A stretch of DNA of 52,491 nucleotides from Ottowia flava (GTDB taxonomy: Bacteria > Pseudomonadota > Gammaproteobacteria > Burkholderiales > Burkholderiaceae_C): assembly GCF_008017535.1 (NCBI RefSeq), contig NZ_VRUA01000023.1, positions 1 through 52,491 on the forward strand. Direction: 5' to 3'. The notes beneath the pieces were generated by a model that had not been told where the DNA came from, did no database searches, and saw nothing but the letters and a program-made list of their open reading frames with translations. Positions 1 to 52,491 of this stretch are shown piece after piece (within the stretch, counting starts at the first letter, position 1; each line of letters starts with the position of its first letter). A program made the translations under genes and the position numbers.

Positions 1-68
1 GCTTCGGCACGTCGTCGATGCTTGAACGCCAAGGCCGACAGGTGTCAATAACGGCCTTCGACGGACTA

Positions 69-281
69 TTACCCTCTTTCCCCGGTGGAGAGAATGTAAT
101 CCGGTTCATTCTTCTTTTGGTCCGATGCCCCGGCCAGGTGGATGTAGCCAGTGATGCGAATCCCCAGCTGGTAGGAATCGCGCGACACGGTCATGAAATG
201 CTGTTTAGCTTCGCCGATGCTTCTGCACTCCATTGAAGTATCGGGCACATGATCAGGGATCTTGATGGTGCAATGTGTCAT
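69..281 (-). CDS. Small hypothetical protein, 70 aa
   Basis: I do not recognise this protein. It begins MTHCTIKIPD and has no membrane segment; a SIGEAKQHFMTV stretch may be helical. The start is supported by an AAGGAG Shine-Dalgarno about 9 bases upstream on the minus strand. It is the last minus-strand gene at the left edge, downstream of the 555-1198 gene. The roughly 230 bases upstream hold the terminator of that gene and a sequence only loosely like the leader motif found before other cassettes. Codon use and RBS make it a likely real gene; function unknown. Confidence 0.6.
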   Translation of the reverse strand: MTHCTIKIPDHVPDTSMECRSIGEAKQHFMTVSRDSYQLGIRITGYIHLAGASDQKKNEPDYILSTGERG

Positions 282-510
282 GTGAATGTGCTCCTTGGTT
301 GGTTAATGAAGTCGTGCGTTTCCCTCCATCGCGCAGGCGTAGAAAGGCCTGCGACCGTGGATCGCAATTTGGTTTTGGCGTGGTGCCGGGTGAGATCTGC
401 GCGGGGCAGAAAGGCTGTTGGGCGAGTGGTCGCCCGATGAGAAAAAGAGAAGCTGAGACAGGTGGATCGGCCGCTGACTGATCCGGAACATGCTTGGATA
501 TAGCGGTCGA

Positions 511-538
511 AAAAAAAGGTCGCACGAAGGCGACCTTT
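511..538 (-). terminator. Rho-independent terminator after the 555-1198 gene
   Basis: On the minus strand a 9-bp perfect stem (AAAGGTCGC/GCGACCTTT, 6-nt loop) is followed by a run of T residues, 17 bases past the stop codon. Confidence 0.85.
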
Positions 539-554
539 CTGGAATCAGCGGCTG

Positions 555-1198
555 TTAGGCCGGGGTTGCGGACAACTCCTCCAATTGCTTCAAACGAGCG
601 TCGATTGCATCGAGCACCTGCTGCTTCTGCTTCAGATCTGGAAACAAGGCATGAGCCTTGGTCCGAGCTTTGCGCAGGCGATCGCCATCGGTCAGTCGGT
701 TGATCTCGACGATGGCCACGTCAACGGTCGGACGCGCTGCAACTGCTTCAGGTGCCGGCTGTGCTGGCCCTTCATCGACCACGGGATCGGGCGCCTTTGG
801 CGCCTCTTCTGCCGGTTGCGTCGCCTCGCTCGCTTGCGCGGGTGCGGGGGTGTCAATCGGTGCCAGCGGCGCCGTGTCTTCGACAGGCGTGGCTGGAACA
901 GGATCCGCCTTCACCATCTCGGGCGTGGCCTGCTCTCTCGGCGGCTTGTCCTTTACTGGTCGCAGGAACCAGATCTGGTTCAGGCAGTCATCGACAGCAG
1001 CAGCCGGCGACGGGCCGACGCCGTAGGCCTGCCTGGTCTGCCGCAGCTCGCCATGGCCAACCCAGAGGTCCATGGCCACCATGACGGCGCGCCCATCGGG
1101 TGAGAACGATGCCTGGTGGGTATACCCCCACTCGCCATCGAACGCTCCGTACTTTCGCGTGAAGTTGCTGTGGTTAGATTCGCTTGGGGTGATCATTT
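555..1198 (-). CDS. Hypothetical protein with Pro/Ala/Glu-rich linker
   Basis: About 214 aa, unknown function. Residues 1-90 look globular and rich in aromatics (FDGEWGYTHQASFSPDG, DLWVGHGELRQTRQ). Residues 95-160 are a Pro/Ala/Glu linker of low complexity. The last 55 residues form a charged helix, probably a coiled coil (TDGDRLRKARTKAHALFPDLKQ...). The start is ATG at 1198 with GGAGAG just upstream. That ATG overlaps the stop of the preceding membrane gene by 4 bases (ATGA), so the two are probably translationally coupled and may act together. No signal peptide. Confidence 0.7.
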
Positions 1199-1426
1199 GA
1201 CTCTCCAAAAATTGTTGTAGATGCCGAGGGAGCTGCTGACGCCAAAACCGAGGTTGAGCAGCAGCAGGCCGAAGTAAGAATGAATCGCCGCAAAAGCAGC
1301 GAGGGACACGTTCGAGACCGCGAACAGCAACCACGCGTAGCGTGAATGCCTGGTCGTAGAGGCCAACAAGAAGGATCCGCTCAGGCCGAAAGCGGCGCCG
1401 AGCCATTCGAGATGCACAGGGTTCAT
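1193..1426 (-). CDS. Small integral membrane protein, 77 aa
   Basis: A short protein (MNPVHLEWLGAAFGLSG...) with three hydrophobic stretches separated by a brief basic loop (TTRHSRYAW); these predict two to three inner-membrane helices. The layout recalls the small transporter-like proteins annotated near PnuC-type permeases, but that is only resemblance. A GGAG lies about 11 bases before the ATG. Its stop overlaps the start of the next gene (ATGA), making a two-gene unit with 555-1198. Function unknown. Confidence 0.65.
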   Translation of the reverse strand: MNPVHLEWLGAAFGLSGSFLLASTTRHSRYAWLLFAVSNVSLAAFAAIHSYFGLLLLNLGFGVSSSLGIYNNFWRVK

Positions 1427-1460
1427 GGCAGATCGCTCCGGCGCCAAGTAAGGGAAGGGG

Positions 1461-1482
1461 AAAAGCCGCACGAAGGCGGCTT
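1461..1482 (-). terminator. Terminator after the 1496-1708 gene
   Basis: Minus-strand hairpin AAGCCGC/GCGGCTT with a CTTCGT loop, followed by TTTTCCCC. It lies 14 bases past the stop codon. Confidence 0.75.
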
Positions 1483-1495
1483 GTGATTCAAGTGG

Positions 1496-1708
1496 TCAGT
1501 CCGGCAAGCGGGACCATCCAGCAGCAGCGGGAACCGGCGCTGAAATCGTGCGAGCAACGAAGCCGTAGGGTTTGGAAGCCCTGCGGATCAGATCGAGCTC
1601 TTCGGTAGCGGACACGAGGCGCGGGTTAATTGCGACCGGCGTGTTTTGGACAATTTGCATGCCTTGAACCAGTTTCGAGAACAGGTTTTGTGCGAACGCG
1701 ATGATCAT
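1496..1708 (-). CDS. Hypothetical cassette protein, 70 aa
   Basis: Not recognised. The protein begins MIIAFAQNLFSKLVQGM, an amphipathic N-terminus, and contains ISAPVPAAAGW near its end. ATG at 1708 is chosen because the Shine-Dalgarno CTCGGAG lies 6 bases upstream and is the 3' arm of a copy of the leader motif. The reading frame stays open further upstream, but that part crosses the leader RNA and the tandem repeat and is unlikely to be translated. It is a single-gene cassette with its own terminator. Confidence 0.6.
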   Translation of the reverse strand: MIIAFAQNLFSKLVQGMQIVQNTPVAINPRLVSATEELDLIRRASKPYGFVARTISAPVPAAAGWSRLPD

Positions 1709-1714
1709 GGTTGA

Positions 1715-1772
1715 CTCCGAGCCCAGTGGGCGAATGACCGGCAAGCCGATCGGTTGAACATGCTCGGAGATG
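1715..1772 (-). promoter_or_regulatory. SD-sequestering leader motif, copy 1
   Basis: In transcript sense: arm CTCCGAGC (1762-1769), box ATGTTCAACC, inner hairpin GATCGGC/GCCGGTC (one G-U pair), then GCTCGGAG (1715-1722) containing the Shine-Dalgarno. The 8-bp outer stem is perfect. Both arms have changed together relative to other copies (CCGAGC instead of CCTGC or CCAGC), which is covariation. It controls the 1496-1708 gene. Confidence 0.75.
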
Positions 1773-1826
1773 GCAACCGCGAAAAAGTCCGTGGCTCGGG
1801 CCCGTTGCCGGCCGGTGCCAGGGCAA

Positions 1827-1870
1827 ATCGTGGAGATATTGCGAGATCGTGGGGATATTGCGAGATCGGG
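1827..1870. repeat. Tandem 19-bp repeat upstream of the ompW pseudogene
   Basis: Two tandem 19-bp units, ATCGTGGAGATATTGCGAG and the same with GGGG, differ at one position; the start of a third unit follows (ATCG). It lies about 70 bases before the OmpW start. It may be a repressor-binding repeat or a remnant; no function is visible. Confidence 0.7.
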
Positions 1871-1939
1871 CGATGGGCCGGGTCGGCTAAAGTAGGAATG
1901 CAATCAATCGTTCAACTTCGGCAATTTGGAGACCCCCCA

Positions 1940-2689
1940 GTGCAAGCTCAACGTCACGCTCACACACCCTCCCTGTCTCGATTGATGGCTCTGGCGGCCC
2001 TTTGCGCGCCGTTGGGCAGCGCCTACGCTTAGAAGGCAGGTGACTTCGTCGTTGGCGCTGGGGTGCTGCACTACGCGCCGCAGGACAAGAGCTCCACGCT
2101 GCGCTTCACTTCGCCGGTGGAGCGGGAGATTCCTGGCTCGGGTTCGAGTCTGCGCAGCTCAACCACGCTGGGCTTCAGTGGCCACTACTTCATCACCGAC
2201 CAGGTCGCGATCGAGGGCGTGCTTGGCGTGCCGCCGCGTTTGAAGCTGTACGGCTCGGGCACGCTTGCTCCCCTTGGGCAGCTGGGCTCCGCGCGCCTGT
2301 ACGGGCCAACGGTGCTGGCCAAGTACTTCTTTGGCGAGCCAGAGGACAAGCTGCGGTTCTCCGCCGGCGTAGGCCTGACCTACGCATACTTTGGCAACAC
2401 TCGATTGAACGGTGGCTTGCAGCAGGCGCTGGGCGGTGCAATTGGGTTGCCACCAGGCGCGTCGACCACGTCGGCCAAGATCAACAACAAGTTCGGCCCG
2501 GTGTTGAACGTGGGCGTGAACTACGCGTTTACCAAGAACCTGGGAATGACGTTCTCGGTGTCGTACATCCCCATGAAGACGACGGCGACGATGACCACGC
2601 GCGTCAATGGCAATGCGGTTGCCGTCTCCAAGGCCAAGCTGACGCTCGACCCCATCGTGCCGTTCCTCTACCTGACCTACAAGTTCTGA
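1940..2689 (+). pseudogene. ompW: OmpW-family outer membrane protein, interrupted by a TAG codon
   Basis: The in-frame reading starts at GTG 1940 (GGAG upstream) with a signal peptide (SRLMALAALCAPLGSAYA). It meets a TAG at 2030-2032, then continues in the same frame as KAGDFVVGAGVLHYAPQD through a full OmpW beta-barrel to a terminal aromatic (LTYKF). OmpW precursors usually have Gln around this cleavage site, so CAG to TAG is the simplest explanation. A GTG at 2063 could start the rest, but that product would lack the export signal. It is the only plus-strand gene among minus-strand cassettes. Confidence 0.75.
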
Positions 2690-2722
2690 ACGCCCGCCGG
2701 CGCGGCCGCGGGCGGTGCTGCC

Positions 2723-2953
2723 CTAGTCCAGAACGGTGAGCTCGATGCTCTTTCCGGCGCGCCAGCAGTACTTCACAAGCGAATCGATCGAGAACAGCTC
2801 CAGCCTGTCGTTCAGGAGGTTGGAGACGCGAGGACGGCTGGTTTGCAGCTTTGCTGCAACCTCCTCGGTGGTGAGCCCGCTATCGCGGATCCAGGTGCAC
2901 AGCTCTTTGGCGAGTGCGTCACGCACCGAGTCGACGGATGTGTAGGTGGCCAT
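2723..2953 (-). CDS. XRE-type helix-turn-helix regulator, 76 aa
   Basis: A small Cro/C1-like DNA-binding protein. The helix-turn-helix is visible at residues 27-50 (LTTEEVAAKLQTSRPRVSNLLNDR), followed by FSIDSLVKYCWRAGKSIELTVLD, the tail typical of HigA-like small XRE antitoxins. The antitoxin immediately upstream (3003-3332) has the same FSI-DLF/L...AGK/TGK pattern, so the two may be paralogues. No toxin partner is adjacent. It may be an orphan antitoxin or a backbone regulator. A terminator separates it from the upstream toxin-antitoxin pair. Confidence 0.7.
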   Translation of the reverse strand: MATYTSVDSVRDALAKELCTWIRDSGLTTEEVAAKLQTSRPRVSNLLNDRLELFSIDSLVKYCWRAGKSIELTVLD

Positions 2954-2967
2954 GGCTCAAATAAGAA

Positions 2968-2998
2968 AACCCCCTTACGCAAGAAGCGCAAGGGGGTT
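2968..2998 (-). terminator. Terminator after the HigBA-like operon
   Basis: AACCCCCTT...AAGGGGGTT forms a long GC-rich stem with a small inner CGC/GCG stem, followed on the minus strand by TTTTCTT. It lies 5 bases past the antitoxin stop. Confidence 0.85.
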
Positions 2999-3002
2999 GT
3001 GA

Positions 3003-3332
3003 TCAGTGCAGGGCGATAGCGAAGCGCTTGCCCGTTCTGAAAGCCATCGAGAACAGGTCACCGATGGAGAACTCGTTGAGGTGCTGACGCACCACTTTCG
3101 AAATCACCGAGAGATCGACACCGAGTTGGCTTGCGGCCGACTCATGCGTCAATTGGCGCTCGGTCATCCAGCTGGTGACAGCACCGGCGAGCTTTTCCTT
3201 TAAGGCGATCTCCTCACCGATGCGGCGATCAGCCTCCGCCAGCAGCTCTTCTGCTTCGTCCGGCGGAAAGCCGAATGTGGCGAAGATGTTGTCGGTCGGC
3301 AGCATGGCCTCCTGGCTGCTTGCTTTCGTCAT
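3003..3332 (-). CDS. XRE-family antitoxin (HigA-like)
   Basis: 109 aa, partner of the toxin encoded just upstream. The helix-turn-helix lies near residues 65-90 (LTHESAASQLGVDLSVISKVVRQHLNEFSI) in the C-terminal half; the N-terminal half carries an acidic helix (PPDEAEELLAEADRR). ATG at 3332 overlaps the toxin stop by 4 bases (ATGA), so synthesis is coupled. The toxin-first order is that of higBA loci. The antitoxin presumably binds the toxin and represses the operon. Earlier in-frame ATGs lie inside the toxin gene and are less likely starts. Confidence 0.8.
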   Translation of the reverse strand: MTKASSQEAMLPTDNIFATFGFPPDEAEELLAEADRRIGEEIALKEKLAGAVTSWMTERQLTHESAASQLGVDLSVISKVVRQHLNEFSIGDLFSMAFRTGKRFAIALH

Positions 3333-3700
3333 TTGCGTCCTTTCGTTCGTTCGGCGTTGAGATCCGACAGTCTCTTGCGAGCGATGTCGATGTTGCGCTG
3401 AGGCGTCTGATTCGTCTTCTTTTGGAAGAAGTGCAGCGCGTAGATGGCCTCCGGATAGCTCTGGATATACATGGCGCGATACCAAGAATGGGCGTCTCGG
3501 ACGCCCATCTGCAGGACCTTGGGCCCTACGGTCTCAAACCACTCGACGCGATCGGGGAGTTGACCCCACTGCACGCGTCGGAACTGCTCGCCGAAAGCCT
3601 TGCGGATGTCCACGGGCAAACTCATCAGCTCATCCCGTGCAGCGTCGCAGCAGAACTTCAACTCCTTCTTGGGTTTGACTGTATCAGTACTGGTACGCAT
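3329..3700 (-). CDS. Phage Gp49-like/HigB-type toxin
   Basis: 123 aa, RelE-superfamily toxin of the phage-derived Gp49 type. It has the motifs ELKFCCDAARDELMSLP, GEQFRRVQWGQLPDRVEWFETVG and YRAMYIQSYPEAIYALHFFQKKTNQTP; the last is the usual RelE core strand followed by the K-K-x-x-x-T signature. Such toxins cleave mRNA on the ribosome. ATG at 3700 is preferred because a GGAGG lies 12 bases upstream. A 16-bp near-palindrome (3681-3696) falls in the first codons and might be an operator. Confidence 0.82.
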   Translation of the reverse strand: MRTSTDTVKPKKELKFCCDAARDELMSLPVDIRKAFGEQFRRVQWGQLPDRVEWFETVGPKVLQMGVRDAHSWYRAMYIQSYPEAIYALHFFQKKTNQTPQRNIDIARKRLSDLNAERTKGRK

Positions 3701-3720
3701 AAGCAACGATGCCTCCATAG

Positions 3721-3744
3721 AAAAGGCCACTCAAAGAGTGGCCT
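3721..3744 (-). terminator. Terminator after the 3764-4465 gene
   Basis: Perfect 9-bp stem AGGCCACTC/GAGTGGCCT with an AAA-type loop; the minus strand continues TTTTC. It ends the upstream cassette before the toxin operon. Confidence 0.85.
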
Positions 3745-3763
3745 GTGGGTTGAGCGAGCCAGT

Positions 3764-4465
3764 TCAGAAGAACGCGGTTTCGCTTGTCGACTGGGGTTTG
3801 GCGTCCATCTTGAAGCGCTGAACGATGCCGTCCAGCAGCTGGCGATGAAAGTCCAACTTCGATTGCGCCTTGGTGAGGTTGATCAGCTTGGCTTCCTTGA
3901 TGCCCATGTCCATGAGCTTCTTCGCTGCCTCATCAGCACCGGCCTGGGCCTGCTTCCACAGACCCGGTATGGGACTAAGCAGCTGGTCTTGGTCGTCTTT
4001 GACGATGCAGTTGTGGTTCGCGAACATGCGGCCGTTGCGCTCGACAGGCGAGATCGTTGGTCGGATGATGAGCCACTGGCCAGGCTGCACGCTTGTGATG
4101 CGCTGGATCAGCTGCAGCGTCATCTCATGCGCCAGTTCGAGACTGATGACATGAGGATCTGAGCTGTTTTCCGAAAAGGCCAGCCGCATCTTGGGATACA
4201 CGTTGCCACGCGCATCCTTCGTTTCGGCGTAAAAGACACCCGTCAAGCGCCCGGAGAACACTTCGACGATGCCATCGATGGCTTCCAGTGCTTCGCGTGC
4301 CAGGACCGTGGGCCCTTGCGGCTCGTCGAAGCTGTGGCCAGCCTTCCAGCGCTCATCCGTGGTCATTTTGCGAGCCGAGTTGAGTGCTTCGTTCGTGGCC
4401 CTGGCCATCGGGTCATTGCCCGTGTGTACCAAGCAGCCAGCGACGGGGTTGTAGGTTAAAAACAT
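3764..4465 (-). CDS. Hypothetical plasmid backbone protein, 233 aa
   Basis: A soluble protein of unknown function that starts MFLTYNPVAGCLVHTGNDP. It has a DGIVEVFSGRLTGVFYAETKD strand region, a QLIQRITSVQPGQWLIIRPTISPVERNGR core, and a Lys-rich helical C-terminus. No enzyme motif or membrane segment is visible. It follows the von Willebrand factor A protein gene (4652-6460) in the same direction and is a separate cassette with its own leader (copy 2) and terminator. The start agrees with GGAGAT 5 bases before the ATG. Confidence 0.7.
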   Translation of the reverse strand: MFLTYNPVAGCLVHTGNDPMARATNEALNSARKMTTDERWKAGHSFDEPQGPTVLAREALEAIDGIVEVFSGRLTGVFYAETKDARGNVYPKMRLAFSENSSDPHVISLELAHEMTLQLIQRITSVQPGQWLIIRPTISPVERNGRMFANHNCIVKDDQDQLLSPIPGLWKQAQAGADEAAKKLMDMGIKEAKLINLTKAQSKLDFHRQLLDGIVQRFKMDAKPQSTSETAFF

Positions 4466-4469
4466 GTGA

Positions 4470-4530
4470 ATCTCCTGCGAATGGATCGCACAGCGGCCGT
4501 GAGGCCAGGTTGAACATGCGTGGAAATGGC
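4470..4530 (-). promoter_or_regulatory. SD-sequestering leader motif, copy 2
   Basis: Transcript sense: arm ATTTCC, box ATGTTCAACC, inner hairpin GGCC/GGCC around TCAC, then GGAGAT. The arm differs from the usual ATCTCC by one C-to-T change, which still pairs through a G-U wobble. It sits upstream of the 3764-4465 gene. Confidence 0.7.
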
Positions 4531-4612
4531 GGGCGTGGGAAATGCGCCGCCGGCGTGGCTCCGGTGTTCGCGCGCGCGAAACGGCCGCGCACCCCTACGG
4601 CCGACCTGGCCG

Positions 4613-4646
4613 AAAAAAATGGAGCCCTGCGTGAACAGGGCTCCAT
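4613..4646 (-). terminator. Terminator after the VWA-domain gene
   Basis: Perfect 11-bp stem ATGGAGCCCTG/CAGGGCTCCAT followed on the minus strand by T residues; 6 bases past the stop codon. Confidence 0.88.
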
Positions 4647-4651
4647 TGGGA

Positions 4652-6460
4652 TCAGTCGCTGATGGCAGCTTCAACGGCCTTGACCGTGTAATCGACCAGG
4701 CTTGAGGTGGTCAAACAGCGCTCGGCCTTACCCTCGTAGTACAGCGAGTGGGCATCACCTAGTAGCAAGGTCACCACGTCGATGCCGAGTTCCGCCGCAT
4801 CTTGATAGGCAGCGTCCAAAACGCCCGTGTCGTTGGTGTCACCGTCGGTGATGAGAACGACAAGGCGTCGCTGCTGCGTTAGCTGCGACGCTTCTGCAAC
4901 CGCCTGGTACAGCGCTGCGCCGGCACTCGTCCCACCGCACGGGTATGGCACTAGCAGCTTTCGCCGATTCGTGCTCCAGTCCTCATCGGTCAGTTTGATC
5001 GACTTCGGGCTGTTGTTGAAAGCGAAAGCAGAGAACGGCACGCCGTACTCGTCCAGCAGATCAGCCAATCCGACGTAGAGTCCATTCGCCGCAGTTGCCC
5101 GCGAGGTTGGATCCTGGCGTGAGATCGGATCATTCATGGACGTGGAGAAGTCGCACATCAGCACCACGCCGGTGTCGATGCCTCGCGCATGCGACTTGTT
5201 GGTGAACACCCGCAAGTCGCAAGTGGGAACGCGATTCAAGTGCCGACTGCTCAGTCGCTTGCCCACCAGTCCAACATGGCGACCAGCGTGGGTCATGGTT
5301 TTGAGCACGTCGATGATGTCTTCCGAACGACTTGCGATTCGATTCGCAAGAGCCAAGGTTGCTGGCTGGGGAGGCAGCAACGTCGGCCATTCACCGCAAG
5401 TCGGATCGCTGACAGCCTTGCGGGTGTGCTTGGAATCGTTCATCTCTTGCGAGGCCGCCTCCGTGATTTCCACCACTGGCATTTCATCGTTCGACTGCTC
5501 CAGGAGCTTTCGAGCGGCTGACTGGATCTGCTCTCCGTCAGCGCATCCAGCGCCGGCGCCGCGGCCTTTGCTGGGTTTGCTGCCCTTGCCTTTGCCTTTG
5601 CCTTTGCCTTGGTCTTCGGGCTGACCATCGCCGGCGCCATCCCCATCACCACCCTGCTCTTCGGCAGATTCGGCCTCGCCTTTGCCCTTCGCTTTGGCTT
5701 TACCTTTGGCTTTGCCTTTGCCCTTCCCCGTCCCTTGGCTTTCGCTTTGGGCAGAGTCGGGCTCACCAGCTTCCCCGTTGGGTTCGCCGTCCGACGGTTG
5801 CGGTAGCTTGCCGACGGCCGCGGCTTCGACGAGCCGCTTGATCTGCAGGGTCAGCTCCAGCGTGTCCTGTGTGGACTGCGCCGAGGCGGACTTGGCTGCA
5901 ATCGCGTAGATCTGCGTCCACAGCGGGCCAAAGGCCTGCTGGCAGAGCTTTTCATAGGCAGCTGCGCGCGAGCCCAGGTATTGAGCCTGGCCTGGCAGCA
6001 AGTTCGACCGACAGACGATGAGCAGTGCGTTGACGAGCATGGTTGCTCCGTCTTCAGGCTGGAGGTGTTGTGGCTCGGGCCCGAAGAAGTCTTCCGTGTC
6101 GACCAACACCCGAACAAGCTCGCTGAGGTTGTTTTTCGTGCCCGGCTTGCTGGCCATCGCCATCGTCTCGATGAAGATGTCCTCCAGGATGTTGTGAATG
6201 GCTGCGTCGAGGTTGGTGATCTTGTGATCGGCGAACTTCTGCACCCAAACCTTGAAGTCGGTGAACCGACCGTGGCCGAGAGCTTCATGGTCCATCATTC
6301 CGCGAACGATGATCTCGTCTTTGGGATCATTGGACAGTCCCCAGTGCTGGGGTATGCGAATGCACTTGCCATCGCAGCTTGCTGTGGAGACGGCCTCGAA
6401 GGCCACGTCCATGTGCACGCTGTTGGCGAGGATCTTCGCCAGGATTTTGAGGTTGCGCAT
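4652..6460 (-). CDS. CobT-like von Willebrand factor A domain protein
   Basis: 602 aa. Residues 1-220 include a conserved RGMMDHEALGHGRFTDF motif resembling the metal-site region of CobT-like plasmid proteins. Residues about 225-320 are a low-complexity Gly/Lys/Ala/Glu linker made of repeated KGKGKAKGK and acidic blocks. The C-terminal third is a VWA domain with a MIDAS motif (CDFSTSMND), a downstream threonine loop (CGGTSAGAAL) and ITDGDTNDTG. VWA proteins of this type usually work with an AAA+ (MoxR/CobS-like) ATPase; none is visible in this window. Its leader (copy 3) and terminator make it a single-gene cassette. ATG at 6460 has GGAGA 7 bases upstream. Confidence 0.8.
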   Translation of the reverse strand: MRNLKILAKILANSVHMDVAFEAVSTASCDGKCIRIPQHWGLSNDPKDEIIVRGMMDHEALGHGRFTDFKVWVQKFADHKITNLDAAIHNILEDIFIETMAMASKPGTKNNLSELVRVLVDTEDFFGPEPQHLQPEDGATMLVNALLIVCRSNLLPGQAQYLGSRAAAYEKLCQQAFGPLWTQIYAIAAKSASAQSTQDTLELTLQIKRLVEAAAVGKLPQPSDGEPNGEAGEPDSAQSESQGTGKGKGKAKGKAKAKGKGEAESAEEQGGDGDGAGDGQPEDQGKGKGKGKGSKPSKGRGAGAGCADGEQIQSAARKLLEQSNDEMPVVEITEAASQEMNDSKHTRKAVSDPTCGEWPTLLPPQPATLALANRIASRSEDIIDVLKTMTHAGRHVGLVGKRLSSRHLNRVPTCDLRVFTNKSHARGIDTGVVLMCDFSTSMNDPISRQDPTSRATAANGLYVGLADLLDEYGVPFSAFAFNNSPKSIKLTDEDWSTNRRKLLVPYPCGGTSAGAALYQAVAEASQLTQQRRLVVLITDGDTNDTGVLDAAYQDAAELGIDVVTLLLGDAHSLYYEGKAERCLTTSSLVDYTVKAVEAAISD

Positions 6461-6465
6461 TTTTT

Positions 6466-6514
6466 TCTCCAGTGTTCCGATCGGTGATCGGGGTTGAACA
6501 TGGCTGGAGATGGC
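6466..6514 (-). promoter_or_regulatory. SD-sequestering leader motif, copy 3
   Basis: Transcript sense: arm TCTCCAG (6504-6510), box ATGTTCAACC, perfect inner hairpin CCGATC-ACC-GATCGG, then CTGGAGA (6466-6472) as Shine-Dalgarno and perfect 7-bp partner of the arm. It precedes the VWA gene. The divergent small-RNA promoter begins only 16 bases away. Confidence 0.78.
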
Positions 6515-6529
6515 GCGGCGGAGAAACGC

Positions 6530-6557
6530 TTGCGCTGAGGGAGCGCATCCCTATAAT
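6530..6557 (+). promoter_or_regulatory. Sigma70-like promoter of the small RNA
   Basis: TTGCGC (6530-6535), 16-bp spacer and a consensus TATAAT (6552-6557). No protein gene follows on the plus strand; transcription from here would start near 6563-6565 and run about 100 bases to a terminator. The sequence around the -10 also reads ATTATAG on the other strand, so a promoter for the divergent VWA cassette may overlap it. Confidence 0.7.
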
Positions 6558-6562
6558 CGAAA

Positions 6563-6661
6563 GCGGAGAGTTGAGGAGACTGTGCGAGGCCACTCCGCCT
6601 CGGTTGAACAGCCAGTCGCCGTCAATGATCTGAAGGGCCGCTCCATGAGCGGCCCTTTTTA
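6563..6661 (+). ncRNA. Candidate trans-acting small RNA complementary to the leader box
   Basis: About 98 nt between a consensus -10 and a strong terminator. The 5' part can fold in two exclusive ways: GCGGAG (6563-6568) with CTCCGC (6593-6598), or CGAGGC (6585-6590) with GCCTCG (6597-6602). Next comes CGGTTGAACAGCC (6601-6613), which includes GGUUGAACA, the exact complement of UGUUCAACC in the leader motif. The 3' end is a perfect 9-bp stem GGGCCGCTC-CAT-GAGCGGCCC plus T5. Continuous pairing is 11 nt with copy 1, 8 nt in the weakest copies and 9-10 nt in the rest. The role as regulator is inferred. Confidence 0.6.
6635..6660 (+). terminator. Terminator of the small RNA
   Basis: Perfect 9-bp stem with a CAT loop followed by TTTTTATT on the plus strand only. 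The minus strand lacks a T tract here, and the minus-strand SLOG gene has its own terminator at 6674-6711. Confidence 0.88.
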
Positions 6662-6673
6662 TTGGCCGAACCA

Positions 6674-6711
6674 AAAAGAAAACCACCGCCCGCGGATGCG
6701 GGAACGGTGGT
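6674..6711 (-). terminator. Terminator after the SLOG-domain gene
   Basis: ACCACCG/CGGTGGT outer stem with an inner CCCGC/GCGGG stem; the minus strand continues TTTTCTTTTTGG. It is 6 bases past the stop. Confidence 0.82.
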
Positions 6712-6716
6712 GTGGA

Positions 6717-7178
6717 TCAGAACCAGCCCTGCTCTTTGCCCGCAGCCAGGAACCGATCTCGCCAGTTCGGAGATCTGAGGTTGAACACGGGTACCTGGTG
6801 ATGGGACGCGATCGAGATGGCCTGGCCAGTGCCGCCGGTCGCCCTTGTACGGGTCGCGTGTGACTCGCATCCGTCCTGTGTCCAGCACAACACGAACAGC
6901 GACGGCGTGGCCATCTCGTGGCCCAGGATCTGCATGGCGTTTCGCGCCATCAGGGCGCGTGCGCCGCGGCTCAATGACTGCGGTGCTGGGTGAAACTGAT
7001 CGACGCTTGCCAGCGCGGCCGGCGGCGTCTTGAAGACCTGTGGACGGCCTTGGAAGCCATCCCAGGGCACGAAGATAACCTTGGCGTCAGCTCGGTCGAC
7101 GCCGCTTTCAAAAGCGGTGTCAGCGCCAGGTGCTGCGCCGCTGCGCAGGACCAGGCCGCGATCGGCCAGCCAAGTCAT
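6717..7178 (-). CDS. SLOG/DprA-like nucleotide-binding protein, N-terminus apparently damaged
   Basis: At least 153 aa with LRSGAAPGADTAFESG, the Gly-rich motif of SLOG (Rossmann-like, DprA/LOG-related) proteins often carried by phages and plasmids, and KVIFVPWDGFQGR. Family members normally begin with a short strand and a Gly-Ser-Arg loop 25-30 residues before this motif; here the frame opens at MTWLADRGL. A good Shine-Dalgarno (GAGGAACGCC before ATG at 7257) exists upstream but in another frame. A frameshift or truncation is therefore likely. Whether a product is made is uncertain. Confidence 0.6.
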   Translation of the reverse strand: MTWLADRGLVLRSGAAPGADTAFESGVDRADAKVIFVPWDGFQGRPQVFKTPPAALASVDQFHPAPQSLSRGARALMARNAMQILGHEMATPSLFVLCWTQDGCESHATRTRATGGTGQAISIASHHQVPVFNLRSPNWRDRFLAAGKEQGWF

Positions 7179-7454
7179 CCCACGGCCAGCGCTTGCGGAC
7201 CAGAACCGGAATGCAAATCAGCTTGCCTGTGGAAGGCAATGTAAAACAGACTCTCATGGCGTTCCTCGCAGGGATTGGGTTGTCGGCCCGCGCGCCGCGC
7301 GGGGTGGCTCGCAGGCAAATTGCTGGAGCAGGGATACGGTATATTTTTTTTGGAGCGATTCGCGCATCCATCCTGCGAAGGAAGGGCCGTCAGCAAAAGA
7401 AGGCACCCGCCATCGGTAGGGTTTCCTGGAGCGCCTACATAGTCTAAAGTTCTA

Positions 7455-7537
7455 ATGGGCGCGCAAGCGCCCCGCGCCTCTCCTCCCTGAGCGCGGTTGG
7501 CTCGGCAACTTGGGCTCCCGAGTGGAGCCCTTTTTTT
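7455..7537 (+). ncRNA. Candidate small RNA with anti-Shine-Dalgarno loop
   Basis: Four consecutive hairpins are visible. GGGCGC-GCAA-GCGCCC (7457-7472) has a GNRA loop. CGCGC/GCGCG (7473-7495) exposes a loop containing CUCUCCUCCCU. GTTG/CAAC (7496-7509) is short. GGGCTCC/GGAGCCC (7512-7530) plus T7 is a terminator. No open reading frame fits. Promoter elements are weak (TCTAAA near 7443). C-rich loops like this in other bacterial small RNAs bind Shine-Dalgarno sequences. The exact 5' end is a guess. Confidence 0.5.
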
Positions 7538-7624
7538 GGTGCGAGGTTCACGACAGGCTTGCCGCTCCCTTGCGCGCTTGAGCGACGGGTTGTAGCGGCA
7601 TGTATTTGCCAGCAGAATAAGGGA

Positions 7625-7879
7625 ATGCAGGAAGATCAAAAACAGGCTTGGCCGCCCGACAATTGCACCAGAGTAGACGACGGAAAAGTCAAATGCTCTA
7701 ACTGCGGCCATGAATACCCGGAAGAACCGCCACACTGTGTGACCAATCACGTCCCCAAAGGAAGTGGCGCGGTCAATTGCCTATGCACTTGTCCGGAATG
7801 CGGCGTAAAGTGCGAGTGTGGACACGACACGCCAAAACCCCAACTTGTACCGCCGAGGGGCCGTGGGCCGGGCATGTAA
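7625..7879 (+). CDS. Cysteine-rich zinc-ribbon protein, 84 aa
   Basis: Begins MQEDQKQAWPPD. It carries many Cys pairs: CSNCGHEY, CVTNH, then CLCTCPECGVKCECGHD, suggesting one or two zinc ribbons or knuckles. There is no signal peptide. It is a lone plus-strand gene between the second small RNA and the nuclease gene, whose 3' end lies 5 bases from this stop (convergent). I do not recognise the family; a small metal-binding or nucleic-acid-binding role is only a guess. Start chosen at the ATG just before the first conserved-looking segment; a longer frame exists upstream. Confidence 0.55.
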   Translation: MQEDQKQAWPPDNCTRVDDGKVKCSNCGHEYPEEPPHCVTNHVPKGSGAVNCLCTCPECGVKCECGHDTPKPQLVPPRGRGPGM

Positions 7880-7883
7880 ACGA

Positions 7884-8420
7884 TCAGCACCCGTACTGCT
7901 TGCGCCCATCGGGTAGCAAGCGATAGCGCCCCCCCTTCGGGCCGGTGATGCAGCCGCTGGCATCGGCCAGCAGCGGCTGCGGCGTGTGCCGGAAGTGCCA
8001 CGGCGAGGTCTGCGCCGCCGGTGTGCTATCGGCCCACATGCCGACGCCGGCCTGGCGCGCCGCCAGCTCGGCGCGGGGAAACGCGGGGTCGGTCTGGTAC
8101 TTGGTATAGGCCCAGGCCAGGCCGACCTTCACCATTTCCATGTTGGCGTCCATACCCCGGCACTCGACCTTGGCCACCATGCGGCCGTAGCGGTCGCTGG
8201 CGGTCTGCCGGATCGTGGCCTGCGCCTCATAGCAAAGCGCGGAAAGGTGTTCCTTGGCGCGGCGCCCGTAGGGCTGGCCGGACTCCGGCGCGTCGATCTC
8301 GGCCAGGCGCACCTTGACCTGGCTGAACGGGTGCGCCACGTCGTCCGTCGGGCAGCGCGCGGTCAAGGTATCTCCATCGGAGATCCCGACCACGAGACAA
8401 ACCAGCACAACAGCAATCAT
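7884..8420 (-). CDS. Thermonuclease-family (SNase-like) secreted nuclease
   Basis: 178 aa. A hydrophobic N-terminus (MIAVVLVCLVVGI) is a short signal or anchor. The staphylococcal-nuclease fold follows: SDGDTLTARC, VKVRLAEIDAPESGQPYGRRAKEHLSAL (Arg and Asp/Glu of the active site), then DRYGRMVAKVECRGMDANMEMVKVGLAWAY, the second catalytic Arg region. The C-terminal 40 residues (GCITGPKGGRYRLLPDGRKQYGC) contain a Cys pair, probably a small disulfide-bonded extension. It cleaves DNA/RNA in a Ca2+-dependent manner if typical. Plasmid and ICE copies are common. Confidence 0.85.
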   Translation of the reverse strand: MIAVVLVCLVVGISDGDTLTARCPTDDVAHPFSQVKVRLAEIDAPESGQPYGRRAKEHLSALCYEAQATIRQTASDRYGRMVAKVECRGMDANMEMVKVGLAWAYTKYQTDPAFPRAELAARQAGVGMWADSTPAAQTSPWHFRHTPQPLLADASGCITGPKGGRYRLLPDGRKQYGC

Positions 8421-8478
8421 CCAGTGATATTACGAGAGCATCATCGGAACCAGGGCAGGTTCCGCTAGGTTGACCTGG

Positions 8479-8502
8479 AAAAAAACCCGCACATGGCGGG
8501 TT
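8479..8502 (-). terminator. Terminator after the PsiF-like gene
   Basis: AACCCGC/GCGGGTT with a 5-nt loop; the minus strand continues TTTTTTTCC. It lies 28 bases past the stop. Confidence 0.82.
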
Positions 8503-8529
8503 AAGTCCTGTTGGCAGGCAGGATGCTGT

Positions 8530-8793
8530 TCACTTGCTCAGACACTCTTTCATGAACGCCTTGCGGTGGTCACCCTTTTTACCGGCTGCATCCGCATTGC
8601 AAGTCTTCATCTTTTCCCGCTGCGCCATGCGGCCATCGGATAGACAACCCTTCATGAAGTCTTTCCGCTCCTGTCCCTTCTTCCCGTCAGCAGCCACATT
8701 GCAAGACTTCATCACCTCCTGTTGCGTGTTCTTCGCTAAAGCAGGCACAGAGACGATCGCCGCAAGGCTCACCAGCAAGATTGATTGACGCAT
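8530..8793 (-). CDS. PsiF-repeat periplasmic protein
   Basis: 87 aa. An N-terminal signal peptide (MRQSILLVSLAAIVSVPALA) precedes two tandem PsiF-type repeats, each of the form MK-C-N-A-GKKG-(E/H)RK-FMK-CLS. The family is named after the phosphate-starvation-inducible psiF of E. coli; its function is unknown and it is probably periplasmic. The ATG at 8793 has GGAGAG 5 bases upstream. It has its own terminator and may be stress-induced like its neighbours. Confidence 0.85.
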   Translation of the reverse strand: MRQSILLVSLAAIVSVPALAKNTQQEVMKSCNVAADGKKGQERKDFMKGCLSDGRMAQREKMKTCNADAAGKKGDHRKAFMKECLSK

Positions 8794-8903
8794 GAAGCTC
8801 TCCAAAAAAGTCCATTGGTGATGCGAAGCATCACCTCTATCCCACACGACACATCAATCGCCATGAGCATGGGCCCTGAGTAGCGCGCTAGGCTTGCGTG
8901 ACA

Positions 8904-10184
8904 TTACCTCAACCTATGCGCAGCTTCCATCACAAACCGCGGCAGCACTCGCGATGCTCTCAACGAAGCTGCGGAGATCGATATCAGCTTGGCTCCCTGC
9001 AGATTCTCAAGCCGAGCATCGAGTTGGGGGTCGGCTACGCCGTCTTCAGCGTCAGTCGCATTGCGGACGACAGCCATCAGCCAAGGCCCGACGGACATGG
9101 GAATATTCACCTGAAACGGAACAACCTGGGCGAAGACTTTGTTCAACGTTCGAAGGTACTGAACGCAAGTGGACAGTTGTGCCCACGGTGCCGCAAGGTG
9201 CAAACTCAACGCCGCGTGTGGCGCCATGACCGAAGAACACAGGTCATAAAACTGCTGCGTGTAGAGCGTTGCCGACGGCCCCCCCGAATCCGTCAAGTCC
9301 AGGATCACGACGTCGTACAGCGGCGATTCTTTGGGACGTTGTCGCAGCCAATTGACTGCATCATCGATGTACAGGCGCCACCGCGGGTCCTGGCCGTTCA
9401 GGACCCCTCCGTGCACATTAGGCAGGTGGCGGCGCGAGAGTTCGATAACGCCAGCGTCTATCTCGACGTGATCCAACGCCTCCACACTCGGCCACTTCAG
9501 CACTTCCTCGGCAGCACCTCCGTCGCCGCCTCCGATGAGCAGTACCCGCCGTGGGCAGGGGACGCTGGCCATGGCCATGTGCACCAACGGCTCATGATAG
9601 AGATGTTCATCCCTTTCACTGCACTGCATCGCGCCGTCGATGCGCAAGACTTTGCCGAACGATTCGGTTTGAATGATCTCGACCAGCTGGTAAGGGGTTT
9701 GCTGCCATTCGATGAGCGAGCCGAGCACCCCATACTGAAAATCTTCAGCCAGAGATTCCCTCCACCATGAGCGATCCTGAAACTGCGCGGGATTCCCTAC
9801 CCGGTTCTGTCGAGAAACCTGCTTGCGATCTGACGCGCGTGGCCGGAACGAAGCGGTGAGCACTTGTACAAGTCGCGCTCCGCGGTCTGTGTTGTCTCGA
9901 TCATGATTGCAAACATAGACGTCGACCGCCGCGAATCGCTCTGTTGGCCAGGTGTGCACGGATACATGCGACTCCGAAAGTGCAATGATCCCCGTCACAC
10001 CGCCACCGTCAAACTGGTGGAAAACGGAGCCCAGTCTGGTCATACCCGCGTTGTCGCAGGCGGACTCGCACAAAGCCTTGAGATGTTCGGAGTCAAACAG
10101 AAGTTCAGAAGGGCACTGGCACTCGGCAAAGTCTAGGAGCCAATGCTGACCTTCTACAAGATCAAGGTGCGCCGTACCGCTCAT
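8904..10184 (-). CDS. Fused S-adenosylmethionine decarboxylase / spermidine synthase
   Basis: 426 aa with two polyamine enzymes in one chain. Residues 1-125 are a prokaryotic SpeD: LSESHVSVHTWP contains the self-cleavage site Glu71-Ser72 (Ser72 becomes the pyruvoyl group), with His77 and Cys92 at the spacing of characterised SpeD. Residues about 140-426 are a SpeE-type aminopropyltransferase: EWQQTPYQLVEI, HEPLVHMAM, VLLIGGGDGGAAEEVLKW, EIDAGVIELSRRHLP, VVILDLTDSGGP. Together they would convert putrescine to spermidine. After self-cleavage SpeE would remain joined to the SpeD alpha chain. A small gene overlaps its start by 4 bases. Polyamines protect DNA, which fits the island. Confidence 0.9.
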   Translation of the reverse strand: MSGTAHLDLVEGQHWLLDFAECQCPSELLFDSEHLKALCESACDNAGMTRLGSVFHQFDGGGVTGIIALSESHVSVHTWPTERFAAVDVYVCNHDRDNTDRGARLVQVLTASFRPRASDRKQVSRQNRVGNPAQFQDRSWWRESLAEDFQYGVLGSLIEWQQTPYQLVEIIQTESFGKVLRIDGAMQCSERDEHLYHEPLVHMAMASVPCPRRVLLIGGGDGGAAEEVLKWPSVEALDHVEIDAGVIELSRRHLPNVHGGVLNGQDPRWRLYIDDAVNWLRQRPKESPLYDVVILDLTDSGGPSATLYTQQFYDLCSSVMAPHAALSLHLAAPWAQLSTCVQYLRTLNKVFAQVVPFQVNIPMSVGPWLMAVVRNATDAEDGVADPQLDARLENLQGAKLISISAASLRASRVLPRFVMEAAHRLR

Positions 10185-10492
10185 ACAGTGCCCGCAGAGC
10201 CAGACTGCGCATGCTCACGAATGAGCCTGGCGGTCGAATGCAAGGGTAACCTGAGGGCCGTCGAGCCCGGCAGCACGCCCAAGCACCGAAGGTGACGGTT
10301 GCAAATAAACCAAATCTCGTCGCGATCATTGGCAAAAATAAAGTAAGCATCCGACGTTTCAGACGGATTAAACATGCCCAAAGCTCGATAGGCAGTTTCG
10401 GTGTTAAAACCGCTCTGTAGAGGCAACGGTGTAGGCGCACCGCTCGGCAGCTGCTCCACTCGCATATAGATTCCGGTTTCCAGCGTTAGCAA
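10181..10492 (-). CDS. Conserved hypothetical protein coupled to the SpeD-SpeE fusion
   Basis: 103 aa, no membrane segment. The core GMFNPSETSDAYFIFANDRDEIWFICNRHLRCLG looks well conserved and globular; I recall similar small proteins beside polyamine genes but cannot assign a function. It ends in an ATGA overlap with the start of the SpeD-SpeE gene, so they are one translationally coupled unit. It might modulate polyamine synthesis; that is inference from position only. Confidence 0.72.
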   Translation of the reverse strand: MLTLETGIYMRVEQLPSGAPTPLPLQSGFNTETAYRALGMFNPSETSDAYFIFANDRDEIWFICNRHLRCLGVLPGSTALRLPLHSTARLIREHAQSGSAGTV

Positions 10493-10549
10493 GTTGTCAA
10501 CCTTTCTGATCGCAATGTGCTCGGCAATGGGTGAACGGTAGCCGCGCTG

Positions 10550-10771
10550 TTAACGCGGCTTCAAGTCAGAAGCTTGACGCTCGGCGTCATCCGCGGCGGA
10601 GCAGAGCCGCTCTCCGGTGAGGCGAGCGACCTCTGGCGTCATCGTTAAAGATGTGCTGGCAGGCCCGTCCATCACCACCATACCTTCTTCAGCGCTGACC
10701 TCGCCAGCCTCGTTGTCGACGGAGGTCCCAGGCGCCGAGCCTCTCTCGAGCGAATTCGGTTCCTGCTCCAT
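10550..10771 (-). CDS. Small acidic hypothetical protein
   Basis: 73 aa, very acidic N-terminal half (MEQEPNSLERGSAPGTSVDNEAGEVSAEEG) followed by VVMDGPASTSLTMTPEVARLTGERLCSAADDAERQ, which resembles small Burkholderiales proteins with a DGP...TPE-A pattern. ATG at 10771 is chosen for its GGAGG 9 bases upstream. The stop lies inside a 6-bp GC stem (GCCGCG/CGCGGC). Function unknown. Confidence 0.6.
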   Translation of the reverse strand: MEQEPNSLERGSAPGTSVDNEAGEVSAEEGMVVMDGPASTSLTMTPEVARLTGERLCSAADDAERQASDLKPR

Positions 10772-11022
10772 TTCGCATCCTCCATGAAAAGAGCTCCAAC
10801 CAGGTGAGCTAGACGCTCGCCGGTAATGGAACGATGAAACCATTGTGCGGCGATTACCCTCCCAACACACCAACGTAGGTTAGTCTGCGAGATTATGGAT
10901 AAGATCACAATACAGAAGCCCCAACTCGCCGATGTTCGACGTTCCCCCCACCGTGTCGAGGGTTGATCGTTCTTGGCACCGTTCGCTCTCAACCTCAACA
11001 ACAGTTTCGAAGGATTCAAGAA

Positions 11023-13125
11023 ATGGCTACATCCTCTGCGAATCGCGGCAAAACGAAGGCCGTACCGTCCAACGAAGCAGATGTTCTGCGCGGCTTAGGC
11101 AACGAACTTCAGCAGCAGGCAGATGGCAGCCACCCAGTTCTCACCACGCAGCAAGGCATCCCTGTTCCAGACAATCAGAATTCTCTGCGCGCTACGCCGC
11201 GCGGGCCCACGCTGCTGGAAGACTTCATTCTGCGCGAGAAGATCACGCACTTCGATCACGAGCGCATTCCCGAGCGCATCGTGCACGCGCGCGGCTCGGC
11301 CGCGCACGGCACCTTCGAGCTGACCGAGTCGCTGGCCGAATTCACCACCGCGCGCATCCTGACAGAAGTGGGCGTCAAGACGCCGGTGTTCACGCGCTTT
11401 TCCACAGTGGCCGGGGGCGCCGGCAGCGTCGACACACCGCGCGACGTGCGTGGCTTTGCCGTCAAGTTCTACACCCAGGAAGGCAACTGGGACCTGGTAG
11501 GCAACAACATCCCTGTGTTCTTCATCCAGGATGCGATGAAGTTCCCCGACCTGATCCACGCGGTGAAGATGGAGCCGGACCGCGGCTTTCCGCAGGCCGC
11601 TAGCGCGCACGCCACGTTCTGGGACTTCATCTCGCTGATGCCGGAGACGATGCACACATTGATATGGGCCATGAGCGACCGCGCCATCCCGCGCAGCCTG
11701 CGCATGATGGAAGGCTTCGGCATCCACAGTTTCCGGCTGATCAATGAGGCCGGCGAATCCACCTTCGTCAAGTTCCACTGGCGCCCGCGTCTGGGCGTGC
11801 AGTCCACGGTTTGGGATGAGGCCGCCAAGCTGCAAGGCGCCGACAACGACTTCCACCGGCGCGACCTGTTCGAGGCCATCGAGGCCGGCGCGTATCCCGA
11901 GTGGGATTTCGCCGTGCAGCTGTTCACCGAGGAGGAAGCGGCCGAATTCCCGTTCGACCATCTCGACCCGACCAAGCTGATCCCCGAAGAGCTGGTGCCG
12001 CTGCGCGTGATCGGCAAGATGACGCTCGACCGCTGGCCCGACAACCTGTTCGCCGAAACCGAGCAGGTCGCCTACTGCCCGGCCAACATCGTGCCCGGCA
12101 TCGACTTCTCCAACGACCCGCTGCTGCAGGGCCGTCTGTTCAGCTACCTCGACACCCAATTGTCGCGCCTGGGCAGCCCCAACTTTACGCAGTTGCCGAT
12201 CAACGCGCCGAAGTGTCCGTTTGCCCACAACCAGCGCGACGGCCATATGCAAATGCAGGTGCCACGGGGTCGCGTGGCGTATGAGCCGCAAAGCCTGACG
12301 CCCGAGGCGCCACGCGCATCGCTGGCGCTAGGCTATCGCAGCTTCGCCGCACAAGACGATGATGGCGCCAAGGGCCGCATCCGTGCCGAAAGCTTTGCCG
12401 ATCACTACAGCCAGCCCCGCCAGTTCTGGATCAGCCAGAACGAAACCGAGCAGGCGCACATTGCCTCGTCCTACGTTTTCGAGTTGTCGAAAGTGGAGGT
12501 GGCGCACGTGCGCGAGGCCGTGGTGGGCCACCTGCGCCACATCGACGAAAACCTTGCCGAGCGCGTCGCCGATGGCTTGGGTATGCCTAAACTGCCGCCT
12601 GCCCCACCGAAAGCTGTGCAAACCCAGGAATTTCCGCCTTCCCCTGCGGTGGGCTTAATCCCCAAAATGAAGGACACGCTCGAAGGCCGTTGCATTGCAA
12701 TTCTCGTCTCCGATGGCAGCGATGGCTCCACACTTGATCGTCTGCGCAACGCGGCTGAGAAGGAGGGGGCGATGGTCAAGGTGGTGGCGCCCAAGCTCTC
12801 GATCAGGCTCAAGGGTGGTCAGCGGCTGGACGTGGATGGTCAGCTGGCCGGCATGCCTTCTGTCCTTTTTGACGCCGTGGCCTCGATTCTGATGCCCGAG
12901 GAAGCCGACAAGCTGAAGCAGGACGCCGGCGCGGTTGGCTGGTTCTCTGACGCCTACGCGCACTTGAAGGCGATCGCAGCCTGCGGCGGCACGCGGCCAA
13001 TCCTGGAGAAGGCGAACGTGGAGCCTGACGACGGCGTGGTGCCCATCGAAGACGTCGCTGGCTTCCTACGCGCAGCGAAGACGCGGCAATGGGGGCGCGA
13101 GCCTGGCGTACGCACGTTGGCTTGA
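11023..13125 (+). CDS. katE: Large-subunit monofunctional catalase (HPII/KatE type)
   Basis: 700 aa, the length of clade 2 catalases. The catalytic His lies in RIVHARGSAAHG (His88), the active-site Asn in GNNIPVFFIQD, and the heme-ligand Tyr in RLFSYLDTQLSRLG. The C-terminal 150 residues (RCIAILVSDGSDGSTLDRLRNAA...) are the flavodoxin/class-I amidotransferase-like domain typical of HPII. It breaks down hydrogen peroxide in the cytoplasm. ATG at 11023 has AAGGATT upstream. Coding sequence is markedly GC-rich compared with the SpeD-SpeE and radical-SAM genes beside it. Confidence 0.95.
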   Translation: MATSSANRGKTKAVPSNEADVLRGLGNELQQQADGSHPVLTTQQGIPVPDNQNSLRATPRGPTLLEDFILREKITHFDHERIPERIVHARGSAAHGTFELTESLAEFTTARILTEVGVKTPVFTRFSTVAGGAGSVDTPRDVRGFAVKFYTQEGNWDLVGNNIPVFFIQDAMKFPDLIHAVKMEPDRGFPQAASAHATFWDFISLMPETMHTLIWAMSDRAIPRSLRMMEGFGIHSFRLINEAGESTFVKFHWRPRLGVQSTVWDEAAKLQGADNDFHRRDLFEAIEAGAYPEWDFAVQLFTEEEAAEFPFDHLDPTKLIPEELVPLRVIGKMTLDRWPDNLFAETEQVAYCPANIVPGIDFSNDPLLQGRLFSYLDTQLSRLGSPNFTQLPINAPKCPFAHNQRDGHMQMQVPRGRVAYEPQSLTPEAPRASLALGYRSFAAQDDDGAKGRIRAESFADHYSQPRQFWISQNETEQAHIASSYVFELSKVEVAHVREAVVGHLRHIDENLAERVADGLGMPKLPPAPPKAVQTQEFPPSPAVGLIPKMKDTLEGRCIAILVSDGSDGSTLDRLRNAAEKEGAMVKVVAPKLSIRLKGGQRLDVDGQLAGMPSVLFDAVASILMPEEADKLKQDAGAVGWFSDAYAHLKAIAACGGTRPILEKANVEPDDGVVPIEDVAGFLRAAKTRQWGREPGVRTLA

Positions 13126-13249
13126 CCGGCACTGGAAAGCGAGATTACCGGCCCCATCTTCCAGAAGTCCTATCAGCTGATCTAAGGAGCGGGACGCACG
13201 CATTTCAGGGACGAAAGTTTTAAGGATTTCTCAAGCAGAGCCAATTTCC

Positions 13250-13603
13250 ATGCATGGCATCCTCGTAGTGGCGCACGGTGCGCAAGATCCGAACTGGCAC
13301 AAGCCAATCGAATTCATCGTTGACCGTATTCGCGAGTTGCGACCCGACTCCGTGGTTCGTGCCTGCTATATCGAGCACACCCATCCGAGTTTTCGCGAAG
13401 CCGTTCGCGACATGAGCGCCTGCACGTACATCAAGGTTTGCCCCCTTTTTTTTGGCGATGGCTCGCACATGAAACGGGATGTGGAAGCGATGCGATCGAT
13501 TGCTCAGCGCGAGTTTGTCGAGATTGAATTTCAATTCGTCGAGTCGTTGGCCCGAGACGATAGGGTGGTTGACGCGCTGGCGGCCACCGCGGCGGATCAG
13601 TAA
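13250..13603 (+). CDS. CbiX/SirB-like small chelatase-family protein
   Basis: 117 aa, single-domain version of the sirohydrochlorin chelatase fold. It starts MHGILVVAHGAQDPNW, the HG metal-binding segment after the first strand; then ACYIEHTHPSFREAV and IKVCPLFFGDGSHMKRDVE, the second conserved segment (usually PLFL-GGHH). Small CbiX proteins insert Co2+ or Ni2+ into tetrapyrroles; here the second His pair is replaced by GSH, so the activity is doubtful. It lies 5 bases before the radical-SAM gene and probably shares its operon. Confidence 0.7.
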   Translation: MHGILVVAHGAQDPNWHKPIEFIVDRIRELRPDSVVRACYIEHTHPSFREAVRDMSACTYIKVCPLFFGDGSHMKRDVEAMRSIAQREFVEIEFQFVESLARDDRVVDALAATAADQ

Positions 13604-13608
13604 GGCAT

Positions 13609-14901
13609 ATGGACCTCAAGCAGAAGCTCTACATCCTCGCCGATGCGGCGAAGTACGACGCTTCTTGCGCCTCCAGTGCGGCGCCCAAACGGAACTCCAA
13701 GGATTCGGGCGGACTGGGCTCAATCGAGGGCAGTGGAATTTGCCACAGCTATGCACCTGACGGTCGTTGCATCTCCTTGCTGAAAATATTGCTGACGAAC
13801 TGGTGCACTTACGATTGTCTGTATTGTGTCAATAGGGTCTCCAGCAACGTGGAGCGCGCGCGGTTCCGGGTCGAGGAGGTGGTCCAGTTAACACTGGATT
13901 TTTACCGCCGCAATGTGATCGAAGGTCTCTTTCTGAGCTCAGGGATCATTCAAAGTCCCGACTACACGATGGAGCAGGTGATCGAGGTAGCCCGTCAATT
14001 GCGGGAAGTTCATGGCTTCAAAGGCTATATCCACCTGAAAACGATCCCTGATGCCAGTGACGATCTAATCGAGCGGGCCGGCCGGTATGCAGATCGACTT
14101 AGCATCAACATTGAACTGCCGACGCCGGCGGCGATGTCGCAGCTAGCGCCGGAGAAAGACAGCGTCGGGATCAAGCGTTCCATGGCTCGCATCCGACTCA
14201 AGCTGGAGGACGCGAAGGAGCAACGTCAACAAGCGTCGAAGGTGGTGTCGATGCCGGACCGGCCTGCAGCGCGCGCCAAGCCGCCGCGCTTTGCGCCGGC
14301 GGGCCAGAGCACGCAGATGATCGTCGGCGCAGACAGCTCGGACGACCGATCAATTTTGACTACCAGCGTCGCGCTGTACCGCTCGTTCGGGCTCAAACGA
14401 GTGTATTACTCCGCCTTCAGTCCGATTCCGCACGCTAGCAGCCGTCTGCCGGCGCAGGCTGCCCCCTTGCTGCGGGAACACCGTCTGTACCAAGCGGACT
14501 GGCTGATGCGGTTCTATGGCTTCCAGGAAAGCGAAATAGTCACCGAAGGCGGAATGCTGAGCCTCGACCATGATCCCAAAATGGCCTGGGCGATTGCGCA
14601 TCCGGAGCGCTTCCCGGTGGACCTCAATCGCGCGCCGCGCGATGAACTGCTGCGCGTGCCCGGTCTCGGTATCAAGACCGTGGGCAAGATTCTGGCGGCC
14701 CGCAGGGTCCGGCAACTCCGTCTGGACGATATGGCCTTTCTTCACGTGCCCCTGAAGAAGGTGCTGGGCTTCATCGTGCTCCCCGACTATCGACCGGCGC
14801 GTGTGGGCTACCGGTCGGCAGCAAGGCCTAGCCCATCCCTGGCCGCCAACAGCCAATCCTTCGCCAGCGCAGTGTCGCAACAGAGTTTTAATTTCGGTTG
14901 A
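13609..14901 (+). CDS. Putative DNA modification/repair radical SAM protein
   Basis: 430 aa. The radical SAM [4Fe-4S] motif is NWCTYDCLYC (Cys66, Cys70, Cys73, C-x3-C-x2-C). The central part (GLFLSSGIIQSPDYTMEQVIEVARQLR, INIELPTP) is the barrel. The C-terminal region holds a helix-hairpin-helix DNA-binding motif (LNRAPRDELLRVPGLGIKTVGKILAARR). This is the family commonly found next to DUF4130/UdgX proteins and thought to act on DNA damage. Its TGA overlaps the next ATG, so it is coupled to the UdgX-like gene. Substrate unknown. Confidence 0.85.
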   Translation: MDLKQKLYILADAAKYDASCASSAAPKRNSKDSGGLGSIEGSGICHSYAPDGRCISLLKILLTNWCTYDCLYCVNRVSSNVERARFRVEEVVQLTLDFYRRNVIEGLFLSSGIIQSPDYTMEQVIEVARQLREVHGFKGYIHLKTIPDASDDLIERAGRYADRLSINIELPTPAAMSQLAPEKDSVGIKRSMARIRLKLEDAKEQRQQASKVVSMPDRPAARAKPPRFAPAGQSTQMIVGADSSDDRSILTTSVALYRSFGLKRVYYSAFSPIPHASSRLPAQAAPLLREHRLYQADWLMRFYGFQESEIVTEGGMLSLDHDPKMAWAIAHPERFPVDLNRAPRDELLRVPGLGIKTVGKILAARRVRQLRLDDMAFLHVPLKKVLGFIVLPDYRPARVGYRSAARPSPSLAANSQSFASAVSQQSFNFG

Positions 14902-16289
14902 TGATTCCCGCAGAACTGCCGCATCCAGCAGCGCGGCATGACGCGCTGCGGCTCATGCAGACGTTCGCCCAACAATCCATTCCGTGGGACGCAGTAGATT
15001 GGTTCTGCGGCGACGACTATGCCGGTGCCGGGCTCGATGACGATCGATTGATCGCGCTCGAAGGCGTCTCAACGCGCTTTATCGAAACAGCCTCGCTTGC
15101 CTTGCTGCATTCGGACGAGGACCGGTTCATGCGCGTCCATGCGATGCTCGAACGTATCCGCAAAGACGGCCGTCACTGGAACGACGTGCTCCACCCCGAG
15201 CACGTGCATCTGCAAGCGCTGGCTCGCCAGGTTCGTCGCGACATGCATAAGATGAAGGCTTTCGTGCGTTTTACGCGCGTGGCGCGAAGCGGACACGAGG
15301 AGTACGTCGCCTGGTTCGAGCCGCGCCATTTCGTGACGCAGGCGACGGCAGGGTTCTTCCAGCGGCGATTCGCCACCATGAGATGGACCATCCTGACGCC
15401 CGTTGGCAGTGTCCGCTGGAACGGCGAAGAATTGATCGCGGGTCCGGCCGCCAACCGTGCTGACGCGCCGGCGACGGACTCTGGCGAAGCGCTCTGGTTG
15501 ACTTATTACGAACGCATCTTCAACCCCGCACGCATTAAGCTCAATGCCATGCGCAAGGAGATGCCCGTGCACTATTGGAAGAATCTTCCGGAGGCCAGTC
15601 GTATTGGCCCCATGCTGGCCGCAGCGCCACGCCGCGTGCAAGAAATGGTGTCTCATCACGCCGACACCGAGCGAGCGAGCGCGGTCCGATCGGCGTCGAA
15701 ACCCGCGGACAAGCTGGCCAGCCTTAATGTTCGTATCGGCCGATGCGACCGCTGTGATCTCGCACTCTACGCGACGCAGGCGGTTCCAGGCCAAGGCCCG
15801 TCCGGCGCAAAGATCATGCTGGTGGGTGAGCAGCCCGGCGACAAAGAGGATTTGACGGGGCAACCATTCATAGGACCTGCAGGACAACTACTCAGGGTGG
15901 CCCTCGATCAAATCGGGATTTCCATGGCCGACGTGTTTGTGACCAATGCGGTTAAGCATTTCAAGTACGAAATGCGGGGCAAGCGCCGTATCCACAAAAC
16001 GCCGGGGCAACGTGAAGTCACGGAGTGCGCACAGTGGCTGAACGATGAGATTTCGATCGTGCGTCCTGAGGTCGTTATCGCGCTCGGTCGCACAGCGCAA
16101 TCCGCCCTTGAACTGGTCCATCCCGTTAGGTCAACGCCTTGGCAGACTGAGGCAGGGGCACCGATCCACGTGGTCGCGCATCCCGCAGCGCTCCTACGCT
16201 CAGGTGAGGAGGTCGGCACAGCAGGCTTTTGTCGTTGGCGCGATCAACTGCGGCAGTGCATTGAGACAGGGCAAGCCAAGCCCGGATAG
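14901..16289 (+). CDS. DUF4130 domain fused to UdgX-type uracil-DNA glycosylase
   Basis: 462 aa. Residues 1-240 match the DUF4130 family (DEDRFMRVHAMLERIRKDG, FVRFTRVARSGHEEYVAWFEPRHF, YWKNLPEA). Residues 265-460 are a family 4/5-like UDG: RCDRC for the Fe-S cluster, GEQPGDKEDLTGQPFIGPAG (309-328), and KRRIHKTP (361-368), whose His365 is the residue that links covalently to the abasic site in UdgX of Mycobacterium. It also has HPAALLR. So it probably excises uracil and stays bound to DNA. It starts at ATG 14901, overlapping the radical-SAM stop. The pair is presumably a repair unit. Confidence 0.88.
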   Translation: MIPAELPHPAARHDALRLMQTFAQQSIPWDAVDWFCGDDYAGAGLDDDRLIALEGVSTRFIETASLALLHSDEDRFMRVHAMLERIRKDGRHWNDVLHPEHVHLQALARQVRRDMHKMKAFVRFTRVARSGHEEYVAWFEPRHFVTQATAGFFQRRFATMRWTILTPVGSVRWNGEELIAGPAANRADAPATDSGEALWLTYYERIFNPARIKLNAMRKEMPVHYWKNLPEASRIGPMLAAAPRRVQEMVSHHADTERASAVRSASKPADKLASLNVRIGRCDRCDLALYATQAVPGQGPSGAKIMLVGEQPGDKEDLTGQPFIGPAGQLLRVALDQIGISMADVFVTNAVKHFKYEMRGKRRIHKTPGQREVTECAQWLNDEISIVRPEVVIALGRTAQSALELVHPVRSTPWQTEAGAPIHVVAHPAALLRSGEEVGTAGFCRWRDQLRQCIETGQAKPG

Positions 16290-16291
16290 GC

Positions 16292-16507
16292 TTAACTAGT
16301 GCGCTCTACCTTGTCGTCGTTGGTACTGGATCGCGTGCCCTTGAGGTGCATCTCCACGTCACCAGCCTGATCGCCGACTTCAGCCACAGCGTCACGAAGC
16401 TGCATCTCCGTGACATTCAGGCGCTTGCACCAGTTGTCGAGGTTGGCTTGGTCGGCTAGGTTAATCCGATCCGACGCCGGCGGGGAGGACTCTTTGTGGA
16501 CAGTCAT
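16292..16507 (-). CDS. DUF3606-like small protein
   Basis: 71 aa. SDRINLADQANLDNWCKRLNVTEMQLRDAVAEVGDQAGDVEMHLKG matches the pattern of DUF3606 proteins (short helical proteins with W-x-x-x-L-x-V-(S/T)-x-x-x-L-x-x-A-V-x-x-V-G). Function unknown; frequent beside stress genes in Burkholderiales. ATG at 16507 has AAAGG nearby. It converges on the UdgX gene with only 2 bases between stops. Confidence 0.75.
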   Translation of the reverse strand: MTVHKESSPPASDRINLADQANLDNWCKRLNVTEMQLRDAVAEVGDQAGDVEMHLKGTRSSTNDDKVERTS

Positions 16508-16578
16508 TGCGATACCTTTCAAAGCAGGGGTGAGGGGAGTTGTAGTGCGGGGCAATCAAGACTCGAACAGAAGTGCGG

Positions 16579-17013
16579 TCACGTAGTAACTGCGCCAGAT
16601 TCCAGCAGCAAGTCGCCCAATGATCCCCAGGTCTGAATGCGCTGGGCCGATACTTTGATCAGGCTGACCTCGGGATCCTCCGGTCCGTTGGGAAACCACT
16701 GTTCCAACTCACGGTGCCACATGGCCTTCTTTTGATCATCATCGGTCAGGATAGAGCCGGTCCCCCACACTGTGATATAGGCTTGGGACTTCATGTCCAC
16801 GAAATCGAGAATCACGCGAGGGTCGGATTCGATATCGGAAATTTTGGTAGACGATGTCCTAGAGAAAAACCAGTTGTCGCCTTCGTATTCCACCTGACCG
16901 TTGTTGGACATCGGTCGAACGTGGGTGAGCTTTCCGCTGAATGTGTGCATCATGCAAAAGTCGATCTGGCTCATGGCCTTGGCCACCGACTTGAAACCCT
17001 TCATTTTCTTCAT
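16579..17013 (-). CDS. Pyridoxamine 5'-phosphate oxidase-like (general stress) protein 1
   Basis: 144 aa. The flavin-binding split-barrel pattern of general stress protein 26 relatives is visible: QIDFCMMHTFSGKLTHVRPM, NWFFSRTSSTKISDIESDPRVILDFVD, YITVWGTGSI, W-F-PNGPEDPEVSLIKV. Such proteins bind FMN or FAD and are induced by stress; substrate unknown. Start MKKMKG at 17013 has CAGGAG 7 bases upstream. It is paralogous to the 23431-23955 gene. A divergent gene starts only 14 bases away. Confidence 0.82.
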   Translation of the reverse strand: MKKMKGFKSVAKAMSQIDFCMMHTFSGKLTHVRPMSNNGQVEYEGDNWFFSRTSSTKISDIESDPRVILDFVDMKSQAYITVWGTGSILTDDDQKKAMWHRELEQWFPNGPEDPEVSLIKVSAQRIQTWGSLGDLLLESGAVTT

Positions 17014-17027
17014 GTTTTTCTCCTGTG

Positions 17028-17297
17028 ATGGAACTCGATAGACTGATTGCACGGGAGCTGGTGGCTCAGCTGCACTCGCGTTCGGAGGGCAGTAGCATCT
17101 GCCCTTCGGAGGTCGCTCGCGCCCTGTTTGACGAATGGCGCGATCTGATGCCAAAGATCAGGAAGGTCTCCGATCAGCTCGCGCACCAGGGCGTCCTCAC
17201 TATCCAGGCCGCTGGAACGCCGGTCGCCTCAGCAGAGGCGCATCGCGGCCCTATACGCATCGCAAGAGGTGCGCAGTTTCCCCACAGCGACAGTTAG
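17028..17297 (+). CDS. DUF3253-like small protein
   Basis: 89 aa. GSSICPSEVARALFDEWRDLMPKIRKVSDQLAHQGVLTIQAAGTPV...RGPIRIARG follows the DUF3253 pattern (ICPSEVAR...WR.LM..VR..A..L...G.i....G..v.....rGPiRi). Unknown function, probably a small winged-helix-like protein. ATG at 17028 (or GTG at 17025) is divergent from the FMN protein with almost no intergenic space, so promoter elements must lie inside the neighbour. Its 3' end overlaps the convergent hemerythrin gene by 4 bases. Confidence 0.7.
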   Translation: MELDRLIARELVAQLHSRSEGSSICPSEVARALFDEWRDLMPKIRKVSDQLAHQGVLTIQAAGTPVASAEAHRGPIRIARGAQFPHSDS

Positions 17298-17893
17298 GCG
17301 TCAGTCTTGTCGGTCCTCTTCTTGGATCCGGATGTGCGAACCTGCTTGCGCGCAGCGCTCTTCGAGCGGCGAGCCGGGCTTCCTTCTTTCTTGCTCTGGG
17401 ATGCAGGTGACTTAGGCTGCTGAACGGCGCTTTGCTTGGCGTCAATCATCTGCCTCAGGACGGTCTGCATGTTGGGCTGGGCGTGACGAAGCTCTTCGAA
17501 CATCTCGTTTTCTTCTTCACACACGTGATGGGCGACGTATTCCTGGAGCACATGCACCATTGCGTCGTAGTGCTCGTCGTCCGGATGCCCGGCTTCGATG
17601 TCCGCGATCAGTCGCTTCAATGACTGATGTTCCACGTCGGCATGGTCCATGCACTCTTCAGCGTCCTCGGCGATCGCCTTGCGAGCAACCGGATAAAAAT
17701 ATTGTTCTTCGATGGAGGCGTGAACGGTGAGTTCGTGGCAGATCTGAGCGGCGATGGCGCCACGCGTGTCTGCATCGGCATCGAGGTCCATGAGCTTCTT
17801 GTATTCGCGAAACAACAGGCGAACCTTGTCGTGGTCCGCTGTCAGCATTTCGATCACCTGCTCAAGGGAATTGTTTTTCGGGGCGTCAGCCAT
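17294..17893 (-). CDS. Hemerythrin-like HHE protein with basic tail
   Basis: 199 aa. A hemerythrin four-helix domain has the iron ligands in MLTADHDKVRLLFREYKK, CHELTVHASIEEQYFYPVAR, DHADVEHQSLKRLI and YVAHHVCEEENEMFEELR. Such proteins bind O2, NO or peroxide through a diiron site. The last 55 residues are a Lys/Arg/Ser/Pro-rich tail (KKEGSPARRSKSAARKQVRTSGSKKR) that probably binds DNA or RNA, recalling DNA-protecting stress proteins. That combination fits a nucleoid-protecting or iron-sequestering role; inferred. Confidence 0.85.
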   Translation of the reverse strand: MADAPKNNSLEQVIEMLTADHDKVRLLFREYKKLMDLDADADTRGAIAAQICHELTVHASIEEQYFYPVARKAIAEDAEECMDHADVEHQSLKRLIADIEAGHPDDEHYDAMVHVLQEYVAHHVCEEENEMFEELRHAQPNMQTVLRQMIDAKQSAVQQPKSPASQSKKEGSPARRSKSAARKQVRTSGSKKRTDKTDA

Positions 17894-18078
17894 GGTGGTC
17901 TTTCAGATTGTGGGTCGGCCAGAATGGGCCTTCGCGACTATCTCTGAAAACGGGGACAGCGGGCGTAGGAAGACACGGACGCTCGGCGTAGTGCAGCTGG
18001 CCTATCGGGGAATGTCGAGCTACATAGCCGTTGGCAACTGGTGCGCATGGAGACCTGATGTCCTCAGCGCACCAGCGG

Positions 18079-21000
18079 CTACCCTTCTCGTGCATTCGCT
18101 CCGATCGCGCCGATCAGGCCGCGGCGAACCATCGACGGCTGATGCGGTGTTCTCATCTGCCGGGTGGGATTCAACCGTCCCAGCAGCGGACTTAGATCGC
18201 CCGCGCGCCGCCCGATGAGGTTTCGGCTGGGCCCCTCGTGCTGCCACCGCCCCTCTACAGCCATGAACCGCGACTTCAAGATGGGATCCCGGAATTGATC
18301 GCGAACCTGACGAGACAGGATGACCTGGACGGTCCCGAATTCATCTTCCAACGAAACAAACATCGTTCCTTTGGCGGTTTCGGGTGCCTGCCTCAGCGTC
18401 ACCAGCCCGGCAAAGCGTACCCATGCGCCATCGGGGCGTGACGACAGGTCGTTTGAGGACAGTAGCTGTCGGCGCGCCAGCAGCGGCCTGAGCAAAGCCA
18501 GAGGGTGACGTCGCAGCGTGAGTCCCTGAGTGGCATAGTCCCAGACGATTTCTTCACCCTCTGCAGCGGGCTGCAATTCGATCAGCGGCTCGTCGAACGC
18601 GGCATCGCGCATCAGCGGCGACGGCCTCTGGTAGGCACTGGCGTCCCAGACCTGTACACGGCGATGTCCGCTGAGGCTTCGGAGCGCATCCGCAGCGGCA
18701 AGTGTGCGCACGTCGACCGGATCAAGATCGGCACGGCGGGCAAGGTCCTCGACATCTCCGAACGGGGCCTGTCGCCGAGCTTCGGCAATGGCAGCCATGG
18801 CACGCGCTTTCAGCCCGCGGATCATTCGTAGCCCGAGGCGAACGGTCTGTCCGGCGTTGGCCGGATCATCCATCGTGCAGTCTGGTGCGCTGTGCATGAC
18901 GTCGGGCGGCAACACCACGACGTTGTGGCGCTGGGCATCCTGAACCAGCTGGCTGGGAGTGTAGAAGCCCAGCGGCTGGCTGTTGAGCATGGCACATAAG
19001 AACTCGCCGGGGTAGTGACACTTGATCCAGCAACTCACATAGACCAGCAGTGCGAAGCTGGCCGCATGACTTTCTGGAAAACCGTACTCCGAGAAGCCCT
19101 TGATCTGGTCGAAGATTGAGTCTGCAAATTCACGGCTGTACCCGCGATTGACCATGCCGTAGACGATCTTGTCGTAGTAATGCTGGAGCCCGCCCTTGCG
19201 CTTCCATGCAGCCATTGATCGCCTCAGCTGATCGGCCTCGCCAGGCGTGAATCCTGCGGCCAGAATAGCGACCTGCATGACTTGCTCCTGGAACACCGGA
19301 ACGCCAAGCGTCCTGCCCAAGGCCTCCCGCAGCGCTTCGCTTGGGAACATGACCGGCTCGCGGCCCATTCGCCGGTTCAGATACGGATGCACCATCCGGC
19401 CCTGGATCGGCCCCGGTCGAACGATCGCCACCTCGATCACGAGGTCGTAGAAGCACCGTGGCTTCAGCCGCGGCAGCATTTGCTGCTGTGCGCGGCTCTC
19501 GACCTGAAACACCCCGATCGTGTCCGCAGCGCACACCATGTCATAGGTCGTTTCGTCTTCTGCAGGGACATCCTGCATCGAGAAGGCATACCCCAAGCGT
19601 TCCCCGATCAGCGCGAGGGACTTGCGAATCGCGGTGAGCATGCCGAGCGCCAGCACGTCCACCTTCAACAGGCCCAAGGCGTCGATATCGTCCTTGTCCC
19701 ACTGGATCACGGTTCGATCCGGCATTGATGCGTTTTCAATGGGCACGAGCTGCTCCAGTGGCCCTTTGGTCAGCACGAAGCCACCGGTGTGCTGAGACAG
19801 GTGCCTTGGAAACCCCAACAATGCATCCGTCAGCTCCATGAGCTGGTGGGTGCGCGGATCATCGAGGTCAAGGCCGGCGCCTGCGATCCGTTCGGGAATG
19901 ATGCTGACGCCGTCCCACCAGCTGTGGTTGGCACACAGACGGTCGATCAGCTCCCCAGGATAGCCCAGCGCCTTGCCCACATCGCGAAGCGCGGACTTCG
20001 GTCGGTAGGTCACCACCGTGGCCGTGAGTGCGGCGCGGTGTCGGCCGTATTTCTGGTAGAGGTACTGAATCACCTCTTCCCGCCGTTCATGCTCGAAGTC
20101 GATATCGATATCGGGTGGCTCGTTCCTTTCCTTGCTGATGAACCGCTCAAACAACACACTCATCCGTGAGGGGTCGACCTCCGTGACATGCAGGCAATAG
20201 CACACGACGCTGTTGGCCGCGCTCCCACGACCTTGGCACAGGATTCCGTTCGAGCGGGCGAAGGCGACGATGTCGTGAACCGTCAGGAAGTAGTGCTCGT
20301 ATCTCAACTCCTCAATCAAGCACAACTCGTGCTCGATCTGCTGGCTGATTCGAGCTGGGACACCATGTGGCCATCGCCGTCCGCAACCCTCGTAGGTCAG
20401 TTGTCGCAGGAAGGCCGAGGCTGTCATGCCATGCGGCACTACTTCAGCGGGGTATTCATAGCGGATTTCATCCAGGCTGTAAGTGCAGCGGCGCGCAACC
20501 TCCACCGATTCCTTCAGCAGATCTTCCGGGAAAATGCGCGCCAGGTGCACACGCGTGCGCAGGTGCGCTTCGGCATTGCCCAGCAAGCGGCTGCCGCACG
20601 ACGCCAACGTGCAATTCAGTCGGACGGCGGTCAGTACGTCGTGCAATGGTTTGCGTGAGCGCACGTGGAATTGCACGTTGCCCACCGCCACTAACGCGAC
20701 CCCCGTGCGCGCGGACAATCCCCTCAACGCGTGCAGCCAGGCCTGATCGTCGATTTCAGACAGCGCCTCCACGCCGATCCAGCAGCGCTTCGGGAAATGG
20801 GCGGCCAGCCACGCCACAAAGGACAGCGGCGGCGCCTGGCACATTTCGCGATCGGGACAGGCGATGGCAAGCAGGCCGGTCAGGACCGAGCCATTAATCG
20901 CGTCACGGCGGAGGGTGTAGGTGCCTTTCGGGCTTGAGCGCCTCAGCTTCGTGATGAACGTGCACAGGTTTGCGTAGCCCGCGCGATTCGTGGCCAAGAG

Positions 21001-21252
21001 CACCAGAGTCCACGGCAGTTCGTCATCTACGAGGAACTGCGCCCCGATGATGAGGTGAAGGCCACGGGCCTTGGCCTCCTGATGGGCACGCACTGCGCCG
21101 GCGACCGAGCACTCGTCCGTCAACGCCAGGGCTCTATAGCCAAGCGCATGCGCGCGCTCAACCAGCTCTTCCGGCCGACTTGCGCCCGTCAGGAAGCTGA
21201 AGTTGCTTCTGCAGCGCAATTCAGCGTAATCGGTGAGCGCTTCAGGCTTCAC
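18079..21252 (-). CDS. dnaE2: Error-prone DNA polymerase DnaE2 (ImuC)
   Basis: 1057 aa, C-family polymerase. The N-terminal PHP domain (YAELRCRSNFSFLTGASRPEELVERA) has Arg in place of the usual metal-binding His, as often in DnaE2. Palm catalytic residues lie in PPDIDIDFEHERREEVIQY; then come HTGGFVLTKGPLEQLVPIENA and FPESHAASFALLVY, an HhH region and an OB-fold near the C-terminus (WVRFAGLVTLRQAPETAKGTMFVSLEDEFGTVQVI). Length is that of DnaE2, shorter than DnaE1. Start GTG 21252 overlaps the imuB stop (GTGA). It performs damage-induced mutagenic synthesis with ImuA and ImuB; SOS control comes from the box before imuA. Confidence 0.95.
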   Translation of the reverse strand: MKPEALTDYAELRCRSNFSFLTGASRPEELVERAHALGYRALALTDECSVAGAVRAHQEAKARGLHLIIGAQFLVDDELPWTLVLLATNRAGYANLCTFITKLRRSSPKGTYTLRRDAINGSVLTGLLAIACPDREMCQAPPLSFVAWLAAHFPKRCWIGVEALSEIDDQAWLHALRGLSARTGVALVAVGNVQFHVRSRKPLHDVLTAVRLNCTLASCGSRLLGNAEAHLRTRVHLARIFPEDLLKESVEVARRCTYSLDEIRYEYPAEVVPHGMTASAFLRQLTYEGCGRRWPHGVPARISQQIEHELCLIEELRYEHYFLTVHDIVAFARSNGILCQGRGSAANSVVCYCLHVTEVDPSRMSVLFERFISKERNEPPDIDIDFEHERREEVIQYLYQKYGRHRAALTATVVTYRPKSALRDVGKALGYPGELIDRLCANHSWWDGVSIIPERIAGAGLDLDDPRTHQLMELTDALLGFPRHLSQHTGGFVLTKGPLEQLVPIENASMPDRTVIQWDKDDIDALGLLKVDVLALGMLTAIRKSLALIGERLGYAFSMQDVPAEDETTYDMVCAADTIGVFQVESRAQQQMLPRLKPRCFYDLVIEVAIVRPGPIQGRMVHPYLNRRMGREPVMFPSEALREALGRTLGVPVFQEQVMQVAILAAGFTPGEADQLRRSMAAWKRKGGLQHYYDKIVYGMVNRGYSREFADSIFDQIKGFSEYGFPESHAASFALLVYVSCWIKCHYPGEFLCAMLNSQPLGFYTPSQLVQDAQRHNVVVLPPDVMHSAPDCTMDDPANAGQTVRLGLRMIRGLKARAMAAIAEARRQAPFGDVEDLARRADLDPVDVRTLAAADALRSLSGHRRVQVWDASAYQRPSPLMRDAAFDEPLIELQPAAEGEEIVWDYATQGLTLRRHPLALLRPLLARRQLLSSNDLSSRPDGAWVRFAGLVTLRQAPETAKGTMFVSLEDEFGTVQVILSRQVRDQFRDPILKSRFMAVEGRWQHEGPSRNLIGRRAGDLSPLLGRLNPTRQMRTPHQPSMVRRGLIGAIGANAREG

Positions 21253-22553
21253 GAAAACACCCCGTGCAGGAACCAGTCCCCCTCCGCTGGACTTCTCAGC
21301 TCCCGATAGATCCAGAGATTCCCCGCGGATGGGCTGCGCGCCAGCCAATAGTCGCGGCGCTGCCACCCATCGCCACCCTGCCGATGGCAGTCCCACCAGC
21401 CGTTGTTCACCCTATGCGGACCCGCAAGGAGTTCGAGTGGACCTTGATACAGCGGGCGGTTGCCGCGAACCAGCAAGCGAAGGGGTTCGCGGAACATCCA
21501 GGTCGGCTGCGGCCACCGCGGCGGGATGTCGAGCGCCATCCGCGTCGTGCCTGAGTCCTCATCCCATCGCTGGAGGTGTCCCACCCGGGCATCGTCCTGG
21601 AGGGCGCTCACCAGGATCGACGAGGCACCCAGTCGGGCACGAATGACCTCGATGCATTGTTCGAACGCTTCGCCCTCCTTCACCTTGTCGGGGAAAAGGA
21701 CGCCATCGGGGTGTGGAATAGCGTCGAGTTGCGCCGCGCCCAGCTTAACGGTATTGACCGGGCCTTTCAGCACCGTTCGATCCAGGTGTTCGCCCAGTAG
21801 CCGCATCAAGTACGCCGGGTCACGGGTCGCCGTCGCTGTGCGCACCACCAGTTCGCCTTCCGCTTCAACATCGCGCGCGCGCATCGTGTCGTACAGCCAG
21901 CCGAACGTGATAGCAGTCACGCCTGCCTGGCGCGCCGCCAGCCACCCACACAAGGCCAGGACCAAGCGCTTTGCAGCAAATAGCAGCGCGCCGGCGTTGT
22001 CGACGCGCTGCGGAAGCTCCAGCGACGTGGTGAAGCTGTCTGGAGGCAAGACCCATGAATGGGCCGCCTTCAATGTGCCATATGCGCGATCAAGGGCATC
22101 AAGAACCGTGCGACCAAACCGGCGTGAGAGTCCTGCTCGGGGGAGGGCCCTGAGGTGGCCGAGCGTGTAGCAACCCAACTGATTCAGGGTGGGAAGGACG
22201 GCATTTGTGTCGACCAAGCACTCGACCGGCAGGCCATCCAGCACCGATGCCAATGTCGCGGTGCGCGCTCCCCTCACATCTGCATGACTCAGGCAGAGTC
22301 CGGCAAATGGGTTGGGCCCCCAGCTGGCTTGCGCCAGATCGAAGGTGCAGGCTTCTTCGTCAAGCCGCTTTGAGAGCTTCCGGAACCCTCCCCACAGCCT
22401 CAGGCAGGACGATACTTCAGCGAACAGCGCATCGTTCGCCGAAAGCACGACCTTCGGCGTGTACTGCAGGGCCCACATCGCAGCCTGAGTCGCATGTTCA
22501 CTCGCTGACCAGCTCGAAATGGGCTTCATTGGACGCCATACGCCCCACCACAT
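21249..22553 (-). CDS. imuB: ImuB, catalytically inactive Y-family polymerase homologue (N-terminus short)
   Basis: 434 aa. WALQYTPKVVLSANDALFAEVSSCLRLWGG is the segment that in typical ImuB lies some 70 residues in; here it begins at about residue 26. The first beta strand and alpha helix of the palm (the usual LWIALHLP-like start) are missing. Downstream parts are normal: GCYTLGHLRALPRAGLSRRFG (HhH), little-finger region, and the C-terminal WWDCHRQGGDGWQRRDYWLARS region shared by ImuB. A strong GGAGGT 8 bases before ATG 22553 shows that translation really starts here, inside imuA. ImuB normally links ImuA, DnaE2 and the clamp. Confidence 0.88.
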   Translation of the reverse strand: MWWGVWRPMKPISSWSASEHATQAAMWALQYTPKVVLSANDALFAEVSSCLRLWGGFRKLSKRLDEEACTFDLAQASWGPNPFAGLCLSHADVRGARTATLASVLDGLPVECLVDTNAVLPTLNQLGCYTLGHLRALPRAGLSRRFGRTVLDALDRAYGTLKAAHSWVLPPDSFTTSLELPQRVDNAGALLFAAKRLVLALCGWLAARQAGVTAITFGWLYDTMRARDVEAEGELVVRTATATRDPAYLMRLLGEHLDRTVLKGPVNTVKLGAAQLDAIPHPDGVLFPDKVKEGEAFEQCIEVIRARLGASSILVSALQDDARVGHLQRWDEDSGTTRMALDIPPRWPQPTWMFREPLRLLVRGNRPLYQGPLELLAGPHRVNNGWWDCHRQGGDGWQRRDYWLARSPSAGNLWIYRELRSPAEGDWFLHGVFS

Positions 22554-23280
22554 CGCTTGTTACCTCCGTGGCGTGCATGGGCTCAACGGGTACCGCAGGC
22601 TTTATGCGCGCCACCAGATGATCAATCCCCCCTGAGACCGACTGCAACACCAGCGGCTCAGGTACGGGAGCGCCCCGTCTCTTATGAATGGAAACCTCGA
22701 TCTGGTTGACTGCCTTCGGGCGCAGGACCAATCGAAGCGGACTGGCCGACGACTCGCGTGCGGCGAGCTCCGGCCTGAATACGAAAATCAGGCTACTGCT
22801 GGACTGTGCGCACACCTGGAGCCTGCGAATCTGATCGGCGCGGGCATGACTCATCCAGACCATCAGCAGCATCGCTGACGAGCACTTGACCAGTTGCTCC
22901 GCCACCCAGGCACGCTCGGCCGGCTTATTCGCAACGACCCAGTGCACCCGATCAACGGGCAGATCCATCCGCCTGAGGCCGGGCAAATAGGGCTCGTTCG
23001 GCGGACCGATCATCACGACACGCGGCGCATGGTCGGTAGAAAACGCCTTTGCCGCAGGCGACAACACGCTCCAATCCACCACCCCAAACTGCGGGGTCAG
23101 CAGCTCGATCACGTCCCCCACGGGCCAGCCACCGCCCGGCAACACCGCATCCAACGCTGCGAAGCCGCTCGAGACGACGTTGCTGCTCCGGGTGGCAACA
23201 GCATCCGCTGGCCACACAGCCGGCACCCGCTGCAGCAAATCCTGCAAAGGCCGATGGCTGGCTGGCGATGAGCTGTACAT
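22498..23280 (-). CDS. imuA: ImuA (SulA/RecA-like) of the mutasome
   Basis: 260 aa. The N-terminus (SSSPASHRPLQDLLQRVPAVW) and FAALDAVLPGGGWPVGDVIELLTPQFGVVDWSVL match ImuA, a RecA-fold protein lacking a true Walker A. Further conserved parts are VVMIGPPNEPYLPGLRRMDLPVDRVHWV and SSAMLLMVWMSHARADQIRRLQVCAQ. ATG 23280 is inside the LexA box and directly follows the promoter, so the mRNA is probably leaderless. Its 3' end overlaps imuB by 56 bases. It is the first gene of the imuA-imuB-dnaE2 operon. Confidence 0.9.
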   Translation of the reverse strand: MYSSSPASHRPLQDLLQRVPAVWPADAVATRSSNVVSSGFAALDAVLPGGGWPVGDVIELLTPQFGVVDWSVLSPAAKAFSTDHAPRVVMIGPPNEPYLPGLRRMDLPVDRVHWVVANKPAERAWVAEQLVKCSSAMLLMVWMSHARADQIRRLQVCAQSSSSLIFVFRPELAARESSASPLRLVLRPKAVNQIEVSIHKRRGAPVPEPLVLQSVSGGIDHLVARIKPAVPVEPMHATEVTSDVVGRMASNEAHFELVSE

Positions 23281-23288
23281 GCATACAG
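23273..23288 (-). promoter_or_regulatory. LexA (SOS) box overlapping the imuA start codon
   Basis: CTGTACATGCATACAG, a perfect CTGT-N8-ACAG site. On the minus strand a promoter TTGAAC-N17-TATACT (about 23289-23317) places transcription start within 0-3 bases of the ATG at 23280; the box lies on the last base of the -10 and the start codon. Repression by LexA and a leaderless mRNA are predicted. Confidence 0.85.
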
Positions 23289-23430
23289 TATAGGTAACAT
23301 CGGCGGGGGGTTCAACCGATGTAACACAGTCCTGCTGCTTAAGTCTGGCGGACCGTGCTCGAGTGCGAAACACTCCTACGAGCGCAGTGCTCGCACCGGG
23401 GTGTAATGCTTGTTTTGGAAGGAGAACACC

Positions 23431-23955
23431 ATGGCCGACGCTGACAACCAACCGCGCAATGATCTTTCCGGCAGCAATGCTGGCAAGAAAATTCGTGAAA
23501 TTGCGAAGGACACTCGCACCTGCATGTTCCATACAGACGTGACCAACTTTCCTGGCGACAGTAGACCGATGTCGCTGCAGGAAGCCGATGAAGACGGCAC
23601 GTGCTGGTTCATCAGTTCTACGGACAGCGAAAAAAACAGGGATATCGCCAAGGACGATCGAGTTGTCTTGACCTTTCAGAACGAAGGCAAGATGTCTTAC
23701 CTCTCTCTGTCGGGCACGGCAACCATCCACAAGGACAAAGGCACAATTGATAAGTACTGGACCGACTTCGCCAATGCGTGGTTCGACGGTAAGGACGATC
23801 CACGAGTATCCATTCTGAAAGTGGTGCCCAGGGCTGGCCACTACTGGGAGACAAAGAATGGAAAGATCGTCGCCTTTGCCAAAATGAGCTTTGCCGCCCT
23901 GACTGGCAGTGACGTGGATGACGGCGGCATCGACGGTGCATTGAAACCTCAATGA
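23431..23955 (+). CDS. Pyridoxamine 5'-phosphate oxidase-like (general stress) protein 2
   Basis: 174 aa, close to general stress protein 26 of xanthomonads: IREIAKDTRTCMFHTDV, PMSLQEADEDGTCWFISSTDSEKNRDIAKDDRVVLTFQ, YLSLSGTATI, WFDGKDDPRVSILKVVPRAGHYWETKNG. These residues form the flavin-binding split barrel. ATG at 23431 has AAGGAG 7 bases upstream. Its stop overlaps the photolyase start (ATGA), so the two are coupled; a flavin-related partnership is conceivable but unproven. Confidence 0.88.
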   Translation: MADADNQPRNDLSGSNAGKKIREIAKDTRTCMFHTDVTNFPGDSRPMSLQEADEDGTCWFISSTDSEKNRDIAKDDRVVLTFQNEGKMSYLSLSGTATIHKDKGTIDKYWTDFANAWFDGKDDPRVSILKVVPRAGHYWETKNGKIVAFAKMSFAALTGSDVDDGGIDGALKPQ

Positions 23956-25412
23956 CCGGAAGTCGACGGGTCACCACATTGGTGACCCGAGAAGCCAACC
24001 CGGATGCACGCTTCGTTCTGGCATGGGTTCAGCAAACCCTCAGGGCCGACAACAACCCTCTTATAGAGGCAGCGCTAGCGCATGCCAATCGGCGTGGGCT
24101 CCCGTTGCTCATCTATCACGGCCTTCGACAGGATTACCCACACGCGTCAGCCAGACTGCATCGGTACATCCTGGGCCTTTCTGCGGAAATGAGCAGGGCG
24201 CTGAACCAACGCGGTATACGCTGCATTCACTACGTAGAGCGGCCTGGACACCAGGTGCGTGGACTGGTCTACCGGCTGGCCCAGCATGCAGAGGCAGTTT
24301 TTACCGACGAGCATTTCGCCTTTGTACCGAGAGACCAGCTCGCCGCATTTGCACAACACTCGCCTTGCAGTGTGCATGCGGTCGACACCTCGAGACTTGT
24401 ACCCACTCGCTACATCCCTGAAGGAATCAAGAGTACGCGCGGATTTAGAGCGGCCCACCAGGCGCTGCGCGCTGACTGGTTAGCAGAAACGATGACGGTT
24501 TGTACCCCGGTACGTGTAGGGGAGTCGCCTTATCACGGGGCGCTGCCTTTTACACCTGATGCACTTGAGTGCGCCACCGAATCCGAGTTAGACCAGCTAA
24601 CTGCTTGCTGCCCGATCGACCAAACAGTACGCCCGACTCCTACCCACCCGCCTTCGAGAGCCATTGCATTAGATCGTTTGAACTATCTTGCACAACACGT
24701 GCACAAGTATCCTAGCACCCGGAACAACCCCGCAATTTCGCTTGGCACCTCCGAGCTTTCTCCCTACCTCCATTTCGGCGCAGTCGGCCCGAGCGAAGTG
24801 GTGAAAGCTATCCAAGACGGTCCCTCAAGCACATCGGAACAGTGGAAATTTCTTGACGAGATGCTCACTTGGCGGGAATGGGCACACTACTTGTGCAAGG
24901 AGAGGCCGCTGCTTTCGCATTTCTCAAGCATCGCTAGAGCCACCTTGGACACCCTGGATCGGCATCGAGAAGATGTCCGCACTGAAAGGCAGCCGCTTGA
25001 TGCGTTGGTTCATGGCTGTACCCCTGATCCTGTGTGGAATGCAGCACAACGACAGTGGCTCGAAACAGGGTGGATGCACAACAACCTTCGCATGTACTGG
25101 GGGACTCAGCTGCTGCGCTTCACCGAATCACCCGAGCACGCCTGGGCCTTGGGGTGCTATCTGAACGATCGCTTTTCCTTAGACGGTCGCGACCCCGCTA
25201 CGTACATGAATCTGCACTGGTGCATGCAATATGCGAAGTGGCCACGCGAGCAGCCCATCTACGGGTTCGTTCAACGAAGGTCTTCTTCCTCACTCCTAAA
25301 GCGTCCAGGCTTTCGTGAGTGGGTAGCCCAAGCCAATGCGTTGAACATTTCGCGAGTGAGGGTGCCCGAGTGGGATGAGATCTTGACCCTATATGCCTCT
25401 GAAACCCGCTAG
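23952..25412 (+). CDS. Class II cyclobutane pyrimidine dimer photolyase
   Basis: 486 aa. The N-terminal antenna-type Rossmann domain has WVQQTLRADNNPLIEAALAHANRRGLPLLIYH; the C-terminal FAD domain has LGTSELSPYLHFGAVGPSEV, DEMLTWREWAHYLCK, DPVWNAAQRQWLETGWMHNNLRMYWG and NDRFSLDGRDPATYMNLHWCMQYAK. The D-P-x-W-N-A-A-Q-x-x-L/W plus MHNNLRMYW pattern is that of class II photolyases. It splits UV dimers in DNA with light. Codon use is less GC-rich than in katE. It is coupled to the upstream FMN protein and followed by the nuclease-helicase after 232 bases. Confidence 0.9.
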   Translation: MTGSRRVTTLVTREANPDARFVLAWVQQTLRADNNPLIEAALAHANRRGLPLLIYHGLRQDYPHASARLHRYILGLSAEMSRALNQRGIRCIHYVERPGHQVRGLVYRLAQHAEAVFTDEHFAFVPRDQLAAFAQHSPCSVHAVDTSRLVPTRYIPEGIKSTRGFRAAHQALRADWLAETMTVCTPVRVGESPYHGALPFTPDALECATESELDQLTACCPIDQTVRPTPTHPPSRAIALDRLNYLAQHVHKYPSTRNNPAISLGTSELSPYLHFGAVGPSEVVKAIQDGPSSTSEQWKFLDEMLTWREWAHYLCKERPLLSHFSSIARATLDTLDRHREDVRTERQPLDALVHGCTPDPVWNAAQRQWLETGWMHNNLRMYWGTQLLRFTESPEHAWALGCYLNDRFSLDGRDPATYMNLHWCMQYAKWPREQPIYGFVQRRSSSSLLKRPGFREWVAQANALNISRVRVPEWDEILTLYASETR

Positions 25413-25644
25413 CGCGGAGGTATTGGAGGATGCTATTGGGTGTGCATATGGCCTCATGCGACCGCACCATAGTTGGCTACTGTCGTTTGTGAAGGCGTTC
25501 ATGCACAGGCCGCGGCAGGTGGGCTGTCCCGCAATATGCCTGTGACCACGTGCAGCTGCTTGATGCTGAACCTCAACATTGAGGCGACCCCAACGACACC
25601 CAATTCCTCAGAGCCGTCCTGGTAAGTAGTCACAAAATCAAGTC

Positions 25645-27912
25645 GTGAAAATTTCAGTGAAAGCGCTCTGCGCCTTTGGAGCGCGTAGCGGTGATTTGGA
25701 CCATCGCTTCACACCTGCGCCAACTGCGCTCGATGGTGTGCGGGGCCACCAAATCATCGCTGCCAGGCGCGATGCAGACCACGCGTCAGAGGTCGCTTTG
25801 ACCGGCCACTACGGCGACCTAATAATACGGGGTCGAGCAGACGGTGTGGGTCTCAGCCCACCTTGCGTTGAAGAAGTCAAGACGCACCGTGGCCCGATTC
25901 AACAGATCCCTCCGAACCAGACTTCTATGCATTGGGCACAGGCCAAGGTCTACGCCCACTTGCTGTGTAGTCAACACGTGCTATCTGCAGCCGACGTCCG
26001 GTTGCTGTACTTCGATCCATTCCGCGATCGGGAGACCCCTCTCACTCAGCACTGCAGTGCCGACAACCTTCGCAGGGAGTTCGAAGCTCTATGCGCGCGG
26101 TTCATGAATTGGGCAAAACAGGAAGCAGCACACCGTACTGCTTTGCTGCAGGCTTTGCATGAGCTCTCTTTTCCCTATGCGATGCGCGCTGGCCAACGAG
26201 AGCTTGCCAGGCAAGTGTTTATGGCCGCACGTAGGCGCATGGTATTGCTGGCGCAGGCCCCTACTGGAATTGGCAAGACTCTGGGCACGCTATTTCCGAT
26301 GCTGAAAGCAATGGCCGAGGAGCATGTCGACAGAATTTTTTACCTTACCCAAAAAACCACCGGTAGAGCCCTGGCGCTAGATGCGCTGGACCGACTCAAG
26401 TCGAATCAGCCAGGCCTGCCACTCCGGGTTGTCGAACTGGTTGCCCGAGAAACGGCTTGTGTTCACCCTGAGTCCGCCTGTCACGGTGAGTCTTGTCCAC
26501 GGGCAAAAGGCTTTTACGATCGTTTGCCTGCGGCGCGGCAGCAGGCGGTCCAGCAGGCTAGGACGGTTACCTTGCGTGGGTCCGCTGTGGCCCACATTGC
26601 CGAAATCCACAACATATGCCCGTACTACTTGACCCAAGAGCTTGTGCGATGGGCCGATGTGGTGGTGGCGGACGTTAACCACTGGTTCGACAGCAGTGCT
26701 GTGCTATACGCACTAACGCAAAGCGAAGACTGGCGTGTCGGGCTTCTGGTGGACGAGGCGCACAACCTGGTCGATCGGGCGCGTGGGATGTACTCAGCGT
26801 CACTGTCCAGCCGAGATCTTCAAGCCTTCCGCGGTCAGGTACCGCCGCCGCTCAAAGCGGCCGTGACGCGACTGCGCCAGCGGTGGAACGTACTGCAAGA
26901 GCGCCACTCGATCGGTTTCACCGAAATTGAGCCTGACGCTTGTTTCTCGGAAGCCCTGCAGCAATTTACCTCCCGTGTGACGGACTACTTGGCTGAGCAT
27001 GCCGATCAAGTGTCCCAGGCTGTGTTTGACCTGTACTTTCCGGCTCTGCAGTTGACACGACTGGCGGAAACATTTGGCGACCACTCACTGTGCTACATCA
27101 ACCGGCAGGGCGGTGCGTTGACCAAGGTAGCGACGGGGGAACTGGCCATCCGCAACGTAGTCCCCGCGCCATACACAACGCCGAGGCTGGCAGCGGCCGC
27201 AACGGTGGTTCTGTTCTCGGCCACCTTGCAGCCGCAGGCTTACTATGCTGACCTGCTGGGATTACCGAGCAATCATGTCTGGCTGGATGTGCCGTCGCCG
27301 TTCGACCCTCAACAGCTTCACATTCGGCTGGTGTCAGTTTCGACCCGATGGGGAGATCGTGCGAATTCAGTGGAGCCTATCACTGAGGTAATTGCTCGAC
27401 AGTACGACGAGCGACAAGGCAACTATCTCGCGTTCTTCTCGAGCTTCCATTACCTAGGACAGGTTGTTGAGCATCTACGGCGGATGCGGCCCGACTTGCC
27501 CATTTGGGTGCAGGAGCCTGGGATGACAGAAGCAGCTCGCCGAGCCTTCATCGACCGATTCGAGCCTCAGGGAAGAGGAGTAGGGTTCGGTGTGCTCGGT
27601 GGAGCATTCGCTGAGGCCATGGACCTCCCGGGCTCGAGGTTGATCGGAGCGTTCATTGCGACCTTGGGTCTTCCGCCGGCGGAGCCGTTACAGCAGGCTA
27701 TGCAGGGTCGCATCGATGCGCGCTGGCCTGGCAGAGGTTATGACTACATGAGTTTGGTGCCAGGCGTGCGCAAGGTGGTGCAAGCGGCAGGTCGCGTCAT
27801 TCGAGGAGAGTTCGATGAGGGGGTGCTTTACCTCATCGATGATAGGTTCAAGAGCGTTGCTGCGAGGGGATTGCTGCCCGCGTGGTGGCGAACATCGGGT
27901 TCCAACCGGTAA
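25645..27912 (+). CDS. DinG/XPD-like helicase with N-terminal RecB-like nuclease motif
   Basis: 755 aa. Residues 60-95 contain GRADGV...CVEEVKTHRG, the D...ExK pattern of PD-(D/E)XK nucleases. The helicase has Walker A QAPTGIGKTLGTLFPML, four Cys around ACVHPESACHGESCPRAKGF...NICPYYL that fit an Fe-S cluster, a DEAH box (LLVDEAHNLVDRARG), FSATLQPQAYYADLLGL, and the C-terminal VRKVVQAAGRVIRGEFDEG motif VI. It therefore unwinds DNA 5'-3' if typical of the XPD/DinG family. The start is GTG 25645. In other genomes such proteins accompany repair or defence genes. Confidence 0.88.
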   Translation: MKISVKALCAFGARSGDLDHRFTPAPTALDGVRGHQIIAARRDADHASEVALTGHYGDLIIRGRADGVGLSPPCVEEVKTHRGPIQQIPPNQTSMHWAQAKVYAHLLCSQHVLSAADVRLLYFDPFRDRETPLTQHCSADNLRREFEALCARFMNWAKQEAAHRTALLQALHELSFPYAMRAGQRELARQVFMAARRRMVLLAQAPTGIGKTLGTLFPMLKAMAEEHVDRIFYLTQKTTGRALALDALDRLKSNQPGLPLRVVELVARETACVHPESACHGESCPRAKGFYDRLPAARQQAVQQARTVTLRGSAVAHIAEIHNICPYYLTQELVRWADVVVADVNHWFDSSAVLYALTQSEDWRVGLLVDEAHNLVDRARGMYSASLSSRDLQAFRGQVPPPLKAAVTRLRQRWNVLQERHSIGFTEIEPDACFSEALQQFTSRVTDYLAEHADQVSQAVFDLYFPALQLTRLAETFGDHSLCYINRQGGALTKVATGELAIRNVVPAPYTTPRLAAAATVVLFSATLQPQAYYADLLGLPSNHVWLDVPSPFDPQQLHIRLVSVSTRWGDRANSVEPITEVIARQYDERQGNYLAFFSSFHYLGQVVEHLRRMRPDLPIWVQEPGMTEAARRAFIDRFEPQGRGVGFGVLGGAFAEAMDLPGSRLIGAFIATLGLPPAEPLQQAMQGRIDARWPGRGYDYMSLVPGVRKVVQAAGRVIRGEFDEGVLYLIDDRFKSVAARGLLPAWWRTSGSNR

Positions 27913-28197
27913 TTGTTCGGATGGCCGGGCGTCCCTCGGCGCCGCCTTGGTGCCTGAATTGGCCATGAGATAGCCGCTGTATCGCTGGTTGTGCCGTGGA
28001 TCAGCGCAGTCTTCAAAGGTCACATCGAACGATCCTGCTTCAGCGTCGCGAACTCACGCCCAAAGCCCAGCCCCTTAAAATTGGTGTCGTGCACGATTCA
28101 GCGCAACTACCATCACGTGCAACCTCGATCAGCATCTGCCCGATATTGGTGGGATGATGTCTACGCTGGCCACAGACCATGATGTGCGCCGCCGTGA
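27913..28197. other. Intergenic stretch without a supported gene
   Basis: Holds short broken reading frames on both strands. On the minus strand one reads NFKGLGFGREFATLKQD-like, which may be the remnant of an unidentified protein. No promoter or terminator is convincing. Confidence 0.4.
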
Positions 28198-29877
28198 GTG
28201 CTTTGGTCCGCATTTCATTTGGATGGATCTTGGAAGGAATTGCCGGTTTTGGCACTGAAAGACTGCACCCCGCACGACGTCTGCATCCTAGGCGGCGGAC
28301 TGGCCGGGCTGACGCTGGCATTGCAGTTGCGCCAGCGCATGCCTGATCTGCGCGTGCAGGTGCTGGAGCGGCGCAGCGGCGAAGCGCCACAAGCCACCCA
28401 CAAGGTCGGCGAGTCGACGGTGGAAATCGGCGCCCACTATCTGGCCCACGTGCTGGGTCTGCGCGAGCATCTGGACACCCGGCACCTGCGCAAGTTCGGC
28501 TTCCGGTTCTTTTTCAACGACGGCGCGGCCGATCTCTCGGCCTGCCCCGAACTCGGTCCCAGCCAGCACCTGGCCGTGCCGACCTACCAGATCGACCGCG
28601 GCCGGCTGGAAAACCACCTGGCCGAACGCGCACGGGCGCATGGCGTGGCGCTGCTGTCCGGCGCCACCGCGACGGCCTGCGACCTGGACGCCAGCGGCGC
28701 TGCCCACCGCGTGAGCTGGCGCGACGATGAAGGCGGGCAACGTCTGACGCACGCGCGCTGGATCATCGACGCCACCGGCCGCGCGGGCCTGCTCAAGCGG
28801 CGGCTGCAGCTGGCGCGCGGCAACGGCCACGCGGCGTTCTCGGTCTGGTTTCGCATCGGCAGGCATCTGCAGCCCGACCGCTGGGCCGGCGCGGGCGGCG
28901 GCACCCCCGATCCGGCTTGGTTCACGCGCTGCGGCGTGGACCGGCGCTGGCTGTCGACCAACCACCTGTGCGGCTCGGGCTACTGGGTATGGCTGATTCC
29001 GCTCGCTTCGGGTTGCCACTCGATCGGCATCGTGGCCGATCCGGCGTTCCATGATTTCGAGGCCCTGAAAACCTACGATGGCGCGCTGGCCTGGCTGGCG
29101 CGGCATCAGCCCCAGTTGCATGTCGAGTTGCGGCAGCCCGGTAGCGCACCGCTGGACTTCGCGTTCCTGCGCAGTTTCTCGCACGACGCGCGCCAGGTCT
29201 TTTCCGAGCAGCGCTGGGCGCTGGCGGGCGAGGCCGGTCGTTTTCTGGACCCGTTCTATTCGCCGGGCAGCGACTTCATCGCCATCGGCAACGGCTACAT
29301 CACGCGCCTGGTCGAGACCGACCGGGCCGGTGGCGACCTGCGGCGATCCGCGCGGCTGTATGAGCTGCTGTTTCGCAGCTTCTACGACAACATGCTGCCG
29401 ATCTATCAGGGTCAGTACGCGCTGTTCGGCTCGCCCTGGGCGATGTCGCAGAAAGTGGTGTGGGACTACACCTATTACTGGAGCGTGCTGGCGCCGCTGT
29501 TCTTTCACGTCCGGCTGCACGACGAACGGCTGCTGGCCGACGCGGCCGCCGACCTGCAGGCCTGCGCCCAGCTCAACCAGGCCATGCAGCGCTGGCTGCG
29601 CGCCGCCGTCGATGTGCAAGGCACGGGGATGCCGCGCGTGCCGAAGTTCCACGACCATACCCGCATCGACTGGTTCCGACGCCTCAACGCCCGTCTGACG
29701 CAACCCGCCGACGGCCCCGACGTGCGCCGTCAGTTGGCCGAGGCGCCGCGAGCCATGGCGACGCTGGCGCGCGACATGCTGACTCTGCTGCCGGGAAAAG
29801 AACTGCCAGCTGAGGCGGTACCGCGCGCGCGCTTGGCTGCGTTGGTGACGCGTTGGACCTCGGAACGAGCGCTCTAA
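28198..29877 (+). CDS. FAD-dependent halogenase-like monooxygenase
   Basis: About 545-559 aa. DVCILGGGLAGLTLALQL is the FAD-binding GxGxxG; KVGESTVEIGAHYL corresponds to the GEST/GEAT loop of flavin-dependent halogenases; GYWVWLIPL contains WxWxIP, the motif that distinguishes halogenases from monooxygenases; ALAGEAGRFLDPFYSPGSDFIAIGNGY is the second FAD segment. Substrate unknown; related enzymes occur without a biosynthetic cluster, as here. GC content is higher than in the preceding helicase gene. The start is uncertain: GTG 28198 or a downstream TTG near 28243-28252 after GGAAGG. Confidence 0.8.
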   Translation: MLWSAFHLDGSWKELPVLALKDCTPHDVCILGGGLAGLTLALQLRQRMPDLRVQVLERRSGEAPQATHKVGESTVEIGAHYLAHVLGLREHLDTRHLRKFGFRFFFNDGAADLSACPELGPSQHLAVPTYQIDRGRLENHLAERARAHGVALLSGATATACDLDASGAAHRVSWRDDEGGQRLTHARWIIDATGRAGLLKRRLQLARGNGHAAFSVWFRIGRHLQPDRWAGAGGGTPDPAWFTRCGVDRRWLSTNHLCGSGYWVWLIPLASGCHSIGIVADPAFHDFEALKTYDGALAWLARHQPQLHVELRQPGSAPLDFAFLRSFSHDARQVFSEQRWALAGEAGRFLDPFYSPGSDFIAIGNGYITRLVETDRAGGDLRRSARLYELLFRSFYDNMLPIYQGQYALFGSPWAMSQKVVWDYTYYWSVLAPLFFHVRLHDERLLADAAADLQACAQLNQAMQRWLRAAVDVQGTGMPRVPKFHDHTRIDWFRRLNARLTQPADGPDVRRQLAEAPRAMATLARDMLTLLPGKELPAEAVPRARLAALVTRWTSERAL

Positions 29878-29911
29878 AACGCGGAAGGACGAGCTTCCAG
29901 TGGCAAGGTCA

Positions 29912-30124
29912 TTATGAGCGCGTCACATTTTGCACGGCGTTCCCGACACTGACACAAATTCTCTCTTGATCGTGCGTATGGAAACTGAGCCCGAACGCCC
30001 ACCCACCACAGACGAAGCGGCCGGCATGGCCTGGTGGAACTCGCAAACCGAGCTGGTGCGCGAGTTCTGGTTGCGGGTGGCCAATTCGGCGCGTGCTCCG
30101 GATGCCTGGGTGTGAGGTGGACAT
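29912..30124 (-). CDS. Possible small protein behind leader copy 5
   Basis: 70 aa (MSTSHPGIRSTRRIGHPQPE...), opened by an AAGGAGA Shine-Dalgarno within a perfect leader hairpin. It lies antisense to the AWW-motif gene, and only one of the two is likely to be a conserved protein; composition favours the plus-strand frame. It is listed because the leader strongly marks a translation start at 30124. It could be a residual frame left after replacement of the original cassette gene. Confidence 0.3.
   Translation of the reverse strand: MSTSHPGIRSTRRIGHPQPELAHQLGLRVPPGHAGRFVCGGWAFGLSFHTHDQERICVSVGNAVQNVTRS
29978..30115 (+). CDS. Small AWW-motif accessory protein, 45 aa
   Basis: METEPERPPTTDEAAGMAWWNSQTELVREFWLRVANSARAPDAWV: the core E-A-G-M-A-W-W-N-x-x-(T/S)-...-W-L-x-x-A-x-S-A-x-x-x-D-A-W is one I have seen in many small proteins of ICEs and plasmids, where it often continues with an AFK tail. 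It is plus-strand and overlaps the minus-strand frame that follows leader copy 5. There is no clear RBS. Function unknown. Confidence 0.5.
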   Translation: METEPERPPTTDEAAGMAWWNSQTELVREFWLRVANSARAPDAWV

Positions 30125-30127
30125 AGG

Positions 30128-30173
30128 TCTCCTTGAGTGGCGCACAGCGCCGGTTGAACATTCAAGGAGATGG
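30128..30173 (-). promoter_or_regulatory. SD-sequestering leader motif, copy 5
   Basis: Transcript sense: arm TCTCCTTGA (30162-30170), box ATGTTCAACC, perfect inner hairpin GGCGC-TGT-GCGCC, then TCAAGGAGA (30128-30136). The 9-bp outer stem is perfect. The stop codon of the 17-codon frame from copy 6 lies inside its 5' arm. Confidence 0.78.
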
Positions 30174-30215
30174 TGTCGCGAACGGAATGCGCTGAATGGG
30201 TCCAATGCTGACCAT
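30162..30215 (-). CDS. 17-codon open frame between leader copies 6 and 5
   Basis: ATG 30215 follows ACTGGAGA of leader copy 6 and encodes MVSIGPIQRIPFATPSP; its TGA falls in the 5' arm of copy 5. Translation of this frame would bring ribosomes into the copy 5 hairpin and could open it. It may be a leader peptide or merely the remains of a deleted cassette. Confidence 0.3.
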   Translation of the reverse strand: MVSIGPIQRIPFATPSP

Positions 30216-30219
30216 GATT

Positions 30220-30261
30220 TCTCCAGTTGCCCGGCGGGCGGTTGAACATCACTGGAGATGG
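30220..30261 (-). promoter_or_regulatory. SD-sequestering leader motif, copy 6
   Basis: Transcript sense: arm TCTCCAGT (30251-30258), box ATGTTCAACC, inner hairpin GCCC-GCC-GGGC, then ACTGGAGA (30220-30227) as perfect partner and Shine-Dalgarno for ATG 30215. Confidence 0.77.
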
Positions 30262-30461
30262 CGGCGCTGCAAAAGGCGCGGCGCGCAAGAATCCGCCGGC
30301 ACCGCGATCGGGCTGGCGAGGCCGCTCAGCCTCTTGATCGCACAGCGTCAGTGCGAGAGGTGCGGCGCATTCAAAGTTGGGCCCTAACTTTGAAAAGAAG
30401 TCAGCCTAAATTTGGCTTCTGCCGTTCGTGTTTTCACACACTTCCAGCAGCCGGCGCAGGC

Positions 30462-30490
30462 CAAAAAAAAGCCCTCAGGTGAGGGCTTTT
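30462..30490 (-). terminator. Terminator after the PemK-like toxin operon
   Basis: Perfect 10-bp stem AAAAGCCCTC-AGGT-GAGGGCTTTT with a long T run on the minus strand, 26 bases past the toxin stop. Confidence 0.88.
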
Positions 30491-30515
30491 GTGGATCAGA
30501 TGAGACTAGGTCTCG

Positions 30516-30926
30516 TCAGTTGACAGCCTGGTGGGCTGCAAAGAATCGCCGGACCAAGCTCGCGTGAAGCGTGCCCAGTTTCGGCGTGTTGCCATGGGGT
30601 CGATGTGGCGGAGCCTTGAACCAAGGTTCTGACCAATCGAGTTCCATCATCGACGCGAACTGAAATTTCGTGTCGAGCGTGAGCCCAGCTTGCTTGTAGG
30701 CCGCCGGATCCATCAGTCGCGTGATCGTCGCCTCGCCGGCGTACAAGTGATCCAGGCCTTGAGAGGTACCCGGAACAACGTGCACGACGGTGGTGTTGTC
30801 GCCGAACTCCTCCACCGAGATCACCAACGCTGGTCGGGCTTTTGGGCCTGGCCATTGCCGGGATTGGTTCTCGGGGAAGTTGCACCACACGATGTCACCA
30901 GGCTCTGGGGACTTCCAGGTGATCAC
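30516..30926 (-). CDS. PemK/MazF-like toxin
   Basis: 136 aa. It starts VITWKSPEPGDIVWCNFPENQSRQWPGPKARPALVISVEEF, the PemK/MazF core (GDIVWC-F-P......K-RPALVIS); then TVVHVVPGTSQGLD and LTLDTKFQFASMMELDW. Such toxins are sequence-specific mRNA endonucleases. GTG 30926 overlaps the stop of the preceding antitoxin-like gene (GTGA), and no ATG is closer. A long open extension upstream is only the overlap with the antitoxin gene in another frame. Confidence 0.8.
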   Translation of the reverse strand: MITWKSPEPGDIVWCNFPENQSRQWPGPKARPALVISVEEFGDNTTVVHVVPGTSQGLDHLYAGEATITRLMDPAAYKQAGLTLDTKFQFASMMELDWSEPWFKAPPHRPHGNTPKLGTLHASLVRRFFAAHQAVN

Positions 30927-31203
30927 GTCCCGAACAGGTGCTTGATCTTGCGAGGGGGACCTACCGGCCTCCTGCTTGTCTCGTTGGCTTCCTGCTGCAG
31001 CGCTTTGGTCTGCTCGGGGGTCAACGGGCCGTCGTCCGGCTCGTACATTGGGATGGTCTCCTGTGCCATTTTGGCGAGTGCCAGGTGAATGAGCGCGGTC
31101 TCGTTCAGGCCGGTGGCTTCCGCCATCTGCTTGACCGTTTCCCGCGTTACGCCGGTTGGCGTGTCCTGCTGCTTGAAGGCGAGAAGGATCTGTGATTTGG
31201 CCA
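30923..31203 (-). CDS. Antitoxin-like partner of the PemK-like toxin
   Basis: 93 aa. MAKSQILLAFKQQDTPTGVTRETVKQMAEATGLNETALIHLALAKMAQETIP: a strand followed by two helices, as in ribbon-helix-helix DNA-binding proteins; the C-terminal acidic and basic tail would wrap the toxin. ATG 31203 has CAGGAG 7 bases upstream. A 21-bp palindrome directly precedes the RBS and is the likely operator. Coupled to the toxin by a GTGA overlap. Confidence 0.72.
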
Positions 31204-31215
31204 TGATCAGCTCCT

Positions 31216-31236
31216 GTATATATATTTGATATATAC
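31216..31236 (-). promoter_or_regulatory. Palindromic operator of the PemK-like operon
   Basis: GTATATAT-N5-ATATATAC, perfect 8-bp arms, ending 13 bases before the antitoxin ATG. It may also supply the -10 element. Confidence 0.6.
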
Positions 31237-31272
31237 GCGAAACCGACGCGGGCCGCAACAACTTCTTGCATA

Positions 31273-31318
31273 GCCACTCCTACCGCCTTGAAGGCGCGTT
31301 GAACATGAAGGAGATGGC
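31273..31318 (-). promoter_or_regulatory. SD-sequestering leader motif, copy 7
   Basis: Transcript sense: arm GCCATCTCCT, box ATGTTCAAC, perfect inner hairpin CGCCT-TCA-AGGCG, then AGGAGTGGC. The outer stem is GCCA/TGGC plus CTCCT/AGGAG with one bulged T, so the pairing is kept although the Shine-Dalgarno differs from GGAGA. It opens ATG 31271, 70 bases before the PemK-operon antitoxin start. Confidence 0.7.
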
Positions 31319-31354
31319 GGTGCCTGGATAAAACCGTCAAGCTGGCTGGAGCCA

Positions 31355-31380
31355 AGAAAAAGCCGCCAGTGAAGGCGGCT
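31355..31380 (-). terminator. Terminator after the clamp-like gene
   Basis: AGCCGCC/GGCGGCT stem, minus-strand TTTTTCTT tail, 9 bases past the stop. Confidence 0.83.
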
Positions 31381-31388
31381 CGGATCGG

Positions 31389-32027
31389 TCATGCTGCAAC
31401 AGCATCAGGCTCAGCAGCCGGCACCGCGGCGATCCAGGCCGGCACGCAAACCTGCTCGTTCGTGCCGCGCGTTGGCATGACGATGGCGAACGCTCGGCTG
31501 TCGATCAACATCATGCCGGGTGAATCGGTCCCGTTGTGCGAGAGATCGCTGCGTGACTTGAAGGGCGGCTTGGTGCCACGGTTGATGGCATCTCGCGCGG
31601 CGTAGACAGCAGCAAGATGATCAGGCTGAAAGTAACCTGCCTGCCCCGTCGTTCGCGCTGGAACAACGCGACGCCAATCGCGGTACTCGCCGGCAACCTC
31701 GAACGCGGACTTGTCGTTCACAGTGACCGTTCGCAGACCTTTGCGGTTGTGCTCACTCTTCTCGTTTTGGGTGACCGTGATGGCCACGAGGCCCTTGGCG
31801 GTCGGCGTGATTTTTGCGATGAGCTCGCGAGGCACGACGACTTGAGCCGACGGCATGGATTCCGCGCCGATGTGGTGTGCGAAGAGCGCGTGGCCGTCGG
31901 TCGTGACCAAGAACGCGCCTTGCGGGCCAGTTTCGATCAGCGCGCCGTTCACCCAGTCGCGGATGTCGGTCTTGCCCATGCACTGCACGGCCGCGGCGAC
32001 GTATTTGGGTTCGATGAAAATTTTCAT
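31389..32027 (-). CDS. DNA polymerase III beta-clamp-like plasmid protein
   Basis: 212 aa. The pattern TDGHALFAHHIGAE...AQVVVPRELI...VAGEYRDWRRVVPA is that of sliding clamps (DnaN has TDGHRLA, ...FPDYRRVIP). Only about 60 percent of a full clamp (366 aa) is present, two domains at most, so a functional ring would need a trimer, as in eukaryotic PCNA, or partner subunits. It may serve plasmid replication or the plasmid's translesion polymerases. ATG 32027 has AGGAGAT 4 bases upstream, inside leader copy 8. Confidence 0.7.
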   Translation of the reverse strand: MKIFIEPKYVAAAVQCMGKTDIRDWVNGALIETGPQGAFLVTTDGHALFAHHIGAESMPSAQVVVPRELIAKITPTAKGLVAITVTQNEKSEHNRKGLRTVTVNDKSAFEVAGEYRDWRRVVPARTTGQAGYFQPDHLAAVYAARDAINRGTKPPFKSRSDLSHNGTDSPGMMLIDSRAFAIVMPTRGTNEQVCVPAWIAAVPAAEPDAVAA

Positions 32028-32030
32028 TGG

Positions 32031-32075
32031 ATCTCCTGCTTGGGGCGTTGCCCCGGTTGAACATGCAGGAGATGG
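32031..32075 (-). promoter_or_regulatory. SD-sequestering leader motif, copy 8
   Basis: Transcript sense: arm ATCTCCTGC (32065-32073), box ATGTTCAACC, perfect inner hairpin GGGGC-AAC-GCCCC, then GCAGGAGAT (32031-32039). Perfect 9-bp outer stem. The clearest copy of the family. Confidence 0.82.
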
Positions 32076-32177
32076 CGGACGGCGAAATACTGGGGAGTTG
32101 GTTCGAGTGGCCGAATCTGCGCAGTCGCGTCTCGACCACGCACAGTGCAGTCGCCGATCTAGATCGTGGTGGTTAGC

Positions 32178-32477
32178 TCAGCTCCCAAAATTCGTCGTCG
32201 GGCCCGCCATCATCTCTTTCGTAGTTCTCACGAAGAGGTAGCCCTTGTTCAGGTCAGTGAGCATGGACAGTAGCGAAAGACATAGCGTGCGCAGCTGCTG
32301 CGCGTCGGACGTTGCTTGCGGAGCCGTTGCAGCCTCCGCGCCTTCGTCCATGACGGGGATGTCGAAGTGCTTGGCCAGATCCGCGAATCGCGCCGGCACG
32401 GTCGGTGTGTATTGAGGGTCCGTGGCGAGGTTGTCGCCGTCCACAACGCACACATCGGCATGAGGGTCGGCTATGAA
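32178..32477 (-). pseudogene. 3' part of the transposon-split cassette gene
   Basis: Continues the frame begun at 38463: joined across the duplicated TATGAA, the protein reads ...VIGGVADFIADPHADVCVVDGDNLATDPQYTP... and ends TTKEMMAGPTTNFGS, about 121 aa in all. The C-terminal half has a helical LRTLCLSLLSMLTDLNKGYLFVRTTKEM segment. Function unknown. An ATG inside this part could give a shortened product, but without the leader. Confidence 0.75.
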
Positions 32478-32515
32478 GGGGTCGTCTCAGAAAACGGAAA
32501 AGATCGTACGCTAAG
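32478..32515 (+). repeat. Left 38-bp terminal inverted repeat
   Basis: Begins GGGGTCGTCTCAGAAAACGG and ends ...TCGTACGCTAAG; overlaps the last codons of tnpA. One mismatch to the right end (G for A after GGAAAA). Confidence 0.93.
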
Positions 32516-35477
32516 ACCTAGAGAGCGGCCGTAGCGGCCTGAACTTGCCCGCGCCGATCTTGGCGCTGCTGCGCCAGAGGTAATCGCCGGTCAGGTTGAT
32601 GTGCTCCCAGCCCAGCGGCGACAGGTACTGCAACAGCGCGTCATCGACCGCATGGCCGTGGCCACGCAAGGCAAGCGCTGTGCGCTCCAGGTAGACGGTG
32701 TTCCACAACACGACAGCCGCCGTCACCAAGTTGAGGCCACTGGCCCGGTAGCGCTGCTGCTCAAAGCTGCGGTCGCGGATTTCACCCAGGCGGTTGAAGA
32801 ACACGGCGCGGGCCAGCGCGTTGCGCGCCTCGCCCTTGTTCAGCCCGGCATGCACACGGCGGCGCAGCTCGACACTTTGCAGCCAATCCAGGATGAACAG
32901 CGTGCGCTCGATGCGCCCCAACTCGCGCAGTGCCACAGCCAGGCCATTCTGGCGAGGGTAGCTGCCGAGTTTTCGGAGCATCAGCGAGGCTGTCACCGTG
33001 CCCTGCTTGATCGAGGTGGCCAGCCGCAGGATTTCATCCCAATGGGCGCGGACATGTTTGATGTTGAGCGTGCCACCGATCATCGGCTTGAGTGCGTCAT
33101 AGACGGTGTCGCCTTTCGGGATGTAGAGCTTAGTGTCGCCCAGGTCGCGGATGCGCGGCGCGAAACGGAAGCCCAGCAGGTGCATCAGCCCGAAGACGTG
33201 ATCGGTGAAGCCCGCTGTATCGGTGTAGTGCTCCTCAATGCGCAGGTCGGATTCGTGGTACAGCAGGCCATCGAGCACGTAGGTCGAGTCACGCACGCCG
33301 ACATTGACCACCTTGGTGTGGAACGGCGCGTACTGGTCGGAGATGTGGGTGTAAAAGGTCCGTCCTGGGCTACTGCCATATTTCGGGTTGATGTGCCCCG
33401 TGCTCTCGGCCTTGCTGCCGGTGCGGAAGTTCTGGCCGTCCGATGATGACGTGGTGCCGTCGCCCCAGTGCTCGGCGAAGGGATGCCGGACCTGCGCGTT
33501 CACCAATTCGGCCAGCGCCGTCGAATAGGTTTCGTCGCGGGTATGCCAGGCTTGCAGCCAGGCGAGCTTGGCGTAGGTCGTGCCGGGGCAGGACTCGGCC
33601 ATCTTGGTCAGGCCCAGGTTGATCGCGTCGGCTAGGATCGTCGTCAGCAGCAGGTTCTTGTCCTTGGCCAAGTCGCCCGATTTCAGGTGTGTGAAGTGCC
33701 GGGTGAAGCCCGTCCACTCATCCACTTCGAGCAGCAGTTCGGTGATCTTGACGTGCGGCAGGATCATCGCCGTCTGGTCAATCAATGCTTGCGCGGTGTC
33801 GGGCACCGCCGCATCGAGCGGCGTGATCTTCAAGCCCGACTCGGTGATGATGGCGTCGGGCAGGTCGTTGGCCGCCGCCATGCGGTTGACCGTGGCAAGC
33901 TGCGTTTCCAGCAGCGTCAGCCGGTCGTGCAGGTATTGGTCGCAATCGGTGGCCACGGCCAGCGGCAATTCGCTGGATTGCTTGAGGCTGGCGAACTTCG
34001 CGGGCGGCACCAGATAGTCCTCGAAGTCCTTGAACTGGCGCGAACCCTGCACCCAGATGTCGCCCGAGCGCAGCGAGTTCTTGAGTTCCGACAGCGCACA
34101 CAGCTCGTAATAGCGCCGGTCGATTCCGGCGTCGGTCATCACCAGCTTTTGCCAGCGCGGCTTGATGAAGCCGGTCGGCGCATCGGCGGGCACTTTGCGG
34201 GCGTTGTCGGTGTTCATGCAGCGCAGTACCTCGATTGCCTCCAGCACGTCCTTGGCGGCGGGTGCGGCCCGCAGCTTGAGAACGTCAAGGAAATCCGGCG
34301 CGTAGCGGCGCAAGGTGGCATAGCTCTCGCCGATGCGGTGCAGGAAATCAAAGTCATCGGGCTGGGCGAGCTTCTGCGCCTCGGTAACGCTCTCGGCGAA
34401 GGCATCCCAGGACAGGACGGCCTCGATGGCGGCGAACGGGTCGCAGCCTGATTGTTTGGCATCGATCAGCGCCTGGCCAATGCGCCCGTACAGCCGCACC
34501 TTGGCGTTGATCGCCTTGCCGGATGCCTGGAACTGTTGCCGATGCTTGTTTTTGGCCGCGTTGAACAGTTTGCCCAGAATGCGGTCGTGCAGGTCGATGA
34601 TTTCGTCGGTGACGGTGGCCATACCCTCGATGGCCAGTGCCACGAGGGTGGCGTAGCGTCGTTGAGCCTCAAACTTGGCCAGGTCGGCAGGCGTCATCTG
34701 GCCGCCCTCGCGGGCAATCTTCAGCAGCCGGTTTTGGTGAACCAGCCGCTCGATGCCGGGTGGCAGGTCGAGCGCCTGCCACGCTTTGAGGCGTTCGATG
34801 TGTTCGAGCATGTGACGGGAGTTCGGCTTGGCGGGCGACTGGCGCAGCCAGGCCAGCCAGGTCGTTTTGCCGTTGTCGCGGCGCTTGAGCAAGTCGTCGA
34901 GACGGCGGCGATGTGCGCCCGACAGCGGTTCGGCCAGGGAATCGTAGATGCGTCGGTTGGCGCTGGTGATCGCTTCGGCACAGACACGCTCGACAACATC
35001 CAGCGTCGGCAAGATGATGTGTTGGTGCCGCAGGGCGTCGAGGACGCTGCTGGCCAGCACAATGCCCTTGTCGGTCTGCAAGGCCAAGTCGGTCGTGGCG
35101 AGGACTGCGTGGCGATAGTGCGCCAACCCGAACGGCTCCATGCCCAGGTACGCCCGCAGTTCGAGCAGATGCTCGCGCCGAGTTTCCTCCCGCTCGGCAT
35201 ACTGCGGCCAACATGCCGGATCGAGCCGCAATTGCCGCCCGATCCATTGCAGCAGCGGCATTTGCACCGTCGCGTCAGGCAGCAAGCCCTGACCGGGAAA
35301 GCGCAGCAAGCACAACTGCACCGCGACACCCAGGCGGTTGGCGTCACCGCGCCGCTGGCGAATCAGTGACCGGTCGGGCTCGCTGAACGTGTAGTGCCGG
35401 ATGAGCTCGTCTTGGGTATCGGGCAACGCCAACAGGCTTTCGCGCTCGGCGGCGGAGAGGATCGAACGGCGGGGCAT
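32511..35477 (-). CDS. tnpA: Tn3-family transposase TnpA
   Basis: 988 aa, the full Tn3-family length. The N-terminus [20 protein letters not shown] is typical; the C-terminal catalytic region has [72 protein letters not shown], including two Asp of the DDE triad, and the final [17 protein letters not shown]. It cuts the 38-bp ends in replicative transposition. No frameshift is seen. Confidence 0.97.
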
Positions 35478-35652
35478 GCGGTTTCCTTATTCTTGAAAAC
35501 GTCGGTTTGTGATAAGCCAGTCAAGGCAACCGGCGCGGGACGAGAAATCAAGGCTCTGCAGTTCTCGAAAACCTTTCTTGAAACCATATTCTCAATCCCT
35601 TATCATCTCAACGAGTTTCGATAACAAAACGGCGTCGGCATAGCAAATCCGC

Positions 35653-37023
35653 ATGCAAGCGCACGACGCTGATGGCCAAGAAAAAACGAGCCGAATGAAA
35701 TCCTTACTTCATCCCACCAGGGCCGTGGCCTTGGGCTTCCTCATCGCGATTTTTGTGGGCACATCACTCCTGATGCTCCCCTTGTCGCATGCCGAGGGTC
35801 AGGCAGCGCCATGGTTGGTGGCCTTCTTCACGGCTGTCTCGGCCGTTTGCGTGACCGGCCTGGTTGTTGTGGATACCGGCACCTACTGGTCGACCTTCGG
35901 TCAGTCCGTCATCATGGTCCTGTTCCAGATCGGCGGTTTCGGCATGATGACCGCAGCCACCTTGCTCGGATTGATGGTCAACCGCTCGTTGCGGCTGCGC
36001 ACGAAGCTGATTACCCAGGTTGAAACCCATACGCTGGGTCTGGGCGACGTCTCCAGCGTGGCCAAGTTGGTGCTCGTGGTGACATTCGTCGCGGAATTGG
36101 TGGTCGCTGCGTTTCTGGCTCTCAGGCTGCACTTCGGGCATGACCTGCCATGGACAGAGGCCCTGTGGAGCGGGCTGTTTCATGCCGTTTCAGCGTTCAA
36201 CAACGCGGGTTTTTCCATTCACCCGGACAGCTTGATGCGGTACGCCACCGACGCCTTGATTCTGTTGCCGGTCATGATGGCGATTGTTGTGGGGGGGATC
36301 GGGTTTCCGGTACTACATGACCTGCGGTTCAAAGTCCGGGATCCCCGTCACTGGTCGTTGCATACCAAGCTGACGCTGCTGGGCACCGGCATTCTGCTGA
36401 TCACAGGTTTTGTCGCCGTGCTGATGTTCGAATGGACGAATCCCAAGACCCTTGGGGTGATGTCGATGCCAGAAAAATTGCTTTCAGCCGCTTTTGCCTC
36501 GGTATCAGCGCGAACAGCCGGATTCAACTCGATAGATATCGGCGCACTCACCCATGAGAGCTGGGCGCTGCACTACTTCTTGATGTTCGTTGGCGGCGGC
36601 AGCGCGGGAACGGCTGGGGGTGTCAAGGTCGGAACAGTCGCCATCCTGGCCCTGCTGGTCATTGCCGAGATTCGTGGGCACAGTGATAGCGAGGCTTTTG
36701 GGCGCCGGGTCGGCCCTTCGGCGCAACGTCAGGCGATCACGGTGCTCGTGCTCGGCAGCGCCATGGTCGTGCTCGGGACCCTGGTCATCCTGCGCACCAC
36801 TGACTTCCCAACCGATCAGGTCATCTTCGAGGTCATCTCGGCGTTCGGCACGGTCGGTCTTTCCACAGGAATCACAGCCGAACTGCCTGCATCAGGTCAG
36901 CTCATGCTGACCTTGCTGATGTACTTCGGCAGAGTAGGAACCATCACTCTCGCTGCGTCGTTGGTATCGGGCGAGCGACGCATGCCTTACCGTTATGCTG
37001 AGGAGCATCCAATTGTTGGCTAA
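35653..37023 (+). CDS. ktrB: KtrB/TrkH-type potassium uptake channel subunit
   Basis: About 442-456 aa membrane protein. Four pore-loop motifs are visible: SAVCVTGLVV, SAFNNAGFSIHP, SARTAGFNSIDIG, SAFGTVGLSTG; they line the K+ filter. Transmembrane helices flank each one. Length and a single RCK partner indicate the Na+-dependent Ktr type more than TrkH. Start ATG 35653 or 35695 (MKSLLHP); neither has a strong RBS. It overlaps ktrA by 29 bases. A potassium importer is an unusual passenger for a Tn3 element. Confidence 0.88.
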   Translation: MQAHDADGQEKTSRMKSLLHPTRAVALGFLIAIFVGTSLLMLPLSHAEGQAAPWLVAFFTAVSAVCVTGLVVVDTGTYWSTFGQSVIMVLFQIGGFGMMTAATLLGLMVNRSLRLRTKLITQVETHTLGLGDVSSVAKLVLVVTFVAELVVAAFLALRLHFGHDLPWTEALWSGLFHAVSAFNNAGFSIHPDSLMRYATDALILLPVMMAIVVGGIGFPVLHDLRFKVRDPRHWSLHTKLTLLGTGILLITGFVAVLMFEWTNPKTLGVMSMPEKLLSAAFASVSARTAGFNSIDIGALTHESWALHYFLMFVGGGSAGTAGGVKVGTVAILALLVIAEIRGHSDSEAFGRRVGPSAQRQAITVLVLGSAMVVLGTLVILRTTDFPTDQVIFEVISAFGTVGLSTGITAELPASGQLMLTLLMYFGRVGTITLAASLVSGERRMPYRYAEEHPIVG

Positions 37024-37711
37024 ATTATTTACAGAGCAGTTCGCTTTTTCAAAAGGCGACAGTGTGGTGGTCATCGGTTTGGGGCGATTTGGCAGCGCAG
37101 TGGCCCAATCGCTCATGCGACTAGACCACGACGTCATGGGGATCGACAGAGACTCGGAGCCAGTCCAATACTGGGCGGACCTATTGACCCACGCAGTCCA
37201 GGCGGACTCGACCAACGTAAATGTCATGCGCCAACTCGGCGTTGCCGATTTTTCCCATGCCATCGTTGGCATCGGGACCGACCTCGCCGCCAGCCTGATG
37301 ACCATCATGGCGCTCACCGAGTTGGGCATCAAAGACATCTGGGTCAAGGCGATGACGACAGAGCACGGGCAGATCGCCCAACGCATCGGTGCCCATCATG
37401 TGGTGTATCCAGAGGCGGACATGGGTGAGCGGGTGGCGCATCTCATCACCGGACGGCTGATGGACTTCATCGAGTTTGATGATGGGTTCGCCATTGCCAA
37501 GATTCACGCGCCGGCACCCACGCACAACCATGCACTTTCCGAGTCTGGTGTGCGCGAGAAATTCGGCGTAACGGTTGTGGGCGTCAAGCGAGCCCACGAA
37601 GACTTCCAGCACGCTACACCGAGCACGCGCGTCTTGCCTGGCGACATGTTGATCGTCTCGGGACCGACTTCGAAGATTGAGTTGCTTGCGGGCGGCAAAA
37701 AGAAGCAATGA
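36995..37711 (+). CDS. ktrA: KtrA/TrkA-type RCK regulator of K+ uptake
   Basis: 238 aa cytosolic protein. The Rossmann NAD/ATP-binding motif is VVVIGLGRFGSAVAQSL, followed by DRDSEPVQYW and QADSTNVNVMRQLGVADFSHAIVGIG (RCK-N), and a C-terminal TrkA-C region (HALSESGVREKFGVTVVGVKR, PGDMLIVSGPTSKIELL). It gates the KtrB pore by nucleotide binding. Start ATG 36995 inside ktrB is preferred; TTG 37014 is possible. Confidence 0.9.
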   Translation: MLRSIQLLAKLFTEQFAFSKGDSVVVIGLGRFGSAVAQSLMRLDHDVMGIDRDSEPVQYWADLLTHAVQADSTNVNVMRQLGVADFSHAIVGIGTDLAASLMTIMALTELGIKDIWVKAMTTEHGQIAQRIGAHHVVYPEADMGERVAHLITGRLMDFIEFDDGFAIAKIHAPAPTHNHALSESGVREKFGVTVVGVKRAHEDFQHATPSTRVLPGDMLIVSGPTSKIELLAGGKKKQ

Positions 37712-37809
37712 AACCGTATCGCTTCTACCAACACGCACAACCGACTTAGAGACAGAATCTTTCAAAGGGAAGGCATGATGATCGCCAAAGATGCTGCGAG
37801 ACGGCCACA

Positions 37810-38367
37810 ATGCTAATTGGCTATGCCCGTGTTTCGACACAAGATCAGAATCTTGAGTTGCAACGGGATGCTTTGACCAAGGCCGGGTGCAAGAGGGTAT
37901 TGGAGGACAAGGCGAGTGGTACGCGTGCCGACCGGCCGGGTCTGGCCAAGGCGCTGGAAATGCTGCGCGAAGGCGACACCCTGGTGGTCTGGAAATTGGA
38001 TCGACTGGGGCGAAGCGTCAAGCAACTGGTCGATCTGGTCGGCGAGTTGCACAAGCAGGGTGTCCAGTTCAAGAGCCTGACGGACGCCATCGACACTGGC
38101 ACGCCATCGGGCCGATTCTTCTTCCATGTCATGGCCAGTCTCGCCGAAATGGAGCGCGAGCTGATCGTCGAGCGAACCCGCGCCGGGCTGGCTGTCGCCC
38201 GCCAGCTTGGCCGCAAGGGCGGTCGCAAGCCCAAGATGACTGATAGCAAGATCGTGTCAGCCAAAAAGCTGCTGGCCAGCGGCGTTGCGCCCAAGGACGT
38301 AGCCAAGAACCTGGGCGTGTCCATTCCTACGCTGTACCGCTGGGTGCCAGCCTCAACGCGCGCTTAG
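37810..38367 (+). CDS. tnpR: Serine resolvase TnpR
   Basis: 185 aa. MLIGYARVSTQDQNLELQRDAL contains the catalytic Ser (RVST); KLDRLGRSVKQL and EMERELIVERTRAGLAVARQLGRKGGRKPKM are the resolvase core and hinge; a C-terminal helix-turn-helix (ASGVAPKDVAKNLGVSIPTLYRW) binds res. It resolves cointegrates. It sits at the right end, 2.3 kb from tnpA, so the passenger genes lie between the two transposition genes; a res site should be in 37712-37809, but I cannot define it by eye. Confidence 0.95.
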   Translation: MLIGYARVSTQDQNLELQRDALTKAGCKRVLEDKASGTRADRPGLAKALEMLREGDTLVVWKLDRLGRSVKQLVDLVGELHKQGVQFKSLTDAIDTGTPSGRFFFHVMASLAEMERELIVERTRAGLAVARQLGRKGGRKPKMTDSKIVSAKKLLASGVAPKDVAKNLGVSIPTLYRWVPASTRA

Positions 38368-38400
38368 CGTACGATTTTTTCCGTTTTCTGAGACGACCCC
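38363..38400 (-). repeat. Right 38-bp terminal inverted repeat
   Basis: Inverted copy of the left end; the last bases are GAGACGACCCC, followed by TATGAA of the target duplication. Confidence 0.93.
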
Positions 38401-38463
38401 TATGAAGTCGGCGACACCGCCGATGACGTACACGAATACGCGGGGTTGATCTCTCAGGGACAT
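38401..38463 (-). pseudogene. 5' part of the transposon-split cassette gene
   Basis: ATG 38463 follows ACAGGAGAAGCC and encodes MSLRDQPRVFVYVIGGVADFI before running into the transposon. With the element and one TATGAA removed, the frame continues without a shift into the part at 32178-32477. The leader (copy 9) remains attached to this piece, so in the present state it would drive only a short peptide plus transposon-derived codons. Confidence 0.78.
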
Positions 38464-38465
38464 GG

Positions 38466-38513
38466 CTTCTCCTGTTTCGATGCTGGGCATCGTGTTGAAC
38501 ATGAGAGAGATGT
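38466..38513 (-). promoter_or_regulatory. SD-sequestering leader motif, copy 9
   Basis: Transcript sense: arm TCTCT, box ATGTTCAAC, perfect inner hairpin CGATGC-CCA-GCATCG, then GGAGA. The arm has T in place of the last C, kept as a U-G pair. Belongs to the split gene. Confidence 0.7.
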
Positions 38514-38520
38514 CCAGAGG

Positions 38521-38544
38521 AAGGAAAAGCCACCGTGGGTGGCT
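38521..38544 (-). terminator. Terminator after the SRAP gene
   Basis: AGCCACC-GTG-GGTGGCT; minus-strand TTTTCC tail, 8 bases past the stop. Confidence 0.8.
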
Positions 38545-38551
38545 CTGGGGG

Positions 38552-39493
38552 TCAGGCTGCTAGCTTGTGGGCGTAGTACGCCGGCGCCTTGTCATCGAGC
38601 AAGGCGTCCAGCTCCTCCAGGCTGCGGCCCTGGGGTGTCAGCCAGGCCTGGACGTTCTCGGGTCTCAGCTGGACGATGCAGCGATCGTGGCCAGCTGCTG
38701 CAACCTCGGGGGGAGGCTCGTCGGTGATTGCGGCGAACGACCAGAGGTCGTCTTCATCTGAACCAGCCGGCGGCATCCAATGGGAGTACAGGCACGCTAC
38801 GAGCATGTCTTGTGCTGGCTCTGGCTGGAACTCAAGCACCACGTTGCTGCCATCGCGCGAGACGTTCTCGTAGAAACGGGTCACGATCATGACGCCATGG
38901 GTCGCACCAAACTGCTGATTCCAAAATCCCCGCAAGTTGTCACGCCGGGCGTTGTACGTTCCTGGAAAACGAGTGTCGTAATTGACCGGCTTGCCGGCCG
39001 GCCGACACTGGTAGCGCATGGGCCTGACGATGGGCTCACCGTTTTCGAACATGAGCACCGGCGCCCACCAGCCCGGAAAAATTCTGCTGTCCCCGGCGCT
39101 CAGATCCTCGCGTTGGAGGCGCTTGAGCTTGGCCAGCGCCTGCTCAATTTTGGTGGTCGCAATCCGTTCATCGTCGGCGGCCTTTTTGGTCGGCTTGTTC
39201 TGCAATGAGCGCTGTGCGTCAGCCAGGCGCTGCCGCTGCTTGAACAGATCTTGCTCAGTCTCGACCTTCTGCGCCGCATCGAACTCCTCGATCAGCGCAC
39301 GGATCTCGGCCAGGTCTTGAGCGTGCGACTTTGCGAACTGCGCGTCCATGGCCTTTGGCGTTCGCAGCACGGGCTTGGGCTTGCTCTTGCGGCGCAAGTA
39401 CAGCTCGAAAAAGTCCTTGATGGACAGGCGTGACTTCGGAAACAGGTTTTGGAACGCCTTGAATTCCGCACGCACAGCAGCAGAAAAACACAT
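38552..39493 (-). CDS. SRAP-domain protein (YedK/HMCES family)
   Basis: 313 aa. It starts MCFSAAV, placing the catalytic Cys2 right after Met as in SRAP proteins. TYNARRDNLRGFWNQQFG, VLEFQPEPAQ and AAAGHDRCIVQLRPENVQAWL correspond to the Asn-Ala-Arg-x-E/D, aromatic and His motifs. A long helical insertion (residues 40-130, rich in charged residues) is not in E. coli YedK. SRAP proteins bind abasic sites in single-stranded DNA through a thiazolidine link. ATG 39493 is 30 bases from the LexA box shared with umuD, so SOS induction is likely. Confidence 0.88.
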   Translation of the reverse strand: MCFSAAVRAEFKAFQNLFPKSRLSIKDFFELYLRRKSKPKPVLRTPKAMDAQFAKSHAQDLAEIRALIEEFDAAQKVETEQDLFKQRQRLADAQRSLQNKPTKKAADDERIATTKIEQALAKLKRLQREDLSAGDSRIFPGWWAPVLMFENGEPIVRPMRYQCRPAGKPVNYDTRFPGTYNARRDNLRGFWNQQFGATHGVMIVTRFYENVSRDGSNVVLEFQPEPAQDMLVACLYSHWMPPAGSDEDDLWSFAAITDEPPPEVAAAGHDRCIVQLRPENVQAWLTPQGRSLEELDALLDDKAPAYYAHKLAA

Positions 39494-39522
39494 CACATCC
39501 CCCTTGTGCCGGGCGTAAACTA

Positions 39523-39538
39523 CTGTGATTATGCACAG
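39523..39538 (+). promoter_or_regulatory. LexA (SOS) box between the SRAP gene and umuD
   Basis: CTGTGATTATGCACAG, a perfect CTGT-N8-ACAG. It covers the umuD ATG (39531) and lies 30 bases before the divergent SRAP start, so one LexA site can control both. A TAAACT at 39516-39521 could be the umuD -10, making its mRNA nearly leaderless. Confidence 0.88.
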
Positions 39539-39953
39539 TGTTACACCCATAGCAGACAAGCCTTGCATCTTGACATTGGTGCCGGCCAGCGTTCACGCGG
39601 GCTTTCCGTCGCCGGCCGAAGACCATGTGGGCAAGCCTCTGGATCTCAATGACTTGCTGGTCACCCATCCACAGGCCACGTTTATGCTCAGTGTCGCGGG
39701 TGACTCCATGGTCGAAGAAGGCATTGACGATCGGGACATCATCGTGGTCAACCGGGCGATCAAGCCACGTCATGGCCACATCGTTGTCGCCATTCTCGAT
39801 GGCGAGTTTGCGGTCAAGAAACTGTACCAACGCGCGGGCCGCGTCAAGCTGCTCGCAGGCAATCCGACCTACCCACCCATCATCCCCGGTGATGGCCAAT
39901 CGCTGGTGGTATGGGGTGTTGTCACCAGCAGCATCACGCGCTTTGCGATCTAG
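39531..39953 (+). CDS. umuD: UmuD-like SOS mutagenesis protein
   Basis: 140 aa. The self-cleavage site is Ala23-Gly24 in VHAGFPSPAEDH, the catalytic Ser59 is in VAGDSMVEEGI and the Lys is in GEFAVKKLYQ. After RecA-stimulated cleavage UmuD' joins UmuC as Pol V. ATG 39531 puts 22 residues before the cleavage Ala, close to E. coli UmuD; there is no Shine-Dalgarno. It is followed by umuC after one base. Confidence 0.93.
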   Translation: MHSVTPIADKPCILTLVPASVHAGFPSPAEDHVGKPLDLNDLLVTHPQATFMLSVAGDSMVEEGIDDRDIIVVNRAIKPRHGHIVVAILDGEFAVKKLYQRAGRVKLLAGNPTYPPIIPGDGQSLVVWGVVTSSITRFAI

Positions 39954-39954
39954 C

Positions 39955-41253
39955 ATGTATGCGCTTCTCGACGCGAACAATTTTTACGCCTCCTGCGAGG
40001 CTGCGCTGCGGCCGTCCCTGATTGGGCGGCCCGTGTGCGTGCTCAGCAACAACGATGGTTGCGTTATCGCAAGGTCAGAAGCCTCAAAAGCCATGGGCGT
40101 GAAGATGGGACAGCCGTACTTTGAAGTGCGGCATCTCGAAGCTGAGGGCCTGGTGTTTCTGAGTCCGAACTTCACGCTGTATGGATCCATGTCCGATCGC
40201 GTCATGAGTTTGGCGGCCGCGCTGGGGCCCAGCATGGAGCGCTACAGCATCGACGAAGCCTTCGTCTCCCTGCACGGTGTGCGCGGTGACCAGACCAAGA
40301 GAGCGCGAGCCATTCGAGCCAGAATTTTGCAATGGACGGGCATTGCTTGCGGCGTTGGAATCGCTCAAACGAAGACTTTGAGCAAATTCGCAAACCACGT
40401 AGCGAAACAGGCCGATCGCAAGCCTGGGAGCTACCCGCGCGAACACGCTCAGGTGTGCAACCTGGGCGTCCTGTCGCGTGCAGACGTTGAGGAGTTGCTT
40501 GCTGCGACCGAGGTGGCTGAGGTGTGGGGTGTCGGCCGTCGCATCGGCGAGCAGCTGCGCGCCGACGGCGTGATGACGGCGCTGGATCTGGCTCGACTTG
40601 ACCCAGCGATCGTGCGCAGGCGCTGGTCGGTCGTGCTGGAGCGCACGGTTCGTGAGCTCCAAGGCGAATCTTGCATCGAGCTGGAAGATGCGCCACCCGC
40701 CAAGCGCGAGATCGCCGTGACGCGCTCGTTTGGCCATCCCGTGACCGACGTTGAACCCTTGGTAGAAGCGGTCAGCACGTTTGCATCTCGGGCAGCTGAA
40801 AAGCTGCGCAAGCAGTCCAGCGTCGCCGGCCTGGTGCATGTGTTTGCTCACACTTCCCCTTTCCGACCAGGTCCTCGCTGGGCCCGATCGCTGTCGGTGC
40901 CGCTGCGCCGGCCAACAGCAGACACAGCCGAAATCACTGAGGCCGCTGTGATGGGTTTGCGCCTCATGTTTGAGCCCGGCTACATGCTGGCCAAGGCCGG
41001 GGTGATGCTGTGCGACTTGTCCAGCGAATTACATCAGCAGTGCGAGCTGGACCTGGAAGTGGAAGCACCTGTTCGTGATCGCAGCAAACTCATGAAGGCC
41101 ATGGATCAGCTCAACACGCGGTACGGCCGGGGCACACTGCAGGTTGCTGCGATGGGTCAACAGAACCAGCTGCAGGCTTGGCAGATGCGCCAGGAGCGGA
41201 GGACACCGCACTACACGACAGACTGGCGGCAGATCCCGATCGCGCGGGCCTAG
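39955..41253 (+). CDS. umuC: UmuC, Y-family DNA polymerase V catalytic subunit
   Basis: 432 aa. MYALLDANNFYASCEAALRPSLIGRPVCVLSNNDGCVIARS and YSIDEAFVSL supply the catalytic Asp and Asp-Glu pairs. Also visible: GVGIAQTKTLSKFANHVAK, the HhH WGVGRRIGEQL, and the little finger. The C-terminal region ends in TTDWRQIPIA. It copies damaged DNA with low fidelity, together with UmuD', RecA and a clamp. Together with imuA-imuB-dnaE2 it gives the plasmid two separate translesion systems. Confidence 0.96.
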   Translation: MYALLDANNFYASCEAALRPSLIGRPVCVLSNNDGCVIARSEASKAMGVKMGQPYFEVRHLEAEGLVFLSPNFTLYGSMSDRVMSLAAALGPSMERYSIDEAFVSLHGVRGDQTKRARAIRARILQWTGIACGVGIAQTKTLSKFANHVAKQADRKPGSYPREHAQVCNLGVLSRADVEELLAATEVAEVWGVGRRIGEQLRADGVMTALDLARLDPAIVRRRWSVVLERTVRELQGESCIELEDAPPAKREIAVTRSFGHPVTDVEPLVEAVSTFASRAAEKLRKQSSVAGLVHVFAHTSPFRPGPRWARSLSVPLRRPTADTAEITEAAVMGLRLMFEPGYMLAKAGVMLCDLSSELHQQCELDLEVEAPVRDRSKLMKAMDQLNTRYGRGTLQVAAMGQQNQLQAWQMRQERRTPHYTTDWRQIPIARA

Positions 41254-41268
41254 AGCGCTTCGCCAAAA

Positions 41269-41302
41269 GAAAAACCCCGGCAGCAAAAAGCTGCGCGGGG
41301 TT
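41269..41302 (-). terminator. Terminator after the 41309-41914 gene
   Basis: AACCCCG/CGGGGTT with an inner GCAGC/GCTGC stem; the minus strand continues TTTTTCTTTT, 7 bases past the stop. It may also stop umuC transcripts, which converge here. Confidence 0.82.
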
Positions 41303-41308
41303 GGTTGT

Positions 41309-41914
41309 TCAGTGGTCGTCGACCGGCGGTTCAATCGTGTCGGTGCGGTACTCGGCCAAGAGCTCAACGGCTTCATCACCATGCGCGGCCAGCACATGGA
41401 CCGAGCCTGTCGTTGCGGTTTCCCAAAGGGCCAACAGATCGTCCACTTCGATGACTTCACTTTCGATGTAGTAACTCTCGTGCTTGCGCATGTCAGATGC
41501 CCAAAAGGAGCCCGAAGAGGCGATCACCAAGGCACCACCTTGCAAGCGGTACTCGTCCGTTTCAGGACCCCACCAGCCACCGAACGAAATTGAGGCTTCT
41601 GCGAGTGCCAGGGACTGAATCGCCTCTCGAACGGATTTGATTTTTTCGATCAGATCCACATCGACATCGAACGAGCAATAGGGCGGCGGATCGCCTAAAT
41701 CCAACGTCGCATGCGCCGGGGTGAGCACGGTGAACTTGTGCTCCTTCCACTCTGGGTTGAACTCCGACCGCCCGCAGTTTCGGCACAAACAGCTTTCGTT
41801 GTAGATCTCCGAACCTGCACGCCACTCGCCTGCTGCTCCGTCGAACTCCAGCGAGCCATCGGCCACCAATTGGTTGCTGCCGCAATGCGGGCAGACTGGT
41901 CTTTCCTTTTTCAT
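41309..41914 (-). CDS. Zinc-ribbon hypothetical cassette protein
   Basis: 201 aa. An N-terminal zinc ribbon is formed by CPHCGSN and CLCRNCGRSEF. A hydrophilic middle (DVDVDLIEKIKSVREAIQSLALAEASISFGGWWGPETDEYRL) and the C-terminal half have no motif I recognise. ATG 41914 (MKKERPVC) has AGGAG 6 bases upstream. In this cassette the leader box happens to be in frame with the gene. Function unknown. Confidence 0.68.
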   Translation of the reverse strand: MKKERPVCPHCGSNQLVADGSLEFDGAAGEWRAGSEIYNESCLCRNCGRSEFNPEWKEHKFTVLTPAHATLDLGDPPPYCSFDVDVDLIEKIKSVREAIQSLALAEASISFGGWWGPETDEYRLQGGALVIASSGSFWASDMRKHESYYIESEVIEVDDLLALWETATTGSVHVLAAHGDEAVELLAEYRTDTIEPPVDDH

Positions 41915-41918
41915 GGTC

Positions 41919-41955
41919 ACTCCTGATCCATGGTTGAACATGGTCAGAGATAGTG
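41919..41955 (-). promoter_or_regulatory. SD-sequestering leader motif, copy 10
   Basis: Transcript sense: arm TCTCTGA, box ATGTTCAACC, then TCAGGAG. The outer pairing is CTGA/TCAG plus wobbles and one mismatch, weaker than in other copies; only CCATGG, not a clear hairpin, follows the box. Confidence 0.58.
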
Positions 41956-41995
41956 GCCAGCGAAAACCGCTTCTCGACGGCGCGAAATGGCCGCT

Positions 41996-42181
41996 TCAGG
42001 CTCGCGGATGCCTTAGCGGATGGGCGTACATCCCGTCGCCAATTGGGTCATCGCCCCAGTTGATGAACGCGTCAAGATTGGCTGCGAGAGGGTGGCCACC
42101 CACCTCGCCAGGTTTAGCTTCATCTTTGTCAGCGTAGCCTTTGGCACCGGACTCGTCACAGTAGAGGAATACCTTGCCCAT
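41996..42181 (-). CDS. Truncated DUF3800-like protein
   Basis: 61 aa. MGKVFLYCDESGAKGYADKDEAKPGEVG matches the first strand and acidic motif of DUF3800 proteins (Y-C-D-E-S-G-A-K-G-Y-A-D), which normally are 200 aa or longer. After PGEVG the sequence diverges (GHPLAANLDAFINWGDDP) and soon stops. It looks like a remnant. A longer start (MEQHQATGKLNELA) overlaps the neighbouring gene. Confidence 0.5.
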   Translation of the reverse strand: MGKVFLYCDESGAKGYADKDEAKPGEVGGHPLAANLDAFINWGDDPIGDGMYAHPLRHPRA

Positions 42182-42192
42182 AGCCAGCTCGT

Positions 42193-42426
42193 TCAGTTTT
42201 CCGGTTGCCTGGTGTTGCTCCATACAGCCTTCATGTGCTCCATCCACTCAGGGCCGACGCGACCCACGGCGTACACGATCGAATCGCCTGGACACAGTTC
42301 GCGCATACGGCCACTGGCCAGGGCGACATACAGCCGTTCGCCTGTCGAGAGCACGCCAACGCGTTCGTAGTTGCCATCCCATGCTTCACGCGCAATCTCG
42401 TCCAGTCTCAAGAGTTCGTTGCTCAT
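42193..42426 (-). CDS. Hypothetical protein, 77 aa
   Basis: MSNELLRLDEIAREAWDGNYERVGVLSTGERLYVALASGRMRELCPGDSIVYAVGRVGPEWMEHMKAVW: a compact alpha/beta protein I do not recognise. It lies between VapC and the DUF3800 remnant on the same strand; 34 bases separate it from the vapC stop. A GGAA lies at a fair distance before the ATG. No leader motif. Confidence 0.6.
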   Translation of the reverse strand: MSNELLRLDEIAREAWDGNYERVGVLSTGERLYVALASGRMRELCPGDSIVYAVGRVGPEWMEHMKAVWSNTRQPEN

Positions 42427-42460
42427 CGTCGTTCCAATCGTTGGTTTGGGTCTGGCCGCC

Positions 42461-42874
42461 TCATGCTTGCGCGGCATACCAGTTCTCAATTCGCAGGCCC
42501 GCCACGCGGCTGAACTCACGCACGTTTGCCGTCACCAGCGTGAGGTTCAGCGACAGCGCGTGCGCCGCGATCAGGCCGTCGTAGGCGCCGATCATTTGGC
42601 CATCGCGCGCCAGGTAGGCGCGCAAGTGGCCGAGCTCGCTCGCTGCTGTGCGGTCCCAGGGCTTCACAACCGCCACCTCCAGGAACGCATGAACCAGCTC
42701 CGCCAGGCGCGCGGCAGCGGGCTTCTTGGCCAGGCCGTAGAGGTGTTCGGCCGCGGTGACGGCCGAGATGCACCAGCCTCCCGGCGGCAAGTCGGTGAGC
42801 CTGTCTTTGATGACCAGGTCGCCGCGCAGTGCGGCACTGGTGACGTTGGTGTCGAGCATATAGAGCAGGCTCAC
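42461..42874 (-). CDS. vapC: VapC-type PIN-domain toxin
   Basis: 137 aa. PIN-domain acidic residues are in LYMLDTNVTSAAL, SAVTAAEHLYGL, MIGAYDGLIAAHALSLN and LVTANVREFSRV (D, E, D, N order). VapC proteins cut tRNA or rRNA when free of VapB. GTG 42874 overlaps the vapB stop by 4 bases (GTGA). Complete length. Confidence 0.92.
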   Translation of the reverse strand: MSLLYMLDTNVTSAALRGDLVIKDRLTDLPPGGWCISAVTAAEHLYGLAKKPAAARLAELVHAFLEVAVVKPWDRTAASELGHLRAYLARDGQMIGAYDGLIAAHALSLNLTLVTANVREFSRVAGLRIENWYAAQA

Positions 42875-43203
42875 CGAGTGCCCTCACCTTCTGCTGTGCC
42901 AGGTCCCTCTGTCCAGGCCTCGAACGGATCGCGAGGGACTTCGGTGGGTTGATCGCGTTCGATTAGGAAGTCGTCCAGCCCTTCGGCGCGCAGCTCGTCG
43001 CGCATGCTCTCGCGCAGCGCTAAGAAACTCGCCCAGCTTTTTCGCACGACCGGCGAGAGGACCACATCGCCGCTGCGCGGGTCGCGGTGGATCAGCACTT
43101 CCGAGCCTTCAAAGCGGAACTCGGCCGGCAGGCGCACGGCCTGGCTTCCGCCGGTGACAAACAGGCGCGCGGTTTTGGTGGGCGGATGGGTGCGTGTGCT
43201 CAT
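42871..43203 (-). CDS. vapB: VapB-type antitoxin (AbrB-like)
   Basis: 110 aa. RLFVTGGSQAVRLPAEFRFEGSEVLIHRDPRSGDVVLSP is the swapped-hairpin AbrB/MazE fold used by VapB. The C-terminal half (LALRESMRDELRAEGLDDFLIERDQ) wraps the toxin. ATG 43203 has AGGAAG upstream. A perfect palindrome 48 bases before the start is the likely operator for autoregulation. Confidence 0.9.
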   Translation of the reverse strand: MSTRTHPPTKTARLFVTGGSQAVRLPAEFRFEGSEVLIHRDPRSGDVVLSPVVRKSWASFLALRESMRDELRAEGLDDFLIERDQPTEVPRDPFEAWTEGPGTAEGEGTR

Positions 43204-43251
43204 GAGGCGCTTCCTGTGCCCACGGGTGGGCATCGTAGGCAGAGGTGTGAA

Positions 43252-43271
43252 GTATCTACGTTCGTAGATAC
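43252..43271 (-). promoter_or_regulatory. vapBC operator-promoter
   Basis: GTATCTACG-TT-CGTAGATAC, perfect 9-bp arms. On the minus strand TTGTCA lies 17 bases before GATACT, so the palindrome occupies the spacer and -10, as expected for VapBC autorepression. Confidence 0.72.
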
Positions 43272-43288
43272 ATTGACAAGATGAGCGC

Positions 43289-43313
43289 GAAAAAAAGCCA
43301 CCCGAAGGTGGCT
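43289..43313 (-). terminator. Terminator after the HigBA-like operon at 43.3-44.1 kb
   Basis: AGCCACC-CGAA-GGTGGCT; on the minus strand the loop is UUCG closed by C-G, followed by TTTTTTTCGCG. Confidence 0.88.
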
Positions 43314-43343
43314 GTGGATCAAATCAAAGCATGCCAGCACCCA

Positions 43344-43646
43344 TTAGAGGATGGCCTGCAGGCCTTTGTCGGCAATGATGTTCAGCAGCTTGAGTGCTGG
43401 ACCCGTTGGATGGGTTTCGCCTTGCTCCCACTTACGCACCGTCGATGCGGTTGTATGCAGGTGCAGGGCAAAGACCGGCTGGCTGAACTTCAAGTCCTCT
43501 CGAAGGCGCTTGATGTCTGCGGCATCCAATTCCCGCACCGGCGGCGGGCAGATAGCATCGAACTCGCGCATCGTCACCTTGTCAATCGCGCCAATCTCCA
43601 CGAGTGCGGCCAGGTCGCCACGCAGTGACTCAATGATCTTGCTCAC
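43344..43646 (-). CDS. XRE-family antitoxin (HigA-like), second locus
   Basis: 100 aa. The helix-turn-helix is at residues 52-80 (LREDLKFSQPVFALHLHTTASTVRKWEQGETHPTGPALKLLNII), a classical Cro/C1 pattern with W-E-x-G. ATG 43646 overlaps the toxin end by 17 bases. Toxin-first order. It probably represses through the 27-bp near-palindrome at 44023-44049. Confidence 0.88.
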   Translation of the reverse strand: MSKIIESLRGDLAALVEIGAIDKVTMREFDAICPPPVRELDAADIKRLREDLKFSQPVFALHLHTTASTVRKWEQGETHPTGPALKLLNIIADKGLQAIL

Positions 43647-44013
43647 AATGCACCTCCGCTAAAAAACCCGACTCCAAGGCCTTCGACAAGCCCTCGCGGG
43701 TCAACTCCAGAAACGCCTTACCGGCAAATTGCAGCGCTTTCCTCTCCTCCTGCGTGATGTTCGCCTTGTCGCTTTTGGGGAACCCATGCAGGAACACGTA
43801 TCGATCGCCCATCCTGGCCGACAGCAGCGTGCGATAGCCACCGCTTTTGCCACCACCTGACCGAGCTACACGCTTTTTGTAGAGAAAGCCTCCCAAGTCG
43901 GCGTCGATCAGGCCCATCGCCATTTCCTTGACCGCGTTGCATAGCGCGGCATCCGGCAATTTCTCACCTGCCTGCCAACGCGCAAAGTCCTTCCGCTTGA
44001 AAACGCTCGTCAT
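43630..44013 (-). CDS. RelE-superfamily toxin (HigB-like), second locus
   Basis: 127 aa. MTSVFKRKDFARWQAGEKLPDAALCNAVKEM, GFLYKKRVARSGGGKSGGYRTLLSARMGDRYVFLHGFPKSDKANI matches the RelE-like family with the G-G-K-S-G-G-Y-R-T motif. It is an mRNA interferase when active. The ATG overlaps the stop of a 20-codon frame (ATGA), so that short frame may set toxin translation. Confidence 0.86.
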   Translation of the reverse strand: MTSVFKRKDFARWQAGEKLPDAALCNAVKEMAMGLIDADLGGFLYKKRVARSGGGKSGGYRTLLSARMGDRYVFLHGFPKSDKANITQEERKALQFAGKAFLELTREGLSKALESGFLAEVHCEQDH

Positions 44014-44072
44014 TTCGAATTTGAAGTATACCCGTAACGGGCATACTTCGTCTTATCTAGTGGGTTATCCAT
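44010..44072 (-). CDS. 20-codon frame upstream of and coupled to the HigB-like toxin
   Basis: ATG 44072 (MDNPLDKTKYARYG...) follows AGGAAATTCC of leader copy 11 and ends in an ATGA overlap with the toxin start. Codons 9-17 are the operator palindrome itself, so the peptide sequence may be incidental; its translation would deliver ribosomes to the toxin start, placing toxin output under leader control. Confidence 0.45.
   Translation of the reverse strand: MDNPLDKTKYARYGYTSNSK
44023..44049 (-). promoter_or_regulatory. 27-bp near-palindrome, operator of the second HigBA locus
   Basis: Arms GAAGTAT/ATACTTC and CCCGT/ACGGG around a central base; only one base pair is mismatched. It lies 10 bases before the toxin ATG. 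Confidence 0.68.
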
Positions 44073-44075
44073 GGA

Positions 44076-44116
44076 ATTTCCTTTGGGCAGTGCCCTGGTT
44101 GAACATGACCAGAGAT
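44076..44116 (-). promoter_or_regulatory. SD-sequestering leader motif, copy 11
   Basis: Transcript sense: arm ATCTCT, box ATGTTCAACC, inner hairpin GGGC-ACT-GCCC, then GGAAAT. Five of six outer pairs form (one G-U, one mismatch). It precedes the 20-codon frame and the toxin. Confidence 0.62.
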
Positions 44117-44126
44117 GCCGCGAAGA

Positions 44127-44150
44127 GGAAAAAGCCACCCGAAGGTAGCT
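44127..44150 (-). terminator. Terminator from a lost cassette
   Basis: AGCCACC-CGAA-GGTAGCT with one mismatch, TTTTTCC tail on the minus strand. No intact gene precedes it, so it probably ended a cassette now decayed in 44151-44550. Confidence 0.6.
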
Positions 44151-45019
44151 GGTCAGTGCACTGAGACAGGGTGTTGTTGAACCAGGAAACATTTCAACGC
44201 CAGCGCACTGCGAGGGGCGCTCTCTGCGCAGCCATTTGCACCGCTTCTGAGAAAGTTTGCCCGACTTCTTAGAACCTACATGTGCTGTAGGTTCTCAAAA
44301 GACTAGCGAATCATGACAAGAAGGATCAACAGGATTTGCACGATCTTTGAGAAAACAGATCTCGACTCTTCTCATGTTTATGCAAATTTCCTACAGGTCG
44401 TTTGCTATTGGGTGAAATCCAGCTTGCACATGCGTTGTCAAGGCATCGCTTTTGCGGGTGCGGAACGCCATTGAACATTGCCGGACAGTCAACGCTAGTA
44501 GTTGATCTGTCTAACTCCTTTTTCTGGCACGCCAATCGGTCATGGTTGGGCGCGCCACTTGACCTTGGTTTGTGTCAATTTTTCGCCACTGAATGTTGGT
44601 TTGTGTTTCTGCCACTACGTCCCCCAACCTGCCCGGCCTTTCCCAACCGCCTCGTGCTAGAGAAGTAGGAATAGCGGGCGCAGGACCTAGGCCTTGCGCC
44701 GACATGCAATATCACCGCTCACGTCACGCATGGTCCACCTCCTGGCCGCGCAGGCTGTCGTAACGCGCCGTGTTGGCCAGCGGCGGCGTGGCCATGTGCA
44801 CAGTTGAATCGCTGAAAACTGAATTGCCGCCAGTAGCCACCTAACTCCTTGTCCGGCCTCGGCTTTTTAGGCGCTCCGGATAAACCAAGCGTATTGTCAT
44901 CAAAAAACAGCACGGATGATAAGATAAGTTATCAACCCATGTAAAAGAGCTTGACGGGCGCACATCCCCTGGTGGAAGATGGCCTGGCGGGCGCAAAAGC
45001 GCACGCAGGGAGACACACC
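44151..45019. other. Gene-poor stretch with a palindrome and possible IS21-like remnant
   Basis: A perfect 10-bp inverted repeat AGAACCTACA-N5-TGTAGGTTCT lies at 44271-44295. A degraded leader-like ATGTTCAATGG with a GCG-TTC-CGC hairpin lies near 44457-44480 on the minus strand. At about 44563-44625 (minus) ACACAAACCAA...CAGTGGCG occurs twice, resembling multiple terminal repeats of IS21-family ends, and a minus frame ending RYDSLRGQEVDHA near 44735 could be a transposase tail. No complete gene is supported. Confidence 0.4.
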
Positions 45020-45505
45020 ATGGACACCACCGAAGACCTCGCCGCCCTCCTCTCGCAGCACACCAACAGCGAGCAGATCTACCACCACCCCGACGTGGCC
45101 AGCTTTTGCTACACCGAAGGCGCCAAGGCGTTCTTCCAGCACGCCGGCGCCGGCGCGGCCTGGCTGCGCGATCTGCTGGCCACCAACGCGCGCGTGCGCG
45201 ACGGCGTCATGGCAGCGCCCTACCCTTGCAAGGTCCTGATGATCGTGACCGACTCACGCAGCCGCGCCGACGCCGGCCAGAGCCTGGGCAGCGGCCAGCG
45301 CTCGGCGCTGATCACCGTCAGCGAGGAGCTGGAGTGGGACTACATGTGCGATGACGAGCACGCCGGCCTGGGCGTGCCGTCCTCGGTGTTCTTCGGCGCG
45401 GAGATCGATGACACCGACTGCCCGGTGGGCGCCTGGACGTTCTACCTGGCGAGCACCGACGGCCGCAAGGGCATGATCCTCGCGCTGGCCAGCGAAGTCG
45501 CCTAA
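45020..45505 (+). CDS. DUF6876-like plasmid protein
   Basis: 161 aa, very GC-rich. MDTTEDLAALLSQHTNSEQIYHHPDVASFCYTEGAKAFFQHAGAGAAWLRDLLATNARVRDG resembles the small plasmid proteins annotated as DUF6876 (a helix, then F-x-Y-T-E-G-A-K-x-F...A-x-W-L-x-D); the second half (DYMCDDEHAGLGVPSSVFFGAEIDDTDCPVGAWTFYLA) is a beta-rich domain. AGGGAG 10 bases before the ATG. Function unknown. Faces the same way as the recombinase 88 bases downstream. Confidence 0.72.
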   Translation: MDTTEDLAALLSQHTNSEQIYHHPDVASFCYTEGAKAFFQHAGAGAAWLRDLLATNARVRDGVMAAPYPCKVLMIVTDSRSRADAGQSLGSGQRSALITVSEELEWDYMCDDEHAGLGVPSSVFFGAEIDDTDCPVGAWTFYLASTDGRKGMILALASEVA

Positions 45506-45593
45506 AACCGATTCGCGCGCGCGAAACGGGATCTTGGGCCGCGGCGGCGGGCCATCCACAGCGCTTCGGCGCTTTTTTTTTGGGAGATGAGCC

Positions 45594-47528
45594 ATGGCGC
45601 GGGAGCGGCGAAAGTTCCAGGTCGGACGCAGCGAAAACCGCAAGCTGCACCGTGGCCACTTCGCGTTCATGCGCGCCCTGGTTGAAGGCCTGGAGGTCAA
45701 GCCTTCTTGGAAGCGCTATCTGGAGTTCGAGGGCAACGTCGCCGACGAGCGGGTGATCCGCAGCACGATCGCCTGGATCCGCGGGGAGTTCGCGGCCGCT
45801 GCGCGCCGCGAGATGAAACCCAGCTCAGTCCGCCTGGTCCGGCTGGCTATTCCGCCGGATACGCCATCGACGGCGGCCGCCTCTGCGGCACCCGCCAAGG
45901 AACGCCCTACGCTGGAGGCGTTCGCAGAAGCCTACGGCATGGAGGACTTCAGCGAGCGCGAGCAGCTGGAACGCTACATCGAGGTCTTCGGCCAAGAGTC
46001 GACCGAAGAGCCCAAAGAAACCCGCAGGCAAAAGCGACGCGCCAGCCTGATCAAGCGCCAGTTGCTGGCCCTGGACTGGCTGGAAGCGCTGGTCAGCCAG
46101 AACCCCAAACCGGGCGATGGCGTGGAGGCCTGGTTTGCACCTGCCATGGCCAGCCACCTCAAGAAGGCCGGCCTGCACACCCTCTTCCTGCTCGCCGAGC
46201 GCATCAACGGCGTGGGCTCGCGCTGGTGGACCATCGCACCGGGCATTGGCGAGCTCAAGGGTGAACGCGTCACCGATTGGATGCGCCTGCACCAGGCCGA
46301 GACAGGTCTGGTCATCGGTGCGCACACCGAGATCCGGCGATCGGAGCTCGCACCGGCACAGCTGGCGGAGGTGGTCAAACCCGCCACCGACCTGGTCCCC
46401 CTGGAAAAGTTCAAGGTCCCAACCGAGCTGGACGGCAGTCAAGGCGCTTTCCGAGCTGAGCGCAGTCTGCTGGCGGCCCGCAACGACTACGAGGCGATCA
46501 CGGCTTGGCTGGCTACGAAGCAGGAACAGCCCAACACCCAGCGCGCCTACCGGCGTGAGGCCGAGCGCCTGTTGCTGTGGACGGTGCTGGAGCGCGGCAA
46601 GGCCATGTCCTCGCTCACGACCGAAGATGCCATGGCGTTTATGGCGTTCTTGAAGGAACCCCCTGCCCGCTGGTGCGCGCCAAGGCACCTGCAGCGCTGG
46701 TCGCCGCTGTGGCGACCGCTCGAAGGCCCGCTCAAGGCTCCGGCGCGGCAACAGGCACAGCGAATCCTGAGTGGCCTGTTCAACTTCCTCATGAAGCAGA
46801 GCTACATGATCGGCAACCCCTTCTCGGGGGTGACACCGCCCAAGGTCCCGGTGCGGCCGCTGGGCTCTGGCCGGACCCTCACGCGCGATCAGTGGGCCGC
46901 ACTTGAAGCCGTGGCGGCCGAGGATCAAAGCCTGCTCGGCCGCCGGCGCGCGCGGGCGCTGCACTGGCTGTACGCGACCGGCCTTCGCACTGCGGAGCTG
47001 TGCGCGGCCAAGTGTGGGGACCTGGAGGCCGTCGACTACATCGACGCCACCGGCGCCCAGCGCGTCGGCTGGATCCTGAACGTGATCGGCAAGGGCACGA
47101 AGCACCGCGGCGTCGTGGTGCCCTCTTCCCTGGTCGACGAGCTCCAGCAGCACTTGGCCCAGTACGACAGAGCCTCCGTCACCGATGAGACCAACCAGGA
47201 CCTGGCGATCCTGGCCGATCTGGACAACGAAGACCAGACCAAGGCCCAGGCAGGCTGGACGCCGTCCGGGCTCTACAAGGCGATGAAGCGGGTGATGCAA
47301 AGCGCAGCGGCCACCATGGACGGGCCCAACGCCGAGCGCTTGATGGCGGCCAGCACGCACTGGCTGCGCCACAGCCACGCCTCGCATGGCCTCAACAGCG
47401 GCGCCGTCTCGATGATGGTCGCCCGCCAGAACATGGGCCACGCGTCCCTCAACACCCTCAGTGAGTACCTGACCACAGAGCGCGACGTGGCCATTCGCGA
47501 GATCGAGAAATTCGCCGGCGGGGACTGA
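45594..47528 (+). CDS. Long tyrosine recombinase (integrase)
   Basis: 644 aa, about twice the usual length. A large N-terminal extension (1-290) has no motif I recognise; residues 290-400 are a SAM-like core-binding domain (YEAITAWLATKQEQPNTQRAYRREAERLLLW); the catalytic domain has Arg in YATGLRTAELCAAK, H-x-x-R in HWLRHSHASHG, His in NMGHASLNTLSEY and the Tyr nucleophile in EYL. It probably resolves plasmid multimers or catalyses integration. GGAGATGAGCC precedes the ATG. No attachment site is recognisable. Confidence 0.9.
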   Translation: MARERRKFQVGRSENRKLHRGHFAFMRALVEGLEVKPSWKRYLEFEGNVADERVIRSTIAWIRGEFAAAARREMKPSSVRLVRLAIPPDTPSTAAASAAPAKERPTLEAFAEAYGMEDFSEREQLERYIEVFGQESTEEPKETRRQKRRASLIKRQLLALDWLEALVSQNPKPGDGVEAWFAPAMASHLKKAGLHTLFLLAERINGVGSRWWTIAPGIGELKGERVTDWMRLHQAETGLVIGAHTEIRRSELAPAQLAEVVKPATDLVPLEKFKVPTELDGSQGAFRAERSLLAARNDYEAITAWLATKQEQPNTQRAYRREAERLLLWTVLERGKAMSSLTTEDAMAFMAFLKEPPARWCAPRHLQRWSPLWRPLEGPLKAPARQQAQRILSGLFNFLMKQSYMIGNPFSGVTPPKVPVRPLGSGRTLTRDQWAALEAVAAEDQSLLGRRRARALHWLYATGLRTAELCAAKCGDLEAVDYIDATGAQRVGWILNVIGKGTKHRGVVVPSSLVDELQQHLAQYDRASVTDETNQDLAILADLDNEDQTKAQAGWTPSGLYKAMKRVMQSAAATMDGPNAERLMAASTHWLRHSHASHGLNSGAVSMMVARQNMGHASLNTLSEYLTTERDVAIREIEKFAGGD

Positions 47529-47573
47529 AGAAATCGGGCAAGGTGGCCAGCCGAATCAAGGGGATGGGTTGGG

Positions 47574-47831
47574 CTACGCCGGGCGCGGTGCGTAGCCGCG
47601 TTGAACTCGCCGGCGGGAGATCTGGGCCAGCACGGTGGCCAACGATTGCTCAGCCACGACCTTCTCCTGCGACCCGCCCAGCTTGCTCCCGATCCCGCCC
47701 CAGTGGCAAAGCACGACGGCCGCGCCGAACAGATCTCGGCACACCCGCACCTCGTAATAGCGCGCCTTCTCCTCGTGCTCCCAGCGCAGCGGGTAACGAG
47801 TGAGGTCATGAAGTTGCGAGGAGTCCTGCAT
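47574..47831 (-). CDS. WGR-domain protein
   Basis: 85 aa. RWEHEEKARYYEVRVCRDLFGAAVVLCHWGGIGSKLGGSQEKVVA is a WGR domain (here HWGGIGS), the nucleic-acid-binding fold also found in PARP1; stand-alone copies occur on many plasmids. It may bind DNA ends or plasmid DNA. ATG 47831 has GGAGG upstream? In minus sense AAAGGACCTCC precedes the ATG. A perfect palindrome 14 bases further upstream may control it. Confidence 0.82.
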   Translation of the reverse strand: MQDSSQLHDLTRYPLRWEHEEKARYYEVRVCRDLFGAAVVLCHWGGIGSKLGGSQEKVVAEQSLATVLAQISRRRVQRGYAPRPA

Positions 47832-47844
47832 GGAGGTCCTTTCG

Positions 47845-47863
47845 GTGTAGAACCGTTCTACAC
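47845..47863. repeat. Palindrome 1, candidate parS/operator
   Basis: GTGTAGAAC-C-GTTCTACAC, perfect 9-bp arms. It lies between parB and the WGR gene and recurs 51 bases away. A ParB binding site or an operator for the WGR gene are both possible. Confidence 0.6.
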
Positions 47864-47895
47864 GCCAATCAACTGTTGCTGCGCGCTGCAGGAGC

Positions 47896-47914
47896 AGGTG
47901 TAGAACGGTTCTAC
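47896..47914. repeat. Palindrome 2, candidate parS/operator
   Basis: GTGTAGAAC-G-GTTCTACAC, the same palindrome with the centre inverted, 3 bases past the parB stop. Two identical sites next to parB are the usual layout of a plasmid centromere. Confidence 0.6.
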
Positions 47915-47917
47915 ACC

Positions 47918-48970
47918 CTACTTTCGAGACAAAAATTCCTCGATCAATCGGCTCAGGTCTTTCAACTTGCTATGTGGCAATGCCTCTGCCGTAAACGAAA
48001 CCATCGTATTTCCCTTGGCGTCAGAGCGAATTACGGCAGCGGGTTTGCCATCCCTTTTAAGAGTGATGTCCTCGGTGCGCTTGCCAGAGGATGGCGAAGC
48101 TGCAGTGCCCATCAGCAAATCCAGGACGGCTTTGGGCGATCGGTCCGGGCCAAGCTCTTTCGCTTTCGAGGCACGCGCGGTGAGTGTCACTCGGTCCGTC
48201 TCGTAGAGTTCTGCCAGCGGCTTCGCCCAGCGGACTTGCAGGTCCAACGGCGACACAAAGGCATCGATGACGATTTTTGGCAGCCGTGCAATAGATAGCA
48301 CTTTCCCAATCTGCGTAAAGTGCACACCAACAAAATCAGCCAGCTTGCGATGTGAAGGGAAAAGGCCTGAGTCAAGAGCTTGCAAGTACATCTTGCCCTG
48401 TTCCCATGGACTTAAATCCTTGCGGCTGCGGTTCTCGCGATCCATCTGAACAAAGAGCTCAACCTCGTCGATGTTGTCCACGAGGGCAAGCACAGGTAGG
48501 CCCTGCTCAAGGCACGCGCGGTGCCGCCGGTGTCCAAACACGATCTCGTACTGCACCTCGCCGTCAGGCTTGATCGGTCGAACCTTGATGGGCTGGACGT
48601 TGCCTCCTGCGGAGGCGATCTCGTCCTTAAATTCAGCGAATTCCTGCGTGGAGAAGTTGGCTTCGTCGCGGTTGGCCCACTTGCTCCAAGTCACGGTTTT
48701 GGGATCAAGCAATCGTGTCGCCTTGGCATCGCCCCAAGCCGCCAACTCATCCTGGAGCTCAGCCGCCCGAGCCGCTGCCGTTTCAAGCTCCGCGACTTTG
48801 TCCTTCAATTCGTTGTTTTCGCGGGTGATATCTGAGCGTTGATCAGCTGCGCGCGACATCATCATCCCCGGTGCTGTCTTAGGACGCGGCAGAGACGATT
48901 CAACCATCTCGGGTGAAGCCGAAGGAAGCGCCCCGAAGTCGATTTTCTTGGCTTTGTCTTTTAGGCTCAT
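47918..48970 (-). CDS. parB: ParB-family plasmid partition protein
   Basis: 350 aa. N-terminal region with a coiled coil (ENNELKDKVAELETAAARAAELQDEL, residues 50-80), then the ParB/Srx domain: VQPIKVRPIKPDGEVQYEIVFGHRRHRACLEQGLPVLALV with GHRRHRA, the CTP-binding and DNA-loading arginine motif; ENRSRKDLSPWEQGKMYLQALDSGLFPSHRKLADFVGVHFTQIGKVLSIARLP is the helix-turn-helix. It binds the centromere and stimulates ParA. It follows parA after one base. Confidence 0.94.
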   Translation of the reverse strand: MSLKDKAKKIDFGALPSASPEMVESSLPRPKTAPGMMMSRAADQRSDITRENNELKDKVAELETAAARAAELQDELAAWGDAKATRLLDPKTVTWSKWANRDEANFSTQEFAEFKDEIASAGGNVQPIKVRPIKPDGEVQYEIVFGHRRHRACLEQGLPVLALVDNIDEVELFVQMDRENRSRKDLSPWEQGKMYLQALDSGLFPSHRKLADFVGVHFTQIGKVLSIARLPKIVIDAFVSPLDLQVRWAKPLAELYETDRVTLTARASKAKELGPDRSPKAVLDLLMGTAASPSSGKRTEDITLKRDGKPAAVIRSDAKGNTMVSFTAEALPHSKLKDLSRLIEEFLSRK

Positions 48971-48971
48971 T

Positions 48972-50153
48972 TCACTGCTCCAACTCGGCCAACTGCAGGG
49001 CCCAAATAGCCTGGATCTGTTGCTCTACAAGCTCACACATCCGATCGTAGGCATCGCGTGCGCGCGATAACGTCTTCGCGTTGATCGAGCCGCGGGGGAG
49101 GTCGTACACCGTCCCGAATTCGGCGGTGGCCGTGGCCGTCGCCGATGTCTTTGGAATCTCGATCGGTAGGACCTTGTCGCCGTAGGCTTCAAGGATCCAC
49201 TGGCGAACGACGCTGCTGGCCGCATCAGACGTTTCAACCCTAGCCAAAAGCACGTCGATGAATTCAAACGTCTTGACGGCATTTCGATTCTTGACGAGCT
49301 GTTTGCTCAAATCAGAAAACAGCTCCCAGAACTGCGCGCTCGACGCGAAGTCCAGCGCAGATGGTGGCAGCGGAATGATGACGCCGTCGCCGGCCATCAA
49401 GGCATTCAAAGTGGTGTACGACATGGTCGGGGGCGTATCCAAGATGATCACGTCGTACTCGGATCGAAGCGCATCTAGGCCTCGATCGAGCACCAGCCAA
49501 AACTCGAAGCTGGGGTCCTTCATCTGCTGGGCCGGAAGAGCAAATTCCGCATCGAAAAGCATCGGGCAAGCGGCGATCAGGTCAATGCCTGGCCAATAGG
49601 TGCTTTGTGGGGCGTAGCTCAGGTTTGGTTCGTGGCCAGCGAACAGAGGCCAGGCGGACTTCTCTGGGTCTACCTCTGAATCGGGCATGACGCCGAATAG
49701 GGTGGTGGCCGATCCTTGTGCATCGAGGTCGACCAAGAGTACTTTGTGCGAGAGGGAAGCTAGCCGCTGCGCCAGGGTCATGGCAGTGACGGTTTTGCCT
49801 ACGCCGCCCTTGAGGGAAGCGACGGTGATGGTGGCCGCTGCTGCGCCGGCGGGCCGCAGGTGATGCGGCCTAAACTCTCGCACCCATTCCCTGGCTTCCG
49901 CCATGGTCCACTCGCGGCGGTTCCCGTTCATTTCGCCGGCGGGCAGATCACCACGGCTAAGTCGGTAGGTGATCTTCGATTTGTCGACTTCGCACAGCTG
50001 GGCCAGCTCCAGGGCGGTGACCTTCGGCGCCACCTTGCGAGCGGTCGGGTGCAGCATCGCAGATCGGATGCGCTCCATGATGGTCGAGATTCGCGCCGCT
50101 TGAGCCAGCACATCCGGGATGCCCTGACGTTTAATTGATTGCTTGATGTCCAC
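48972..50153 (-). CDS. parA: ParA-family partition ATPase with N-terminal DNA-binding domain
   Basis: 393 aa, type Ia. The N-terminal 100 residues include a MerR-like helix-turn-helix (VTALELAQLCEVDKSKITYRLSRGDLPAGEMNGNRREWT), so ParA probably represses its own promoter. The deviant Walker A is VASLKGGVGKTVTAMTLAQ; Walker B-like parts are VLLVDLDAQGSATTLFG and YDVIILDTPPTMSYTTLNALMAGDGVIIPLPPSALDFAS. Start GTG 50153 with AGGTGA upstream. Divergent from the rep gene, with the iteron origin between. Confidence 0.95.
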   Translation of the reverse strand: MDIKQSIKRQGIPDVLAQAARISTIMERIRSAMLHPTARKVAPKVTALELAQLCEVDKSKITYRLSRGDLPAGEMNGNRREWTMAEAREWVREFRPHHLRPAGAAAATITVASLKGGVGKTVTAMTLAQRLASLSHKVLLVDLDAQGSATTLFGVMPDSEVDPEKSAWPLFAGHEPNLSYAPQSTYWPGIDLIAACPMLFDAEFALPAQQMKDPSFEFWLVLDRGLDALRSEYDVIILDTPPTMSYTTLNALMAGDGVIIPLPPSALDFASSAQFWELFSDLSKQLVKNRNAVKTFEFIDVLLARVETSDAASSVVRQWILEAYGDKVLPIEIPKTSATATATAEFGTVYDLPRGSINAKTLSRARDAYDRMCELVEQQIQAIWALQLAELEQ

Positions 50154-50402
50154 GCGTCACCTGTTCTGAAAAAAGAAGGATTGTGCGATTATGACCCGGT
50201 ATGGCGATAAATCGCAAAATTATCAAAAGACGCTTAGAAAACGCGTGCTGGCCTCGGTTCGCAGCCCGTATTTATGCGATTTGAGGTCACAGGTCTCCGA
50301 GATTAAAGAAGAGTCTTGATACCTTCTAAGAGATTTACGCCTGGGGATAAGTCAGAAAACACTAGTGAAATCAATGAGTTGCGTTCGCGTTGGCGAGGCC
50401 AA
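50154..50402. other. AT-rich part of the replication origin / parA promoter region
   Basis: Lower GC than its surroundings (runs such as ATAAATCGCAAAATTATC). TGGGGATAA at 50342-50350 is, on the minus strand, TTATCCCCA, one base from the DnaA box TTATCCACA. The parA promoter should lie here. No gene. Confidence 0.5.
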
Positions 50403-50726
50403 GCGTCCAGCTTTTCACCGGAAGCGTCCAAGAATTCACCGGATGCGTCCAGCGTTGCACCGGCAAACGTCCAACTTCTCACCGCTTAGCACCTGGAGTG
50501 TCCCGCGCCCCGTGATCGCACAGATATGAGGCAATTTGGTGTGATTTCAGCGCTCACGCGGCCAGAAGATGGCCCCGTTAGACCGGATCAGGGCGTACTG
50601 TCCAGCTTTTCACCGGCAAAGTCTTGGCGGGTTCCGTAGGGCGAAGCGTCAAGCGTCCAGCTTTTCACCGGCAAATTTTGGGCGAATTCCGTAGGGCAAA
50701 GCGTCAAGTGTCCAGGTTTTCACCGG
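50403..50726 (+). repeat. Iteron array of the plasmid origin (seven copies)
   Basis: Seven 19-bp direct repeats of GCGTCCAGCTTTTCACCGG, with variants, start at 50403, 50424, 50445, 50467, 50598, 50653 and 50708. The first four are spaced 21-22 bp; the last three are 55 bp apart and separated by a second conserved spacer containing TTCCGTAGGGC(G/A)AAGCGTCAA. Iterons beside a Rep_3 gene bind the initiator. The last copies probably also repress the rep promoter. Confidence 0.92.
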
Positions 50727-50790
50727 GTGGGCATCATTGGATGGGTTCAGATTCGAAGTGTCCAAACTAGAATTGGACATAGAATGAACC

Positions 50791-52149
50791 ATGAGCACAT
50801 CGAGTCCAGCACCTTTGCCGGATGCAACCGTCGGGGGCACTGAGCTGCGGAAGCCACACGAGATGATCGTGATGGTCCCGCGGTCGCACAGGATCAGCCT
50901 GACGGCTCGCAAGATCTACAACGTCCTGCTGCAGGTCGCCCAAGACCGGCTGGCTTCGATGGAGTCGATGCCGGCGGCCGATCACATGTTTGAGGCGCCA
51001 TTGGCCGCAGTGATTCGCACGGCCGGTGCAAAAGAAGAAGGGCGAACAACTGCGAAGCGGTACTTGCGTGAGATGAGCACGCTGGAGGTGGATTGGGAAT
51101 CGACGGCACCAGGCGACGGCGTGAAGTGGCGCGGCTTCACGATGCTCTCCGAGGTTGCGCTGGAGCAGCGGAACGGAGACAACTGGGTGGCGTGGTCGTA
51201 CCCGCCAACCATCATGAGCGCATTGCGGGACCCTCAGCGGTGGGCACGGTTGGAGCTTGATGTCCTGACCAGCTTGGGGAGCTACGCCGCAATCGCGCTG
51301 TACGAGATCTGTGCCAGGTATCGAGACAATCCCAGCGGCCTGACCAGTCGAAAACCTGTGCTTTGGTGGGTTGACGCGATCAGCCCGGTGCCGGCCGGGA
51401 CAGAGAGGCGCGAGTGGCGAAAGATCAAGAGTGAACGGGTGAAGCCGGCGATCGATGAGATCAACTCTGAAACGGATCTGGAGGTAGAGCTCATTGAGCA
51501 CAGGCAGGGCCGATCGGTTGTGGAGGTGCAGTTCGCCGTCCGGAAGAAGAAGGTGCCGGTGAAGCGAGCACCTGAAGCGATTGACGTGAGCACCGTGGTT
51601 CGTGCCGAGTCCCTTGGCATCAGAGAGGCCAAGCTCGAAGCGCTGATCAAAGAGTTCGGCGAACCGGCAGTGCGGGTCCAACTGGAAGTGCTGGAACAAC
51701 GGACCGGGAACACCCGCTTGCGCGGGGTGGAGAACGGCTACTCGTACCTTCGATCATTGCTGAGAAACGGTGTTTTGGGCGAAGCCGATGCCTTGGAGTT
51801 GCCGGAGCAGGGGGCACCGGAGGTCACGCAGCGCGCAGCAGCGGCTGCCGCAGTTGCGCCACCAGCTTCGCCCTCAGATCCGCCGTGGTTGATTGAGCGT
51901 CGGGCGGTGATCCGCAAGGAGATCGAGGCCCTGTCAGACACACAGCGCAAGGGTCTCGTAGATGCCGTGGTGCAGCAGCTCCAATCACAGGGCTTGATGA
52001 CCGCGGTGCTGTCACGGCGAGTCGCCAGCGGAGATGTTCTGCACGGCATGTTCGGTGCTTGGGTGGTTCGCAGCTACGCGACACAGATGTACGGTCCGGA
52101 CTGGGACAAGCGCCAGCCCGACGACGAGGAGGGCGCCCAAGATGAATGA
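50791..52149 (+). CDS. repA: Rep_3-type plasmid replication initiator
   Basis: 452 aa. KPHEMIVMVPRSHRISLTARKIYNVLLQVAQDR is the first winged-helix start of Rep_3/RepB initiators; RDPQRWARLELDVLTSLGSYAAIALYEICARYRDNPSGLTSRKPVLWW is the conserved core (L-x-S-x-Y-A-x-x-L-Y-E). A C-terminal extension of about 150 residues is Pro/Ala-linked and of unknown role. It binds the adjacent iterons and opens the origin. ATG 50791 lies 65 bases past the last iteron. No frameshift. Confidence 0.93.
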   Translation: MSTSSPAPLPDATVGGTELRKPHEMIVMVPRSHRISLTARKIYNVLLQVAQDRLASMESMPAADHMFEAPLAAVIRTAGAKEEGRTTAKRYLREMSTLEVDWESTAPGDGVKWRGFTMLSEVALEQRNGDNWVAWSYPPTIMSALRDPQRWARLELDVLTSLGSYAAIALYEICARYRDNPSGLTSRKPVLWWVDAISPVPAGTERREWRKIKSERVKPAIDEINSETDLEVELIEHRQGRSVVEVQFAVRKKKVPVKRAPEAIDVSTVVRAESLGIREAKLEALIKEFGEPAVRVQLEVLEQRTGNTRLRGVENGYSYLRSLLRNGVLGEADALELPEQGAPEVTQRAAAAAAVAPPASPSDPPWLIERRAVIRKEIEALSDTQRKGLVDAVVQQLQSQGLMTAVLSRRVASGDVLHGMFGAWVVRSYATQMYGPDWDKRQPDDEEGAQDE

Positions 52150-52378
52150 TCGCGTGACGTGCGAGGCGGTGATGGCCGCTTTCGTGGAGACAGACCAGCT
52201 CGGCAACCAGCAGCTGTTCGACGAGGTTGCCAAGCAGCTGGGAATTCCTGATGAAGTCCGGCACGCAAGCGCGCCGGTGGGCAGGGCAGGCAAGCGCTAC
52301 AAGCTCTTCGAGCGGCAGTGCAGGTGGCACCAACAATCGCTGCGCCAGGACGTTAGAACGGGGGCACGGAATGAATGA
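52142..52378 (+). CDS. Small hypothetical protein coupled to repA
   Basis: 78 aa, MNDRVTCEAVMAAFVETDQLGNQQLFDEVAKQLGIPDEVRHASAPVGRAGKRYKLFERQCRWHQQSLRQDVRTG. The second half is basic, possibly nucleic-acid binding. Its ATG overlaps the repA end by 8 bases (ATGAATGA), with GGAGG upstream inside repA, so it is translated after repA. I do not recognise the family; a replication-linked role is suggested only by position. Confidence 0.65.
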   Translation: MNDRVTCEAVMAAFVETDQLGNQQLFDEVAKQLGIPDEVRHASAPVGRAGKRYKLFERQCRWHQQSLRQDVRTGARNE

Positions 52379-52445
52379 TCGGAAGAAATCGGCTACGGAG
52401 AGCCTGGATCTATTCCCTGGGGTCTCCTCGTTTTCAGTGCAATAA
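52371..52445 (+). CDS. 24-codon frame coupled to the previous gene
   Basis: MNDRKKSATESLDLFPGVSSFSVQ. It begins with the same ATGAATGATCG junction and the same 8-base overlap as the previous gene. LDLFPG...SF recalls short clamp- or partner-binding peptides (QLxLF-like), but this is speculative. It may simply be a short frame at the end of the operon. Confidence 0.35.
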   Translation: MNDRKKSATESLDLFPGVSSFSVQ

Positions 52446-52491
52446 GTGACGGTACGAAAAGCTAGCACTGGCGCGGAGGTGGTGTTGGTAG

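Follow-up and report, generated by a model that had tools for sequence, protein, structure and literature searches.

Trans-encoded base-pairing small RNAs (sRNAs) can block the Shine-Dalgarno (SD) region of their target mRNAs. The unit described here, at positions 6530 to 6661 of an Ottowia flava contig, resembles them in being a small intergenic RNA gene with a sigma70-like promoter, a terminator, a short seed, and many targets, but it is plasmid-encoded and its targets are plasmid genes that carry a dedicated structured leader tag. FinP (acting on traJ), CopA (acting on CopT), and similar plasmid antisense RNAs are cis-encoded opposite one target; the Ottowia RNA shares with them a plasmid-encoded, structured antisense RNA with a loop-exposed complement, but is not encoded opposite its targets, of which there are at least 10. 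DsrA and RprA activate rpoS by anti-antisense pairing upstream of the SD, and there, as here, the leader sequesters its own SD and the sRNA pairs upstream of it. The Ottowia pairing would differ in engaging a box beside the anti-SD arm, not the arm itself, and in using one sRNA for many leaders. Among plasmid-borne regulators, XrrA and XrrB are likewise plasmid-encoded sRNAs, of pXO1, acting in trans, with no repeated leader tag mentioned in the part of that paper considered here (PMC7843513), and RsmQ of pQBR103, as described in the part of its paper considered here, is a plasmid-encoded translational regulator that mimics host Rsm proteins, and is therefore a protein and not an RNA (PMC9928087). 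A keyword search of the main text of PMC9537497 did not return the RNA terms sought. In the open-access literature searched, we found no description of a plasmid-wide leader tag with its own sRNA. Base-pairing sRNAs are a known kind of regulator; as far as these searches reach, a plasmid-wide leader tag paired with a plasmid's own sRNA, the two differing jointly between plasmid types, is undescribed.

We propose a model in which the unit at 6530-6661 makes a plasmid sRNA of ~98 nt, whose unpaired GGUUGAACA would pair with the AUGUUCAAC[C/A/G] box of ten leaders. By covering SD and box together, it would act as one brake on a plasmid-wide gene set, likely keeping the ribosome-binding sites shut. 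We give this reading a probability of about 0.65.

The DNA analyzed, hereafter the window, is the whole contig of 52,491 nucleotides (C16). Because it carries Rep3, ParA-like, and ParB-like genes, a Tn3 transposase gene, and an integrase gene, we read it as plasmid sequence. Its closest relative seen is contig NZ_AUGX01000024.1 of Ottowia thiooxydans DSM 14619 (Comamonadaceae). Since two further contigs of the same genome as the window, C15 and C27, align to this O. thiooxydans contig too, C15, C16, and C27 are treated as parts of what is probably one plasmid.

The sRNA unit, on the plus strand, opens with a -35-like TTGCGC (6530-6535), matching TTGACA in three of six positions, followed after a 16-nt spacer by the -10 TATAAT (6552-6557), and it closes with an intrinsic terminator (6633-6661) consisting of a stem-loop at ~6633-6657 and a run of T's. 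The initial annotation had described this promoter, a putative intergenic transcript of ~98 nt, and a perfect 9-bp terminator; all were recovered, save that the terminator stem folds as 11 pairs. A strict consensus scan lists neither promoter nor terminator at this locus, while a looser promoter-plus-terminator scan, which found the -10, yields this single unit in the 52-kb window, two other units in C15, and none in C27. The intergenic unit is predicted to be transcribed, and the resulting RNA (6563-6661) overlaps none of the ten window leaders. Folded over 99 nt it reaches -50.7 kcal/mol (z -5.27); the 77 nt left without most of the terminator fold unremarkably (z -1.46). The predicted fold contains an inner hairpin, GAGGC-CACUCC-GCCUC (6586-6601), whose loop CACUCC (6591-6596) is anti-SD-like, and adjoining this hairpin lies the anti-box GGUUGAACA (6602-6610; GGTTGAACA in DNA). 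As had been claimed of the exposed stretch, the anti-box is complementary to the leader box, and it is exactly the longest unpaired run of the fold, with CACUCC the next longest; the terminator stem closes on CAU. Both GGA motifs of the RNA fall within predicted stems or at their margins, so that the RNA does not resemble a CsrA/Rsm sponge, which would carry several GGA-containing loops.

From promoter to terminator, the O. thiooxydans copy differs at one base, in the terminator stem, and the differences between the two sequences cluster just 3' of the unit; because the surrounding 4.4 kb is 99.4% identical, this conservation is a weak sign of selection. The Ottowia-type RNA is known in these two near-identical examples only. 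Rfam 15 gives no family at the gathering cut-off in the window, and its best score at this locus is Trp_leader (22.1 bits, cut-off 41). A blastn search of the sRNA against plasmids returned 58 records, and among the 20 listed, most match the terminator end only. A second intergenic unit, without an exact complement of the box, lies at ~44953 of C15 (TTGCGC-18-TATACT, ~110 nt, with a long inverted repeat) and is also found in O. thiooxydans.

The window leaders number ten, as initially counted, and all lie on the minus strand; eight carry the exact box and two differ in its last base. Three are found in the first 7 kb: 1709-1771 (box 1752-1760), before a 70-amino-acid (aa) open reading frame (ORF) with its start codon at 1708; 4466-4527 (box 4508-4516), before ORF 3764-4465, for whose protein five homologous proteins were found; and 6461-6511 (box 6492-6500), before the VWA/CobT-like ORF 4652-6460. 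Next come 30125-30171 (box 30152-30160), serving a 70-aa ORF that starts at 30124, and 30216-30259 (box 30240-30248), serving a 17-aa mini-ORF (30162-30215). The leader at 31272-31315 has one of the two changed boxes, TGTTCAACG (31297-31305), and precedes a PemK-like ORF starting at 31271, and 32028-32073 (box 32055-32063) precedes the clamp-like ORF 31389-32027. The other changed box, TGTTCAACA (38493-38501), is in leader 38464-38511, before a 36-aa ORF from 38463. The last two are 41915-41951 (box 41932-41940; 201-aa ORF starting at 41914) and 44073-44116 (box 44097-44105), the latter preceding a 20-aa mini-ORF (44010-44072) that overlaps the RelE ORF 43630-44013. This overlap with the RelE start suggests translational coupling of the toxin gene.

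In the window, TGTTCAACC occurs 10 times against 0.36 expected: eight copies are in leaders, one is the antisense of the sRNA (6602-6610), and one is coding (6779-6787, in ORF 6717-7178). The copy at 6602 was considered as a minus-strand leader of its own and rejected, as TTT, arm, SD, and start codon are not in place. Searches that used the box gave 10 leaders in the window, 8 in C15, and 3 in C27, i.e., 21 in all, with 17 on the O. thiooxydans contig and 22 that are nonredundant. Their common layout begins with a TTT near -15, GCC, an ATYTCC arm, N4, and ATGTTCAAC[C/A/G]; a small hairpin usually follows, and then come an SD of the GGAG or AGGA type and the start codon. The N4 form of the pattern has 18 matches genome-wide, which are the 18 on C15, C16, and C27. 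When leaders on the three contigs were picked without the box, by ATCTCC-N15..45-GGAG-N3..12-ATG, 11 of 12 sites carried TGTTCAAC, against 1 in the arm-reversed control. An A precedes the box in every leader found and is not complemented by the sRNA; most leader patterns demanded this A, and a mismatch-tolerant search also gave no leader lacking it. Of the 21 leaders, 17 could be aligned to the O. thiooxydans contig after masking of the box (the exceptions are those at 32073, 31315, 30259, and C15 2811), and over these 17 the box differs at 0 of 170 positions and the upstream flank at 75 of 2,223, gaps included. Among 399 genomes of the family, more than two matches to the leader pattern were seen in the own genome alone, and in scans of genome and viral collections the filtered matches listed looked like chance, apart from O. 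thiooxydans pieces. In most leaders, the TTT precedes the arm by a constant interval (e.g., at 6512-6530 and 4528-4560 of the window), and between divergent leaders there is no recognizable sigma70 promoter. A palindrome, GTGTTCGCGCGCGCGAACAC, is found whole or mostly upstream of leaders (window ~4550-4590; C15 53608-53681), possibly as a regulator site. The idea that the box is the start codon of a short peptide was rejected, because its frame relative to the main start varies (12, 6, and 4 of the 22 leaders in the three frames).

The initial annotation had further posited a sequestering arm. Arms (AUYUCC plus N4) favor the SD region of their own leader over those of the rest, the summed pairing being -199.2 against a permuted mean of -162.3 (sd 7.35), a value reached by 0 of 100,000 permutations; 6 of the 22 leaders are exceptions, their arms pairing at most as well with their own SD region as, on average, with the others. 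Because of this preference, we read the sequences as RNA leaders that, as modeled, sequester their own SD in a stem with the box mostly unpaired beside it. Freeing the anti-box is predicted to cost 0.7 kcal/mol, and the predicted net sRNA-leader energy averages -8.6 kcal/mol over the 22 leaders, 21 of them falling below -5. The proposed helices of 8 to 11 bp were confirmed in silico. The unpaired seed of the one RNA is thus complementary to ten leaders in the window and to 21 on the plasmid, over three contigs, which is more than had been claimed, and such a multitarget seed is what is expected of a trans-acting sRNA. We infer that the sRNA would pair with the boxes in the cell. The Ottowia anti-SD is a 6-nt hairpin loop, and few SDs are matched beyond CUCC.

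Similar leaders were found on other large plasmids. A tblastn search with the VWA protein gave 60 plasmid records below 60% identity, of which 15 were followed for leaders and sRNA (designated here by W numbers). In 14 of these 15, the box-free pattern had 169 matches, compared to 6 for the reversed pattern, a total in which some matches overlap, some plasmids are close relatives (e.g., three from Cupriavidus), and a few matches will be due to chance. Other searches from the window were negative: distant blastn of 4400-7300 against plasmids returned no match, as did the clamp-like protein in the plasmids searched, and the VWA protein had no confirmed match in viral contigs.

An intergenic sRNA unit with the promoter TTGCGC-17-TCTAAT was identified on pBVIE01 of Burkholderia vietnamiensis G4 by seeking box complements beside a terminator in four plasmids; because its discovery depended on complementarity, its own match is not independent, and its support rests on conservation and on the 5-mer test given below. 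Its core matches by blastn 20 PLSDB records, itself included (12 Pseudomonas, 4 Cupriavidus, 2 Stenotrophomonas, 1 Burkholderia, and 1 Caballeronia), and none of the matches coincides with an annotated feature, one of the 20 records having no annotation at all. Further copies are present in Methylibium RPME01 (found by pattern), twice more in pBVIE01, and once more in Cupriavidus EM10. Aligned over 64 columns, nine distinct core sequences keep CUCCU, an anti-SD, and CUUGC invariant. The hairpin between them retains 95.6% of its pairs, while slid controls are at most 42% paired, and both sides change in 4 of 5 pairs, which 12 of 500 shuffles reach; of five covariation measures, one, the number of further pair types (4, shuffled mean 6.0), is not above shuffles. 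The Methylibium row is misaligned in the loop of this alignment. The CUUGC anti-box follows the core hairpin as GGUUGAACA follows its hairpin in the Ottowia RNA, and the succession of anti-SD, hairpin, and anti-box, read in antisense, mirrors that of box, hairpin, and SD in the leaders.

The CUUGC-type sRNA was found in 10 of the 15 plasmids (blastn revealed it in 9, and pattern and model in Methylibium). The initial annotation had expected leader-rich plasmids to carry a complementary RNA, and this holds for 10 of the 12 plasmids with at least nine leader matches; it fails for P. fungorum (10 matches) and Caballeronia SBC1 (9 matches), where box complement, unit scan, and covariance model gave no convincing sRNA. 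This model, R1, which was trained on the Methylibium copy among others, was run on W01, W03 (400 of 599 kb), W04 (save 710 bases), W05, W06, W07, W10, W11, and the Ottowia contigs, and W02, W13, and W14 were tested by blastn alone. R1 had no match in the window, C15, or C27, and its score for the O. thiooxydans contig was just 10.6 bits (E 9.8); the Ottowia RNA therefore does not fit the R1 model well. None of ten R1-type loci reached the cut-off of any Rfam 15 family, and a run of R1 over 184 genomes of the class, without a positive control, gave no match. The three related pBVIE01 sRNAs (L308 13477-13534, L305 16634-16690, and L304 18450-18507) have two AACUUGC and one ACCUUGC anti-box, and they perhaps serve different leader subsets.

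In 60 leaders of four plasmids with the CUUGC-type sRNA (W07, W11, W10, and W05, all kept after a redundancy filter, with W06 omitted for its closeness to W05), no 5-mer is more enriched than GCAAG, which is present in 22 against 1.48 expected from letter frequencies (z 17.1). Methylibium has it in 3 of 14 leaders and Ottowia in 1 of 12, and it is absent from the 10 P. fungorum and 9 Caballeronia SBC1 leaders, on whose plasmids no sRNA was found. TCA before GGAG, which matches CUCCUGA, is enriched in leaders but found in a minority. Moreover, leaders were compared by their duplex energies with six anti-box tails, shuffled leaders serving as the reference. Box-free selection of Ottowia leaders gave z -14.6 for the Ottowia anti-box and values from -0.8 to 0.3 for the five others; the z of -23.5 from box-chosen leaders is inflated by that choice. 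Leaders of W07, W10, W11, and W05 scored -5.6, -6.7, -3.1, and -4.0 with the Pseudomonas/Burkholderia tail, so that CUUGC-type anti-boxes suit the leaders of the Pseudomonas, Burkholderia, and Cupriavidus plasmids; for P. fungorum and Caballeronia SBC1, leader scores stayed between -1.5 and 1.2 with all six tails. The Ottowia tail also fits the leaders of W10 (Burkholderia) somewhat (z -3.6), and those of W07 reach -2.0. Because of the GCAAG enrichment and this cross comparison between plasmid types, box and anti-box, judged by sequence, differ together between the Ottowia and CUUGC types, and at that level seed and targets differ together between relatives, as expected of a trans-acting sRNA. 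The co-variation that the initial annotation had proposed to look for in other plasmids is therefore seen between the two types and not more finely: within the CUUGC type, leaders show no preference for their own plasmid's sRNA copy, the W05 (Cupriavidus EM10) leaders scoring -3.0 and -2.3 with their own tails, no better than -4.0 with the Pseudomonas tail, and the Methylibium leaders fit their own tail poorly (z -2.1, weaker than -3.4 with the Ottowia tail).

As to the outcome of pairing, we infer that repression is likely, and we give it about twice the weight of activation, because in both RNA types an anti-SD (CACUCC here, the invariant CUCCU elsewhere) lies 5' of the anti-box. This is the order required of an antisense image of box-then-SD, so that SD and box would be covered together. 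The same pairing could conversely activate, if the 9-bp box helix cannot fit the short closed loop, forces the outer stem open, and frees the SD in the manner of anti-antisense sRNAs. Since the leader's arm itself sequesters the SD, the default state would be off and would call for an activator, and in five predicted leader folds (32073, 30259, 3647 and 1911 of C15, and 15137 of C27) 0 to 2 nt join the inner hairpin to the 3' arm; on the opening of the SD stem by box pairing, nearest-neighbor folding cannot decide. We nevertheless regard activation as doubtful, since both RNA types carry the anti-SD in the order that would re-block the SD, and the invariant CUCCU would be hard to explain.

Alternatively, the leader motif, TTT-N9-GCC-ATYTCC-N4-ATGTTCAACC, could be a DNA element, such as the promoter of a plasmid-specific polymerase or sigma factor or an operator, to which the RNA complement would be incidental. 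The T's at -15, -14, and -13, kept in 21, 20, and 19 of the 22 nonredundant leaders, would suit this, as would the 74 bp between the arms of the divergent leaders on C27, which contain no TA dinucleotide. However, a DNA motif leaves the pairing of N4 with its own downstream arm unexplained, 3 of 22 leaders have N3 instead of N4, the anti-box belongs to another predicted unit, and between plasmids it varies jointly with the box, all of which make a DNA element unlikely. A site for a plasmid or host RNA-binding protein, with an unrelated or single-target sRNA, is still less probable: a strict loop sequence can be protein binding, but a decoy RNA would carry the box and not its complement, and the complementarity recurs in a second sRNA family. 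Pure chance is very improbable, for although a second nonleader copy lies in coding sequence, only 42 of 200,000 dinucleotide shuffles of the sRNA contain GGTTGAACA, the complement coincides exactly with the longest unpaired run in the single promoter-terminator unit of the window, and other plasmids offer a parallel case.

The wider picture, which we put forward tentatively, would be that large conjugative-type beta- and gammaproteobacterial plasmids run a private translational regulon, in which dozens of genes share one leader tag and answer to its plasmid-encoded antisense image, the two diverging jointly into separate RNA channels that could decide plasmid interference in one cell. Many genes of large plasmids are annotated as hypothetical, and a common RNA tag would group them into one regulon and give a handle on when they are made, e.g., upon entry into a new cell. 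Naturally diverged sRNA-leader pairs would also allow tests of how separate RNA channels evolve. Among the carriers of the sRNA family are Pseudomonas plasmids with names suggestive of resistance genes (e.g., p716811-VIM), and the family, speculatively, may bear on keeping the cost of resistance plasmids low.

Some further observations concern the surroundings of these elements. On both pBVIE01 and p716811-VIM, the immediate neighbor of the sRNA is a convergently oriented integrase/tyrosine-recombinase gene. In the window, 7471-7537 gives a sub-threshold match to the anti-hemB sRNA (RF02837; 31.5 bits, cut-off 49.5, E 0.0015). A leader and its downstream gene that adjoin in O. thiooxydans (83487-84158) lie apart at 30112-30205 and 6717-7178, which denotes a rearrangement. 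Finally, two tandem 55-nt repeats, 87% alike and iteron-like, are located at 50600-50709, upstream of the Rep3 gene.
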